From Halichondria panicea (lineage: Eukaryota > Porifera > Demospongiae > Suberitida > Halichondriidae), in NCBI RefSeq assembly GCF_963675165.1, contig NC_087389.1, forward strand, positions 2,514,001 to 2,578,000: a DNA stretch of 64,000 nt, read 5' to 3'. The notes under the pieces are model-generated. The model was not told where the DNA came from. It did not search any database and saw only the letters and a list, made by a program, of their open reading frames with translations. A program made the position numbers and the translations under genes. How positions within the stretch are numbered: position 1 is the first letter of the stretch; each line of letters starts with the position of its first letter. Positions 1 to 64,000 of this stretch are shown piece by piece.

Positions 1-344
1 CCCTCAATGTCACTCCTCACTCCTCTTTCTATCGCATTTTCATAAATACTTTCCATTATGTTAATGATAAGCATCACTTGATCTTTAATTTCCTCGTAAA
101 AAGTTTCCACTTGCATCCTGCATCTAGCAATTAGTTTTCCTCAATTAGTTTTCCTCCAAAGGAATTGTGGCTTGCCATTTCCCATACTGCTAGGCTCTAT
201 TTAGAAAAAAATAGGCTGGGCTCAGGCTGGGCTCTATTTAGGCAAGTAGAAAATAGGTGAGGTTGAAGTCCACCTGGATCTATCACGTGCACAATTTTGT
301 CACACACACGTGTTAAGTACTTCAGATTGAGGATTATACCAATC

Positions 345-1400
345 CCGAGGTTCAGATGGATTTAGAATCAATGTCTACTGAGGGATGTCTGTGATTATCT
401 GAAAGGAAGAAAGTTTAGAAAGGAAGAAAGTTTACTGAACACAGCTCCTGATAATATTAAGACATTTACACAAATAAATATGATTCTAGATCAAGAGTTA
501 GATGGACCAGCCATAAAATTTGGTTTATGGCTTGGCCACAACTCCAGGGCCGGAGTGGCTTAAAGAAATTGTTCCTATTCTTGGAGAAAGTACACAATGT
601 ACTGAGGTCTCTATGAATGAGTATCGGGACTCTCTGTCTGGACCTGTCCCAGAACCAGTGATGTTAGCCCTGGTGGTTCAACGGTATGTTCGTTTTTCTG
701 TTTGCTGTTTACTTTTTTCTTCGACTAGATGTCAGTGTATTCCTCAGTTGAGAGGTCAAGGTCAACTTCAACGTCAAAATCAGCAAATCTCACAACTACA
801 CCATCAAGAAAGAAGGTATTACAAGGTATTACAGCACATTACACATTCAAAATTGAAACTCTCTCATTCCCATTCCCTGTTCCTTTGTTCCGAACTTCGA
901 CGGAAGAAAACCTTCGGAAGAAGAGACTGTTAACTGAAGATAGGAAATATATGGTTCAAGTGCTTGCGACTGTGACTGTTCTTATGACATATGACAAGAA
1001 TCCTATCAAGTATCACTGTGCACTTGCACTTGTCGCCAGGTCCTTGATTGAGAAAGTATCGTTCTTACAAGAGGGTGATTCTTACAAGAGGGTGATTCTG
1101 AAGCTGAGGTGATTAATTTAGTGTTCAAAAAGAATAAAAATTCCATTTTGAATGATTCAGCGTTTCAAGGAAGCAATTTCTACTGCTCACATTGTTACAC
1201 CTCCGGTAAACGCTGATGATGATGTTTCATTTGGTAGAAACTTGGAGGGCAAACCAAAACCTCGTTTTTTTGACGTCATAAGAGACTTTATGAAGAGAAC
1301 ATTCCCCAATCGATGGAAAAGATATTCAGATCCTATCAATCCTATAGGATCTATCCTAATCCCTAATCCCCCCACATTGCACCAGTACCTGACAGACTGA
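345..1400 (+). pseudogene. SAM-domain-like multi-exon gene, degenerate 5' part
   Basis: Several plus-strand segments look like exons of one gene. At about 380-640 the reading includes DVCDYLKGRKF, then LDGPAIKFG, then EWLKEIVPILGES, which is the order expected in a sterile alpha motif domain (protein interaction). A donor-like site follows VVQR at about 684, with an acceptor-like tract ending near 728. The next exon (729-1110) is Ser/Thr-rich and then reads LTEDRKYMVQVLATVTVL and LVARSLIEKVSFL. A further block (1152-1330) reads KPRFFDVIRDFMKRTF. The frame changes between blocks, and short tandem duplications (405-438 and 1066-1098) sit inside them. The SAM assignment rests on pattern only. 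It could be an old gene copy rather than a functional gene. Confidence 0.4.
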
Positions 1401-1512
1401 CTACCCATGCCTGAAGAAGTTCTCTGTTGTAAGTAATAGTGCAACATACATGTATCTATAATGCAGTGCGCTCAGGATTTTGCGCTCTTGACGTAACTTT
1501 GAAGAGCATTTC

Positions 1513-2040
1513 GTGAAGTGCATCAATGTTTACTGCAGAGACACAATACAAGCTGAAGTTGTTACGTACAGCGATGATCTCTCGGAGGGTAAAACATCTA
1601 TATATATAATTACACCCAGTGCTATGATTTTATACTCAGATTCTGTCTGTCTAATGGCTTTTCGTTGCCTGAGTCTTCTGAGAGAGGACATTCCGTACAT
1701 TCTAAAAGTTGTACCAGTAAGTAGCAAACATATTACACACTCTTAATATTACACACTCTTATGCACAAGGCTATAGAAGGCTATAGAGCGGTTGTACACT
1801 CAGCCTTCATTTCGAGGAATTTCAACAGTACTTCGTCGCTATCGAAAACTCGCTCGTTTTGGAATCAAACAACTTTACAAAATGCTGTGTTTGCTGCAAT
1901 TTGTGCACACTACATTTACAACTTAAGTTATCACAAAAAATGCAGTGACTTTTGGTTGTTTCTCCAAGAGAATGTAGAAATCGCCAAATTGTTTTTCTGT
2001 TCATTTTGCAGGAATCAAAAGGGCATTTACTGAACTTTAT
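1513..2040 (+). pseudogene. Possible 3' exons of the preceding gene
   Basis: An open stretch from 1513 reads VVTYSDDLSEG and AFRCLSLLREDIPYILKVVP before a stop near 1744. A second open stretch (about 1761-2033) ends GIKRAFTELYATDDSD in one frame. Composition is protein-like but no domain is recognised. Strand and spacing agree with a continuation of the SAM-like gene upstream. Two tandem duplications (1736-1765 and 1767-1790) interrupt it. I cannot tell exon from intergenic ORF with confidence. Confidence 0.25.
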
Positions 2041-2599
2041 GCCACAGACGACTCTGATTGAGTGTTGAACTGTTGAACTGATTGACTGGAACTTACCGCT
2101 GATTTTGAAAATGCGTGTACTGTAAAAATGCGTGTACTGTAATTCCAGGTCAACTTAACAAATTCTTTCTTGAAACAACATACTAACATTTTAATTGTCA
2201 TTTAAACATGTTATATATAGTTGTAACAACAAACAACTCCAGGTCAAATTAAAATTGTAGTGCCAACAAATTTAAATACTAACTAACACTAAAAATGTGC
2301 AATGATTGTCATTTCAACATGTTCATATGTAATGGTGACTAATATATAGGTGACTAATATATATTTGTTATAACAACGAACAACTGCAGTTGTGTTGTGT
2401 GAGATTCATCACAACAATTTTTTTGTTGTTGTGCTAACAAACTACAAACTTGTTTTTACAATGAGAAAAGTTAATGATGAAGGCAAAGTTGTAATGATAA
2501 TGTTAACATTACAGGAATAAGGAATAATTATAGAGTTAAATAGTCTGGTCTGGCGCGGGTTGTTTGTGCGAGAGTATCTCAAAGTCCCTGCTGCCACTC
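2041..2599. other. AT-rich non-coding stretch
   Basis: No credible coding sequence. It holds several short direct duplications, for example AAATGCGTGTACTGTAA twice at about 2108-2142 and GGTGACTAATATATA twice at about 2329-2360. Confidence 0.4.
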
Positions 2600-2890
2600 A
2601 GATGACTTCACCACCATACACCCTCACCACCATACACCCTCCGTCTGAGATCACTCTGAGGGCGTGCAAAACGTGGTAGGCTCATGTTGACAGCATGTGT
2701 GGGACCACACACTTTTAAGTCTGCACCTCTCAATGCAACTGACCACTTGAGGAGAAGCTGAAATCCAAGCGTAGCATGCACAACTCCCACACTCTTAGAC
2801 AGGAGGACAGGTGAGAACAATATCACCCTGAGTGGTGAGGAGGCGATACAGGAGGCGATACAGATGAACTAACGATGTGTGTAGCTTCTC
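2600..2890 (+). pseudogene. Fragment of a RAG1-N-terminal-like gene
   Basis: Bases 2640-2760 match the plus-strand gene copy at about 62560-62690: both carry CACTCTGAGGGC, GCAAAACGTGGT, TTGACAGCATGTGTG and CTGCACCTCTCAATGCAACTGACC in the same order. The trailing GGCGATACAGATG also recurs at about 62800. This fragment has its own insertions and duplications (2610-2640 and 2848-2870) and no usable frame. It is a decayed, partial paralogue. Confidence 0.5.
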
Positions 2891-3379
2891 TTAACTGTTG
2901 ACTCTGGGTCAATAAGTTTCTTAAGATGGGAGTTGCCAGTTGTGCGATTACAGTGACCCCGTGACCCCGGGAAACTTCAAGGTTTTTAACGATTTAGCAG
3001 GCTGCTGGACCCAGACGATGCAAGACATCATCGCATTCATGCACAAAAAACCAGTTCATGAGGTAGGCACGCATGCATGCATCATCATAACAAATGCAAT
3101 AAGGTTTTAACCGTGGTGCGTACTGGTACTGGATGCAAAGTTGGTGGTATGGAAGTGGTTGCATTTCGCCCAGAGAAATTTGGTAATGACAGTCCTCATG
3201 CCATTACTGCAGCTCTGAAAAGTACGAAAGTACGAAACAGGGGGACTTTTTAGACGGCTAGACGGCACTATTATTCGTGGGGTCAACTCGTTAGGATGAT
3301 ATGTAATGTAGTACAGTCAACATCAGCAAGGTAAGGTAAGTGCATATTCCATATAGCAATTATACTGCCATGGACTGGA
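2891..3379. other. No recognisable feature
   Basis: Non-coding by eye. Short duplications include GTGACCCC twice near 2954, GTACGAAA twice near 3222 and AGACGGC twice near 3252. Confidence 0.3.
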
Positions 3380-3735
3380 TCCCTAGAAGGTCTCCCACCC
3401 CAAGACTGTCTCCCACCCAAGAAGATCTTTCACCCCTAGACGGTCGTCTCCCACTCCAAGAACAAGAAGATCTCCCCCACCCCTAGACGGTCTCCCACCC
3501 CAACCACATCGAACCCACCCCTAGACAGTCTCCCACCATGTCTCACACTCCAAGAAGATCTCCCACCCGATCCCACAAGACGGTCTCCCATCCCAAGACA
3601 GTCTCCCACCCCAAGACAGACTCCCCAAGACAGACTAAGAAGATCTAGACAGTCTCCCACTCAAAGAAGGCCCAAGACAGTCTCCCACCAGGCCAATCCC
3701 TACATGGTCTCCCTACATGGTCTCCCTACATGGTC
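3380..3735. repeat. CTCCCACCCCAAGA minisatellite
   Basis: A tandem field of variable units near the consensus GGTCTCCCACCCCAAGA, including a run of CTACATGGTCTCC repeats at about 3700-3740. The plus strand is pyrimidine-skewed, with about 15-25 loose copies. ORFs across it are low-complexity shadows. Confidence 0.7.
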
Positions 3736-4195
3736 TCCCACTCCAACTCCAAGAAGGTACCGCCTTCCGCCTTCACCAAAAAGGAGACAAACAACTAGAT
3801 CCACAGCAAAGGCGAAAGACTGGTCGAAACAACTGAGTTCAGCATACAATGAGAGTACAGTAAAGCTTATACTTTGTTCAGTTTGCCATGGGCGATCCTT
3901 GCGATCCTTGCTGCATGCTTTTGATTGAGCTCATCTATCATATTATTATTATTTGGGATGGAACAATAATCATGAAGTATAAATAATTATACATACTATA
4001 ATAAGAGTCCTAATGAACAAGAATCCTAATAATTATGCACAACAAGCAGTATGTGATTGTATAAAATAATGTAGATAACACTACACGTGTTATCTATTGT
4101 GGTATCATTGTAGTGTTTGTCGCTTACCATGCAAGACCTAGCAAGACCTAGAAGAAAGTGTATAAGTGAAAAATCCCTAACTAAGAAGTAAAGAG
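3736..4195. other. No recognisable gene
   Basis: Holds AT-rich sequence and short duplications (GCGATCCTT twice near 3892, CAAGACCTAG twice near 4132). A short open frame at 3704-3928 continues out of the minisatellite and looks like chance. Confidence 0.3.
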
Positions 4196-5035
4196 GACAC
4201 AGAGGACACATGCAGAGAACGCACAGCGAACACAGAAAAAGCAGAGGGACACAACAGGCACACACAGAGGATACAGGGGACACAACGGGCACAGCGGACA
4301 CAACAGAGGACACAACAGACACAGCAGGACACAACACAACACACACAACACACACAACACACACACAACACACACAACACAGAGGACTGCATGCAGAGAC
4401 ACAATGGACACAGCAGACACAGAGGACACAGCGAACACAGAGGACACAACAGACGCAGAGGATACACAGGGGACACAGCAGACACAATAGACACACAGAC
4501 ACACAGACACACAGACACACAGACACAATACACACAGGACACGAGACACATGCAGAGGACACAGCAAACACAGACAGACACAGAGGACACATCAGCAGAC
4601 ACTGCGGACAAAGTAAACTCATGCAGCAAACACAGCAGTCACACAGCAGTCACAGCGGTCACAGTGGACACAGAGAGACACAACAGACACAGTGGACACT
4701 GCAGTCACAGTGGACAGACTTGCACAGCGGACACAGTGGACACAGCAGTCACAGTAGACATGCACAGCAGATACAACAGACACAACGAGAGACACATGGA
4801 CACAGAGGACACAGAGAGACATGGACACAGAGAGTCAGAGAGACACAACGCAGACACAGACAGACACAGACAGACACCACAGACACAGCGGACACAGAGA
4901 GACACAGCGGACACAGCAGACACATCGGAGACAGAGAGACACGAGAGACAGAGAGACACGACAGACACAGAGAGACACCAGGAAACACAGTAAACACCAA
5001 TGGACACAGAGGACACATACGACATTTGAGACTGC
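4196..5035. repeat. ACACAG/GACACAGCAGACACA low-complexity satellite
   Basis: About 840 bases of degenerate short units (ACACAG, GGACACAGC, AGACACAGAG) with one strand almost free of T. All six frames are therefore open, producing Thr/His/Gln-rich frames on plus and Cys/Val/Leu-rich frames on minus, up to 279 residues long. None of these frames shows normal coding composition, so I read the tract as simple-sequence DNA and not as genes. Confidence 0.85.
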
Positions 5036-5578
5036 GCATGCACACCTGAATCAATACATAATTATAAATGTACAACCACACCCACTTTAGGGTTAATTAC
5101 ATTCTCTATTTGGATACACTTTACTCCTACCCATCAGGTGAATATATAATTTGTCACGATGTGCACACACAGCCGACACACAGCCGACTCATCAACAGAC
5201 AGACATGGACACAGAGAGTCAGAGAGTCACAACGCAGACACAGACAGACACAACAGACACAGACAGACACCACAGACACAGCGGACACAGAGAGACACCA
5301 CAGACACAGCGGACACAGCAGACACATCGGAGACAGAGAGACACGACAGACACAGAGAGACACCAAGGAAACACAGTAAACACCAATGGACACAGACACA
5401 GAGGACACATACAACATTTGAGACTGCGCATGCACACCTGAATCAATACATAATTATAAATGATAAATGTACAACCACACCCACTTTAGGGTTAATTACA
5501 TTCTCTATTTGGATACACTTTACTCCTACCCATCAGGTGAATATATAATTTGTCACGATGTGCACACACAGCCGACTC
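4821..5578 (+). repeat. Segment duplicated at about 0.39 kb spacing
   Basis: A block starting ATGGACACAGAGAGTCAGAG at 4821 recurs at about 5205. The unique tail TGTACAACCACACCCACTTTAGGG, TTTGGATACACTTTACTCC and TTTGTCACGATGTGCACACACAGCCGAC occurs at about 5068-5172 and again at about 5468-5575. The two copies differ by small indels in the ACACAG part. Confidence 0.8.
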
Positions 5579-6270
5579 ATCAACAGACTAATGTTGCAAA
5601 CAGATATCGTCACCAAAGCGCCGTTCTCATATAGGTATAGGGACATCAGGGATGAAAGTTGCATGTGTGTTAGTGTTAGTGAAAATATTTGCAATGATAT
5701 AATTAGTCCTAAACATGACACAAAATTAACGAATAATAATTTTACAGTAACCTTAAATGAGTCAAGAGCACCTATGTGGATCTCGCACGATGATAACGAT
5801 GATAATAAATGTAGCGACAACAATTGCTCTGTGTGTGAAAGTAGCATGTGTGTGAAAGTAGCAGCACTCCCAATGTTGGTGGGAGGCAACCAGCAAAAGG
5901 TCAACAAGAAACAGTCACATTTGTATGTCACATTTGTATGGAAATTGTAGACAAACCTGTTGAGCTGAAGGTGTGCCTTCGAGTTTCCAAAACAAATTTA
6001 GAGCACCTCCTTTCTGATATTTCCAACTCTTTATATTAGTTGACTCTTTATATTAGTTGAGCTATCGCGATCAGCTTGAGAGAGAACGCAAAAGAAAGGA
6101 GGTTGTAGTAGGTACCTGCGTAGGTATGCATCAGATGACAAAATTGATTGGCCCTACCAGCCAAGTCAAGAATTATCAAAGAACAAATTAGAGAAAAAAT
6201 TAAGAGGAAAAACACTCTATAGTGCTCTATAGTGGAAACATCGAAATTAAGCCCACTCATTACCCCACTC
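5558..6270 (+). pseudogene. RAG1-N-terminal-like RING gene, broken copy
   Basis: Read on plus, 5760-5970 gives APMWISHDDNDDNKCSDNNC in one frame. In another frame it gives STPNVGGRQPAKG followed by VTFVCHICMEIVDKPVEL. The order His..Cys-x2-Cys, Gly-Gly-Arg, then C-x2-C-x2-VDKPVEL is that of invertebrate proteins resembling the N-terminal and RING part of RAG1. The second copy at 62.1 kb shows the same order. The frame breaks near 5860 at a duplication of GTGTGTGAAAGTAGCA and again at 5920. A donor-like GTGTGCC follows the RING start near 5970. No RAG1 catalytic core is visible here. Confidence 0.5.
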
Positions 6271-6424
6271 ATTAGAAACTATTCTTCTCTGTCTGCGTCT
6301 GAGTACAACGAATACATCAACAACAACGGTAAATGCATGGGTAAATGCATGGGTAAAGTAGCTACACCGTTAAAAACGGTGTATAGCACACTACTTTTCA
6401 CAGGTAATTTTTGGTGTGTGTTAA

Positions 6425-7308
6425 CCCTTTCCCCGTTGAAGCCGTCATATGACGGCCACTCTAGTGGTAATTTTCAAAAATTCGCTGTGCACACTGTGTT
6501 GGAGCTATGCACACGCTGTAGGTACCAGCACATGCGCATTGAGCTGCTCTTTCACATGGTATCTTTAATATGCTGCCTGGAGGTACACTTGGTACAATAA
6601 TGTCGAAAGAAAAGTGACCGTTTGATAATGTTTCAAGATCTTCGTAGTACAACCTCAGTGAGGTTCTAGAGGAGCTAGACAGTGAGAATATCAATGCTTA
6701 TGGCCTTATTGAGTGAGAGGATAGTGACTGGGATCATAGCTAGATAAGAAGCTACCTCAAGCTAAAGAATATAGAGCCTGAAGGCCTGAGGAAGAAGCTC
6801 TTGTGATGGATAAACTTCTTGGATCTGGTAAGTCTAGAGTAGCATATGTAGTCTTGTAGGCTTCAGTATAACTGTATTTAGGCTAGTTAGTACAGCAGTG
6901 GACATCATGAGCCACCATTGAACTTGTAAACTTGTGTGTAGGTGAAGAAAACATTTTCCGGGAAAAGGGCGTCTGCTGGTACGACCTCACAGAGAACTTT
7001 ATGCAGATCCTGATTGAACCATGTCACCGTGAGAACATTGAGAACACTTATTTAGTGTCTTTAGCCACTTTGTGCCCTCATACAATATTATTTGTGTACA
7101 TAATTGTGAATGTTTGTAAACAATTGCTAATTAGTGGGGGTGGTCAGTTGCTAGGTAACGAAGATTGTGTCAAGATACCTCTGGGGTCTGCGCTACCTGT
7201 AGGAAATAGTTACAAGTCATTTCAATGTATGGTTCATGATATATGAATTTTTAAAGAAAATTCTTATTTATTCTGTATTTTCTTGTTTTAATTAAAACGG
7301 GGAAAGGG
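6425..7308 (+). mobile_element. piggyBac-like non-autonomous element, copy 1
   Basis: TTAA lies at 6421-6424 and at 7309-7312. Inside it the ends read CCCTTTCCCCG and CGGGGAAAGGG, perfect short inverted repeats. TTAA target plus CCC ends is the piggyBac signature. A palindrome, GCCGTCATATGACGGC, sits about 15 bases in from the left end. Internal plus-strand sequence at 6640-6720 reads acidic (LDSENINAYGLIE), like a transposase N-terminus, with a possible intron from about 6829 to 6941. No DDD catalytic region is present, so movement would need an enzyme supplied by a relative. Confidence 0.75.
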
Positions 7309-7312
7309 TTAA

Positions 7313-7822
7313 TGTGTGCATACACTCAACTGCACAGTTATGCACAGTGTGTAACTGAACACTCCTGACATTCATCTATGTTTAAGTACAAGGTACTAAT
7401 GTTAAAGAATTTTACTCAATGACATTGCTCTAAAATCTCATTGGTTAGTTTGTAGTTTTCTCACTTCACTGCTACATGTTTCTCTTTGAAACTCAAGAGA
7501 ACCAGCTTGGAGAAGTTGGAGCTAGCTGAAGCAACAACTTGATCTAGTCTAGATATATATAGCTAATGATATAATAGGTCAAAGAGAGATCAAACCAGCA
7601 CCCAAGAACCAGCACCCAAGGACGCGAGGACACGAGTGTATCAAAGCAAGACAGCTGTACATATAGCCAGGAGTACTCAGTCCTGATAATAGCAGCCATG
7701 TAAGTCATTTGTTATACGGTTTATCTTACACAGGGAGCTCGTCTACATGTCTATGCCACTATGCCAGTGAATAAGAACCAAGAACAATGTCAATTCTTGA
7801 TGTGAGTATATATACATGTACC
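7313..7822. other. No recognisable feature
   Basis: Non-coding by eye; one duplication, ACCAGCACCCAAG twice near 7593-7620. Confidence 0.3.
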
Positions 7823-8282
7823 GTATTCACCCGAATTACCGGGACACAATTTTAAAAATAATTATGGCTTGCGGTGTCCCTTGAAGAAAAATTACGAAGA
7901 AAAATTACGTTTAAGTCTTGTATTAGGGTGTCCCGTAGTAATTAGAACGAATATTTCCACATTTAAGGGTACCTCGATTCTAGTAGAATCCAGGAGTTTC
8001 TAAGTCTCTACCGAGCTGACGTTAAATATCTAGATCCGTTCCTTTGCCTACCCCCTCCCTCTTGCTGAGCTTGCTGATTATTGTGTCTAGGAGCTTTCTC
8101 CACTAAGCAGCCCCTCCCCTTCTAGTCACGCTCCCGCATTACGCATGAGATCGGGACGCCTAAAAATATTTACATTTCCTGTTGTTCCTTTCCTGTTGTT
8201 CCTTAATATAGAGTGAAAAAAAATTAATTACCTAAGTCCGAATTGTCCCTTAGAATAGAGTGTCCCGGTAATTTGGGTATAC
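7823..8282. mobile_element. MITE with ACCGGGACAC inverted ends
   Basis: GTATTCACCCGAATTACCGG at 7823 is mirrored by the reverse complement at 8260-8282, with about three mismatches over 24 bases. Subterminal GTGTCCC motifs recur on both sides. The interior (about 460 bases) is non-coding and carries two duplications (7885-7910 and 8165-8200). Size and structure fit a miniature inverted-repeat element of unknown superfamily. Confidence 0.6.
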
Positions 8283-8509
8283 AGTATACACGTTATACAC
8301 GTACTGAATATTTCTCTGTCTAATTATTATTATGATGGTATTCATTCAGGCTGAAGAATGTGTGTGGCTGAAGAATGTGGCTGAAGAATGTGGAGACAAA
8401 CATGAAGAGCCAGTATGGTATCCGAGTATAGTATCCGTCAGACAAAGAAAGTTCTTCAATTATGTGACTTTGGGTATAATTATACTGCTTAGGTTTCACT
8501 ACATCACTA

Positions 8510-8934
8510 TATGTGACAGGCTCTGGGAAAACAGACCAATTGGAGCAGATATTGGTATTGAGCAATAGCCAGATTTATAGACTACAGTGTATAATCTCAT
8601 AATTTTTTTTCTTGGATTATAGTTATCTACAGTCTTTATACTACCTCTCTGCAAAATCTGATGCTCTGAATCCAACTCTTTCCACCAAAGCGCTTTGTCT
8701 AAGCAGCCACCATTACCTTACTTTTCCCAATTTAGCAATCTTTGAGTGGGCGTTTCTCAATACTGCTGTTTTACAACTTCGAGTTTCCAACGCGCATAAC
8801 TCAGGCATGGAACAAGATATGTGCAAACTAAGCACATCAATACGTAGGCAATTCTTTGCTCTATCATCTGGTATATAGATCGCAAAAATTATAGCTTGCG
8901 CCAATTGGTCTGTTTTCCCAGAGCCTGTCACATA
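8510..8934. mobile_element. MITE with perfect 31-base inverted repeats
   Basis: The 31 bases at 8513-8543 (starting GTGACAGGCTCTGGG) are the exact reverse complement of 8901-8931. TG..CA ends and flanking TATA suggest a TA or TATA target duplication. The interior of about 360 bases has open frames but no recognisable protein. Confidence 0.65.
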
Positions 8935-10835
8935 TATATGTACGTTACATTGTTCCATTATACATACGTGTACTCTAATGTTTCATAATATTTTTATTGA
9001 TCAGATGATTGTGTAATTGTTAAATGCATGCCCTATATGCATAGGCACGCTTTGGCATGTAAGGCTAGCACACTAAGGGTGTTGCTTTACATTCATTATG
9101 TGCAGTAGAGCACACCACAGCAGTGTCCCTGAACACTCTTGAAATTACGCCCACCCCCACTTGAGCTAATTTGCCTCGAAAACACGCTTATCAGGAAAGT
9201 TTAAATTTAGGTACTAACTCCGGCTAGATGTATTTCGTTAAAACATTTAGAAATAGCAATGGAGAGTCACCTAGACTACTATCTGAAGTTGTATGTGTAA
9301 ATCTGGTGAAAAAACGTTGTTGATCAATTCTAATTGTTAATTGTTAATGCATGCATGGCCCAACCTGAGCAGCCACTATGTGACTCATAACTAACTGCTT
9401 CAGGCCAATTCTCTACCATAATGCCTCTCAAACAAATGGCTGGGTCAACACGCATCCCGACTTAGAGCTTCGAGCACGGATTTGCCTACAATTATACATA
9501 GACTATGTCATAGTTAAAGCTAGCACCAGATGAATGAATGTAAGACGTAATTATATATATGGCTGGCTAGGACGGTCATGAGCATGATAAGACTTACATG
9601 GGCAAAATCATTACAATGGAGTTCTACCTAATGAGCTCTGTGAAACAATACTCAATAGAGTGTTCTTTTATGTCGGTCAGGCAGTATTCCCAAAATCCAC
9701 AATACGTGGCCGGATACATTTTAACAAAGTAATCCCTAATACTACGTTGTCTATCATTGCAGCTTGTGCATGTAGATCAGTATTTGCATCCATGTCTTCT
9801 TAGGGCTTAATTTAATTTCGTTAGTCGAATACAAGGCATGCTGCTTCACGCTAGATGCTGCTTCACGCTAGAACAAATAGTGTGGTATATAGCTGGAATT
9901 TAATGGGCTGGAATTTAATGTAAGTAATATACTGGCCTAATCGATTCGACACAGACGTCAAAACACTCAGACGTCAAAACACTCATACGAGAGCATGTTC
10001 CAAACATTTCCTATATGAACATCACCACTCACCACCCCCATCTGCTAAACATTTCTCTGGAACTACAGTAACTCCTCGCATAGTATCAGCATTCGTACAC
10101 ATTCTTGGAGTTGCCTTGGGTAGACTCGTCTGCACTGGTGCATATTCAGATTCCCTTTCTTTTTCAGTACAGTTCTTTTTCAGTACAGTTTACGTATCAT
10201 GACATGCATAACAGGACTAATCAGATATCTTCTCGAGTAATGAGTAATAATTATTGCCAGTATTAAATGACAGCCATTTTAAGAGCATGATATCTATATA
10301 GCATTGCCAGTGCATATAGCATGCCTGTCAGAGAAAGGGTGATTACCTCCAGCTCAGGCTCTGGAAAAGCACTGCTGCAGCACTGATTTTAGGCGCACGG
10401 TTTATTAGCCACGATTGCTGAGTCATTAAAGATGGAATAGAGACTGAGAGGTCATCTGCCTCTTGGAAGCAATCGCAAATCTGAAGAAGAATCTGAAGAA
10501 GCGCTTTGTAATCCATCCAGGTTGTAGTCATTTGGAAACCCTGTGCAAATGCTGGGCAAGAAACTTACTTACTTATCACTTACTTATTCACTTACTTTAG
10601 TCAGTCAGACAAGAGCGGTAAAAGGTCAATTACAATATTCATTATGAATTATGGATTATAAAGTCTAGCCAGTTCCTTGATGTGGCCTTTTGAACAGTTT
10701 GAACATGAGTTATAAACACGGGCAAACCCACTGACAATCCCCACTGACAATCCTCAATCCCTCCACTGACAATCCTATGTAAAACCTACTGGTTTTACTA
10801 ATCCAACAATCAATCAATCATCCATCATCGAGAAA
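8935..10835. other. Intergenic, no supported gene
   Basis: About 1.9 kb without a convincing coding region. It contains several 12-17 base duplications: GATGCTGCTTCACGCTA near 9838, GCTGGAATTTAATG near 9893, GACGTCAAAACACTC near 9954, TTTTTCAGTACAGTT near 10160 and CCACTGACAATCC from about 10727. A short minus-strand frame at 10343-10531 is not recognised. Confidence 0.3.
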
Positions 10836-11548
10836 ATACATTGAAAATTCATGAAATGACTTGTAACTATTTCCTACAGGTAGCGCAGACCCCAGAGGTA
10901 TCTTGACACCATCTTTGTTACCTAGCAACTGACCACCCCCACTAATTAGCAATTGTGCAATTGTTTACAAATTATAGCATTCACAATTATGTACACAAAT
11001 AAAATAAGTGTTCTCAATGTTATGTTCTCACAGTGACATGGTGCAATCAGAATCTGCAGAAAGTTCTCTACGAGGTGCAGACGTGGGAAATGTTTTTTTC
11101 TTCACCTACACACAGGTTTACAGTGGTCCACTGCTGTACTAACCTAAATACAGTTATACTACCAAGACTACCAAGACTACAGATGCCTTACTAGATCCAA
11201 GAAGTTTATCCATCGCAAGAGCTTCTTCCTCAGCTCTATATTCTTTAGCTTGAGCTATCTTCTTATCTAGCTATGATCCCAGTCACTGTCAACAAGGCCA
11301 TAAACATCGATATTCTCACTGTCTAGCTGCTCTAGAAGGTTGTACTACGAAGATCTTGAACCATTATCAAACGGTCACTTTTCTTTCGACATTACTGTAC
11401 AAGGGTGCCTCGAGGCAGCATATTAAAGATACCATGTGAAAGAGCAGCCCAATGCGCATGTGCTGGTACCTACAGCGTGCGCATAGCTCCAACACAGCGT
11501 GCACAACGAATTTTTGAAAATTACCACTAGAGTGGCCCGGGGAAAGGG
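10836..11548 (-). mobile_element. piggyBac-like element, copy 2, truncated
   Basis: Reverse-orientation homologue of copy 1. It ends at CCCGGGGAAAGGG followed by TTAA at 11549-11552. Shared internal phrases include CTACAGGTAGCGCAGACCCC, CACCTACACACAGGTTTACA and CGGTCACTTTTCTTTCGACA. The expected CCCTTTCCCC end on the left side is missing, and homology fades near 10840. It has its own private duplication, ACCAAGACT twice at about 11161. Confidence 0.65.
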
Positions 11549-11967
11549 TTAAATTATGATTCATCGATGTATCGACCATTACCACATCACATACCTACAT
11601 GAAGATCGGTATTATGCTATTGCTTTTTTATCTTGTATACTTACTGACAGTGTTAATTGGGCGCTTGCATGGTTCAGTAGCCACATAATCAAATATCAAT
11701 CAAATATCTGCTTGTGTGTGGGCTCCCAGGGTATAAAGCTCCCAGGGTATAAAGTACAAATTTTTTGGTTCACCTGCAGCCATGTTTCAAAATTGTTTTT
11801 GGGAACGATAGTGCATTGCTGCAAGGAGCTCATAAGGTGGAGTCACGCAAGGCCCAATGCAATGGTTTTTCAGAGTCGTCAGAACTACTAGCATAACATA
11901 ACTACTAGATCCTAGATTACCAGCCTGGGGGTTTTTCGGGGTTTTTCGTGATTGTCGATGGATGTTT

Positions 11968-12512
11968 GGTACAGTATTAAATGTCGAAAGAAAAGTGACC
12001 GTTTGATAATGTTCGTAGTACAACCTCAGTGAGGTTCTAAAGAGTGAGAATGCTAGACAGTGACCTTGTTGAGTGATTGTTGAGTGAGAACAGTGATTGG
12101 GATCATAGGCTAGACTACCTCAAGCGGAAAAAGATGAAACAACTTCTTCTTGGATCTGGTAAGTCTAGAGAGTAGCATCTGTAGTCTTTAGGCTATAGTT
12201 AGTACATCAGTGGACATCATGAGCCACCATTGAACTCGTAAACCTGTGTGTAGGTGAAGAATGTGTGTAGGTGAAGAAAACATTTCCCGGGAAAAGGGCG
12301 TCTGCTGATACGACCTCGCAGAATGTGAGAACATTGAGAACACTTATTTAGTGTCTTGTACAATTTAGTGTCTTGTACAATTGCTAATTGTGCTAGGTAA
12401 CGAAGATGGTGTCAAGATACCTGCGCTACCTGTAGGACTGCGCTACCTGTAGGAAATAGTTGGTTCATGATATATGAATTAAAAAAAAAAAACGGGGAAA
12501 GGCCGTATAGAT
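11968..12512 (+). mobile_element. piggyBac-like element, copy 3, internally deleted
   Basis: Begins inside the element (AATGTCGAAAGAAAAGTGAC) and runs to ACGGGGAAAGG at about 12509, in forward orientation, about 420 bases from oppositely oriented copy 2. Relative to copy 1 it carries three private tandem duplications: 12245-12279, 12349-12382 and 12421-12453. The outer CCCTTT end on the left is lost. Confidence 0.65.
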
Positions 12513-12960
12513 ATAACACTACACTACATTAATCTGGCGCCGGACAGCCCACCCGCTCATACCTAATATGGCCGCACTTTTACCGTCACACCAGGGACAG
12601 TCCACAGTCCAGTCTCAGCAGACCCCAACCAGACCACCAACCTGTGGGCAGAACGTGTGGGCAGAACGAACGCTCACCTCAAACTGATAGACTGGTCAAA
12701 TACGATACCCAATAAGCCCTAGCCAGACTGGTCAATGGTCAACAATAAACAGTACACTATTCAACGAGGCCCGGGCTCCCGATGTGCTCCTGATGTGCCT
12801 AGAATTCCGTGGGTACACCGCCGACCCTCTGCAGGTAGTTCCAGCCTGGAACCATTACGGATTTCGAATCGGGTTTTTCAGAATGGGGTTTCAGTATGGG
12901 GCTTCAGTCTCAATCCGCAAGGTTACGGCGCCCCCAACCCAACTCAGGGCGCCTAATCAC
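12513..12960. other. GC-richer stretch, no recognised gene
   Basis: Overlapping short plus-strand frames at 12735-12966 are present but match nothing I recognise. Base composition is richer in G+C than its surroundings. Confidence 0.25.
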
Positions 12961-12961
12961 G

Positions 12962-13060
12962 GGTAGCCTCCCGGCAGAATGTTCTCACGCTGATCTGTAG
13001 AAACTTGTCTGTGAGGTCTTCACCTACACACAGGTTTACAAGTTCAATGGTGGCTCCACT
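12962..13060 (-). mobile_element. piggyBac-like element fragment
   Basis: AATGTTCTCACGCTGATCTG, TTCACCTACACACAGGTTTA and CAAGTTCAATGGTGGCTC match the interior of the complete reverse-oriented copy at 35360-35490, with about 35 internal bases missing. Confidence 0.6.
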
Positions 13061-14052
13061 GTGAAAACAAACCTATAGTGAACAGCTACTCTATACTTAC
13101 TTACCAGGGGTAGACACAAACAAGAAATAACTCATTTCTTTCTCGTCTTGTGACGATGAGTAATAATTATAGTGTTACATGTCATAACTTTGAACTGTGC
13201 GACAGAGACATGCATTAGTTGTCAATGTTAGTTGTCAATGAAATGTTCATACAAATGAAAATACAATAAAGAATTGTCATAGGTCATAGGTAAACTCGCC
13301 GTTCGCGATTAATAAGCGCAGAAAAGGGTGCGAGTATATAAAAATTATGTTATTCGTCTTAGGTGTTACTCAGGATTAAACTTCATTAGTTAAAGATACT
13401 CTTATCACGAGATGACGGCGGCCAAGGACAACTTTCCACACTGAACTGATATTGGTCCACACCCACATGCTTAAGTCGTTATGTCTGAAGGTCGACCTTG
13501 TTTTGATGGTTAGTTCCAGCCAAATTATTTTACTGTCCAAATCATAAAGGATTTAAAATATGGACATTATTCGAGGAAGGATGAGCATCACCCATACAAT
13601 GAGTACCCATCCTGAAATAAATTACGCTGACTGTAGGTCACATGACTGTGTGTAGCCCAATAAGTAGCCCAATAAGTAGCCCAATAAAGATTGCAATAAA
13701 TCAATCTTTACTCCTCACATGCACAGTCATGGTCTCATTAATTCTCAATGGAAAGTTTAAAGTTCATTACACATTTCAAAGAAAAGTAACACTAAAATTA
13801 ATTATTACTCAACGTCACTTTTTTCTTGTGATATTGATCGTTAAAATTATAAAAAGTCACAATCGGTCAGACTGCATCTTGGATGCTTGAGCCTCTTCTT
13901 TTTCTGCAGGTGTGCTGATTGTTGACCAGGCATTGTGGTATAAATCACATCCGTATATGTGGGATGATTACAACATGGCTATGAGTACATTAATGTAATG
14001 AGTACATTAATGTAGATGTCTTGTAAAAAATCACTGAGTCTAGAGTAGATCC
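13061..14052. other. No supported gene
   Basis: An 82-residue plus frame at 13642-13890 is hydrophobic and basic but unrecognised. Duplications include AATAAGTAGCCC repeated near 13660 and AATGAGTACATTAATGTA near 13978. Confidence 0.25.
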
Positions 14053-14403
14053 TCATCTGTCAAACGACAGTGCATCAGCATCAATAGAAAGTAGATGACT
14101 GACGTCTAGCTGTTTGTATATAATATAGTTTGTGTCAATATACAAAGATTTTGTTTGCAGTAGGGCACAGCCACCAAAATTTATTCCGCTGTTTAGAGCG
14201 TAGCTAGAGCTAGAGCAAAGTATTTCTATTGTGAATTTTTGGACACTGAGGTTCAAGTGCAGAGTGACTACTTTATTTTCAAGCGAACTGAGTGAAATGA
14301 GTGAAATGAGCGATGTAATTATGTTAATAATAATCAGATACACTGTTTCAACCATATAAAAATATGACTCACTTGATGAGATAACTGTCAGCTCCCCTTC
14401 CAA
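14053..14403 (-). CDS. Possible exon(s) of an unrecognised minus-strand gene
   Basis: The frame reads VVTLHLNLSVQKFTIEILC and ends SHLLSIDADALSFDR before its stop. A donor-like GTGAGT lies at about 14370 on minus, so the first part may be a separate exon and the hydrophobic middle (14290-14350) an intron read through. No domain is recognised. A duplication, AGCCCTTCCA, sits just upstream near 14398. Confidence 0.25.
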   Translation of the reverse strand: MEGELTVISSSESYFYMVETVYLIIINIITSLISLISLSSLENKVVTLHLNLSVQKFTIEILCSSSSYALNSGINFGGCALLQTKSLYIDTNYIIYKQLDVSHLLSIDADALSFDR

Positions 14404-14875
14404 GCCCTTCCAAGCCTGAAGCAGAGATAACCAAGGAGAGTTTCAGCAAGGTTGCACTGATACTTTACTAGATTCCCAGAAATTCTGGCTTATGCTAACC
14501 CTTTTCTTGCACTTGCAGATTTTCAGAGTTTTAAACAGATGTTTGATGGAAAGTGCCACATCAACTGGATTTCATTTCTACTCCACAATCTTTCTTGTTG
14601 GCTAGCAGTAGCTAACTTATAGACCATGCAGTATGTATCTATAAACACAAAATCATCGTCCCACCTGGACATTTGCGTACTCCAAGAAAAGGATGTTTCT
14701 TGACAGACTGCCTAACTTAGTGCGTATGAAGAACCTGTACTGCTGCCTGTCCTGTTACTATTTGATTTGACCTAGGATAGCACCTAGCACTCTTCAGCAG
14801 ATAAAGTACAAGATACAAAACGTTACGTGTGTAGGATGGCAATCATGGGACATATAGTGCATACTAATTATTTGT

Positions 14876-15031
14876 ATACCTGTGCAGTATGTATCATTTA
14901 ACGTGAGCGTAGCTGATATAGTGAATTCTGTATTACCAACATCGTCCAGTTTACCGTGCTTGGCTTCACTTTCTGGGGACAATGATCGTTCTGTGTCTAA
15001 ATTGTACATTATGACTTGTACCTTCAACTAA
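14876..15031 (-). CDS. Possible exon of an unrecognised minus-strand gene
   Basis: Between an acceptor-like CTTTAG at about 15032 and a donor-like CACAG/GTATAC at about 14880, the minus strand is open. It reads ERSLSPESEAKHGKLDDVG then EFTISATLTLNDTYC. The beta-strand-like ending suggests an extracellular or secreted domain, but I cannot name it. It lies on the same strand as the possible exons at 14.1-14.4 kb and could belong with them. Confidence 0.3.
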
Positions 15032-15204
15032 CCTAAAGATTGATGCCTTTTTCGATTGAACTGCAGGTAGGGCTTCGATGGGGTAGGGCTTCGATGGGAT
15101 TTGATGGGAGAAGGCATCATGCAGCTTGCCTCGCTCACTGAGGCTCAGCCAGCGACGACTCCCCTTATTCAACTGCATTGTATTATTAAGCCAGTTCCAC
15201 ATCA

Positions 15205-17120
15205 GGTATCATCATCAGACTGCCAATGATGGTTCTGCTGCTCACTCGGTGGATCGTAGCAGTTACAGGAAGCACAGCATGTAACTAAGTAAAGGACACT
15301 AACACAAACCTTGTTCTGAGTGTTGACTGTAGCCTCGACTGTTAAGTCAGTCCAATTTGGATCAAGTTTTCCTTTAAGATTTCCCCTATTAAGAACATGT
15401 TTGGAATCATAGATCCTCTTCTGCTTATTCTGAGCAAGCTGCTGAGCGGTGTCATCGAAGGCTGTGCTGATTCCAGCTCAGAATCAGCTCACATGGTAAG
15501 AAGAAGCCTGTTTGAAGCCTGTTTGAAGAAGCCTGTTTGGAACAGGCCAATGTCTGGTTAAACCTACATTTGAGATATTCACTGATCAATATGAACTTGT
15601 TGATAAATTTCTTCCTTGATCAGACATGATGATTGAGGGGCAACTATGAATAATAACAATTCTTTGGTCTTGAGTGGAAGAGCTGGAGCTGGATGTACTT
15701 TTAATGGGGCCAATGTCTAGGCCAATGTCTATCCTGTGCTAATGTCTATCCTGTGCTGGAACAGGGTGAAGGGTAGCTGGTGTTTTTTTGAGAGTCAAGT
15801 CTGTCATTAATCATTCCATTCCAGTAGTGCCTGTACATAGTGCCTGTACACAACTGAGTGTAATAATTCAGCTGAATTCCGGAGGTGGACCGTGAACTAT
15901 GGCAGTTGCGTTAAACCATGTAAAGCTATTGACATTGAAACGCAAATATTAGAACGCATTTCAGTGGTTGATAAGGTATTTATTGGTTGATAAGGACTTA
16001 CCCGTTATTGACTGACGTTCGTTGTGCTATATACGTGATTTAATTTAATTGATTGGTAAACTTTTAAGGGAGCTAGTTGTAATTGTAATTTTTTTTTGTG
16101 TTTTGTGTATTTTTGTGTTTTGTGTAGGCTATAAAGTTTAAGGAACGCTTTGTGTCGGAAGCTTTGCGACAATAAGTGGTATATAATGTGCATTATTTGC
16201 TGGGCCCACAGCGGACCGCGATCCATCCTTTAACCTTTCGCCAACTCCATGTAGAATCAATCTTGGTCATATCTTGGTCTTTACATGTCGAGGTCTGAGT
16301 CATTTATTGCACCAACACCAACATTAACATTATAGCAACACCAACATTATAGACACACACACCGCTATTTCTTGTACCATTTCTTGTACCATAATTATGC
16401 GTAATTCTCAAGATGGTTTTTCCCCAGAGTCTTGCCCGTCCCAGCATCAGAAATTCTTCTCATGAACTTTTTCACCTGTTCTACGGGATACCGCATGAGC
16501 GTGCGTCAAATGTCTCCCTGCATACTTGTCTTCTCCAAAACGACCGTTTCCTAATATGCAGCAAAGCCCAGGCCCTGGAATGGAAAGTTTCCTTTTGCAC
16601 AGATCGTCCTGTGAATTAAACCTGTATTCGTTCGTAGAATGTCTTCAAGTCCATTGGTACAACGAGGTCTGCATATTTTGGTCTGCATATTTTAAAAACT
16701 AGCCTCGTAGCCTCGATTACGGGGAAATTATCCAATAATTTTGCGCATGCGCAAACAGTCAGTAGCAGGCCTCAAAAGGAGGCCTTGTGAAGGAGGCTTG
16801 TCTGATGGCTCCGGTCATCTTGAACACCGTCCCATTCTCGAAGTTTTGTGACCACAAACCACCACCATTGTACAGGTCAAGAATCGAACTTGGTTCAAAT
16901 GTAGAGCTTTTTGGTGGTTTTTTTCTCTCCCTCTGTGTCTCTACTAACTATTGTGAAGTGGCTAGTTATTAATTGTATAAATGTAAATAGGTAATTTAAA
17001 TGCGTAATTATGTAATCACTTCAACAGCCACAACATTCCACAATATAAAACATTCCACAATATAAATTCCGGTGGAGCGTCTTTCAGTCGTCTTTCAGTA
17101 GTGTGCCAGTCAATTATTTT
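15205..17120. other. Intergenic, no supported gene
   Basis: About 1.9 kb with only short unrecognised frames. Duplications include GAAGCCTGTTTG from 15506, CCAATGTCT/ATCCTGTGCT near 15730, GGTTGATAAGG near 15966, TTTCTTGTACCA near 16370 and TTGGTCTGCATATTTT near 16678. A short dispersed repeat lies at 16700-16805 (see the entry at 54965). Confidence 0.3.
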
Positions 17121-17530
17121 TATTACTCCAATTGGACCGTTGCTACGCTTTTCCAGTTGATCCCACCATTCGATTCCACAACTGTATCACCATCCTCCTG
17201 TTCATGTACTACAACACAGAGACCATCGATCGGGTGGTACATGCCTTGTTGCGAAGTTGTAGGTAATACACAGTAAACAAGCAAATTTCCACTGTGCTTA
17301 GAGGGACATGCCTGTTGGCCTGGGAGTTGGGCCAACTGCTTGTACGGACACAGCTCGCACACCCGGCCTGTGAAGGCCTCGTTGAAAGTATGCTATCTAT
17401 TGTTGACCACCAGTTCAGATCCCGTCTGGCTAGGGCGTTCCGATATTGTCCCACCCATGCTCCAGTTTGGTAATGGCCCGGACGATAATCCCTAGGTAAG
17501 GCGGTGAGGATCCCTGCCCATGAGTGCATA
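17121..17530 (-). other. Unrecognised minus-strand open region
   Basis: Two minus-strand frames overlap. One reads FTGRVCELCPYKQLAQLPG in a region with Cys-x2-Cys, the other reads WVGQYRNALARRDLNWWSTI. The content is protein-like and repeat-derived in character, but I recognise no family and the frame changes near 17400. It abuts the inverted half of the copia element and may be remnant flank from another transposon. Confidence 0.25.
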
Positions 17531-17849
17531 CCGCTCTGCCCACCTTCTACCCGATGCCGAGTCGAGCCTGGTACTCCAGATTATCCGGTGCTGGTATAGG
17601 CGGGGCGCCAGTAGGTCAAGGCGTAGGCTCAGACCTGGTAGCAATCGGCTATCAGAATGGATAGCCAATGGGCCCAAGCCCAAACTTATCGGAGTGGATA
17701 GCTACTGGCGTGAAGCTATCGGAATGGATAGCCGGTGCCAATAATCTGGATGATTGTTGTGGCACCTCCAATTCGGAAGCTGTGGCCGGCCTCCAAACTC
17801 TCGGAGAACAAAGAACGGGTGTTTGAGTCTCCAAGAGTTACTTCTTGGG

Positions 17850-18675
17850 TATTTGACGTCTTTAAAATTGATATTGTTCTCGGTCATTGCACATATGGCA
17901 CGTCGCTCCAGAATCCACGATCTACTTTCCTCTGGACACGGCTGAGAATGCGTGAGTTGTCACCATCATTGTCTCAGTTTCACTATCGTCAGAGCTGCCT
18001 TTTGTTCCTGGCCCTTCAGCTGTGCTTGCGGATTGTTTGTGTTCCGTCTTCTTCTGAGCTATCTTGCCGCAGTAGTGACAAGTTAGCTTGCTCTTTTGGT
18101 ACTTCATTTCTTCATCCTCAGCTACACTCGTATGATTCTGCCTCAGCTCCTCGCTTTTCCTTCATGTCTGCTAATGAAGGTACGTCTTCCGTGCTTGCAG
18201 CCAGCGCGGTTTGGAACGATTCAGGTAGAGAGGCAAGAGGCAAGAATAAACATCACTTGTTTGTTCTGGATCTTCAAGGACTGCAAGGGAGTCGAATATT
18301 TCTTGCAACGCTTTCAAATGTTCATTCACTGATCCTCCGTCTCGTTCATCCGGGGCAAACTGAACAGTCGCTTCCAGAGTTCGTAGGACGACTTGCGTTC
18401 AAAGTGATCTGCGAGCAGGTTCCAGACAGCTACTGGATCTTCAGGCTCCCTCCCTATGAGATAGTGCAGTTCAGGGAGAATAATCATGGACAGCGCTTTG
18501 TTGCTGCGAGTTTTAAACGTCTTCAGAGCTGCGACTGTCTCCAACGGGTGCCGTTTCTGAGCCTTTCACACCCAGAGATCGTCTCGTATCAGGGCCATTC
18601 TAAGCTGCAGCTTCCAAGCCGCAGAGTTTGTGCCGTTCAGTTTTGACAGCTCGCTATTGGACATCGCCATTATTT
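17850..18675 (-). pseudogene. Ty1/copia gag and protease start, inverted part
   Basis: Reading down the minus strand from about 18670, frames give SKLNGTNSAAWKLQLRMAL, ALSMIILPELHYLIGREPED and VWNLLADHFERKSSYELWKR, the copia gag pattern. A degenerate CCHC knuckle follows (CHYCGKIAQ, 18060-18090), then VDSGATCHM near 17925, the aspartic protease active-site region. Several frameshifts and stops interrupt it. It lies directly beyond the primer-binding site and LTR at 18.8-19.0 kb on the same strand. The longest plus-strand open frame (17735-18646) is only its antisense shadow. Confidence 0.75.
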
Positions 18676-18780
18676 GAATCCTCCAGTTGAAGAGACTTTT
18701 GTAGAGTAGGCTTGCTGTTCGACAATCGAGAAAGTTTATATTCGTAGATCTGGTTCAGTTTACAATAATAGTCTGTATGC

Positions 18781-18794
18781 CTGGGCCCATAACC
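18781..18794 (-). other. Copia primer-binding site (initiator tRNA-Met anticodon region)
   Basis: The plus strand reads CTGGGCCCATAACC, identical to the anticodon-loop region of metazoan initiator tRNA-Met, so the minus strand is complementary to it. Copia-type elements are known to prime from an internally cleaved initiator tRNA-Met. It sits just inside the LTR end and before gag, as expected. Confidence 0.6.
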
Positions 18795-18800
18795 ATAACC

Positions 18801-19036
18801 TGAGTTGAGTGCTAGAACTAGCTAAGCAGTGGAGTCAGCTCGTAACAACTGACAAAACAGAACAACTGACATCATACATGCACCAAAATCATACATGCAC
18901 CAAAAACAAGAGAGACGCGCAGGGCCTCTTTACAACAAAGAATCTATTGTTAACACAAAAAGAAAGGAGTCCACAGGAAGAAAGGAGTCCACAGGAAGTG
19001 CTACAGTACAAGTGCACACACATACACATAATAATA
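18801..19036 (-). repeat. 5' LTR of copia element, inverted orientation
   Basis: On the minus strand it reads TGTGTATGTGTGTGCACTTG, TACTGTAGC, ACTTCCTGTG, AATAGATTCTTTGTTG, TAAAGAGGCCCTGCGCGTCT and GGTGCATGTATGAT, the same series in the same order as the plus-strand LTR at 23.2-23.5 kb. It carries duplications absent from the other LTR (18872-18904 and 18961-18999). Exact ends are uncertain by a few bases. Confidence 0.7.
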
Positions 19037-19899
19037 ACAACAATAATCGTGGAAGTTGTCGTCACCCCACCAAGATGAAACTGGACGTAGCCAATATTGA
19101 GGTAGTCTAGTCGGCAAAAGTGAAGAAGTGTGGGAGGACAGAATGATGATGGATTTGTTGCGAGGACTAAAATATCTCTACGCCTTTTTTCTCATGCTTC
19201 ATCATGTTCATACAATGACATTGTTCCTTTACTGTTGAATTGTTGGCCTCATTGACTTCTTAATCGTCCTATCTAGAACAAATATTGACAGCACACTTCT
19301 GACAGGACAACATCATTACTCATAATCATATGCGCCTCGTTCGTCAAAGAAATGCTGCAGTACAATACTGGTGGTCAAAAAGACAAACAATCATAGATAT
19401 GATGCCTCACTATACGATTATCCGTTTATTCTAAAAACAAAGTGTGCCTAGTTGTTCCAGCACAGAGCTTAGACGAAAGTTTATGATTCCTAGATCTACT
19501 TACTATAGTGAGAGATGAATGATATACGGACACTCATTGCACATAACGCAGTGGTAGTCGCCTGCCTTCGGTCTAGAACCAGCACTGTATATACCATGCA
19601 CTGGGAACATTCTCTCCTAAACAATAACGAAGCGCAAGCAGAATTAGCACCGGCAACTCAAAAAACTTATAGTGAATGTATGATCACTGACCCTTTCCAT
19701 TTCCATTATTATTATGCTCGTTTGCTGTTGCTGCCTACCTCGCTGACGAGGTCAAAACATACATACCTTGCATCTGTTAGTAACACCCAACTGTCTCTTG
19801 GTCCTCGTATCCTCGTATCCTTAAGTGGGTTGAGGCAGGGATCAGGTTGACTAAATCTTGAGTCCGATTGCCCATTACCACATTTTTGAGGGCTCAGGC
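19037..19899. other. Sequence between inverted LTR and pol
   Basis: If the copia 5' part was flipped, this was originally host flank outside the 5' LTR. A 111-residue plus frame at 19515-19850 is not recognised. No retroelement motif is seen until about 19960. Confidence 0.4.
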
Positions 19900-20470
19900 C
19901 ACACGGCTGCCTTCTTTCGTCTTGGGGGGACGTCGAATCACGAAAAACGAAAAACCCCAGATGGTACAAATTCAAAATGTGAACCAGTTCGGCCGCGGAG
20001 CCGATGTCATTGTGGGTCGAACTGATGACATGACAAAATAGGCACTGGAATTGGAACAATAAAGATCGAAGCACTGTTACCAGATGGAAATACTACTGCA
20101 GGCTGGAGAATGTCCTGTACGTACCGAAGCTGTCTTACAATTTATTGAGTGTCTCTAAGGCGACTAAATTTAGTGGACTAGGATGCGAAATAGTGGACCG
20201 GAAAGGAAAGGTCACGGCATTCGCAACCAAAGTTGGGAGCCTATACTACTTGGAGTATTGTCGAAAGGAGAAAGTGAATGTGAGACAGCAAGGAGCGGTT
20301 ATGGCACCACAGATATGGGCGAACACAATCTTTGGAAACTAGCAAAAACCGGAATGATTGAACAATTCGATTACGATCAAATTGGCTTTTGTGAAACATG
20401 TGTTGGCGGCAAGCATCACTGCAGTCCTTTTGAGAAGAGCAAAAGGCACACCAACCACTGGAGTTAGTTC
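19900..20470 (+). pseudogene. Ty1/copia protease-integrase linker
   Basis: Frames give GTGIGTIKIEALLPDGNTT, then LENVLYVPKLSYNLLSVSKA in joined context, then VTAFATKVGSLYYLEYCRK, and finally FCETCVGGKHHCSPFEKSKR. These match the linker and GAG-pre-integrase zinc region of copia polyproteins. Frame changes occur at about 20100 and 20280. The block ends at 20470, where an inverted-repeat insertion interrupts integrase. Confidence 0.7.
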
Positions 20471-20599
20471 ACTCACTCACTCAGGTAGGTTAAGGGTTAA
20501 GGCATAATTATTAAGATCAGTGCCATAAATAGTATAGTGCAATGAAGTGCCTTGTCATTGTGAAATGGCATCATCAATGCATGTTTTTGTCTTATACGT

Positions 20600-21040
20600 A
20601 GAAAGGATCAGTATGATAACATCGTTGCCATGGTTACTGAGATGTTGTGTGCGTTACCTGTGACCATTTATTTTAAACAACTCTTTTCAGAATGCAGCCT
20701 CCAATACACAATTTCATGACCCCATCTTAGTATCAAAAGAAAGCTCTTGCAAGTATTTAGGGCTGCTTTCATGTATTTTGTACAGTATGCATTAATTTTC
20801 TCCATTTTTATCAATTAAGTTACTGTAATCTGAGCTAGAATGACCTCATACCAAATACTCACCTTTTTTCTATTAGATATCACCAATAGCTCTTTTGGTA
20901 GTAATATTGCTTTGTATAAAGTAGTATTGGAGGCTGCAGGCTGCATTTCTCATGTATAATATCTTGACAATCTAGTCATTTTTGGTCACAGCTAACGCAC
21001 ACAACAAGATAGTAACCATGGTAATGATTTTGGGGGAAAA
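20600..21040. mobile_element. Nested MITE splitting copia integrase
   Basis: GCCATGGTTACTGAGATGTTGTGTGCGTTACCTGTGACC at about 20627-20665 is mirrored imperfectly at 20983-21025. A second inner pair, GCAGCCTCCAATAC, is mirrored at 20924-20937. Integrase motifs stop before it and resume after it. True ends are unclear and may reach 20480 and 21100. Confidence 0.5.
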
Positions 21041-21119
21041 AAGGTACTATTGTCAAGATATTATACATGAGTACACAGTACACTTCATCTTCAATTTAAT
21101 GCTGTTTTGCTACCTGAGC

Positions 21120-21640
21120 AGACGTGTGTGGCAAAATGGGCGAGAGGAGGAGCTTCCTCACCTTTGTGTCGCGACGATCACTCCCGATATGCTTGGGGTG
21201 TTCGAGCGATTTGTAGAATGGAAAGAAACTCAAAACGCTAAGAACAGACAATGGCGGAGAATATACCTCCACGAAATTCGGAACATATCTGAAGACCGAA
21301 GGAATTCGACACGAGCGAACTATACCAAAGACACCTGAACAGAACGGTGTGGTACAGAACTCTCGTTGAAATGTCAAGATCGATGCTACTTGATGCTAAA
21401 CTGCAGAATCAATCTCTACGGCTGTGTACCTGAGAGCTGTAAAAAGCCTTTCGAAAAACAGAAACCAAAAGTGAACAATTTGAGAGTTTTCGGATGCGAT
21501 GCATATGTCCACATTCCAAATATGTCCACATTCCAAAAGACGAGCGAGGAAAATTGGACTCAAAAGCCAAGAAATGTGTATTTCTGGGGTACGGCGACAC
21601 TCTATGACCCAGAAAAGTAGTATTCCACGAAACTGAAACT
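21120..21640 (+). pseudogene. Ty1/copia integrase, second half
   Basis: Plus frames include [11 protein letters not shown], then the integrase core reading of the type TDNGGEY at about 21248-21270, EGIRHERT, and further on KKPFEKQKPKVNNLRVFGC followed by DAYVHIP. These are standard copia integrase core and C-terminal landmarks. A 17-base tandem duplication at 21503-21536 throws the frame just after the DAYVHIP segment. Other frameshifts make it non-functional. Confidence 0.7.
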
Positions 21641-21899
21641 GAGAAAACTGAATCAAGCTCAGACTTCAGACTCTATCTCAACCTCAGGACAAACTGATAA
21701 TCGAAAACCACGAAGGCCAGGAAGTTTCTAGTCAAGAGATTGATGAAGCATCTCAACCACCCAGGGAACCTGAACCAATAAGAAGGTCGACCAGAGAAAG
21801 AAGGGAGAGAAGAAACAAACCTGACACTAGCACAGGAACCTACCTTGTATAACGAAGCAATCTCATGAAGAAAATGCGATGAAAACTGAGTCAAAGACA

Positions 21900-23135
21900 A
21901 CGACGTTTGGGAGCTGGTGGAGCTACCCCCAGGACGAAAGAAGGTCGGTAGTAAGTGGGTGTATAAGTTGAAAACTGGTGCAGACGGTAAAATCGAACGC
22001 TACAAAGCAAGACTGGTTGCACAGGGATTTACTCAAAAGTTTGGATTTTGCCCTGTCGCAAGACAAGAATCCCTCAGAGTATTGATGTCATTGTCCGTGC
22101 AGTATGGACTCAAACTACATCAAATAGATGTGGCTCTAAATGGAAATCTTGAGGAGGAGGTGTATATGGCTCAACCAGAAGGTTTCAAATCTGAAGGACC
22201 TGAAGGACGAGAACACTTAGTTTGCAAGCTTAAAAAGAGCATCTATCGGTGTTGGAACACGGCACTCGATACATATCTCAAGATTGGATTCACACAATCC
22301 AATAGTGATCCCTGTATATAGCACAGGAGGAGAACTTGTGTACATGGTCGATCTTTGCTGCGAAGACTGACGAACAGTTGCAACACGTAACGAATGCTCT
22401 GGCAAAATTTGAAATAAAGGACCTTACACTATTTCCTAGGAATGTCAGTTGTCCAAGATGACGAAAACAAATCGGTCTACACTGAAAATCTATTGACAAA
22501 GTACACTATGCAAAAATACACAGTATGCAAGAATATAAACCTGTGGAACCTGGAGCAAAGCTGAAAATAGCTGAAGAAAGTGATGAATGTGTGGACCAAC
22601 AGCTGTATCAGTCAGCAATTGGAAGTCTGATGTATCTCTCAGTTGGTACAAGACCCGATATCACCTATGCAGTGAGCAGTCTATCGAGATATTCAACGAA
22701 AGAACACTGGAGTGCAGTAAAACGAGTATTGAAATACTTGAAAGGAACGGCGAAAGTTCAAACAAATTGACCGGATACTCAGATGCTACTCAGATGCAGA
22801 TTGGGGAGGAGACATAAACGACAGAAAGTCTACCTCCGGCTATATCTTCAAGCTGAACGGTGGAGCCGTATCCTGGAGAAGTCATGCGTTGCATTATCTA
22901 CGTTGCACTGTCAGCAGCAGCTCAGGAAGCAATTGTGGTTGAAACAGCGTATGTCTGAACTTACCACCTCAAACGACCAGCCAATAACGATTTTCGAAGA
23001 TAATCAATCGGCAATTGCAATGACTCACAATCCACAATTTCACGGACGTTCTAAACACATCGGTATTAAGCATGTTCAAGCTGGAGACATTAAACTTGGT
23101 ATATTGAGAAATGACCGCTGATATGCTTACCAAGG
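21900..23135 (+). pseudogene. Ty1/copia reverse transcriptase and RNase H
   Basis: The block opens PPGRKKVGSKWVYKLKTG (21917), then RYKARLVAQGFTQKFG and LHQIDVALNGNLEEEVYMAQ (the first catalytic Asp region carries LN where LDV-x-A-FLNG-like spacing is usual). Next come YQSAIGSLMYLSVGTRPDI (22610) and, in RNase H, EDNQSAIAMTHNPQFHGRSK (23000). The YVDD region near 22340 is damaged. An 11-base tandem duplication at 22776-22797 breaks the frame in the RNase H start. The reading is open over long pieces, so decay is moderate. Confidence 0.8.
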
Positions 23136-23211
23136 GTCTAAGTCGAGAAAGTTTCTGCAAACTATGTATTCAAGCAGGAATAGCGAACTCAAACGAACAT
23201 TGAACATTACC

Positions 23212-23490
23212 TCAAGTGAGGAGGATATTATGTGTATGTGTGTGCACTTGACTAATGTGTACATTGTTTACTTAGTTAATTTGTACTGTAGCTATGGTTT
23301 CTGTGTTAAGTAGGTTAATTACTTCCTGTGTGTTAATAATAGATTCTTTGTTGTAAAGAGGCCCTGCGCGTCTCTCTTGTTTTTGGTGCATGTATGATCT
23401 CTGTTTTGTCAGTTGTTACTTTTGTCTATTTTGTTTAATGTTAAATCCTTGTCAAATCTTGAGCTGACTCCGCCGCTTAGCTAGTCAACT
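23212..23490 (+). repeat. Polypurine tract and 3' LTR of copia element
   Basis: GTGAGGAGGATA at 23215-23226 is a purine-rich tract of the kind preceding copia 3' LTRs. The LTR runs from about TGTGTATGTGTGTGC (23231) to about 23488. It is the near-exact inverse of the LTR at 18.8-19.0 kb but lacks that copy's tandem duplications and includes about 40 bases not seen there. It follows the end of RNase H by roughly 80 bases. Confidence 0.7.
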
Positions 23491-23579
23491 CTGCCAACAA
23501 TTATAGTGCCTATACTAGTACTAGATGGCTGATGGTTCAGGTAGCTATTTTCATGATTCACCACTGGATTTCTACAATC

Positions 23580-23950
23580 CACTGGTGACCTATTATTGTT
23601 GCATTGGGAGAAATGGCAGTGGTTGTTGACGACAGTAGGTTTGTCCAGGATGAAATGATTTGGCCGGTCTACGTGGATAACCTGCTGGACAAGTTTGGAA
23701 TGCAAGATGCAAAGTCAGTCAGCACCTGAGGAGGTTGGTTGCTTGTTATATTTGTCGACGAGTACTAGGCCTGACATTTCGTTTGCAGTTAGCAATGTTG
23801 CTAAATATTCCTCTGACCTACTCGCAAACACTGATACCTCAAGGGTACTACGTCTGATAAGAGCCCTGATGATATTCATGGATACTTGGATACTCGGATT
23901 CTGTATCAGCCTAGCTAGAGTATTGACATCAGAGAGAATTATAACATGAT
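23580..23950 (+). pseudogene. Second copia lineage, reverse transcriptase C-terminal fragment
   Basis: Frames give LLDKFGMQDAKSVS (23677) followed in the next frame by VGCLLYLSTSTRPDISFAVS and NVAKYSSDLL, the post-catalytic connection region of copia. Sequence differs clearly from the neighbour at 22.6 kb, so it is a separate family. No other domains of it are visible nearby. Confidence 0.65.
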
Positions 23951-24237
23951 AGTGAATAACACGTGGTCACACTGACCTTTACACACTGACCTTTACAAGC
24001 ACACAGAACATTCTAGAACAGAGCTAAATATAGATACACTCATACTCGGGCAAGTCCTACACTCCAGTCCTTTTGTAAGTTATCGTTGTACAGATGGCTG
24101 CTTCGTATAACACCATAGGTTCTGACGATTCGAATTTTAGTTCAGATATCAGCTGGCATAACAGAGAGCTATATATTCAGCTGAGAGAGCAACTGCTTTT
24201 TGCTTCTGCTTTTTGCTTCTCCAGGCAGGAACAGGTA

Positions 24238-24690
24238 TCACCTCATCAACCAGAGAAGCACTTGGCAGACCCCCACACAGCACAAGCCATCACGATCGGC
24301 AAGAGCTCCTTTACCGTAATGTGGACCCCCCACCCCACGAGGGGTGGGGGGGGGCCATGTATATCGTAGTGCAACGTGAAGCCTGAGTGAGAATGATGTC
24401 TGGGCCATTCCAGTCTGCCAGAAACCACCGAAGGTCCTCCCGATTGAGACGAACATGATGGTACAGCTGCTTTGCGTAGGTCGAGGTATATTGCGTCCAC
24501 TTTGTTTTGTGCAGCAACTGTAGTTCACCATTCCACGGCGACTGGCATCTCAGAGCAACTTCGAGGTAATGCCGTCGGCTAAGGCTGTGAAAAATTTTGG
24601 GCGCGGACCGTAGCCCGAACGACACCATTGAGATTGGTCCGTCGGGTGGACCAGGACATTCCGATAGGCACTGCTAGCAAAACTGCATTA
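24238..24690 (-). pseudogene. DIRS-like retroelement RT/RNase H fragment
   Basis: The minus strand gives VSFGLRSAPKIFHSLSRR, resembling the FGLxSAPxIF motif of reverse transcriptase. It then gives KQLYHHVRLNREDLRWFLAD and, in another frame, HITVKELLPIVMACAVWGSA. The KELLPIV-type RNase H motif is typical of tyrosine-recombinase (DIRS-like) retroelements. At least two frame changes occur, and a C-rich run (24325-24352) interrupts it. No tyrosine recombinase was identified. Confidence 0.55.
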
Positions 24691-24699
24691 TTGATTGAA

Positions 24700-25440
24700 C
24701 AATATACCAAAGAGCACAGGTCGGCTCCGTTTACACATCCCCCTCAGGGTCTATTATCAGGCGCCACTTTCCAGGTTGTTGGGGATCACCCCAAACCTAC
24801 TCACGTGGGAATCTATAGGTAGTGGGGTCGACTGCAGAGCGCTGCAGCATTTGAATGAATTTTGCACCAAGTATCGGGTGTGTTCACCTGCACACAGGGC
24901 CGGGCAACTACGTAGTATGTTTACATGACTGCATTGTAAACTTCAGTAGATGAACCAAGATAGGTTTACAGCATTGTAGACTTGAAGTGTATACTATGTG
25001 TAAATGACCACACAGTAAACTAGGTATGCACACTTGGCATTAAAGTTCCTATATTCTTGCTGCATTTTCTTGCATTTGAAACCATGATGTTAACAGAACC
25101 AAAACCATAAGAACCAAAACCATAATTATATAATTATAATAAGCAACAGATAGCTAATGAATGATTTCACTTCAGCTCTACCCGTGATCTCTAGTCATGA
25201 TCAGCTTCTGCATAATTAGAGTAAAAAGAAAGTCCACTGTAGTACTCACCAATGTGATTCAGTGCCAGCAATCTCAGCAGCATTCTCAGCAGCTGTTCGT
25301 GTATTATACATACAAAGTTTGCTACTTACTTCTTCGCAACTCAGGACGTACTGCCCATCAACTGGTGGGCTTGCAACCAGCCCTGGGTTAGGCTTTCTCT
25401 AGTCCAAAACTCGAACAAAATCGTCCAGCCCTGTGTATGT
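24700..25440. other. No supported gene
   Basis: Short unrecognised frames only. GTAAACTT/GTTTACA motifs recur loosely around 24900-25020, and a duplication of CAGCAATCTCAGCAGCATTCT type occurs near 25265. Confidence 0.25.
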
Positions 25441-25446
25441 ATAATA

Positions 25447-26750
25447 TTATCCATTAACTTCTGTGAAACAATTTTGTCTTTTTGTGCGCTCGGTGGACAC
25501 TACTTCTCTAACGAGGTATCCTATACGATTCCATTTTTTTGAATAGTCAAGAAAAACTTGAACTGCTGAGTCGTACCGATTCGATGCCTCGTGTAGCACT
25601 CTTACTTCAAGGGGTATGCCACTCTTGGACCTCCAGTGTATTTTATGCTCATTGGGGTTTTCGGAATCATCTGATTCTTCCGTCATGTACATGAGGTGTT
25701 TCCAATATTTGTCCATTTCATGCCACACTGGTCCGTCTCTTAAATTTCTGTATAGACTGGACACTAGGCACTAGGGTCAGGTAGAACATGACTCACCTTT
25801 CGCTCTCTTTTTTGATTGCTCCCCCTTCCTTCCCAGCCTTCTTCGAGCAGCAGCTGTAAAGTGTAATATGCCGAATATATGCCGACATTAATTATTATAG
25901 AACTTACTCCACAATAGCTGCACCCTCTGCTGCACCCTCTCCTCATCCAATCCCTGCTTTGTGCAGTTCTTTTTTTTGACATTTCAAGTAAACACCCGTT
26001 CATTTCCTTTAGGCAAGTCCATAAGCGTACACATCCCTTGCTCTTATCATCATAAGATTTATTCGTATAGCAGCTTACAATTACGTACCAGATACTTTAA
26101 CCCTTTTTGACAATGCCAGCAGCTGCTCCAATTTTTCCTCAATGCGGATCAATCTGTCCTGCAAGATGAATATGTGTGCACAATATAAATACCTGGTCTT
26201 GTTTGGTAAACGTAGATACAAAGTTTTCCAAGACTTAGAAGAGGCAATTGAACAATGACAGCAGCTTACCATCGACGTATACTACGATGCATAACATACC
26301 TCAGCTTTGGCAGCCTCGAGCATTGCAAGTTTTGTATTCGTTGCATCATACAGTCACTTCTTTTTTTTCGGAAGTTGAGGTTGAGTGGCTTCTGTGTAAT
26401 ATAACTTCCATCTGGAAATTCTGTCCCTTGTGCTCCAAAAAAACCTCCGAGCCATGTTGGAGATCTTTTTTTGTAACACCACATCCATTCTCCAGGGATA
26501 TGCTTGAGACCAATGCCAATGCCTTGACTCTTTTCCCACTTTGTGGGCACTTCAGAATAACTTTGCATGTCCCACTATACATGCAACTACAAAGTCTGAC
26601 TCACAGTGCTGCAAGTTTTCCTCCTCCTTTGATCCCCAATGGGGGTCAGCATCTTAAGTGGTGCCTTTTTTTAGATCTTGCTGGCCTTCTCTGTCACAGG
26701 TTTTACATGTACAGGCTCTGGAGACATCGATGAGGGTGAGGCGTGCAACA
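25447..26750 (-). CDS. Unrecognised multi-exon gene, minus strand
   Basis: Four open blocks lie on minus: 26582-26343 (reads VILKCPQSGKRVKALALVS and LENGCGVTKKDLQHGSEVFL), a block ending LAMLEAAKAE before a GTATG donor near 26298, 26162-26098 (RLIRIEEKLEQLLALSKRVK, a short coiled coil between an AG acceptor and a GTACGT donor), and 25764-25447 (WKHLMYMTEESDDSENP and SNRYDSAVQVFLDYSKKWNR). Splice signals and protein-like composition support a gene. A frameshift near an A-run at 26350 suggests damage. I do not recognise the family. Confidence 0.35.
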
Positions 26751-26833
26751 GTGAATCCAGTGAATTGAATCCAGTGAATCCATGTCTTCGTCTGATTCAG
26801 TTTCACGTGATTCAGTTGTATAGCTATACTTGA

Positions 26834-27787
26834 CACACGAGATCAACTTTCACAAGATCAACTCCAATTCTTACCAGATCAACTTTGCATGAGGTCAACT
26901 CTCAGTAGATCAACTCCCATAGAATCAACTTTTCATATGATCAACTTCATGGGATCAACTCGATTACAATTTGAATTTAATAAAAAGTGAAATTAGTAAT
27001 AAAAAAAAATTAGAAATTAGATCAGAGTCCAGTAAGATGCTTGATGGCTGATAAATATGCCATGCCTCCTGTGTCAACCAGGAGGAAGAGGCTGACATCT
27101 CTTCTGAGGGTCGGAAGGATGGGAGTGTCTTCGTGTCTAGCAGAGAGGACCTGATAGACTCAAGGCTAGGCAGTTGTGCCAGCACATCCAGCACACCAGC
27201 ACATCCAGCACATCCAGCAGAGTTCTGTTCTTGGCTAATTACCTCCAGTTGATCATCGTAGATCACATTTATGGAGGTACTTTCTTGTCTCAGCTGGATT
27301 CAACCACCACACTCAAACCCTCTGAAGTGGCTCTTGCTGGGCAACCAGCCTTATGGTTTTTGCACCTCCAGATTCTGGTTCCGTCTTATAAATTGAAGGT
27401 TCTTTCCTCCTCTTTCCTCCTCGGTTTGTCTTGTCTTGACGAAATGAGTGCATGCTAGTTCTAGTGGCCCTTTTATCACCTGTCAAAACCTGTCAACCTT
27501 TGGCACAAAATATTTAGCACATGTACTATAGTAATTAGCTATAAAAGAAAGGTCATCAACACCTATAAAAAATAGCTGGATTTTAAAATTGGAGTTGATC
27601 TCAGTTGATTTATAATTAAGCAGCTTCATAAATCACAAATGTAATAAGCCACTCTACTGTAGTTATCTCCGTTGAGTTGACTCTATGAAAAGTTGAAGTT
27701 GATCTACTGAGAGTTGACCTCATGCAAAGTTGATCTGGTAAGAATTGATCTCGTGGGAGTTGATCTTGTGAAAGTTGATCTCGTGTG
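26834..27787. mobile_element. TIR element with GATCAACT iteron arms
   Basis: The left arm (26834-26966) opens CACACGAGATCAACTTTCAC and contains about eight GATCAACT units at 14-21 base spacing. The right arm (27671-27787) is its reverse complement with the same unit order and ends GTTGATCTCGTGTG. The interior of about 700 bases has short frames on both strands (for example SASSSWLTQEAWHIY on minus) but no recognisable transposase, so it is probably non-autonomous. Confidence 0.65.
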
Positions 27788-27949
27788 AGGCAATCACTTA
27801 AAGATCTCTTTGAATATTATTATGGCTTAAAATAGAACGTTCAAATTTTTCTACAGGAAAACATTAACACTTCAGTGACATTAACACTTCAGTGAAACAC
27901 TAGAATTCGTGCACAATTCGTGCACAAGGTTGCACAGGTGTCACATTGT

Positions 27950-28560
27950 TCTGAGCATGGCTGAAGGCAATGGAAGATATACCCCACAATTCCAGTTCCG
28001 AGATCAACTTTACATAGATGGCGTCATAGATGGCGTCAAAGCCAGATAGCTAGTGCAGATAGCTAGTGCAGGCACAACGGAAGTACCAATGGACCAAGAT
28101 GATCTTCTAAGTGATGAAGAGACAGCATGGGCAAAGCGATGATGAAGGCAAGCATGGGCGATGAAGGCAGCGTGGACAATCATGACAGCGAACTTGAGTA
28201 AGCTAGCATGTAAGCAAATGCTAGCTTTTTAATTATTCCATATGCAATTAATTATTCCTCTGATTGATTTGGACGAAGATGTGTTTACTCTACGAAAATG
28301 CAATGACATCAGCACTTAGTATGATAATGCAGTTTGTTTCAAGACACAAGTCAGTGACCTGTTGGCTTTGCTATGATTTGATTGATTTGTCCAAGTCCGA
28401 ATCATCTTCCAGACAGTACTTCCACAGTGGTTACAAAAAGAAAACTCTTTGCTCGGATTGTCTTGGACCCCTCACCAACAGCAGAGACAAATGCCCAGTA
28501 ATAGCACGCATGGCGAGCATGCGAGTTGGAAACTCGCAAAATTAAGTAAGATTATACACT
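27950..28560 (+). pseudogene. Degenerate open region, unrecognised
   Basis: From 27958 the plus strand reads MAEGNGRYTPQFQFRDQLY then breaks at duplications (TAGATGGCGTCA and AGATAGCTAGTGC). Further on, one frame gives LIDLDEDVFTLRKCNDIS and another gives YKKKTLCSDCLGPL, with Cys-x2-Cys pairs at 28360 and 28453. It may be a zinc-containing gene copy; no family is recognised. Confidence 0.25.
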
Positions 28561-28576
28561 GTACACTTACCCTATA

Positions 28577-28962
28577 GAGTAAGTAATCAAACCTCGGACT
28601 ATACCTATATTCGGACGCGTTTTCCATGGACTCAAAGCAGCTATCCAGATTTTAGCCACATCTACAAGTCACTGGTGCTTGGTACTACCTAGCAGCCAAC
28701 TCTCAGCCTGTTCCTCACAACGACACACTGGTCACGAGCTCTCAAAAACGAGTCCGAAATAATCAAAATACGGACGAAGGTACCGTTATCCGGACACTAC
28801 TTTAGACTGCGTAGCTTGAGATATTTCTAGTTTCTGTGCCTCCTGTACTTCTTCTTAGCTAGATCTACCATCATGCAAAAAATCAGCAGTGGCAGCTGCA
28901 CAACAAACTCCAGAAACCAGACTGAAAATAGCAGCCCCACCCACTAATTTAGGATCTCGGAC
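28577..28962 (+). repeat. Left terminal inverted repeat, 386 bases
   Basis: Starts GAGTAAGTAATCAAACCTCG and ends AGGATCTCGGAC. It is the reverse complement of 33576-33961; one difference was found (A in CAACGACACACTGG here, where the right copy implies G). Confidence 0.85.
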
Positions 28963-29215
28963 GCATGTGCATTGCATATAATTATAGGCAGATCTACACG
29001 TGTTAATGAGCTAGTCTATGCGAGAGTCTATGAGCTATTAGCCAAAAGTCTAAAAGAAAAACTCTCTACCTGAAGGACAAAATCAAAGGAGGGGCAGAGA
29101 ATCGGTGGATTTGTTTGTAAGTGCCACACTAGATCTACATACAGTAGACTATAACTAGAGTGTCTTTATGTGATGATTTTTTGTGTGTATACAGATTGTT
29201 AGTAATTAACTAGGT
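28963..29215 (+). promoter_or_regulatory. 5' leader of the transposase with possible UTR intron
   Basis: Between the left TIR and the ATG at 29216, a donor-like TTT/GTAAGTGCC (about 29117) and an acceptor-like GTATACAG (about 29193) could remove an intron of about 75 bases. No TATA box is evident. The promoter could equally lie in the TIR. Confidence 0.3.
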
Positions 29216-31189
29216 ATGGCTGAAGGCTATATTTTAAGAAGTAAGCTTGCATCACGTCCATCAACACCAGCAGTGTTTGACGGTAGATTTACTCACCAAC
29301 GACCGCTGTACAAGTCATGGGTGGATGACAGTATGAAAAAAGCTATGGAAGCAGTTGTCAAGAATGGAGCAAGTGTTAGAGAGGCAGCAGTTCGCTTTGG
29401 TGTGCCCAAGTCAACTTTGGGGGATCGAATCAGTGGCAGAGTTCAACACGGTGATGTCAGTGGCCCCCTAAAATACCTCTCAACTGCGGAAGAAAATGAC
29501 TTAGCCAAATTCTTGATAAAATGTGCTGGTATTGGATATCCTAAGACAAGATTAGAAGTTATATCTCTTGTCCAAACGATTATTGATTATAAAGGGATTC
29601 ACTCAACTGTTACGGCTGGTTGGTGGCAGAGATTTATCAAGCGAAATGCGAACATCACTTTAAGGGCCCCTTCTCCACTATCAAATGCTCGAGCATATGC
29701 AACAGATCCTGATATCATGAACAGGTACTTTGATCTACTTGAGGAGACTTTGTTCAGCCGTGCTGCATATTTAACATGGATGAAACTGGCCTCCCCATGG
29801 ATCCTAAGGCTTCTAAAAGCGTTTACAGAAAAGGAGAAAAAAATCCTTTAGCATGCTCTAGTGGTAATAAATCCCAGACGACAGTAGTAGCCTGTGTGAG
29901 TGCTGCAGGCTATTGTATGCCACCTTTGGTGATCTTGAATCGGAAGAGTGTTCCGAGCTGCTATAAGGAAGGAGAAGTTCCTGGGACCAAATATGGCCTG
30001 TCACCAAAAGGATGGATTGACCGTGACTTGTTTCACCAGTGGTTTGCTTTTCATTTTCTTCGATATGCTCCTCAAAAACGTCCCTTATTGCTGCTTCTTG
30101 ATGGCCACTCCAGCCACTTTTGCCCGGAAACAGTTCATCTAGCTGATGAACATGATATAGTTGTATTTATTTGTTCTCCCTCCAAACTCTACCCACCTAT
30201 TGCAGCCTTTGGATAAGGGGACATTTTCCCCTTTAAAGACTTATTGGAAACAGGAGTGTCACGAATTTATGAGCAAAAATCCAGGCGAAGTAGTGTCCCG
30301 TTTTACCTTTTCCAAAATTTTGGGAAGATCATGGGAAAGATGTATGAGATTATCCAATGTGCAAGCGGGATTTAAAGTAACCGGTGTGTACCCATTTGAT
30401 CGTGAAGCAGCTTTCAAGCAAATTAATATGCCTTCTGGTGTTGCCAAAAGTTTTTCTCTGCCGTATCAACCCATGTTTAGTCCTGCGCCCAGGAAAAAGA
30501 AAGCTGCAGCTATACATGTAGATCTAGTACGTTATTCAGAAGATGATGATATCAGCTCTGAAGAATCGTTCAGTGACGTACGAGCAGTACATACACCTGT
30601 AGGTGGCAGTTTTGATTATGAGAGTGCAGCACGAGAACCTGGTTTTGGTGAACATGCCAAGATGCCACCCTATACGTCTACTGGTGATACGGATGACAAC
30701 AGTTCCAGTGACACTGATCGTGTGACACCTTTAATTTACTGCAGCCAAGCCAAACCAAAAAAATGCTGAAAACACCCATCCCACCTCCAAGAAAAGTTGA
30801 TCCTTTGAAAGTAAAATCTTGTGGTAAAATTCTCACTAGCAGCGAATGTATGGCTATTATGGATAAAAAAAAAGAAGAGAAAGATGAAAAGGAAAGGCTT
30901 AAGGCTGAGAGAAAGCGTTTGCAGGCTGAGAGGAAGCAATTGAAGGCTGAAAACAAGCGTTTGCTGGCTGAAAAACGAGCTTCGAAGCTATTAGCCAAGA
31001 AATCGGGAAAGAGTGTTTCCACAAAAGTGTCTAAAGCTCAGCATTCCTTATGTGTTGAAAACCCACCTGAACCGGTTTTTACTGCTAAAGAACTTGAACT
31101 TTTTACCACCAGGTTTGAAAATGGTTTTGACCTCACGCATGATGACCGATATAACTTATGGTTAAAAGAAAATGGATCTCCCCAGAATG
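29216..31189 (+). pseudogene. pogo/Tigger-like transposase, three single-base frameshifts
   Basis: The N-terminus has a Psq-type HTH (residues about 36-75, NGASVREAAVRFGVPKSTL) and a CENP-B-like second HTH (85-150). The DDE core follows: MDETGLPMDP (first Asp, 29776), LLLLLDGHSSHF (second) and LLQPLDKGTFSPLK (third), so a DDD triad is present. Then come QAGFKVTGVYPFDREAA, an acidic tail, a Lys/Glu coiled coil (30868-30990) and FENGFDLTHDDRYNLWL. Breaks lie near 29755-29770 (with a few residues missing), at 30171-30180, and in an A7 run at 30757-30763. Otherwise it is intact. The homopolymer break could be a sequencing error. A donor at 31189/31190 joins it to the small exons. Confidence 0.8.
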
Positions 31190-31251
31190 GTGTGTATATA
31201 GTGTTTGGTATACTGCAGAATGTGCTATAATCATGTTTCTATTGTATTTAG

Positions 31252-31769
31252 CCAGGCAAAAGCGAGTTACGAAGCCTACTTTCAAAGTGAGAGAAAGCAT
31301 TGGTCAAGGTGGTTACTTCTGCTATTTAATACTGACATAGCTAATATCCATAATTGCAGATTGGAGTGATGCTGATGAGTTGTGCCACGTGACGGGGATA
31401 GATTCAAGTGGCGTATCTGGTGTGTTGATTATTGATTTAGCTATAATTATACAGCTACATAATTATGTTATATATACTTGGATAGCACTTGAATTGAATA
31501 GCCTGCAACATGTCCGCTTAACACGTCATAACTTTCGCTCAATTTGGCGATGCATGAGGCTATTTCTATTGAGCATAATTATAGTACTGCAGTCGACTAT
31601 ACTCGTGATTAATACATTTTCTAACAGATGAAGAGCCAGTCAAGTCCAAGGTACTGTCTGGTAAGTAGGTTTATTTTATAATTATATGCGACCAATTCGG
31701 ATGATGTGCCTTTAGTTGCAGAGCAAAGAAGGAACGCTGGAGTGAGGGCAACTAGAGCTAACCCATCTG
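31252..31769 (+). CDS. Four small phase-1 exons downstream of transposase
   Basis: AG..GT-bounded open exons lie at 31252-31308 (57 bases), 31360-31419 (60), 31628-31660 (33) and 31722-31769 (48). Each is a multiple of three, and each boundary leaves one G before GT, so every intron is phase 1 and the frame continues from the transposase. They read RQKRVTKPTFKVRESIGQ, WSDADELCHVTGIDSSGVS, EEPVKSKVLS and QRRNAGVRATRANPS. The last is the ancestor-like member of the following array. Function unknown; the sequence is basic and Ser/Thr-rich, possibly a tail of the transposase. Confidence 0.6.
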
Positions 31770-31899
31770 GTGAGTGAGTAAATTTAATTATCCCCCTTCA
31801 TATTAGGACCCACCCCCAAAGCAAATCTACCCCCCTGAAACAATTTAAGACTCTTAAAGGTAGCTCTGAACTCCGTCATATTCACATGTATATTATTAG

Positions 31900-33093
31900 G
31901 AAGCAGTGTTGGATTGAGAGCTACTAAATCTACTAGAGCTAACCCGTCAGGTTAGTGGCATATGTTGTACGTCGCATTCACATACACGTCTATTTTTAGA
32001 GCCCGTAAACAGTGTTGGAGTGAGAGCTACTAAATCTACTAGAGCTAACCCGCCAGGTTAGTGGTTCATGGTACCATAATTATGTTGTCGCATTCACATA
32101 CACGTCTATTTTAGAGCCCGTAAACAGTGTTGGAGTGAGAGCTACTAAATCTACTAGAGCTAACCCGCCAGGTTAGTGGTTCATGGTACCATAATTATGT
32201 TGTCGCATTCACATACACGTCTATTTTAGAGCCCGTAAACAGTGTTGGAGTGAGAGCTACTAAATCTACTAGAGCTAACCCGTCAGGTTAGTGGTTCATG
32301 GTACCATAATTATGTTGTCGCATTCACATACACGTCTATTTTAGAGCCCGTAAACAGTGTTGGAGTGAGAGCTACTAAATCTACTAGAGCTAACCCGTCA
32401 GGTTAGTGGTTCATGGTACCATAATTATGTTGTCGCATTCACATACACGTCTATTTTTAGAGCCCGTAAACAGTGTTGGAGTGAGAGCTACTAAATCTAC
32501 TAGAGCTAACCCGCCAGGTTAGTGGTTCATGGTACCATAATTATGTTGTCGCATTCACATACACGTCTATTTTTAGAGCCCGTAAACAGTGTTGGAGTGA
32601 GAGCTACTAAATCTACTAGAGCTAACCCGCCAGGTTAGTGGTTCATGGTACCATAATTATGTTGTTGCATTCACATACACGTCTATTTTTAGAGCCCGTA
32701 AACAGTGTTGGAGTGAGAGCTACTAAATCTACTAGAGCTAACCCGTCAGGTTAGTGGTTCATGGTACCATAATTATGTTGTCGCATTCACATACACGTCT
32801 ATTTTTAGAGCCCGTAAACAGTGTTGGAGTGAGAGCTACTAAATCTACTAGAGCTAACCCGCCAGGTTAGTGGTTCATGGTACCATAATTATGTTGTCGC
32901 ATTCACATACACGTCTATTTTTAGAGCCCGTAAACAGTGTTGGAGTGAGAGCTACTAAATCTACTAGAGCTAACCCGTCAGGTTAGTGGTTCATGGTACC
33001 ATCTGTTGTCGCATTCACATACATGTGTATTTTTTGGCCCAGGAAGCAATGTTGGAGTGAGAGCTATTAAATCTACTAGAGCTAACCCGTCAG
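31900..33093 (+). repeat. Tandem micro-exon array, eleven exon/intron units
   Basis: Exon starts are at 31900 (51 bases), 32000, 32115, 32230, 32345, 32461, 32577, 32693, 32809 and 32925 (57 bases each), and 33043 (51 bases). The period is 115-116 bases. Each 57-base exon reads EPVNSVGVRATKSTRANPS (last residue S or P), starting after TCTATTTTTAG or TCTATTTTAG and ending before GTTAGTGG. All are open, divisible by three and bounded by phase-1 introns of 58-59 bases. Base changes between units are few (CCGTCAG versus CCGCCAG, T-run length), so the array expanded recently. If spliced, it would add about 200 residues of basic repeats to the transposase C-terminus. Confidence 0.7.
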
Positions 33094-33170
33094 GTTAGTG
33101 GTTTAATAGTACCGTATTGAAATTGGTAAAGAGCCCACCCAAGTGTGCTGTACATTTCTGGTTCATATAT

Positions 33171-33260
33171 AGTCAAGTTCCTAAATGACAATGTCACTAT
33201 ATATGCATGTTACTCGTCTCAATTAACGTCATGTACAAACGCAATAAAAAGAAATAGTGG
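33171..33260 (+). CDS. Candidate terminal exon with polyadenylation signal
   Basis: CATATATAG is followed by an open phase-compatible exon reading VKFLNDNVTIYACYSS up to TAG near 33256. AATAAA lies at 33243-33248. Alternatively the reading would end at once if the last intron were retained (GGT TAG). Placement is inference. Confidence 0.35.
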
Positions 33261-33561
33261 TTAGGGAGTTCCATGTATTTACCCTGTAGTGCTCGAGGAC
33301 GATTCTTTTTGTTCTGCTACTGATTGCTCTGTACAAAAGAGCGGGATAGAGTTCCCTGTGTGGATCAGTTGTGATGTGTGCTCCAGGTGGTATCATCTTT
33401 ACTGTATAGGACTGAAGAAAACCAAGAAACAGTTTACTTGTGTACAATGTATATAATGAACAGTAAGCTTGTGTAGATCTATATTCAATGTGTATAGTTG
33501 TGATTAAATACAGTATACTACCTTTCTGGGCTCTGGTAGAGATCGATTTTCTTTTAACCAT
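33229..33561 (-). CDS. Small antisense ORF beside right TIR
   Basis: A 110-residue frame starts at an ATG only 15 bases inside the right TIR and runs toward the array. It begins MVKRKSISTRAQK and contains PPGAHITTDPHRELYPALLY and RTKRIVLEHYR. A donor-like AAAG/GTAGTATAC near 33524 and acceptor-like TTTTCTTCAG or TATACAG near 33410 suggest a short intron in the same frame. No family is recognised. It would converge on the transposase transcript, so it could be a second transposon gene. Confidence 0.35.
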   Translation of the reverse strand: MVKRKSISTRAQKGSILYLITTIHIEYRSTQAYCSLYTLYTSKLFLGFLQSYTVKMIPPGAHITTDPHRELYPALLYRAISSRTKRIVLEHYRVNTWNSLTTISFYCVCT

Positions 33562-33575
33562 TAAGTGAACTCTGT

Positions 33576-33961
33576 GTCCGAGATCCTAAATTAGTGGGTG
33601 GGGCTGCTATTTTCAGTCTGGTTTCTGGAGTTTGTTGTGCAGCTGCCACTGCTGATTTTTTGCATGATGGTAGATCTAGCTAAGAAGAAGTACAGGAGGC
33701 ACAGAAACTAGAAATATCTCAAGCTACGCAGTCTAAAGTAGTGTCCGGATAACGGTACCTTCGTCCGTATTTTGATTATTTCGGACTCGTTTTTGAGAGC
33801 TCGTGACCAGTGCGTCGTTGTGAGGAACAGGCTGAGAGTTGGCTGCTAGGTAGTACCAAGCACCAGTGACTTGTAGATGTGGCTAAAATCTGGATAGCTG
33901 CTTTGAGTCCATGGAAAACGCGTCCGAATATAGGTATAGTCCGAGGTTTGATTACTTACTC
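33576..33961 (-). repeat. Right terminal inverted repeat, 386 bases
   Basis: Starts GTCCGAGATCCT on plus and ends GATTACTTACTC, followed by TA. Same length as the left arm. Confidence 0.85.
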
Positions 33962-34044
33962 TACTTAAATTTCTATAAGCGAGCATAATTCCATAAAAAA
34001 TTGTAGCATAAGCATAATCAGATCAGGTTTCTCATACACCGAAC

Positions 34045-34400
34045 ATTTGGCTCTCTCCATTAACACAGATGGTTCTTCCGAGCTTTTGGCCAGTGTACCT
34101 CGTTATTAACAATCTCCCACCACATATCCGAATGAACGAGGAAAACATTATCTTGTGTGCTGTTTGGTGTGGCTCAAAAAAACCGGCCATGCATCCGCTG
34201 CTTAAACCCATTAATCCGTAAAATTGGTATTGAAATGTTAACACCGGCTGCGGCTGGTAAAAAAGTCTTTACCAAAGCTGCCATCTTGAGTATGAAGCAA
34301 TTTAATGGATCGATAGTGCGGCCCTTGCTAGCAGTCTAAATAAGGCCGAGAAGCCTTTTATCTCGGACGGTATGTTAAGGAGAAGATTTGTTGAATCAAA
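34045..34400 (+). pseudogene. CACTA (EnSpm-like) transposase fragment
   Basis: Frames give INTDGSS, then FWPVYLVINNLPPHIRMNEE, ILCAVWCGSKKPAMHPLLKP, and further AAILSMKQFNG. This is the order seen in tnp2-like transposases of animal CACTA elements (TDG..WPV.L.I..LP...R..N..L..W.G..KP...L..P...KQFNG). The frame shifts three or more times, and no zinc knuckle or element ends are seen. It lies just outside the pogo-like element and is older. Confidence 0.55.
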
Positions 34401-35086
34401 AACCCCCACACGAGTTCAGTCGCTCTCCTCGGTCACTATCAGCTCATCTCAAGTTACACTCTCTATTACTCCTATTACTCCCTTCCACTTCTCCTGCACC
34501 ATTACGCACTCTTTGTTGCAGTAAAGCAATTCATTTCCTTCTCCAATCATCTCAGAAGAACTACTGAAGGACTATGTACAGTTTCTCTATGGTGAAAGAA
34601 GCTGAAATTCACATGCACATGCACTAACTCACATTCCCAAATTTATACAACACTGGGGGACTCATCAGCACTCAAAAACATGATTCATGGAAAGTGCCAT
34701 AGCTGGTATTTGCTGCCATGACGACAAGCAAATGTGAAGACAGTGACACCATCGATTTCATCACAACCAAGAAACCCCGAGGCAAAGATGGGTGAACATC
34801 TCTACAAAATAGGACGATCCAGTGTCACCGAAGAAGAGTCGGTACTCAACACGTTAACACCTTCAGTCGTGCCTTTTCCTTTTATAATGGGGTGGTTTAC
34901 TATTCACGGGACAAACGTGACAGCACTGTCTGTACCTACAGTAACTCTCGTGGAAAACCAAGCTTTTGTCGAATCGAAAAGGAACCATTGTCCGAAAATT
35001 GACATGAAATCCTTGTCGAGAACTCTAAACTCTAAACTTGTACAAGCATGTAGACCATGTCACTCATTAAGCATTATTAAGCATTA
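34401..35086. other. Unrecognised sequence, one open frame
   Basis: A 118-residue plus frame (34734-35090) contains EEESVLNTLTPSVVPFPFIM and ends at the piggyBac-like insertion. It is not recognised and may continue the CACTA remnant. Confidence 0.25.
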
Positions 35087-35090
35087 TTAA

Positions 35091-35991
35091 CCCTTTCCCG
35101 GCTTTAATTAAAAAAACAAAATACAGAATAAATACACATTTTTCTTTAAAAATACATATCTCATGAACCATGCATTGTAATCACTTGCAACTATTTCCTA
35201 CAGGTAGCCCATATCCTGGGGGTACCATGACATCATCATCGTTACCTAGCAACTGACCACCCCCCACTAATTAACGATTTTTTTACACATTTCACAATTA
35301 TGAACATAAACAATATTGTATGAAGGCATTAAGTAACTAAAGACACTAAATAAGTGTTCTCAATGTTCTCACGGTGACATGGTTCAATCAGGATCAGCAG
35401 AAACTTCTCTGCGAGGTCGTATCGGCAGACGCTCTTTTCCCGGGAAATGTTTTCTTCACCTACACACAGGTTTACAAGTTCAATGGTGGCTCATGATGTC
35501 CACTTGTGTACTAACTAGACTAAGCATACCATACTGAAGCTATCCAGACTACATATGATACTCCATAGTTACTTACAAGGTCCAGGACTTTGGTTCATGC
35601 TCAGGAGCTTCTTCCACCGGTTCTTCAGGCTCTATATTTATAGCTTGACCTCTGAAAAGTAGTTTCCTCTCTTGGTATGATCCCAGTCACTGTCCTCTTA
35701 CTCAACAAGGCCATAAGCATCGTTATTCTCACTGTCTAGCTGCCCTAGAACCTCGCTGAGGTTGTACTACAAAGATCTTGTAGCCATTATCAAACGGTCA
35801 CTTTTCTTTCGACAGTACTGCACCAAGCGTACCTCGAGGCAAGATATTAAAGATACCATGTGAAAGAGCAGCCCAATGCGCATGTGCTGGTACCTACAGC
35901 GTGTGCATAGCTCCAACACAGTGCCCACAACCATGTTTTGAAAATTATCACTACCGTTGCCGTCATATGACGGCTAAAGCCGGGAAAGGGT
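35091..35991 (-). mobile_element. piggyBac-like non-autonomous element, copy 4, complete
   Basis: TTAA at 35087-35090 and 35992-35995 flank ends CCCTTTCCCGGCTTTA and its inverse TAAAGCCGGGAAAGGG. The subterminal palindrome GCCGTCATATGACGGC is at about 35961. It is homologous throughout to copies 1-3 in the opposite orientation to copy 1. No catalytic domain. It is the best-preserved member here. Confidence 0.8.
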
Positions 35992-35995
35992 TAAA

Positions 35996-38630
35996 CTGAC
36001 TGTGTTAGTCAAGACAAACCAGCATTCTGACAACCAAACAATTTTGAGAGATTTGTTCTATTATTGTTCTATTATTGTTTACATACTGCTATAATAATTA
36101 GCAGCCACATCTACAACTCAATCTATAATAATAAGAGACATGGCTGCTTCATGCCAATTTAATTGAGACAACAATTCAAGATGCAGATCTTCATTTCTAA
36201 CAATTATTTCTAACAATTATTTGATTTGATTATAGGTCCTTGAGGTTGAGGCTGATGGGGAATACCTCTTTATCCTGGTTCTCTTTGATGACGAAAGTGT
36301 GCAATTTATTAGATACGTAGAACTAATAGTGTATCAGTTTGTTCACGGAAAAACATAATTTATATGCAAGTAGAATCATTATCTAGTGTCAGATTGCAAT
36401 CAGTGCAATCAGATTATTCACTTAAACTCACTTAAACCAACAAGACATATCTGACATTATAGCTGGTTTGAATTTTGTCAGATTGCAATTGGAATATTCA
36501 CAGAATCTGATATCCTGAAACTTGGCTAGTCAGACTTTTGTTGGAGATTTTGCACACAGACACTGATCAGGATCAATCTGACACCATCTGAACAGAACTG
36601 ACGAAATTCTTACAAGAATTTTTAGTTGGGTACCTGGCAAGGAATTCTCACAACCCACTGTCTGTACATAACAATACTGCATGCACTTTGACCTTTGTTT
36701 AAGAACAAAAAACGGGTACGTACCCTTTTTCTTGGCGCGACATTGCTTGTGACATTATCATGTACATGTACGTCTGAGTCGGATGTACATAACAATACTG
36801 CATGAACCTTTGACCCTACTTCAGAACATACCCGACATGCGACCAAGCACTCTTGCACCTTGCATGACATCATTGTCTGAGTCTGATCCAGATCCACTGT
36901 ATGATACTGTGTACCTTAGTTCACACCTTAGTTCACACCACACACACCCTTCTTCCCGGTAGACCCGCATTTTACCTGCATGAAAAACAAATGCACAATC
37001 TTAATACAGATGCAGGCAAGCACACCATTTGTTTTCTGGAGATTCTTCAGCCCTTCTTTTTCTTTGTAGTGCTTTTCCTTTTTCCTTCATCTATTTCATC
37101 TCCACTTATCATCGAAAAATTAGACTTTGGCAATATATATTATGTTGGGTAGAATTAGAGTAAAGTCGTGGCTGTTTGTTTATGTCTACTAAATCTAATG
37201 GAGTTTGTACTTTCGTTTCTTTCGCTTAAATTGTGATGTCTCGTCTATTCGTGTCTCTTGGCGTCATCATTATTTTTCTCCACCCCTAGAGAAAAAGGTG
37301 ATTAAAATGTTATCTCTTTACACTCTTTACACTCGAACTGTCCCACTAAACATTTCCGTATTTTGAAATAAAGTGAGGGAAGTGAAAGACCAGTGTGTGC
37401 ATATAGGGCGTAATATTCTTTTCCTGAAACCCTTGACACTTGTGCTTCAAGCTCAAGAAAAGGTCTTTCGCCTATCATGACCTACTAGTAAACTAACACT
37501 ATACCTTTTGCTCAACCACTTCACTGGGAGGTGGAGTCCAGCTAGAAACCATTGAGCCAGACCATATAAATAATTTAGTACTCACTTGAATTTCTTCCTT
37601 CAGTAGGTCAGCAAACTAGACGTTCCAGAAACGTCCATTCGAAATGTCCTGAAGCCCTGAAGCTTTGCCATCTGGACCCCTTGCTCGTCTGTAGTGTTTG
37701 TAGGTGAGTGTGCGTTTCCTAGTCTGTCGTTTCCTTGTCTGTCTTGTTTAGCAGATCTCTAGAATGAGATTTCTTGTTAAAACGTCAGCTATACGTAGGA
37801 GTAGGTGTAGCTCATCGCTCTATGCAGTAGTGGTGTTGTAATTGATGTAATTGATCCTAGTCGTTTACTGCTGGGAAGTGCGCGCCTTTTTATACATTCT
37901 CTTGCCAGGAAAAACTCAAGGCGGTACTCTGTTTCATCAACAGTGAGTAGTGGGTGTGAAATAATGTCGTTCAACTCCTTCAATACCTCAGATAGTCCTG
38001 AACTAATTGTTTCATACAATTGTTTCATACGACTCTTCGCCTGTCAATATAAAAATATTTTCACCACTTTCTCGTTTAATATTTTTATTGTTAAGCTTAC
38101 CCATGCCTGATAAAACATTGTCTTGAATTTCTGGAAATGCAAATGAGATATTGAATGATCTTGTGACCATTACTTTTACTGGTTGGGTGATAGCTTTCCC
38201 TGAATGAACCCATAATAATAGTTCTAGCTAGGGATTGCAGCTTTCGGATAAGGACCTTCGAGATATCGGATGTCGAGAGAGTTGTTAATTGAGAGTAATT
38301 TCGGTACAGTGGAGACACTCAATTCATGATAAGCTTCGTCACTCACAGCAAACCTGTCAAGAGCTTGCTGTACCCTCGCAGAATCGTTTTGATGTTGTGG
38401 CTTGTATGGGAGATCTGCGTAGCTCTAAAGATTCTGGCTGGCTCCTCCATACGCTCAACCTACACAGAGAGCATGAAAGACTTGCCACACAACATAGCTA
38501 GCTACTCATCTGTGTGTATGCTGTTACAACAGTGGCTCCTCCACACTCAATCAACCTACCTACACGGAAGACACATGAAAGACACACTACACTGCTAAAC
38601 AAGCTATGGCTGAAGACCGAATGATTCACA
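35996..38630. other. Mostly intergenic
   Basis: A possible plus exon after an AG at 36234 reads VLEVEADGEYLFILVLFDDE. A segment beginning GTACATAACAATACTGCATG recurs at 36653 and 36785, about 130 bases apart. A minus frame at 37789-38028 reads LSEVLKELNDIISHPLLTVD and could be an exon. None is recognised. Confidence 0.25.
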
Positions 38631-38639
38631 ATGCTAGCT

Positions 38640-39519
38640 TTCGTTTTACCTGTCGTGGTGATACCTCGTGACCTTTGTTGATGTGTGCTCTTGTTGAGCT
38701 GTGGTAGGTATACTTGTTTCAGGGATCGTTGTTGGCTGTGGAGATTCAGTGGATAGTTGCTGCTCAATTTCAGAATACGATTCTGCTTGATGCGAAGAGG
38801 TTGTATTCTCCAGCAAGTACGGCATACCCCCCGTACCGTATCCTTCTTGCTACCTTGCTAGCTTGTTCTGCAAGCCTTTTCTGCAAGCCTTTTCTCCAGA
38901 CGATCGCCATGCTATTAACTAAGCTAATGAATGTCTCTTCTGCCTTCTGGAATAGAGAGAGAGAAGTTTGGCTGTACTTGTGGTTCTGTGTGTCATGTAA
39001 TCCTACGTCGTAGTACTTTCATACTTTCATCACTGAAATAGGCCAGAGCATATAAAATTTCTGGAATGATTGACAAAACTCCATGATACAACCAGGATTT
39101 GCTTCCTCACGTACAGTAAGATTTGAATCAGGCAGAACTCCTTTGAGCAAAATTGGAGAGTAAATTACTCCACTGGTTTGCATTATACGGAATCCTACTT
39201 CTTGTATAGCCTTCTCTGCAGTAGCGCACCACAGGCTTTTACATGGGGATGATTTGGAGTGGATTCTGTTTGACCATTTACTAATGTACGAACGCAATCA
39301 GCACTGAGGGCTCGAGTCCAGTTCAGAAGCGCGCTTGACAAAGTACTTCATGCATTTTACGATAAACACCGATGAAGAAGCTGACGCTGCTTTCCAAAAT
39401 AACAGGAGCACCAAGAGCAGGATTGTTGGTATTTTGACATCCCTGTGGAACATGTACTTCCTCCAGCCTATATATCCACAGAATGTATAAATGTTATTGG
39501 TGCTCATAATTATGATCAT
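38640..39519 (-). CDS. Hypothetical gene remnant, minus strand
   Basis: Consecutive minus-strand open blocks read YFVKRASELDSSPQC, then in-line after one stop SYISKWSNRIHSKSSPCKSL and AEKAIQEVGFRIMQTSGVIY, then SNLTVREEANPGCIMEFC (39019-39519). A further block near 38990-38810 reads QKAEETFISLVNSMAI and KVARRIRYGGYAVLAGEYN. The length of coherent, protein-like sequence suggests one broken gene. Family not recognised. Confidence 0.3.
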
Positions 39520-39759
39520 TGTTTGTGACAGAGAGTGTGGTGTATATAATACTCATGCATGTATATTTTACATGCATGCATTTAATTACTAGTAATCACA
39601 AATCACAAATGCATGACACAAGGGCGAGCGTGTTAGCAGTACAGGTGTTTTGATGCATGTTGTTAGACTCTAACGAAACCATACCTTGCTCTCGAGGACG
39701 GTCTTAATATGGAGTGGTCCAATCCCTAAAGAAGGGCCCACTGGTGGTGGTTCTGTGCA

Positions 39760-40010
39760 AGAGCACATTATCGATGTACTTGGCGCAATTGATGCCCCCT
39801 TGACTGAAGTTGTCTATTTGTTAGCTACAATTTATTAGTGACAGCCAATGTAGATGTCCCTAAAATGGCAGTAGTAGTTGAACGACTTGAGGCTGTAGTT
39901 CGTGAATTGTGGCCCACATGGGCCCATGTGATAGGAACCATAATTGACGAACTGCCTGAAGTTGAACTTTCTGCCGAGTGCTTGGTTGAACTGAGAGTTT
40001 GACTGTCAGC
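39760..40010 (+). pseudogene. Third copia element: gag fragment
   Basis: Frames give EHIIDVLGAIDAPLTEVVYL and, after a break, LVTANVDVPKMAVVVERLEA. The latter matches the end of the copia gag domain. It probably belongs with the copia pieces at 40.96-42.2 kb on the same strand. Confidence 0.5.
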
Positions 40011-40959
40011 GATCACTGGCTAAGTATATCCACAGACTAAAGTACAAGTACAACTTACACAAGACTCGAGAAGTTGAAGGGACAATTTGGAAGTATAGTG
40101 TCTGGAGGTGGGCGTCTATCCAAAGCAACAATCCTGTATCTAACGACCACCATCTAACGACCGACCTCTGAGTATTCCACAACGGTGTTACGGAGACCCT
40201 CGTTGAAGTGAGGGGTCATACACCGATGACCCTGGTGTATCGTTTGCAGAAGATTTGCAGAAGATTTGAAGGAAAACCGCTTGTCTGTTTCCCGACCAAT
40301 TCGTAACAGTCTCGCTCATACTTTCCGCATTGATAACATGCTTCCAAACACGGTCAACACCTTGAATCCAACACAGGGATAGGGATACGACTCGTGGTGA
40401 CACTCTTCAATAATAGTCTGGCTAGTGGCTAGTAACAAAACCGTTAATAATCAATCACAATTTTCTTCCGAGCTTGAGAGATGAGAGCTAGCTTAGCCTC
40501 CTTGTCTACTATCTATGGCACAAGTAAGATAATAGTCTATATATATCATGTCTCAGTACAGAGCTAGCTGGTACATGGGATACATGTCTGATGTAGATCT
40601 AGATCTAGCATTAGTAACGTTAGTAAAGCAATCCTTGACATGCAATCCTTGACATCTTGGTCTACAAAGCTCACTTCTCATTTCTCTTTACCTCTTTACC
40701 CATGTTCCTGTGCATCATTACTGTGTGGCTTGTGCTACACCTTGTGCTACACCGAGTACTATTTTTATCTTCAAATTTGATCTACTGGGCGAGGCTATAG
40801 GCTCTTTCACAATAATGATTGTTTTTTGTACATGTTGGGATGCATGAGCACATTAATTTTAATACCCTGTATGGATCTAAGTATCAATTGAAGATTAAAG
40901 TTTCTCTGGAGCCGCCCCCACATCACAGACAAAAATTAATTATAAGGTCAAAGTTCATG

Positions 40960-41390
40960 GACATATTCCTGTCTTTAGGATGTTTTGAGGCGTCACAAAA
41001 AGGCATTCAAAGGCGAAGGGAAGAAAGGCAAGAAAGGACAATCTGATTGTAGAGGATGACAAGGTCAAGTTTACAGTCGGAAGATGATGGTGCATTGGTT
41101 GTTGGTGATTCGGTTGCCGGTCAGCAAATTGGATTGTGGATTGTGGATGATAAGAACTTGTTTGTGGAGTTTGTTTGTGGAGTTTGTGGAGTTTGAGTGC
41201 GATTGAGATGAAGTTGCCAGACGGGCCGAGGAAGTTATTGCATGTGCCGGTCGAATTGTGAGTCATGTGATTGACTCACTGCTACTGCTACAGTTGTTTC
41301 TGTTGATTTCCGTTGGCACAGGCGTTATGGACACCTAAATGGTCAGCAGTTGTCGTCCGAGGCGTTGGTTGACGGTTGAGAGTTCCGTAC
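40960..41390 (+). pseudogene. Third copia element: gag tail, protease region, pre-integrase
   Basis: Reads HKKAFKGEGKKGKKG (basic nucleocapsid-like), then MKLPDGPRKLLHVPVEL (the LPDG linker), then RYGHLNGQQLSSEALVDG (GAG-pre-integrase). Stops and duplications (near 41135-41180) interrupt it. Confidence 0.5.
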
Positions 41391-41815
41391 CGTAGCCAAC
41401 AAGTTGGTATAGGCAGAACAACCAAAAACTGTCATACCGACCTAGAAGGAGGTAAGACAGGGTTTCTGCCCACAGGTAGACCACTTCTCAACTCTCCATT
41501 CTGCTAAGTGAGTTCACCTTCAGACCTAAGGTATTCCACAAACCAATCAGACTTAGAGAACATAGAGAACACCCCAAGAGAACACCCCATCCTTCCGCTT
41601 CAGAAAATACACCCAGACGTACCGCGAGAAATCATCAATAAAAGTAAATACTCTGCACCACCAACCGACTTCACATTCATCTTTCCACAAATGTGAACCA
41701 GCAGTCCTGTGATGTTTCCCAATAGTACAGGGCCCACAAAAACCAATCTGCTTCACCCGGAAGGTGTTCTACAGTCGTGATGTCGTGATGTGAAACTGGT
41801 GTTGAGTTGAGAAGG
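41390..41815 (-). pseudogene. Third copia element: integrase start, inverted
   Basis: On the minus strand 41756-41553 reads MKQIGFCGPCTIGKHHRT (zinc region), then RVFTFIDDFSRYVWVYFLKR, the copia integrase core with its first Asp. It lies between plus-strand pre-integrase (41.3 kb) and plus-strand RT (42.0 kb), so it is back to front relative to its neighbours. Confidence 0.65.
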
Positions 41816-42210
41816 TGCAGTTGGAACTGACAAGCAAAGATGATTTTGTTGATGGTGATGATGGTGAAGACTGTGGTGAAGACTGTTCGCAGGAAGACCA
41901 GTGTGTCTGTATTGAGAAGCGGTTTCTAGTCCAAGGTGGAAACAAGCCATGGCAGATGACAACGAGGTATCCACTTGCCACTTGGTCACTTGCCACTTGG
42001 TCGAAAGGTTGTCGGTTCTAAGTGGGTTTATAAGTGACGGTGATGGTCGAGTCGAACGGTACAAGGTGGCGCAAGGCTGCACTTAAACCAGAGTACGACT
42101 CTCCGGTAGTCAGTCACTGAGGATCATTGTTGGACTTGCTGCTAAAGTTACATCAGCTAGATGTAACAACTGCAGCCGCAACTGCAACCGGACGGTTTTA
42201 GGGACAGGCT
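41816..42210 (+). pseudogene. Third copia element: linker and RT start
   Basis: After an acidic linker (SKDDFVDGDDGEDCGEDC) the frames give VVGSKWVYK near 42009-42032 and then RVERYK, with LHQLDV near 42148. These are the opening motifs of copia reverse transcriptase. The catalytic YVDD part is missing. Confidence 0.5.
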
Positions 42211-42524
42211 ACTTCTCGGGGCACCAGCTACTGCGTACTTGATAGTGACAGCAGCTCTGATTCAGATGACGAAAAGGCGAAAGGCTAAGATCCCAGAGTC
42301 TTGGTGATACAGATAAGGTAAGGAAAACGCATCCAGCATTAAGGACATATTGTGTAAAAATGTGGATAGAAACAGCCGAGCATTCGAGATAAGTATAGAA
42401 ATTATATTCTTACAATAAGTAATGGTGGATGTTTTCCGAAGCGAATAATTCCAGTCCTATGTAGAAAGAGGGGATGAAGGATGGGTGTATGGGTTAAATG
42501 GTTAAATCCTACATTTGATGCTGC

Positions 42525-42625
42525 GGATATACGTGGTCTGTTTTACGTGGTCTGTTTACGTGGTCTGTTTACGTGGTCTGTTTATATATATACGTGGTCT
42601 GTTTAATAATTATCTGTAATAACAT
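42525..42625. repeat. TACGTGGTCTGTTT short tandem array
   Basis: Five near-identical copies of TACGTGGTCTGTTT with TATATA inserted once, and a degenerate sixth copy (ACATGGTCTG). Confidence 0.8.
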
Positions 42626-44272
42626 GGTCTGATACAAATCCTGTCAGACAGGGGTCGTCCCGCAGGCTTTGGACTTTGAAGGCAACCGTAGAGTCACTGG
42701 CATACGGGTTACCAACTTTGTTGACCAAAGACTTTGAACCAGGCTTATGCGCTTATGCAACTTATGCTAGGCCATCACAAGTGATCCACACAATTCCAAC
42801 TGACCAACCGCCTCCCAAAATGGCAGTCAATGATGTACAAGGAAATTGAAACTTTAACTTCATTTGGTATGCACTACTCGACAGATGTCTAATCGATCCC
42901 ATTCGATGAAGTGGCATTTTTGAGAGAGGAAGCTCGCTTTTGGCTTTCCCAAAACACTCGTTGAAACCAGGGGGATAACAGAATCGTCTATGATCTGTGA
43001 CAGATAGCTCACAAAGTTGCTTCTCTGTTCAATTACCTTTTTGAGTTTCTGCCACTCTGCTCTGTTGATGTAGAAGTTTCATTCGTTTGTACTAGTTCTG
43101 AGCCTGTTTAACTCGGCACACGTGTCTCTAGTGGAACGAAGGTTCATGGCACTGGTTTGATTCCACAGGCACAAGAATCTGACATCCACCATTCGCAAGA
43201 GCATGCCAAGAAAGATCACTGTGCTTGACGGCATGCTTGGAAATATGGACGTCCGATACATTCAACCATCCTCCTATTCAAGTATAGAGTCTAAATGAAA
43301 AACCGTTCACAGCACAATGGCAATCTTTAGCCTCTGCCTGAGGGTGAGCATCTTTCTCGGGATGGTAACTTTCAATTCACTGGCTCTCAACTTCCTAAAT
43401 TCATTCTTGCGGTTCAAATTCTGAATTTTCGGGTAAGTGCAAACAAAGACTATGCAAAACTTCTATATTAGTATTTATTGATCTAGTATACAATTACAAA
43501 CTGCAATTACATATCTGCTAGAGGGAGCCTACAAAACTGGCCTATTATTCTTATTATTCTGCTTCTGCTTCAATTCTACTTCAATTCTACTAAGCAAGGA
43601 GAACGCTATGCAATCCCGCCAAAACGTGATTACGTAACAGGAGTGTTTCAACGGATATCATTGCACTTATCTATGATTTTTCTTGCTATTATTACGCTAT
43701 TTCTTGTACATGTCAAAAACATGCACTGTGCTATCATTATAATTCTCAAGACAAAGTAAGTATTTATAGTATGCGTTATGTATGCATTATGTGTAAGTCT
43801 ATATTATGTGTAAGTCTACAAAGGTAGTCAATTTTTGCAAAGGTTCCCAGCTCTGGCATTGACGCTTGAACTTTAATGAGAAGGTTTAATGAGAAGGTTA
43901 TTAAAGCGAGTGATGACTAGATAAAATGATAGGGTACTGAGCCTCGGCTTCAAATTGTACCTGTGTTCATAGTGACATAGTGACCTTGTTTTTGGTTTGC
44001 TCACTACAGAATTGGCTTCAGTATTTCCAGGAGTGCAAGCCAGGTTCCAGAGTCACTGTAATAGTGACTACAGCAACATCAGGATCCAGAACAGAACAGA
44101 ACTAATTTGCCCAGAAACGCTGAATTGAAGTTACTTATTATGCCTCGGTGCGCATGCGTGCGCGTGTGTGTGTTGTGTGTGTTATAGAAATAGAATTGAA
44201 CAATTATTTATCACAGAACATGTGAATGTGAAATGTGATTGATTTCTCTATTAATTATTATGCTTGGTTATT
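42626..44272. other. No supported gene
   Basis: Short frames only. A GT-rich run lies at 44155-44190. Duplications include GGTTTAATGAGAA near 43878 and AATTCTACTTC near 43570. Confidence 0.25.
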
Positions 44273-45397
44273 CCATAGATAAACGAACAGAAAGGGATTG
44301 GAAACGCCTCACGTGATCCATTACAACAATCTCAACGTGTGACTCAGAATAGGACTCAGAATAGGCTTGTTACGCTCCAGAATCTATGCACTGGTTGAGC
44401 TCTGCCCACTTTTCTCTTCAGCCGATTTCTACAGGGGGAAATCCAGGTATGCACTGAACTTCTAGCATCCACATGGTTTCCCAGATAGCTCCAACTGATG
44501 CTCCAGTACGCTCACTGCCAGTTGTGCTTGGATTTGTGCTGCTTACATTTTAAGGTTTTGTTCCTCTCACTTTTGTAAGTCTATTACTTACTGAATGCTG
44601 TATTATATGAAAGCTCATATTCAATAGAATGGGAATAGCCATCAATCCTGGCATTCTATTATAAAAATAATAATTGGTAACTACTTGTAGTAAATTTTCT
44701 CTATCATGTTACCGTTCCTCCACAGTGACTTCTAAGTTAGCGTGATTAGCGTGAGTAGCGTGTTTTCTAATTGTTTATGCATAGTAGAATAGGAATATGA
44801 CATTTATTTTTGGTATTGTTTTAATACCTGGATATGAGCCATGTGTACCTTTCATCATTACCTTTCATCATTACATACATTTTTGACGCTCTGTGTGTGT
44901 ATATACTTTGTGTGTGTATATACTTTGTGTGTGTATATACTTTGTAATGATTTTAACATGTCATGTTTGTACGTATTGTGTTAATTTTGTAGGAGTTATC
45001 AATGACAAGCTTCTCCCAGAGACCCAGGAATAAATTGTTGTACAATGTTACAATTGTACTAGTGTAACTAGATCTAACAAGTTGGACAATTATTAGATCT
45101 AGTTGGACACAACACAACAACAGATCCTCTCATCATAAGTTAACATCATAAGTTCAGCAGATGCATCTTCTTCAGTGATGTAAACAGTAGCATACTCCAC
45201 CAAAGTTGAACCTGTAACAGTCCAACATAATTTTACAGATTCTAGATGCTGTTCCTACGGGTCGTTGCTATGGACTTGCAGTGGAAGAAGAGTTATTTTA
45301 GAGCTTCCTGTCATGTGACCGTAACTAGTGACCGTAACTAGCCTCTTACGTGGGCCAGATAGGCGTTTCCAATCCCTTTCTGTTCGTTTATCTATGG
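44273..45397. mobile_element. Element with perfect 37-base inverted ends
   Basis: The 37 bases at 44273-44309 (CCATAGATAAACGAACAG to GGAAACGCCT) are the exact reverse complement of 45361-45397. About 1.05 kb lies between, without a recognisable protein but with duplications (GACTCAGAATAG near 44341, TGTGTGTATATACTT three times near 44893). Interpreted as a non-autonomous DNA transposon; target duplication not identified. Confidence 0.6.
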
Positions 45398-46520
45398 TTA
45401 TTCTAGTTGCTAATTGTTGCACATGTGCAAATGTTGGTCGCCATCATTCACCGAAAGAATGAAGCAGTGAGGCCTGGAGTCATCAGGAACAGGTTGACCC
45501 CGTTGACCCCCCTCTACAGAGTTTTTCTAGTGGCTTGCTTCACGTAAAAACCGGAAAAACCTGAAAGAACCGATTTTTGTCACCACCTGCATGCAGACTA
45601 TGTGGACAACTTGAGAATAGTGTGGAAAAGTTGAGCTACATGTACAGTAGTTCTATTGATTGGTTTACAGTACTGTCCAGTACATGCTTGCTTTTTGCCC
45701 AAGCATACAAAATTAATAATTATATTTTTTTACCCCTTTAATAGTAGTCAGATATGACAAGACAGATATGACAAGACAACACCATTTGGAGTAGCTAGAT
45801 CGTTGTGTTAGTACATTGGCCAATTTTACCACTTAAGTATAGTCCTGCATGTAGGTTTACCTGCTGTACATACATATCTAGGATTGTTGTTAGGTTAAGT
45901 ACAGTCAAGTCAGATGGCCAATCAGCAAAAGAACGGAGCTGATATGTGGACTCACCTGTCTCATTCACTCACACTCATTCACTCACACCAGGAATTAGTA
46001 GTAGTGATGGGGAAATGCATCAATTCATCAGTCAATTCATCAGCCATCATGGTGAAGGCAATGCAGACGCGCCATGGTATAGTAAAAGCATATGCCGTCC
46101 TCCATATTGATCTACTCATTGATCTACTCTAACTCGACTCTAACTCTACTCTCGTGCTCAGTTTGTATTGTTGTACGTATTACGTATTCTCACTGAGTTC
46201 ATGAATCGTTGTGCTTTAGACTTGCGTTTTTTTTAGTACGTCTCTCAAGCATCTTTCCCTTGTCAACCAATTTTTATAATAATTATGCCAATTGCTTATG
46301 ATCCTTTCCTTGGCTGACCTGGGTGCCGTTTGCTTTCTAAGTGGGCAAAGTACATCACTTTGCATAAGTAAGAGGGTGACTTATGCATAAGACCTTATAC
46401 ATAATTACATCAGTGAGGGTGAGGGTGACTTATACATACCTATATATAAGATGTATATATACCTGAGTACTAACAAAACGGAGGTACTAACAAAACGGAG
46501 TGGCATTTTTAAATGCGCAA
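45398..46520. other. No supported gene
   Basis: A 72-residue plus frame at 45914-46132 carries in-frame short duplications (CATTCACTCACACT and CAATTCATCAG) and is not recognised. Confidence 0.25.
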
Positions 46521-46592
46521 GCTGGATTCGAACCGATTGGTGGTGAAACCATGGTGCTATATAACTCAAGGTACAATCCTACTCTATAAAAG
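46520..46592 (-). tRNA. tRNA-Glu-like relic (TTC loop)
   Basis: The minus strand contains GGTTCGAATCC, a perfect B box, preceded by GGTTTCACC, which would form a TTTCACC anticodon loop. The D-arm/A box is poor and acceptor pairing is not convincing. Best read as a tRNA pseudogene or tRNA-derived repeat. Confidence 0.2.
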
Positions 46593-47280
46593 TTCCTCTG
46601 GCTCTGGCTCTGGCTCTACACTTGGTCACAATTAATTCTACGTGAATTAATGCTATAATTATACTGTTAAGTGAGTGGGTATGCAATAAAATTGTGTGCA
46701 TTGTGTCATTGCAATCTTTGCAGTGAAGAAAACGAACCTTTTTTGTCTTGATGTGGTTCATCTAGCTGACTGTGTACGTAACCTACTAGCTCGTAGCTAT
46801 GGAGCAAGTAGGTAACCACCACCCTGAGCACCCACCCGTGCAGGTACACATGCTATGGGTGGGTAATTACAAACTAAGTGGAGGTACCACTGCTCGCCGA
46901 ACTGCCTACAGTGTAGAACTTTTGATTTTTACTTGTGAAAATCTCAACTATTGGCGCTGACCACCACTAGTACTGCACCTTGCGCACTAGTAGGTCATGT
47001 TTACTAGTAGGTTCTAGTAGGTTCTGAGATACGTAAATTTATAGTACATAGTAGTTTAGCGACCTTCTTGTCAAAAATGGCGATTTTGGGCGATTTTCGT
47101 GCCGCTAAATATGCGAGGTGAAGGAATGTGGATGTGATCCTAAATACACCAGAATATTAGTGCTAGAGGCTGCTAGGTGGCTCCAAGTTAAATACTACAG
47201 CACAACACCTCGGTGCGCATGAGGTACACGGTAGTGTGTTTGTGTGTGTCTGTGTATGTGTATGTGTATGTTCTGTATGT
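46593..47280. other. No supported gene
   Basis: Non-coding by eye. GGCTCT repeats at about 46602 and an ACTAGTAGGTT repeat near 46998. Confidence 0.25.
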
Positions 47281-47285
47281 GTGTG

Positions 47286-47331
<46 letters not shown>
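47281..47331. repeat. (GT)n microsatellite
   Basis: About 25 GT units with one C interruption near its start. A shorter GT-rich zone precedes it from 47236. Confidence 0.9.
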
Positions 47332-47333
<2 letters not shown>

Positions 47334-48180
47334 GTGCATCATGTTTACTTGTTTACTTGTTTTGCTGAACACCTAGTCTGCACTAGACCTGCAAGAGGCT
47401 GGCATCGAACCTGGCATCGAACAACAATCATGGTCGATCATTACCCACTCCGTATCATTACCCACTCCGTGAGTTTTTGCATGCATCATGTGTAAATATC
47501 TTATTTGTGTAGTAGGCATATCCACCGAGGCATCTAATTTTTTGTGCTCGAGCACTCCCGCCTTGGTGGGTGGCTCACCAAGTTTCCAAATGAGTTGTCA
47601 TGTGTACACACAGTACTACTGTCAGATGCACAATGTAGTATATTTGCACACTAATATAACCGGTGTTTTCAGTGTGTTCATCTTTTCACCTGAGTTGACA
47701 AATGTACACGTACAGCAGTTAAAGATGACAAAGTAAAGCCAGATGATGTATATACGTATACGGCACACGCCCACAACATCGTTACTACTGACGCTACTAT
47801 GCAACTGAAAGAAAAGAACGCCCCACCCTGCTGCTCGTAACTGCTGCTCAAACAGCTATCCTCTGTGTCGTCAACGAATTGAACTGGATGAAATTATGAG
47901 GCAAGCACAACGCGGTATCGAGAGAACTAAAACATTCTGAAGCAAAAAATCTGTCACGATGCAAACACTTAGCACGCCTATGCAAAAAGAATTTTGAAAA
48001 CCCTGATAACCCACAAAAGAAAATCCGAAAAACTAGGGCATACTATAGGATTTAAAAAACAGATTTCTTCTTCAAGGAGAGACAGGTATGCCCTGCGTGA
48101 ACCCTCTGAGCAAATACTTAAGCATAAACAAAAACAATTGCAAAATAGTTTGTATGCATGTGTAACGTATACGTATAGTT
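47332..48180. other. No supported gene
   Basis: Short frames, none recognised. Duplications: TTTACTTG near 47344, TGGCATCGAAC near 47400 and ATTACCCACTCCGT near 47439. Confidence 0.25.
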
Positions 48181-48805
48181 AACAAAATGTATAGGTCAGC
48201 TAGACATAACAGAAGCTAGGTGACAATGACGGATATACACCCGGTTGTTGCTGACAAAAGATGTTATTGACAGCGAACAAGTCTTGGCAGCTTGCTTTCA
48301 AAAGATGGAAATCTTGACAGCGAAATGGACACAGACACTACATCTTGGCAGCTTGCTTTCAAAAAATGGACCCCCCACTGCCGAAAGTTGGCAGCTTGCT
48401 GAAATGGACACATAAAAATGACCTATACAAGCTGGACATAACAGAAGCTAGGTGACAATGACGGATATACACCCAAAAGGATATATACACCCGCAGCTTG
48501 CTGACAAAATATGTGACATAATTATTGACAGCGAACAGGCCCCCCATATCTTGCTTTCAAAAGATGGAAATCCTGACAGCAAACAGGGAAATGGACACAG
48601 ACACTACAACCCCCCACTGCCGAAAGATGGGACATCTTGGCAACTTGCTAACAAAAGATGGGACATCTTGACAGCAAACAGGGAAATGGTCAACAGGGAA
48701 ATGGTCACATAATTTTTGACACATTACAATTTTTGACACATTACAACCCCCCACTGCCGAAAGATGGCTGACAAAAGATGGGACATCTCGGTCCACTTCA
48801 TCCAC
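48181..48805. repeat. Mosaic repeat of shuffled short phrases
   Basis: GACATAACAGAAGCTAGGTG plus ATGACGGATATACACCC occurs at about 48204 and 48435. CCCCCCACTGCCGAAAG occurs three times (48370, 48610, 48748). CTTGCTTTCAAAAGATGGAA occurs at 48293 and 48552. GACAAAAGATGGGACATCT-like phrases recur several times. The phrases appear in changing order, so this is not a simple tandem array. Confidence 0.65.
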
Positions 48806-49651
48806 ACGACTAACAATGCTCTACAGAGTTAGAACTTATTGACTGATCATGAGTATTGACTGATCATGAGTACGAGTACGACACCACACTCGACAGGGAT
48901 GCACCTCATAAAATGTTATGCACTCTGTTGTACAAGGTTAGCAAATCATATCCGTCATGCCCGATAACAAAAGTGATCAGTCTTCGAATATCTTGCTTTT
49001 GGCTATCGTTCCAATAGTTCGACTACTAGTGGTAGAGCTTGTATATCTCTTATGTACAAACTTCCAGAGCTTGCTCGGCAGAACCAGCTTGATACTCTTG
49101 ATGTTTTAGTAGAGGGAGGAACTGTGGCTCTGGCCAATTGTGGTATCCAACATTCTGAGAGTTACAAAATCGCCTCATTATTTGTACAGAAATATCATGT
49201 GAGTTAGTGTGGTGTGGTATGATGGTATCTTTCGAAGGCAAAGAGATAATATTAATCGTGTATGTATGGTTGTATGGCCTCTGCAGAGCTCTGCAGAGAA
49301 GTTACTTCCTATCTTTTGAGGAATCCGTCCTATGTCTGTCTACTTTGGATTGTATTACATCCATGGTGTGATCTGTCCCATATTCTTCAGATACTTCAGA
49401 TACCCATATTGAAAGGCAGTAGAAGATTATGCATAACTGAGTAGGCAGCAATACCGAATACCTGAGTACATGTTCCCTTTCAATTTCCTTCTGCTCAGTT
49501 TGTTAAGGATGATTATTGGGATTTATTGTGGATTTCTTGTATATGTGATTATATCTTTTGGATGGTTTCATATAAACTGATGAAACTTTGATAATGAAGG
49601 AACATGTTGAATGTGTTTTTAAAGTGACTTTCTTTACAATTTCTGGAATAC
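48806..49651. other. No supported gene
   Basis: ATTGACTGATCATGAGTA is duplicated at 48838. A minus frame at 49050-49241 is not recognised. Confidence 0.25.
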
Positions 49652-49889
49652 AAACAAGTGCAGCCACCCCAAAAAGTGCATCTCAGTTTTACCATTTTTA
49701 TGGCGCCCAGATATGATGTCTATCATTTTCGGTGAAGCGGAAAATTGAAATATGCATATTTAAGTAGAGGGGTAAAGGGTATTAAATAGAAAATGTGAAA
49801 TGATACGCATCATATCACAAAAATGCACAAAAATGGTAAAACTGAGTTATACTTTATAAAAAAAATTGGGGGTGTGGCTACACTTGTTT
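49652..49889. mobile_element. Palindromic MITE, AAACAAGTG ends
   Basis: AAACAAGTGCAGCCACCCC at 49652 is mirrored by GGGGGTGTGGCTACACTTGTTT ending at 49889 with two mismatches. The inner phrases CTCAGTTTTACCATTTTT and AAAAATGGTAAAACTGAG mirror one another too. About 238 bases, non-coding. Confidence 0.6.
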
Positions 49890-52183
49890 CTAATCCTCCA
49901 CACTGTAACGACATCGCTGAAGGTCACATGACCTCCAAACATATTTTAAGCGTGTACATTTTACATTCCTAACATTCTACTAAATTTCATCCATTAATAT
50001 ATCACGATATGATGCCATGTGGCTGAGCCACCAGTGAGTGGTTCTTGCGTTTTTGCACTTTCACGGTGTAATTGAAGGGTCCGTGCCGATTTTGAAAACC
50101 CTACCAACAAAGCTTCCGAGTAGCAGGGATATCGGCAAGCTAACAATAGTATGGATACAAGCAAGCTCACTAACTAGAGGACGTAAATACGTGTTTGTAT
50201 TGAACTTAACTTTGGTTCCTTCGGCCCAGGTATAACACCAACAAGAATGATGTAGTCATCTAGGCAAGTTTTGAAAGGCCATATAGATAGCACCGAGTGA
50301 GTATGCTTAAAGGTTCAGAGAAAGAGCCAGGTTGTAAGGTAGTGAACGCCCTCTGATGTCATACACATCACTCAGTTTACCTAGTTCATTCGTACGCCTT
50401 CTCTATTTAACATTGAATGATCTGCCGATCTGCCGTGGATAAAGTGAAGTTGTACCACTAGTACCACTACTATTACAAGGGCACAACATTACAAGGTAGA
50501 TCTCTGTATCCATGATACGGGAACTTCACATATGAACACTTGCGAGAGGTTATCACAGGTTATCACTTTGCATAAGTGGCATTTCGGGCAACTCACATAC
50601 TTGTCAGTTCCTTTACCAATGACCGCTCTAGGAAGCAAACTCACAAAGTTTCGGATCTGATTACCAGCGAGAACCAGAAGGAGAAACATTGACATTCATT
50701 CCAGAATCTGACACCGCGACTGCCACATAGAATCTCATTGCTCGAACTGTGCCAGGAGAGGGGTCCAGGAGAGGGGTCCAACACAAAAGGGTGATCAGTA
50801 GACGCTGAACCTAAAAATTGGATGTATTCGTTACCCAGAGGACAGTGAATTACTAGACAACCTATGTACAAGCCTCACCAGCACTGTCCCTATTCATTAT
50901 CAGAGAAAACAAAGTCGTTTTGGCTATCACATACAGGTGCAGCATTGCCAGTTTGCCAATCTTGTGCTGGAAGTACAACGTTTTACGGATTTTCTGGTTG
51001 CTGGTTGCAGTGCTCAGTGTCCATCTCGTATAGTAGTAGATATTCTGGATGACACACTGGCTCCTAACTGCAGAGCTGTACTGCAGTCTAGAGTTTGCCC
51101 CACCCTTTGTTAACCCAATCAGGCAATCAGGAATAGAATCAATTCACCTGCTCAGTTAATTAATAGTCTATTTGAGGCATCACAACTAAAAAAAGGTACT
51201 GATCAGATTAAAACAAGGCATATTGTGTTTGTGTCTAATTTTGAGACTTTTTATAGAGAATCTGATTTGGATACAGTCTGATTTCAGTTTTGACATAATT
51301 CTGATTCAAAATCTTGACAAAATATGTTAGTAAGAACAGAGTCAACAGTGTGGAATTCAACTTTCTTTCCAGCATCATGACACTTCTGATTCAGTTTCCT
51401 TTTCATAATACTTACCACATTTTCTCTGCACCCTGGCACAATTTTGGACAAAACCTGCTGATTGGCTGGTGAAATTGTTGAATACTTTCCTATACCTTTC
51501 TGACTTTGTTGACTTTGTTTCGAGAGTAGAATACAATGTACTGACTTTGGCCTGCATGAAAAAAGCATACCTATCGTTATGGCGGTAAAGGTTGTTTCAG
51601 TACATGGTGGGTGTTAATAATTTACCTCTAAGGCTACAATGCAATGGTAGCTTGTGATCATGAGGTCATGATTAGGTCCCTCTAAGCTTAAATCTATGGT
51701 GTTGTGTACAATTCGCTAGTAACAATTCTGTTTCCACTGCCACTTGATGCATCTCCAAGTTTGCTGTCTTTCTCCTGAAGTGCTTGTTGGCCTTGGCCTT
51801 GGAGCATGATCAAGAACTCCTTGCTGGCATTGTAACATCTGTAACATTGACACCATATCTTCAATTGAGGTGTTCACTAGCACTGGAGACTGACTAGGTT
51901 GTAGTGTACCTGGTCTGTCGGTGATCGTGTTGGAGTTGTGGTGTAAGGCTGATCTCTTTCACCGCCTTCACCTTCACTGTCCATGTTGAACTCATCAACT
52001 CATCAACTGTCTAGGTACATGCCTGGTTGGTATTCAAAGTTTGAGTTTAGCAACCGTAGGGGACGTCTTGGATCAGAACCATCTTGGATCAGAACCAGTG
52101 TTAGATCTAGTGGTAGACCTTGGTGTGGTTCGTTTGGTCCTACTGTAGAAGTGCTGTATACTATACCATGATCTATGTATTAT
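49890..52183. other. Mostly intergenic with unrecognised minus-strand frames
   Basis: Minus frames at 50871-50489 read NEYIQFLGSASTDHPFVLD and, in the next frame, AGNQIRNFVSLLPRAVIGKG, CPKCHLCKV. They look coding but unrecognised. A minus frame at 51568-51284 reads QSAGFVQNCARVQRKC. Duplications include GGAGAGGGGTCCA near 50756 and CATCTTGGATCAGAACCA near 52078. Confidence 0.25.
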
Positions 52184-52306
52184 TTAGAACACACCTAGCC
52201 AAGATTAAGTGTTTTAATCTGGATGGCCTCGAGGTTAACGTGGTGCTCGAGGCGCAGCCGAGTGCCATCCGAAGCATTAAAACTGACTTGGCTAGGTGTG
52301 TTCTAA
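52184..52306. mobile_element. Short foldback element
   Basis: TTAGAACACACCTAGCCAAG at 52184-52203 is the exact reverse complement of 52287-52306. Inner arms (GTTTTAAT..GGATGGC..CTCGAG against GCTCGAGG..GCCATCC..ATTAAAAC) also pair, so the whole 123 bases can fold into one hairpin. Confidence 0.6.
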
Positions 52307-53639
52307 AGCTGTCACGTGAGCTCTAGCCTCGTGGCAGCTAGATCTAGCTACAGTTGCTGGTGGCTAGCTATACGTAGGTTTGTAGATCCAGTAACGGAGA
52401 AGTATCTGGACTGACTGGGCATGTTCTCGACTTATTTACCAACATCGGTCCCGATCCCACTACTGGATATGCCTCCAGCTTACTGGATGGGAAACTTTGT
52501 GCGCAAACTATTATCTGTTTGCTCTTTTGGAAAGCTATGATATTCGAAGCACCTTTGATGAAACGATTGATGAAACGATTATATGGATCTGGCTTAGGTA
52601 CATCTTCGAAGCAAGTTCTTCAGACGAAAAAGCAATGCTATGGTCAAGTCAGCAATTCGGTACACTTACACTTATATGAAACAAGTCGAAACAATAACAT
52701 TCAACTTTCCAGCTTTGCTTGTGTACATATTCAATCTGCTTGTTTATAATTATGATGACATTCAGATTCAATCTGCTTGTATTATGATTGTTTGATAAAA
52801 AGTGTGCCCTCGCGAAAATACAAATACGCCCACCCTTTTCTGCAAGAAGTCTAGGCTTATTAGGGGACTGGGACTGGGCGTTTAATCGAGTTTTCATAAT
52901 ATACGCCCACCCGCGGCCTCAAATCGAGGTTTACACTTTGCCAATTCTTTATTAGTTTTTAATACATAGTATAAACATTTTATTGACAACAACAATGTTA
53001 TAAACTAGCATGATTAAAGCATGACTGTAGCTTTATGTGTGCAAGCTTCCCTTGTTCCCTTTGTTAATTTGTCCTCCACTGCCTCACAGTTCTATCACTT
53101 TTACCAACAATTCTTGCTGATAATTTGGCAGCTTCTGTTAACTGCATGCTTTACTACAGCTACCAGCTAGCTATTTATCAGTTTTTGTGTTTTTGTCCAC
53201 TAATAGTTTAATCGACCTGTTGTTTTGATGTATTTGATGTATGATGTATCAACTGCAAAAGAGTGTTTAAAGTCGATTGTTAGCGCTATAGCCTAGGCTA
53301 GCTAGTTGAGCAGCAGCCAGGTTCTCAGACTTTCCCTGGCTGAGATGGGCCTAGTCTTACACAATAATTTACACGGATGTCCAGATTAGTGGTTACATTG
53401 GCATTGCATTGCATATTATCTGTGCACATCTAGGGTGGAACACCCTCTCTATTGCTACTTTCTTCGCCAAGAGGAGTCGACTTGGTAATAAAAGATAATT
53501 ATACCATTGAATTAATAAATACGAATCAATGTTTACTAAATTAGATGAATCAACAAGCACAACAAGCACATCTGACCCGTCACTGACACAGATCCAGACG
53601 TACAGGGTTCACTAGGTAAAATAAGAAAATTCAATCATA
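52307..53639. other. No supported gene
   Basis: Contains the motif ACGCCCACCC twice (about 52827 and 52904), typical of dispersed repeats, and duplications such as ACGATTGATGAA near 52563. No coding region is supported. Confidence 0.25.
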
Positions 53640-54887
53640 AAAACTTAAAATACTCTGACACAGGTGACACAGGTGACAAGGATACTGATTCTATGCAAGG
53701 TGACAGTGACAGTGACAGTGGTGACAGATGCTCTAGAAGACAGTCTAGCCTCAGAGTGTGATATTGGCAACCTCCTTGATTCGCATGTTGATTTGCAGTA
53801 GTATCGAATTCTTACTGCTGAGCCAAACAGAGACATACCCTCGCAGTGTTGGTGGCTTGCGACAACTCTTTCTGTGTGTGTGTGTGTGTGTGTAAAGTTT
53901 TGGAGTGATACATCCCAAACAGTCTGTAATCGCTCAACTTTGGTGATCCAGGAGGGTAGTAACTGTTATCGCCCAGAGTGAGGTGGAAGTGAGCATACAA
54001 ATTGGCACACATGTCAAGTGAGCGACAGTACACAATCAATCGTTTGAATTACGAGACAAGTCCTTGACAACATCAGTGAAATCGTCGCTGGAACGCAGAG
54101 TACATGATATTGGCCTTGTTGGGTGACTCAGACACGAAAGAACAATCGATCATGTTCAGAGACTTGATGACGTGTGAGCGAATCGAATCCGTGACAGTGG
54201 CAGTGAGTGGCAGTGAGAGCAAGCATGGGGACACCGAAAGGCACGTAACTCATGAATGCGGGCATAGGCTGGTCTGAAGTCATCACTCCTTAAGAAAAGG
54301 TATATGTTACACTCAATTATAGCACACAATTATAGCACCCAACAACCAACAATATCATTTTCGTGTACAGACTATACAAATTACACTCATTGATCATGTC
54401 TATCTATGGTACACTTACACTTACCATTTATATACACAATGTGCTTCGTCCACAGCTACAGCAACAACTGTATTTGACAACGGAGGCTCAAGCAAAAGCT
54501 GCTTCCACCTCTCGCCACAAACTATAGCCTCTGGACAACTATAGAGGAAGCGATACATGCCAGCCTTAACTTCTACTTCTCTTTCATTGGCAAGATACTT
54601 TCATTGGCAAGATACTTCTTGTCTACCCCAGCAGCAGAAACACCACGACTATGGACCATCAGGGACACGAGGGGAGACACAACTATCACAACACTCAATT
54701 CAGCTTCAGGAGCACCAATCCTACCACATTTAAGGTAGAAGTTGCCATAGCTAGTCGGGAACCAAACGAAGCAGTCTTTGCCCTGATAGAGCGCCTTCAA
54801 TACATCTACTTGCTTACTCTTCAGCAACAGCTCATCAAGACCAACGCAAGCTTTGGCGTGCTGTAAAGCACTAGCGAACAGCTCCAT
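53640..54887 (-). pseudogene. RecQ-like DNA helicase copy, broken
   Basis: The start ATG at 54887 gives ELFASALQHAKACVGLDELL, then QVDVLKALYQGKDCFVWFPT (Q-motif and Walker A region, the latter damaged). Then comes VVIVVSPLVSLM, and, on the same strand, VVAVAVDEAHCVYKW (DEAH box, 54460-54422) before a GTAAGT donor. The next exon gives SDDFRPAYARIHELRA, and further down VIVYCRSLDMCANLYAHFHL and YRLFGMYHSKT (helicase C part). RecQ-type enzymes unwind DNA 3' to 5' in repair. Here Walker A is altered, a 10-base duplication at 54197-54216 breaks the LTAT motif III, and a GT run interrupts the C-terminal lobe near 53875. Confidence 0.7.
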
Positions 54888-54964
54888 TGTCTTGACAATA
54901 GAATTACACTGCTAGATTACTGTACTACATATGTGGTTTGAATGTCATACCACGTCATGGTTTT

Positions 54965-55075
54965 ACTGAGTGCTATCCGGAGTCCCCAGTTTCTGGGGAT
55001 TATGTGGCGCATGCGCAAACAGTCGATACCAGGCCCTCTCTTCGAGGAAGAGCGGCCTGGGATCGAGGCTAGTCT
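54965..55075. repeat. Dispersed short repeat with GCGCATGCGCAAACAGTC
   Basis: GGCGCATGCGCAAACAGTC at about 55002 recurs at about 16741. The copy here ends GGATCGAGGCTAGT and the other begins ACTAGCCTCG..CTCGAT, so the family has CTAGCCTCG ends. Central GGCC-rich hairpins follow in both. Confidence 0.4.
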
Positions 55076-56829
55076 GAGTGTAGGTTGGGCATGACATGCA
55101 AGCTCAGGTTGCTAAGTACGTGACACACATACACACCCTCAATCTCATCAACTCCATGGCACGGTATGCTGCATATTATTGGATACATATATGCATCACT
55201 ATCAGGTACTAAGAACGTCGTCACAGAGGGTCGGGTCAGAGATAACGTGGTTCCCTGAACTCTCTGATAAACGTAAGTGAAGAGGTACGTATACGTCACT
55301 GATAAATGTCTGTTCATTTAGGGCGCAGTATCAAGATACATTTGTACTGGGCCTTCATGGTGAGGATTCTACAGCAAATGGCTCTCAACATCCCCAACCA
55401 AACCACCCAACCACTACAAGTCATCGCCCATTACTGTAGGGTTCAGTCGTGCTCAGATTACCAACAAGAAGCGCTCCTTAGGTGCATCAAGGCTACCTAC
55501 GTCTTCAAGAATGCGAACTCATGAAGATTGGCGAGTACTAGATTTGTGTTACACTGTAACTAGGGAAGATCTGACCTGTCAATGTTATATCATTACATTA
55601 ATTTACCTCCTCCTCTCCCCCCCTCTAGGTTTGTACATGTATGTCATCCAAACTCTTCTCAACAGATGTACCCTCCCCATGTCTATTTCTAATGTATGCT
55701 CACTACCCCCAACCTCAACTGGAGAGTACATTAATTAATTAATTATGAAATTAATTATGATTCTATACAACTACAGGTGTAGGTGGCTGTTGCCAGCATG
55801 AACTCGTGAGCATCTTCTTGGTTTATACCTGTTTGGAGCGTAGTTCGTTATAGGGCTGGTCAGGCATCTCAATAAAAGTAAGTAGCTTTTTTTTATTAAC
55901 AATTATCACTTTTCAGCTGAGAGTTTCCAGAGGAAGAAACGTGGGATACATGCAGATATATGATAACTCCCTGAACATAATTTGTTTTACATCAAATGTG
56001 AATTAATAGTATGATGCAAAGCATGTGTTTCAAATGTGTTTCAAATGTTTATGCATTATGCATGCCTCCCATAATATAATTATTAACTCAGCCATGATGT
56101 ATTTAATAATAAATTTGCTAATCCTGTACGCTGTACGCTGCGCTGCCCTCCTGTATGTTGTATTAATGAATCACGAAGATCTACAGGATTCCAACTACAT
56201 ACCATGGTTGCACTCGTGGTGGTGCCCCACCACCCCCCTACCGGGGATAGGTGGGGGATTAGTTGGGGATTAGACTTGAATTTGCTCAGGGAATGAGAAA
56301 TGAGGAAATGGAAATGAGAAATAAGAAATAGGAAACATTATAAATAGAAAGATTATACAAATAGACAAAACATTATATATGTGCATAAAGTACTGTCAGC
56401 CAATTAGTAATGAAATCACAACAATTAATACAAGTCATTCATTGAAGTTCAAGTTCAAGTAAACGCACCGAGAAGTGAAGAAGTCAAGTTCAAGTAGTCG
56501 CACCCAGAGCACCCAGAAGTTAGGTTGTCAGATACAAGTTTCACCATCACTTCATGTGGTAAACAGTAGTGTCAGCTTTTTTTGTGAGTGTGAATTACTT
56601 TCTTTCCCTAGAAACTGAACCCTGTAGCAAGATTAGAAACAAGCCTTCTTTCCGCTCTTGCTACTACCAAATCAAGAGTGTCATTACTTCATTACTTCCA
56701 TTACTTCCATCGTAGCCCTTTCGACACGACGACTGGCAGATTAGAATTTGATTGGTTTTAAACTTAAGAACAAACGGTTCTCTGCTTGGGATAGTGCTCT
56801 GCTTGGGATAGTGGGATCGTGCACATGAG
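55076..56829. other. Mostly intergenic, possible small exons
   Basis: Between 55319 and 55525 the plus strand has AG/GT-bounded open pieces (GAQYQDTFVLGLHG and MALNIPNQTTQPLQVIAHYC), suggestive of exons but unrecognised. Otherwise AT-rich with duplications (CAAGTTCAAGTA near 56450, GTGCTCTGCTTGGGATAGTG near 56780). Confidence 0.25.
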
Positions 56830-57390
56830 TACTACATGATAAAGTCACACCAGCTGACAAAGTATTTGGTGGTAGAGCAGGAGGTAGTAGACAGCAAAGT
56901 TGCAGAGGTGCTGTGAGGCAGCTCATTGCAGTGATGTTGCAGGTGCTCTGAAATTGTATTCGAGTGAGATACTGGAGTCCTTAAAGTACTGGCAGTTGGC
57001 AGTGATGTTGCATTCGAGTGAGATACTGTAGTCTTTAAAGTTGGCAGTGATGTTGCACGAGCACCTGGAATCGTATTCGAGTGAGTCCTTGAAGTACTGG
57101 CAGTTGGCAGTGATGTTGCACGAGCACCTGGAATTGTATTTGAGTGAGATACGGCAGTTGGCAGTGATGTTGCACGAGCACCTGGAATTGTATTCGAGTG
57201 AGATACTGGCAGAATGTTCGTTGTAGACCTATAGCAAAATGTGAATTTTAAACTGTACACAGCAGATATAATTGTTACGGAACAGGTGCTGAGGATTCAG
57301 CTTGCGATGAAAAGCTTGCTTCTAATGCTCTTTGAAAATCAGGATCATCGTCAGGAAGATCTTCCTCAGTAAGGTTAATATAGGCCCTAA
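56830..57390 (-). pseudogene. Exons with a ubiquitin-interacting-like motif and coding minisatellite
   Basis: The minus-strand exon 57388-57275 reads YINLTEEDLPDDDPDFQRAL followed by EASFSSQ, which fits the UIM consensus (acidic, then A-L-x-x-S). A GTAACA donor follows. The next block (57260-56832) is open and consists of four to five units of about 54 bases reading VSHSNTIPGARATSLPTA. It ends with a low-complexity Thr/Ser/Leu tail. It is on the same strand as the genes at 57.7-60.6 kb and may be part of the same broken locus. Confidence 0.4.
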
Positions 57391-57724
57391 ACAACAAACA
57401 ATATGCATATTACACTTATTCCTAACACTTATCCCTAACACAGCTGGATATGGTAGCTGGATATGGTAGCTGGATATGGTACTGCTGGAGTGGACAAGCT
57501 AACGGGTGTCTCTATTCACTGGACTGGACCACTGGACTGGACTACTAGACTCACCTTTGACCCCAATTTTAGATATATTTTTGCAATTTTAAGTGATTTC
57601 AATGTGCAATTTTCATTTATATGAAGTGATCTACAAATTAATGTCAGATATTAAACACCAAAATTTGTCAGCAAATGCTCTCTGTGTACTTCTGTTAGTT
57701 AACTTGCAATGTCAGATAGAATTA

Positions 57725-58480
57725 TTAAGAAGGATTGAAGGATCCCCATCTAAGCCAGACACATTGGGGATTGCAGTGGTAGTAAACATTAGAGAATTTT
57801 TTTTGTGAGGTTCGACTTCCTGTTGGTATAAACTCCCCCCATTCTTGGTGCTCTATACAGATATCATTAGGTGGCTTCAGATTCTTTTCGTACTGATTTT
57901 TACACCCAAAGCATACTTTAATGTTTCCCTTGATAAAGGTAACAGTCCATGGAGCTCCACTTGAATGAGGTGGACCATATGGAGTGCTCGTACACCTTGG
58001 ATTAGGCAAAAAATATGGAGATGGTGGACAGTACAGAGCGCTTAATCCACTTGGACAGTATGGATAAGATGGAGTGCTTGGTCCACTTGGAGTGCTTGAT
58101 CCACTTGGACAGTATGGATAAGATGGAGTGCTTGATCCACTTGGACAGTGTGGATAAGATGGCAGTGTGGATAAGATGGAGTGCTTGATCCACTTGGAAT
58201 GCTCGGTCCACTTGGACAGTACGGATAAGATGGATACGGTGCTATGGAAGTAAAGTGGTATGAAGGACTGCTTTTATCTTGAAACGTGGCTCCTACTGAA
58301 ATACTTTGCGTATTCGATTCAATCGATTGTGTAACAGTCATTGGCACACGGGTACAAGTTTTATCATCGCAATTCTGCTTCCTCTTGCGAGGAGGAACAC
58401 CACCTTTTCTGCCTCTTCCTTTTGGCATGTTTGTGGTGACAAGGTAGGTAACATTGGGTGCCTTCTTCTTCTTCAAATAC
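57725..58480 (-). pseudogene. Conserved sponge/cnidarian gene of unknown function, Pro/Ser repeats
   Basis: The start is best placed at MPKGRGRKGGVPPRKRKQNC (about 58428), a basic N-terminus. A Tyr/Pro/Ser repeat tract follows, whose frame shifts between units (58025-58225). The last block (58009-57725) reads WTVTFIKGNIKVCFGCKNQY, EHQEWGEFIPTG and FSNVYYHCNPQCVWLRW. I recognise this C-terminal pattern (CxGC, HKEW, VYYHxxxxC) from uncharacterised proteins of sponges and cnidarians, often next to repeats. Zinc binding is plausible. Frame breaks in the repeat make it a probable pseudogene. Confidence 0.45.
58025..58225. repeat. Minisatellite inside the Pro/Ser gene
   Basis: Units of about 36-48 bases built from GGACAGTATGGATAAGATGG and AGTGCTTGATCCACTTGG, about five copies. 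On minus they encode SGSSTPSYPYCP-like repeats when in frame. Confidence 0.75.
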
Positions 58481-58559
58481 GAAATAAATTGCTTGATTGT
58501 TTAGATAAATCTTGCTGACCTTCATCTTCTCCTTCTCCATTTCTCCTTCTCCATTAGAC

Positions 58560-59690
58560 CATGTACACATGTACGGTACGTACGTACCATGAGGTGTTTG
58601 GGATGGACGCATGTACGTGCAGTAGGAAAATAATGAGGTCAAAGGTAAAAAAAATTGCTATAATAGAATATCTACTATACTTTTGTTCTATTAAAGAAAA
58701 ATCTGGTAGTCCAGTTAAAGAAAAATCTGGTAGTCCAGTAGTCCAGTCCAGTGAATAGAGACACCCCAAGCTAACTGTAATTAACCCTTTAACCTTAATT
58801 AACAGTGAAGTGAAATGTCTGTAAATTCTCCATCGGGTTTCCAGAGCAATAAAATGCATTTACCAATAGAATGCCCATACAACAAGGAATAAAATGTGTT
58901 GCCATAACAACCACGGTTATTACTCTCACCCGTTTTTATCATTTTAAATGCTCGGCCAGCAATCCAAAAATTTTTTTTTATGGATCAGCCTATCATATGG
59001 TATAAAGGCTTGACTAAGCTTGATTTTCACATCGTACATGTATTACTATATCGGTGAACGATCTATGAAATTTACAAGCTCACATCACATAAAGACTGTT
59101 CAGACTGTTCATTACTGACTGTTCATTACTGCTAATTCTATTTTAGCTATACTATACTCACTACTGATATATACTCACTACTGATATTCTAGCTATACTA
59201 TACTACTTGCCAGAGTATACTACTTGCCAGAGTCACACAGTGAGCCCTCTCCTGGTCTTTCACCGTCCCGGTCCATAGTGCTAGCGTCTAGGTCCATGTC
59301 ATGCATGTCCTCAGTCCCAGACAGTTCATCAGCGTCTGGCATAAAGCTGGTAGCCTTTGGGAGGTATCCTACTAGGCACTGTCATCACCAGAGGAGACAT
59401 CGCCATTGCTGTCCTCAAGCTGTTCAAGCACATCGGCACCAGTAAACAACCTAGCCATAGCTTCGTGCGGTAAGATGCTAATGAAATTTTAACATAGCAA
59501 CGTGGCTTGGAAATTTCTAGACTAAATTGCACGTGAGTATCGCAGAAGCAGAATTAGAATTTCGCAAAAAAAGTCACTATTGCGGGCCACGATCGTGGCC
59601 CGTTGGCGATTAAAGAATTATTTATATAAACTGGACTTTGCACTTTGTTTCTTCCTTTAAACACAAGTTTATTATAAAACGCAGACAATA
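58560..59690. other. No supported gene
   Basis: Short plus and minus frames only. Duplications include AAAGAAAAATCTGGTAGTCCAGT near 58694 and ACTGTTCATTACT near 59106. GGGCCACGATCGTGGCCC near 59584 is a perfect 18-base palindrome. Confidence 0.3.
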
Positions 59691-59696
59691 GGGGGG

Positions 59697-60570
59697 TTAT
59701 TGGGCTGGTGGAAGTTCAACATCAGGATCCGAACTTTCCCTGCATGGGGACAATTTTTGGGGACAATTTTTGGGGACAATTTTTAAAAACAAAGCAACAT
59801 CATATTTCACACCCTTCCATTTCCTTCTCCTTTCTAAAAGCCAGTGCTGCAAACTTCTATATGAGTTTTCAAAAACGAGAGGTCTACTTCCTTCCCACAC
59901 TCCAGGCACGCACTTCTCCTTCAGGCACTTCTCCTTCGGCTCGTCTTCAAGCTGCATAAGTATAATTATTATATTAGCACCCACATACCCTCTTACTACT
60001 AACCACATTTGCCGCATCACCGATGGTCGGATATAAACTCTCGCTTGCTGCTTGAGCTTGGAAACAGAAGTGAGGAAGGTACAATCAATCGGAACCAATT
60101 GCTTGCTGTAAGACCATTCGTTCTACTAACCCACCAGCTTTTTCTAATAAGGGAAAGGCTTGCACAATTACTTCTTTCAGATGGGCGTAACTTCCACTTA
60201 GCTTAAATACCAACTTTTTTTCTCCGAGCTCAGCAGTCTTAAGGGTATACTTATCCTGTGGAGTCGGTACAAGTTCTACAGTAGATTGACCCAGGCACAC
60301 AAACTTGTGCATCCAGGTTAAACCTCCACGCTTCTTTTCATATGGGTTACTTCTTCGTCTGCCTGTTGCCCTTGGACGTAGCATATCTTGCACGTTAAAA
60401 TTACTACAGAATTAGAAGTAATTGGCTATAGTTACAACCAACATAAAATAGTGCACCAAACCCTATGAGTATAGCCTACCTTGGCTGTAAATTAGAGCTG
60501 GAGCTGGAACCTGCTTCCGTACGAACACTGGAACTGGGTTCCCCACTGTCATGACTACTTGAAGCTGGCT
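59697..60570 (-). pseudogene. Metazoan gene of unknown function with C2HC zinc finger
   Basis: A Ser-rich exon (60570-60481, PASSSHDSGEPSSS) with AG and GTAGGC borders precedes 60400-60090. That block reads NVQDMLRPRATGRRRSNPYE, LTWMHKFVCLGQ, YTLKTAELGEKKLVFKLSGS and LKEVIVQAFPLLEKAGG. After a frame change come LVPIDCTFLTSVSKLKQQ and ARVYIRP (60085-60010). A next exon gives a C-x2-C..H-x4-C finger in one frame (CLECGKEVDLSFLKTHIEVC). I recognise this order from uncharacterised, sometimes HECT-linked, invertebrate proteins. A duplication at 59901-59940 shifts the frame just before the finger. Confidence 0.5.
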
Positions 60571-61480
60571 GCAGGAGTAAGTTTTAAAAGACCAACTAAC
60601 CTACACTTTCTTTGCTTTATTTTTTGCAGATTCTTGTGCAGTGTTTTCGCACAACAGTGATGGTACCTTCGTGAAAATGCCGGCTGTTCATAGAGGAGTC
60701 CTTGTCAGTAATTACTTCATTCAAGACAAAACCAGCAGCCTTCACCTTGCTCGTTAAACATATCCCCCTCGGTACTGCATTGTGCCCTGGACCTTTCTTT
60801 GTTCTGTGAGAAAACCATGCAATGGCTCGTAATCGTGCAAAGAAGCTGAGGATTTGTTGGAATAGTGGCCCGGGTCAGTTCCGCTAATGCCATTGACATG
60901 CCAAAGGACACATCAAGAGACAATCCAACCTGCTGTGCGACGTCTCTGCACAATTCCTAACCTTGTTCAGGAACTTGGACACTCATGCTGGGGTGAGAAA
61001 CATTTATGTCTCATAATAATACCCCTATATACCCCTATACTTATATTATCGCTCTACGTCTCTAAAATATTGTCCAAGAAACTTTACTCTGCCTACTTTC
61101 CGGAATTAGATTTACTGTCTGTCTGTCTGTCTGTCTGTGCATGTTGGTAGATTCGATGGTTCCTTTTAGGAAGTGGACCCATTTCTTTTAAGGTAATACA
61201 ATGCAGTGTTCGATGCACTGTTCATAAATCAAGCTGCTTGCTTGTCTCGTCTGTAACTAGGCAGTTTGTAGATAGATAGGACCAAGAACTCGGTAGGTCA
61301 GTTTATCGTCTAATTTAATATTTGACAAAATGGGCAATGACCACACGATATCTAGTTAGCGTACTGATAGCTAGCAATAGCTAGCAAGCGATATAGACAC
61401 ATAAAATATTTAGAAAATATAATAATTCATGAGCAAACACTGCATCGAACCTTAAAATCTTAATGTAAGCCTTGAAAGAA
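60571..61480. other. Possible minus exon, otherwise intergenic
   Basis: A minus frame (60953-60717) reads VGLSLDVSFGMSMALAEL and is not recognised. A CTGT run (five units) lies at about 61118-61137. Confidence 0.25.
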
Positions 61481-61488
61481 AACGAAGA

Positions 61489-61644
61489 ATGTTAGATATC
61501 AGTAGCGACTTCGAGAGTGAAGAGGAGGAGAGTGAGGAGAGTCAAGAAAAGTGGTATTCAGAAGTTGTTAATGGGCCGTATAGCATTGCAGCCTTTTCAG
61601 AAGAGTCAATAGCAAAACTTGTTCACCGAGTGTTGCTACTCTAG
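61489..61644 (+). CDS. Small acidic ORF, 51 residues
   Basis: The ATG at 61489 opens MLDISSDFESEEEESEESQE and ends ESIAKLVHRVLLL before TAG. Too short to name. Its acidic start resembles the N-termini of domesticated or transposon-derived proteins. It could be a first exon, as the codons look used. Confidence 0.3.
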   Translation: MLDISSDFESEEEESEESQEKWYSEVVNGPYSIAAFSEESIAKLVHRVLLL

Positions 61645-62109
61645 TTAGCTCTGCACTGGAACGCTAGCTATTGGTAGCTGCAACAGTGAAAAAAAAAAAG
61701 CTGCAAGGCTGACTTGCAATTAATCAACTTTTGGCATCGATCACCATCCATATAAAAGGCAAATCCATATAAAGCTATAATTAGCATGGCAGTTATTCAT
61801 TTAAACATTTAAATTTAAATCACATGCAAGCAGAGTGACTGTCATGTGCATCTTGTCATCTACTGAATGTCATCTACTGAATGACACATGGACTGCATGG
61901 AAACTGCACTGCTACAAGGTGCTAAGTGGATGTGTTCATAAGTGATCACTGATCAGCTGGAGTTTTTCCACGAAGTGTACTCTGCAGCAACAGGTAATTG
62001 AACACATTTTTACAACAAGATATTAGGTCCAAAACTTGATGAAAATTTTGATTAGAATAGAATACAATACAAAAATAATACAAAAATAATAGTGTAGAAA
62101 CAATATATT
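61645..62109. other. No supported gene
   Basis: AT-rich; duplications include ATCCATATAAA near 61747 and GTCATCTACTGAAT near 61855. Confidence 0.25.
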
Positions 62110-63940
62110 ATTTATATAATGTCTAGGAATGAATCAAGGTAGGTGCACTCGCCCGAGTGTGTTGTGTGGTTCTCATTATAAAAATAAGAAGGGCCGAGCG
62201 TACTCTTGCTCAGAGAGAAAGGTCGATATCCTAAAGGTGTTCGGCATAGACATCAGTGAAGATGTGGAAACAACTCATCCACAGCAGTGTAACAATAATA
62301 TTATTATAGCTATGGACGTATTATAGCTATGGACGGAAGACTGCTCACAGCGAGGACAACTGCCTAGTTTGTTCTACTCACAGTATTGGTGGGAGGCCAA
62401 GGCTTCCGGTCATGCATCCAGTACGTCCACACAATTGCTCCTCCCACCTTCTCGCTCCTCCCACCTGCTGTCAACGATATTTTCGAATGCCCTCTTTGTT
62501 TACACATTGTAGATAAGCCGATCGAGCTGTTGTTTGTGCGAGCGCTTAAGAGGCCTGTCATGCCCACTCTGAGGGCAACATGGAGGTCACATGCAGTATG
62601 TGTGCAAAACGTGGTCATCTGAGAAATCAGTTGACAGCATGTGTGTCTGCACCTCTCAATGCAACTGACCTATTGAGCAGACGTGACCTTGACACGCTGA
62701 TTAACAGGTAATATACCATTATATAATTTCACAGCCTAGCTCACCTCACCTAGAGTGAGTGCCAGTCAAACCGACCCCTGAGACGCCGCAGTTGCTGGAG
62801 GGCGATACAGATGTGTAATGAGGTCAGGACGACTGAGCGGGAGAAGCAGCTGAAGACCAGTTGAAATTCTCGGTGACAGAAAGCCTGGGGATTCAATCGG
62901 TCCTCAATTAATATACCAATGAACAAGTTACGACTTATGAAACGGTCAGTGAATAAATCCAGGAAGACTTTACTTTTTTAACCAAACAATATGCAACCAA
63001 ATGTGAATTGCGGGTGGACAATCTTAAGAGTCAGCTTGTTCCCTTCACCTTCCCACTCAAGGATGGCAAGCACACAGTTGACATGCTCCACTTCGAATCT
63101 CTGGGAGAAGATTGAGTATATTACTTGTGTATAATACACTTAGACAATTTATAATGGTGTATTTTGTTTAGAGTTGGTGGGGATAAGGGCTGACCTTCCA
63201 AATTTGCAACATTGATCACCCAGTCAACACACTTGTGCCTTTGAAGCTCCAGACAATGTCTCGTACGAAAACAGTCTTCACAACAAGACATGGAGGTACT
63301 ACATGATTACTACATGATTAAAACATAAAACATAAAATAATAGTCAATATTTGTACAGTGTTCTTTAGTGGAGTTCTTATGCGTTTGGGTTGTCAGGTGT
63401 ATAATTATTATATACACGTACCTTGTATCATATCAATAAGGTTGAAATTGCTGCTTATGGTGTGTGATCAAATCAGAGCAGTTGCGTGATCCACCCGAAG
63501 CACTGACAGCATCCTGCAAGGCTTTGTTGCAGCTGGAGGGAAACTTGCTCATGCCAAACACTGTGTCAGGGAACCGTTTTTCAAGAAAATCCCTCTGAAT
63601 CAAGTAAATTAACACACACACCCACCTTATTCCTTAATTGGATGCAGGTTTGCCCCCCAGGACTGCACATTAGTTTAGGGATTTTCTATTTCCTGTTCTC
63701 ATTGATTGTAAATTATTTTGTAGGGAACTCAATCATCTAGATTGGCTCTACTGGTTGGAAGGTGAGGAGGAGGATGACCCACGACCTCCGCTCGGAACTC
63801 GAAAACAAACTGGTATGTGCTAATAGGTACACTAAATACAAATGACTAAACTGAACGCCACCATAACGAAAGGGTTCAAGAAAGAAGAGGGTTCGATGGC
63901 CCATTCATTAAAGCCCTCGATGCAGCAGCCCTCGACAATT
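62110..63940 (+). pseudogene. RAG1-N-terminal-like RING gene, larger copy
   Basis: Exon blocks in order: 62146-62290 (LCGSHYKNKKGRAYSCSERK and VFGIDISEDVETTHPQQ), 62335-62400 (HSEDNCLVCSTHSIGGRP), 62470-62530 (IFECPLCLHIVDKPIEL, start of a RING finger), 62575-62706 (EVTCSMCAKRGHLRNQ, ending before GTAATAT), 63005-63110, 63171-63290 (FQICNIDHPVNTLVPLKL), 63500-63603 (AKHCVREPFFKKIPLNQ before GTAAATT) and 63648-63700 (VCPPGLHISLGIF). This arrangement is known from cnidarian and sponge proteins that share the RAG1 N-terminal zinc/RING part. Catalytic core residues are not identified. Frames break at duplications (62310-62335 and 62437-62470). Confidence 0.5.
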
Positions 63941-64000
63941 TTAACGTCAGAAGGCAGTCCGAGGGACATTTGTTGGAAACAATGTACGTGTTAATGCCAC

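Follow-up and report, generated by a model that had tools for sequence, protein, structure and literature searches.

A candidate array of small symmetric exons between the transposase and the PHD finger of a pogo-like transposon from Halichondria panicea

The window, that is, the whole stretch of 64,000 nucleotides of sponge DNA that was analysed, derives from a genome of 131 Mb in 39 contigs and contains a pogo-like transposon in which a row of small, largely near-identical exon-like segments lies between the main transposase exon and an exon encoding a PHD finger. With moderate confidence, we regard this row as a real exon array of an autonomous-type transposon, the exons of which are most likely spliced together to give a basic linker, variable in length, that separates the transposase from the PHD finger. 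The transposase pre-mRNA would comprise the main exon, the small phase-1 exons and the terminal PHD-finger exon, in that order, and its product would carry a basic linker, prone to disorder and variable in length, that joins the catalytic core to a probable chromatin-reading finger. Since every linker exon is symmetric, the PHD finger would stay in frame when a unit is gained, lost or skipped. As each tiny exon has its own intron and keeps the reading frame, the length of the tail would be adjustable, and the element is probably able to lengthen or shorten its own transposase in this way.

Anatomy of the element and its exon chain

The transposon that encloses the array is approximately 5.4 kb long and is bounded by 391-bp inverted repeats, which are 99% complementary, with a flanking TA at both ends. 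The features of the window copy are as follows.

28575..28965, + strand: left terminal inverted repeat, 391 nt, 99% complementary to 33573-33963; it begins with the flanking TA
29216..31189, + strand: main transposase exon with HTH_psq and DDE_1 (Pfam on separate pieces; in this copy the frame is broken at three places)
31252..31308, + strand: linker exon e2, 57 nt, phase 1
31360..31419, + strand: linker exon e3, 60 nt, phase 1
31628..31660, + strand: linker exon e4, 33 nt, phase 1
31722..31769, + strand: array exon e5, 48 nt, the oldest member, EQRRNAGVRATRANPS
31900..31950, + strand: array exon e6, 51 nt, GSSVGLRATKSTRANPS
32000..32981, + strand: nine near-identical 57-nt exons, EPVNSVGVRATKSTRANP-S/P, with introns of 58 or 59 nt
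33043..33093, + strand: last array exon, 51 nt, GSNVGVRAIKSTRANPS
33290..33456, + strand: terminal exon, 167 nt, phase-1 entry, encoding the PHD finger and containing the stop codon
33573..33963, - strand: right terminal inverted repeat; the flanking TA is included as its last two bases

The disruptions of the transposase frame in the window copy (C13) are frame switches. The frame is uninterrupted in a second genomic copy (C14), and an uninterrupted protein from another source (P0001) is 99% identical to the transposase of the element. In the C14 transposase the DDE_1 domain scores 79.5 bits (Pfam cut-off 22) and HTH_psq 34.1 bits, likewise above its cut-off; the spacing of the catalytic triad, measured on the same copy, is DD35D. 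In the Pfam search on separate pieces of the window copy, HTH_Tnp_Tc5 stays below its cut-off (14.7 vs 22.2). On these sequence features, i.e., a DDE_1 domain with a DDxD triad, an N-terminal helix-turn-helix, terminal inverted repeats and TA, the element is of the pogo superfamily type, in line with the initial annotation, which had placed the array inside a pogo-like DNA transposon. TA is found at both ends of C13 and C14; the right end of a third copy, C16, was missed by the exact end pattern. The right inverted repeat of C14 (C14:3352669-3353580) is split by approximately 510 bp of other DNA. Repeat positions 116-125 are present on each side of this DNA, a pattern suggestive of a nested insertion that duplicated 10 bp.

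The main exon, which ends in phase 1 at 31189, is followed by 15 linker exons of 33-60 nt, all of them symmetric in phase 1, and by the exon for the PHD finger (27.7 bits against a Pfam cut-off of 24), with no internal stop. Twelve of the linker exons form the array proper (31722-33093), in which every exon-like segment is preceded by AG, followed by GT, divisible by three, in phase 1 and free of stops, and the nine 57-nt exons run from 32000-32056 to 32925-32981. The number, sizes, borders and phase of these twelve exons had been described correctly from the letters of the DNA, and so had the nature of the repeated unit as exon plus intron. Tandem Repeats Finder gives a period of 116, 9.8 copies and 97% matches. 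The introns of the entire chain measure, in order, 62, 51, 208, 61, 130, 49, three times 58, five times 59, 61 and 196 nt. Within the array they are 130, 49, 58, 58, 58, five times 59 and 61 nt, so that the range of 58-60 bases given in the initial annotation applies to the units with 58- and 59-nt introns and not to those of 130, 49 and 61 nt. That annotation had contained neither the PHD exon 3' of the array, nor the inclusion of e2-e4 in the phase-1 chain, nor the separate arrays in relatives described below.

Under the exon model the linker and PHD finger together amount to 326 residues in C13 and 231 in C14, without internal stops. Eleven unit peptides have net charges of 0 to +6, lack aromatic residues and consist for 75-90% of residues from the disorder-prone set.

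Other tandem sequences are present in the window. At 4273-5576 lies a long imperfect ACAGA-type repeat with a higher-order period of 399 bp (2.0 copies, 90% matches; Tandem Repeats Finder). Across the window there are also 129 perfect duplications in which two copies of a 10-18-nt unit adjoin, with peaks at 13 and 17 (29 at 17, 1 at 18); three order-3 Markov sequences contained none of at least 10 nt, and another count gave 127 vs 0-1. These duplications are fewest at approximately 28000-36000 and are regionally clustered, with 9 in the 10 kb of L017, 0 in the 10 kb of L019 and 56 in a further set of loci that overlap in part and cover 190 kb; they also occur in L062-L065. They look like a regional mutation signature.

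Copies of the element and the reading frame of the units

The genome contains at least three copies of the element, copy counts being lower bounds, and these carry 12 (C13, the window), 7 (C14) and 33 (C16) array exons. Upstream of the array they differ by 12 (C13/C14), 25 (C13/C16) and 20 (C14/C16) mismatches over alignments of 3,212 to 3,251 columns, in which gaps take up 32 to 86 positions, and only three distinct sequences account for all 37 intact 57-nt exons in the three copies. From this small number of mismatches (12-25) and of distinct exon sequences it follows that the change in unit number is young. A recent expansion had been proposed from the window sequence, together with a comparison of unit number among genomic copies; the near-identity of the units and the differing counts in closely similar copies agree with it. 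The units would multiply as DNA repeats of exon plus intron, probably via slippage or unequal exchange, and gap repair after excision perhaps aids the process.

The initial annotation also offered a host exon, captured by the element and amplified afterwards, as the origin of the array. No points in favour of such a capture were found; a DNA-level search of the genome with the array matched only the element's own copies (at least three), and the diverged e5 shows that the exon family is already old inside the element, which makes this origin very improbable.

Frame-breaking exons in related copies had been named as evidence against the array being spliced. Downstream of e6 there are none in C14 (0/5) or C13 (0/10), and 7 of 31 exons in C16 are out of frame, five of these 7 having one altered acceptor in common that has itself been amplified. 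C16 is also the copy in which the transposase frame is broken too. The objection is thus upheld for C16, a copy with a broken transposase as well, and not for C14. Between its 51-nt exon and its first 57-nt exon, C14 has an intron of 34 nt, which may be unfit for splicing.

Among homologous units of the non-degraded copies, 10 of 11 indels in exons are multiples of three, against 4 of 16 in introns (p 0.001); the exon borders for this count were set by hand with symmetry in mind, which biases it toward the exon side. The sole non-triplet exon indel, of 2 nt, occurs in one exon of the related lineage L060. The count omits C16, the C8 relics L062-L065, the 121-bp unit of L057, the 130-nt intron after e5 and the last, partial units of L060. 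A second coding signal comes from the comparison of e5 with the repeat core, in which 4 of 4 changes are synonymous (p 0.007) over the alignable core of 11 codons, the first codons of e5 being unalignable. Purifying selection was looked for among the young units and was absent there, with amino acid changes at 2 of 2 variable codons in the window's own family (family 1) and at 7 of 9 in a related one (family 2). The introns of young units vary no more than their exons, and seven introns of L066 are identical. It seems from these sequence comparisons that the frame is guarded and the peptide of new units is not, a combination that would fit a linker in which length and composition outweigh sequence, and equally a tolerant tail.

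The serious rival to a spliced linker is a neutral minisatellite, with one real ancestral linker exon to which slippage has added inconsequential units that are skipped, or tolerated by a disordered tail. We consider it rather unlikely on the whole. It gains from the amino acid changes among young units, from the lack of excess variation in their introns and from the amplification of frame-breaking units in C16; the triplet indels of the exons and the absence of any broken unit from C14, the copy with an uninterrupted transposase frame, speak against it.

Chance expectation and recurrence in relatives

Dinucleotide-shuffled versions of the 116-bp unit equalled the real score, obtained by searching one repeat unit for a symmetric exon in phase 1 flanked by good splice sites, in 5 of 1000 cases. 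For units of relatives the same shuffle test gave 11/1000 (L066), 4/1000 (L049), 30/1000 (L060) and, for two units of L057, 94/1000 and 10/1000; five unit-shuffle results combined yield p 6e-6. When a splice model was applied to the whole region, 4 of the 198 shuffled arrays scored (200 were made) equalled the real score, and 44 of the 198 still gave at least eight identical symmetric exons. The latter number counts against the array being exons and is in accord with neutral growth of a minisatellite. Since shuffling reproduces the look of the array this often, a single array is moderate evidence, and it is the recurrence in relatives that carries weight. A pure chance pattern was rejected as a full account, shuffled units seldom equalling the real score and relatives showing the same design.

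At a penalty of 8, one of three penalties applied, a generic splice-site model that is blind to the repeat recovered precisely the 15 linker exons of C13; at penalties of 4 and 6 it retained 11 of the 12 array exons, swapped out e5 and inserted extra exons. For C14 at penalty 8 the model omitted e6, the following intron being shorter than its 40-nt minimum. Chains predicted for L049 and F2 matched the manual exons only in part, included non-triplet exons (3/9 in L049, 5/18 and 5/17 in F2) and were excluded as proof. Three other arrays of the window, which served as controls, yielded symmetric exons in 0 of 3 cases on the + strand and in 2 of 3 on the minus strand, with scores of 9.3 and 10.1 vs 15.0 for the array described here.

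A protein search of the source genome with the N-terminal part of the transposase gave 57 matches, and the downstream DNA was read for eight lineages. Duplicated phase-1 exons are present in seven of these eight, with sequences that are unrelated between lineages, a recurrence that argues against a neutral origin of the window's array. In family 2 a 90-nt exon lies in a unit of approximately 146 bp, with 8 exon-pattern matches in L066, 3 in L067 and 5 in L050. L049 has a two-exon unit in three copies, and F2, itself represented by five near-identical copies, contains an older three-exon module twice, approximately 86% alike, with GRPKK motifs that we take to resemble AT-hooks. In L057 and L060 the arrays lie downstream of a region with a Ulp1-like protease and a PHD finger, and in L058 a duplicated exon lies upstream of such a region. 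In L059 no array was found by eye or by repeat scan, and no PHD finger by eye. One exon of the family 2 array in L050 contains a mobile sequence of approximately 780 bp (about 3242-4020 of the reverse strand), of which dozens of similar copies exist in the genome (241 first-look candidates, 40 scored).

The PHD finger exceeds the Pfam cut-off in the window, L049 and F2. In L057 both the PHD and the Ulp1-like protease matches fall just below their cut-offs, in L058 and L060 these regions were recognised by eye only, and L051, a relic of family 2, was matched when the genome was searched with the window's PHD exon. With arrays before the PHD finger in some lineages and after it in L057 and L060, the position of the array relative to the finger varies, and its location 3' of the finger in the latter two counts against the linker reading. 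A match of 49% identity to transposase residues 82-181 was also observed at G000:C17:5546901-5547200 (-), within an open frame of 2255 aa that is possibly a host gene or a fusion.

In two listings of the best 120 protein matches, the entries named by organism all belong to another demosponge, Amphimedon queenslandica. One of its proteins, P0038 (LOC109590340, labelled isoform X7, 23 member sequences), resembles the element described here: it is a transposase with HTH_psq and DDE_1 domains, and nine tandem repeats of 16 residues directly follow its conserved YNLWL motif. It differs in that its repeat unit, VDETLTGRTTVGRGKK, is unrelated in sequence, the repeats being described here at the protein level. 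This isoform has no Pfam match to PHD, which counts against a linker that leads to a PHD finger, and a search for other isoforms with residues 560-811 returned only the protein itself. In P0123, from an 815-kb contig, two exon-plus-intron-like units are read through, each with a stretch ending in RGKKG and then the same intron-like stretch; it was apparently predicted without splicing. P0005, P0013 and P0164 have basic tandem repeats inside an open frame instead, from which expansion of the tail appears to be a common event in the clade.

That the Amphimedon isoform terminates in its repeats, with no PHD match, is also what a splicing switch would produce. Under such a switch a retained array intron halts translation, and more units lead to more truncated, PHD-less transposase. 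The transposase of the P element is controlled by intron retention, which offers a parallel, and retention of an array intron would bring in a stop within one or two codons in both C13 and C14; retained introns, however, commonly bring early stops, and a switch of this kind seems improbable. For the reading as spliced linker exons, the anatomy, the phase, the recent change in unit number, the recurrence in relatives and the mostly triplet-sized exon indels are observed; splicing, translation of the repeats, the linker role and the mode of expansion are inferred.

Comparison with known systems

Tandem exon arrays are known from host genes. A literature search, with small coverage of subscription papers, found no report of an exon array that expands within a transposase gene or transposon. 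As a tentative generalisation, which at present appears possible and not probable, the sponge elements may form a pogo-like clade with expandable splice modules, in which frame-neutral arrays of exon plus intron vary between young copies and thereby rewrite the length and charge of the transposase tail, lineages re-invent such arrays from unrelated sequences, and host genes could receive ready-made symmetric exons from the arrays. If this is confirmed, a comparison of young copies within a single genome would allow the birth and growth of exon arrays to be traced, unit number, frame and linker composition being open to measurement, and a parasite gene would be seen to alter the length of its protein via intron-bearing repeats.

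The element shares with the pogo superfamily (IS630-Tc1-mariner; Tigger and relatives), as outlined in the available text of PMC7386202, the DDE_1 domain, DD35D, TA ends, terminal inverted repeats and a helix-turn-helix. It departs from that outline in its spliced-looking C-terminal exon array and PHD finger. In a term search, the main text of this survey contained none of the words PHD, intron, psq and accessory, and the available text of a second pogo survey (PMC7325037) contained none of PHD, exon and psq. For Ulp1 and PHD on a transposase the precedent is Ginger1, on the available text of PMC2836005, where the transposase has a C-terminal Ulp1, a PHD in one tabulated family and a few GT-AG introns. 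Unlike the window element, Ginger1 has a Gypsy-integrase-like transposase with 0-4 introns, and the word 'tandem' is absent from the main text of that paper. SmTRC1, a CACTA transposon of Schistosoma mansoni, is similar in having alternatively spliced transcripts and a tandem-repeat region; it belongs to another superfamily, and the accessible part of its description (PMC1636069) does not present the tandem repeats as exons.

The nearest functional parallel, by analogy and on the available text of PMC4350168 and PMC8293314, would be the micro-exon genes of schistosomes, in which small symmetric exons likewise stand in rows and can be skipped in frame. Their micro-exons are mostly shorter, 36 bp or less, according to the accessible text of PMC8293314. 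The array described here does not belong to that class of genes, as it is part of a transposase gene and not of a host gene that encodes a secreted or membrane protein. In the schistosome systems, as far as these texts describe them, the exons reside in such host genes, whereas in the sponge element near-identical tandem units occur in the gene of a transposase.
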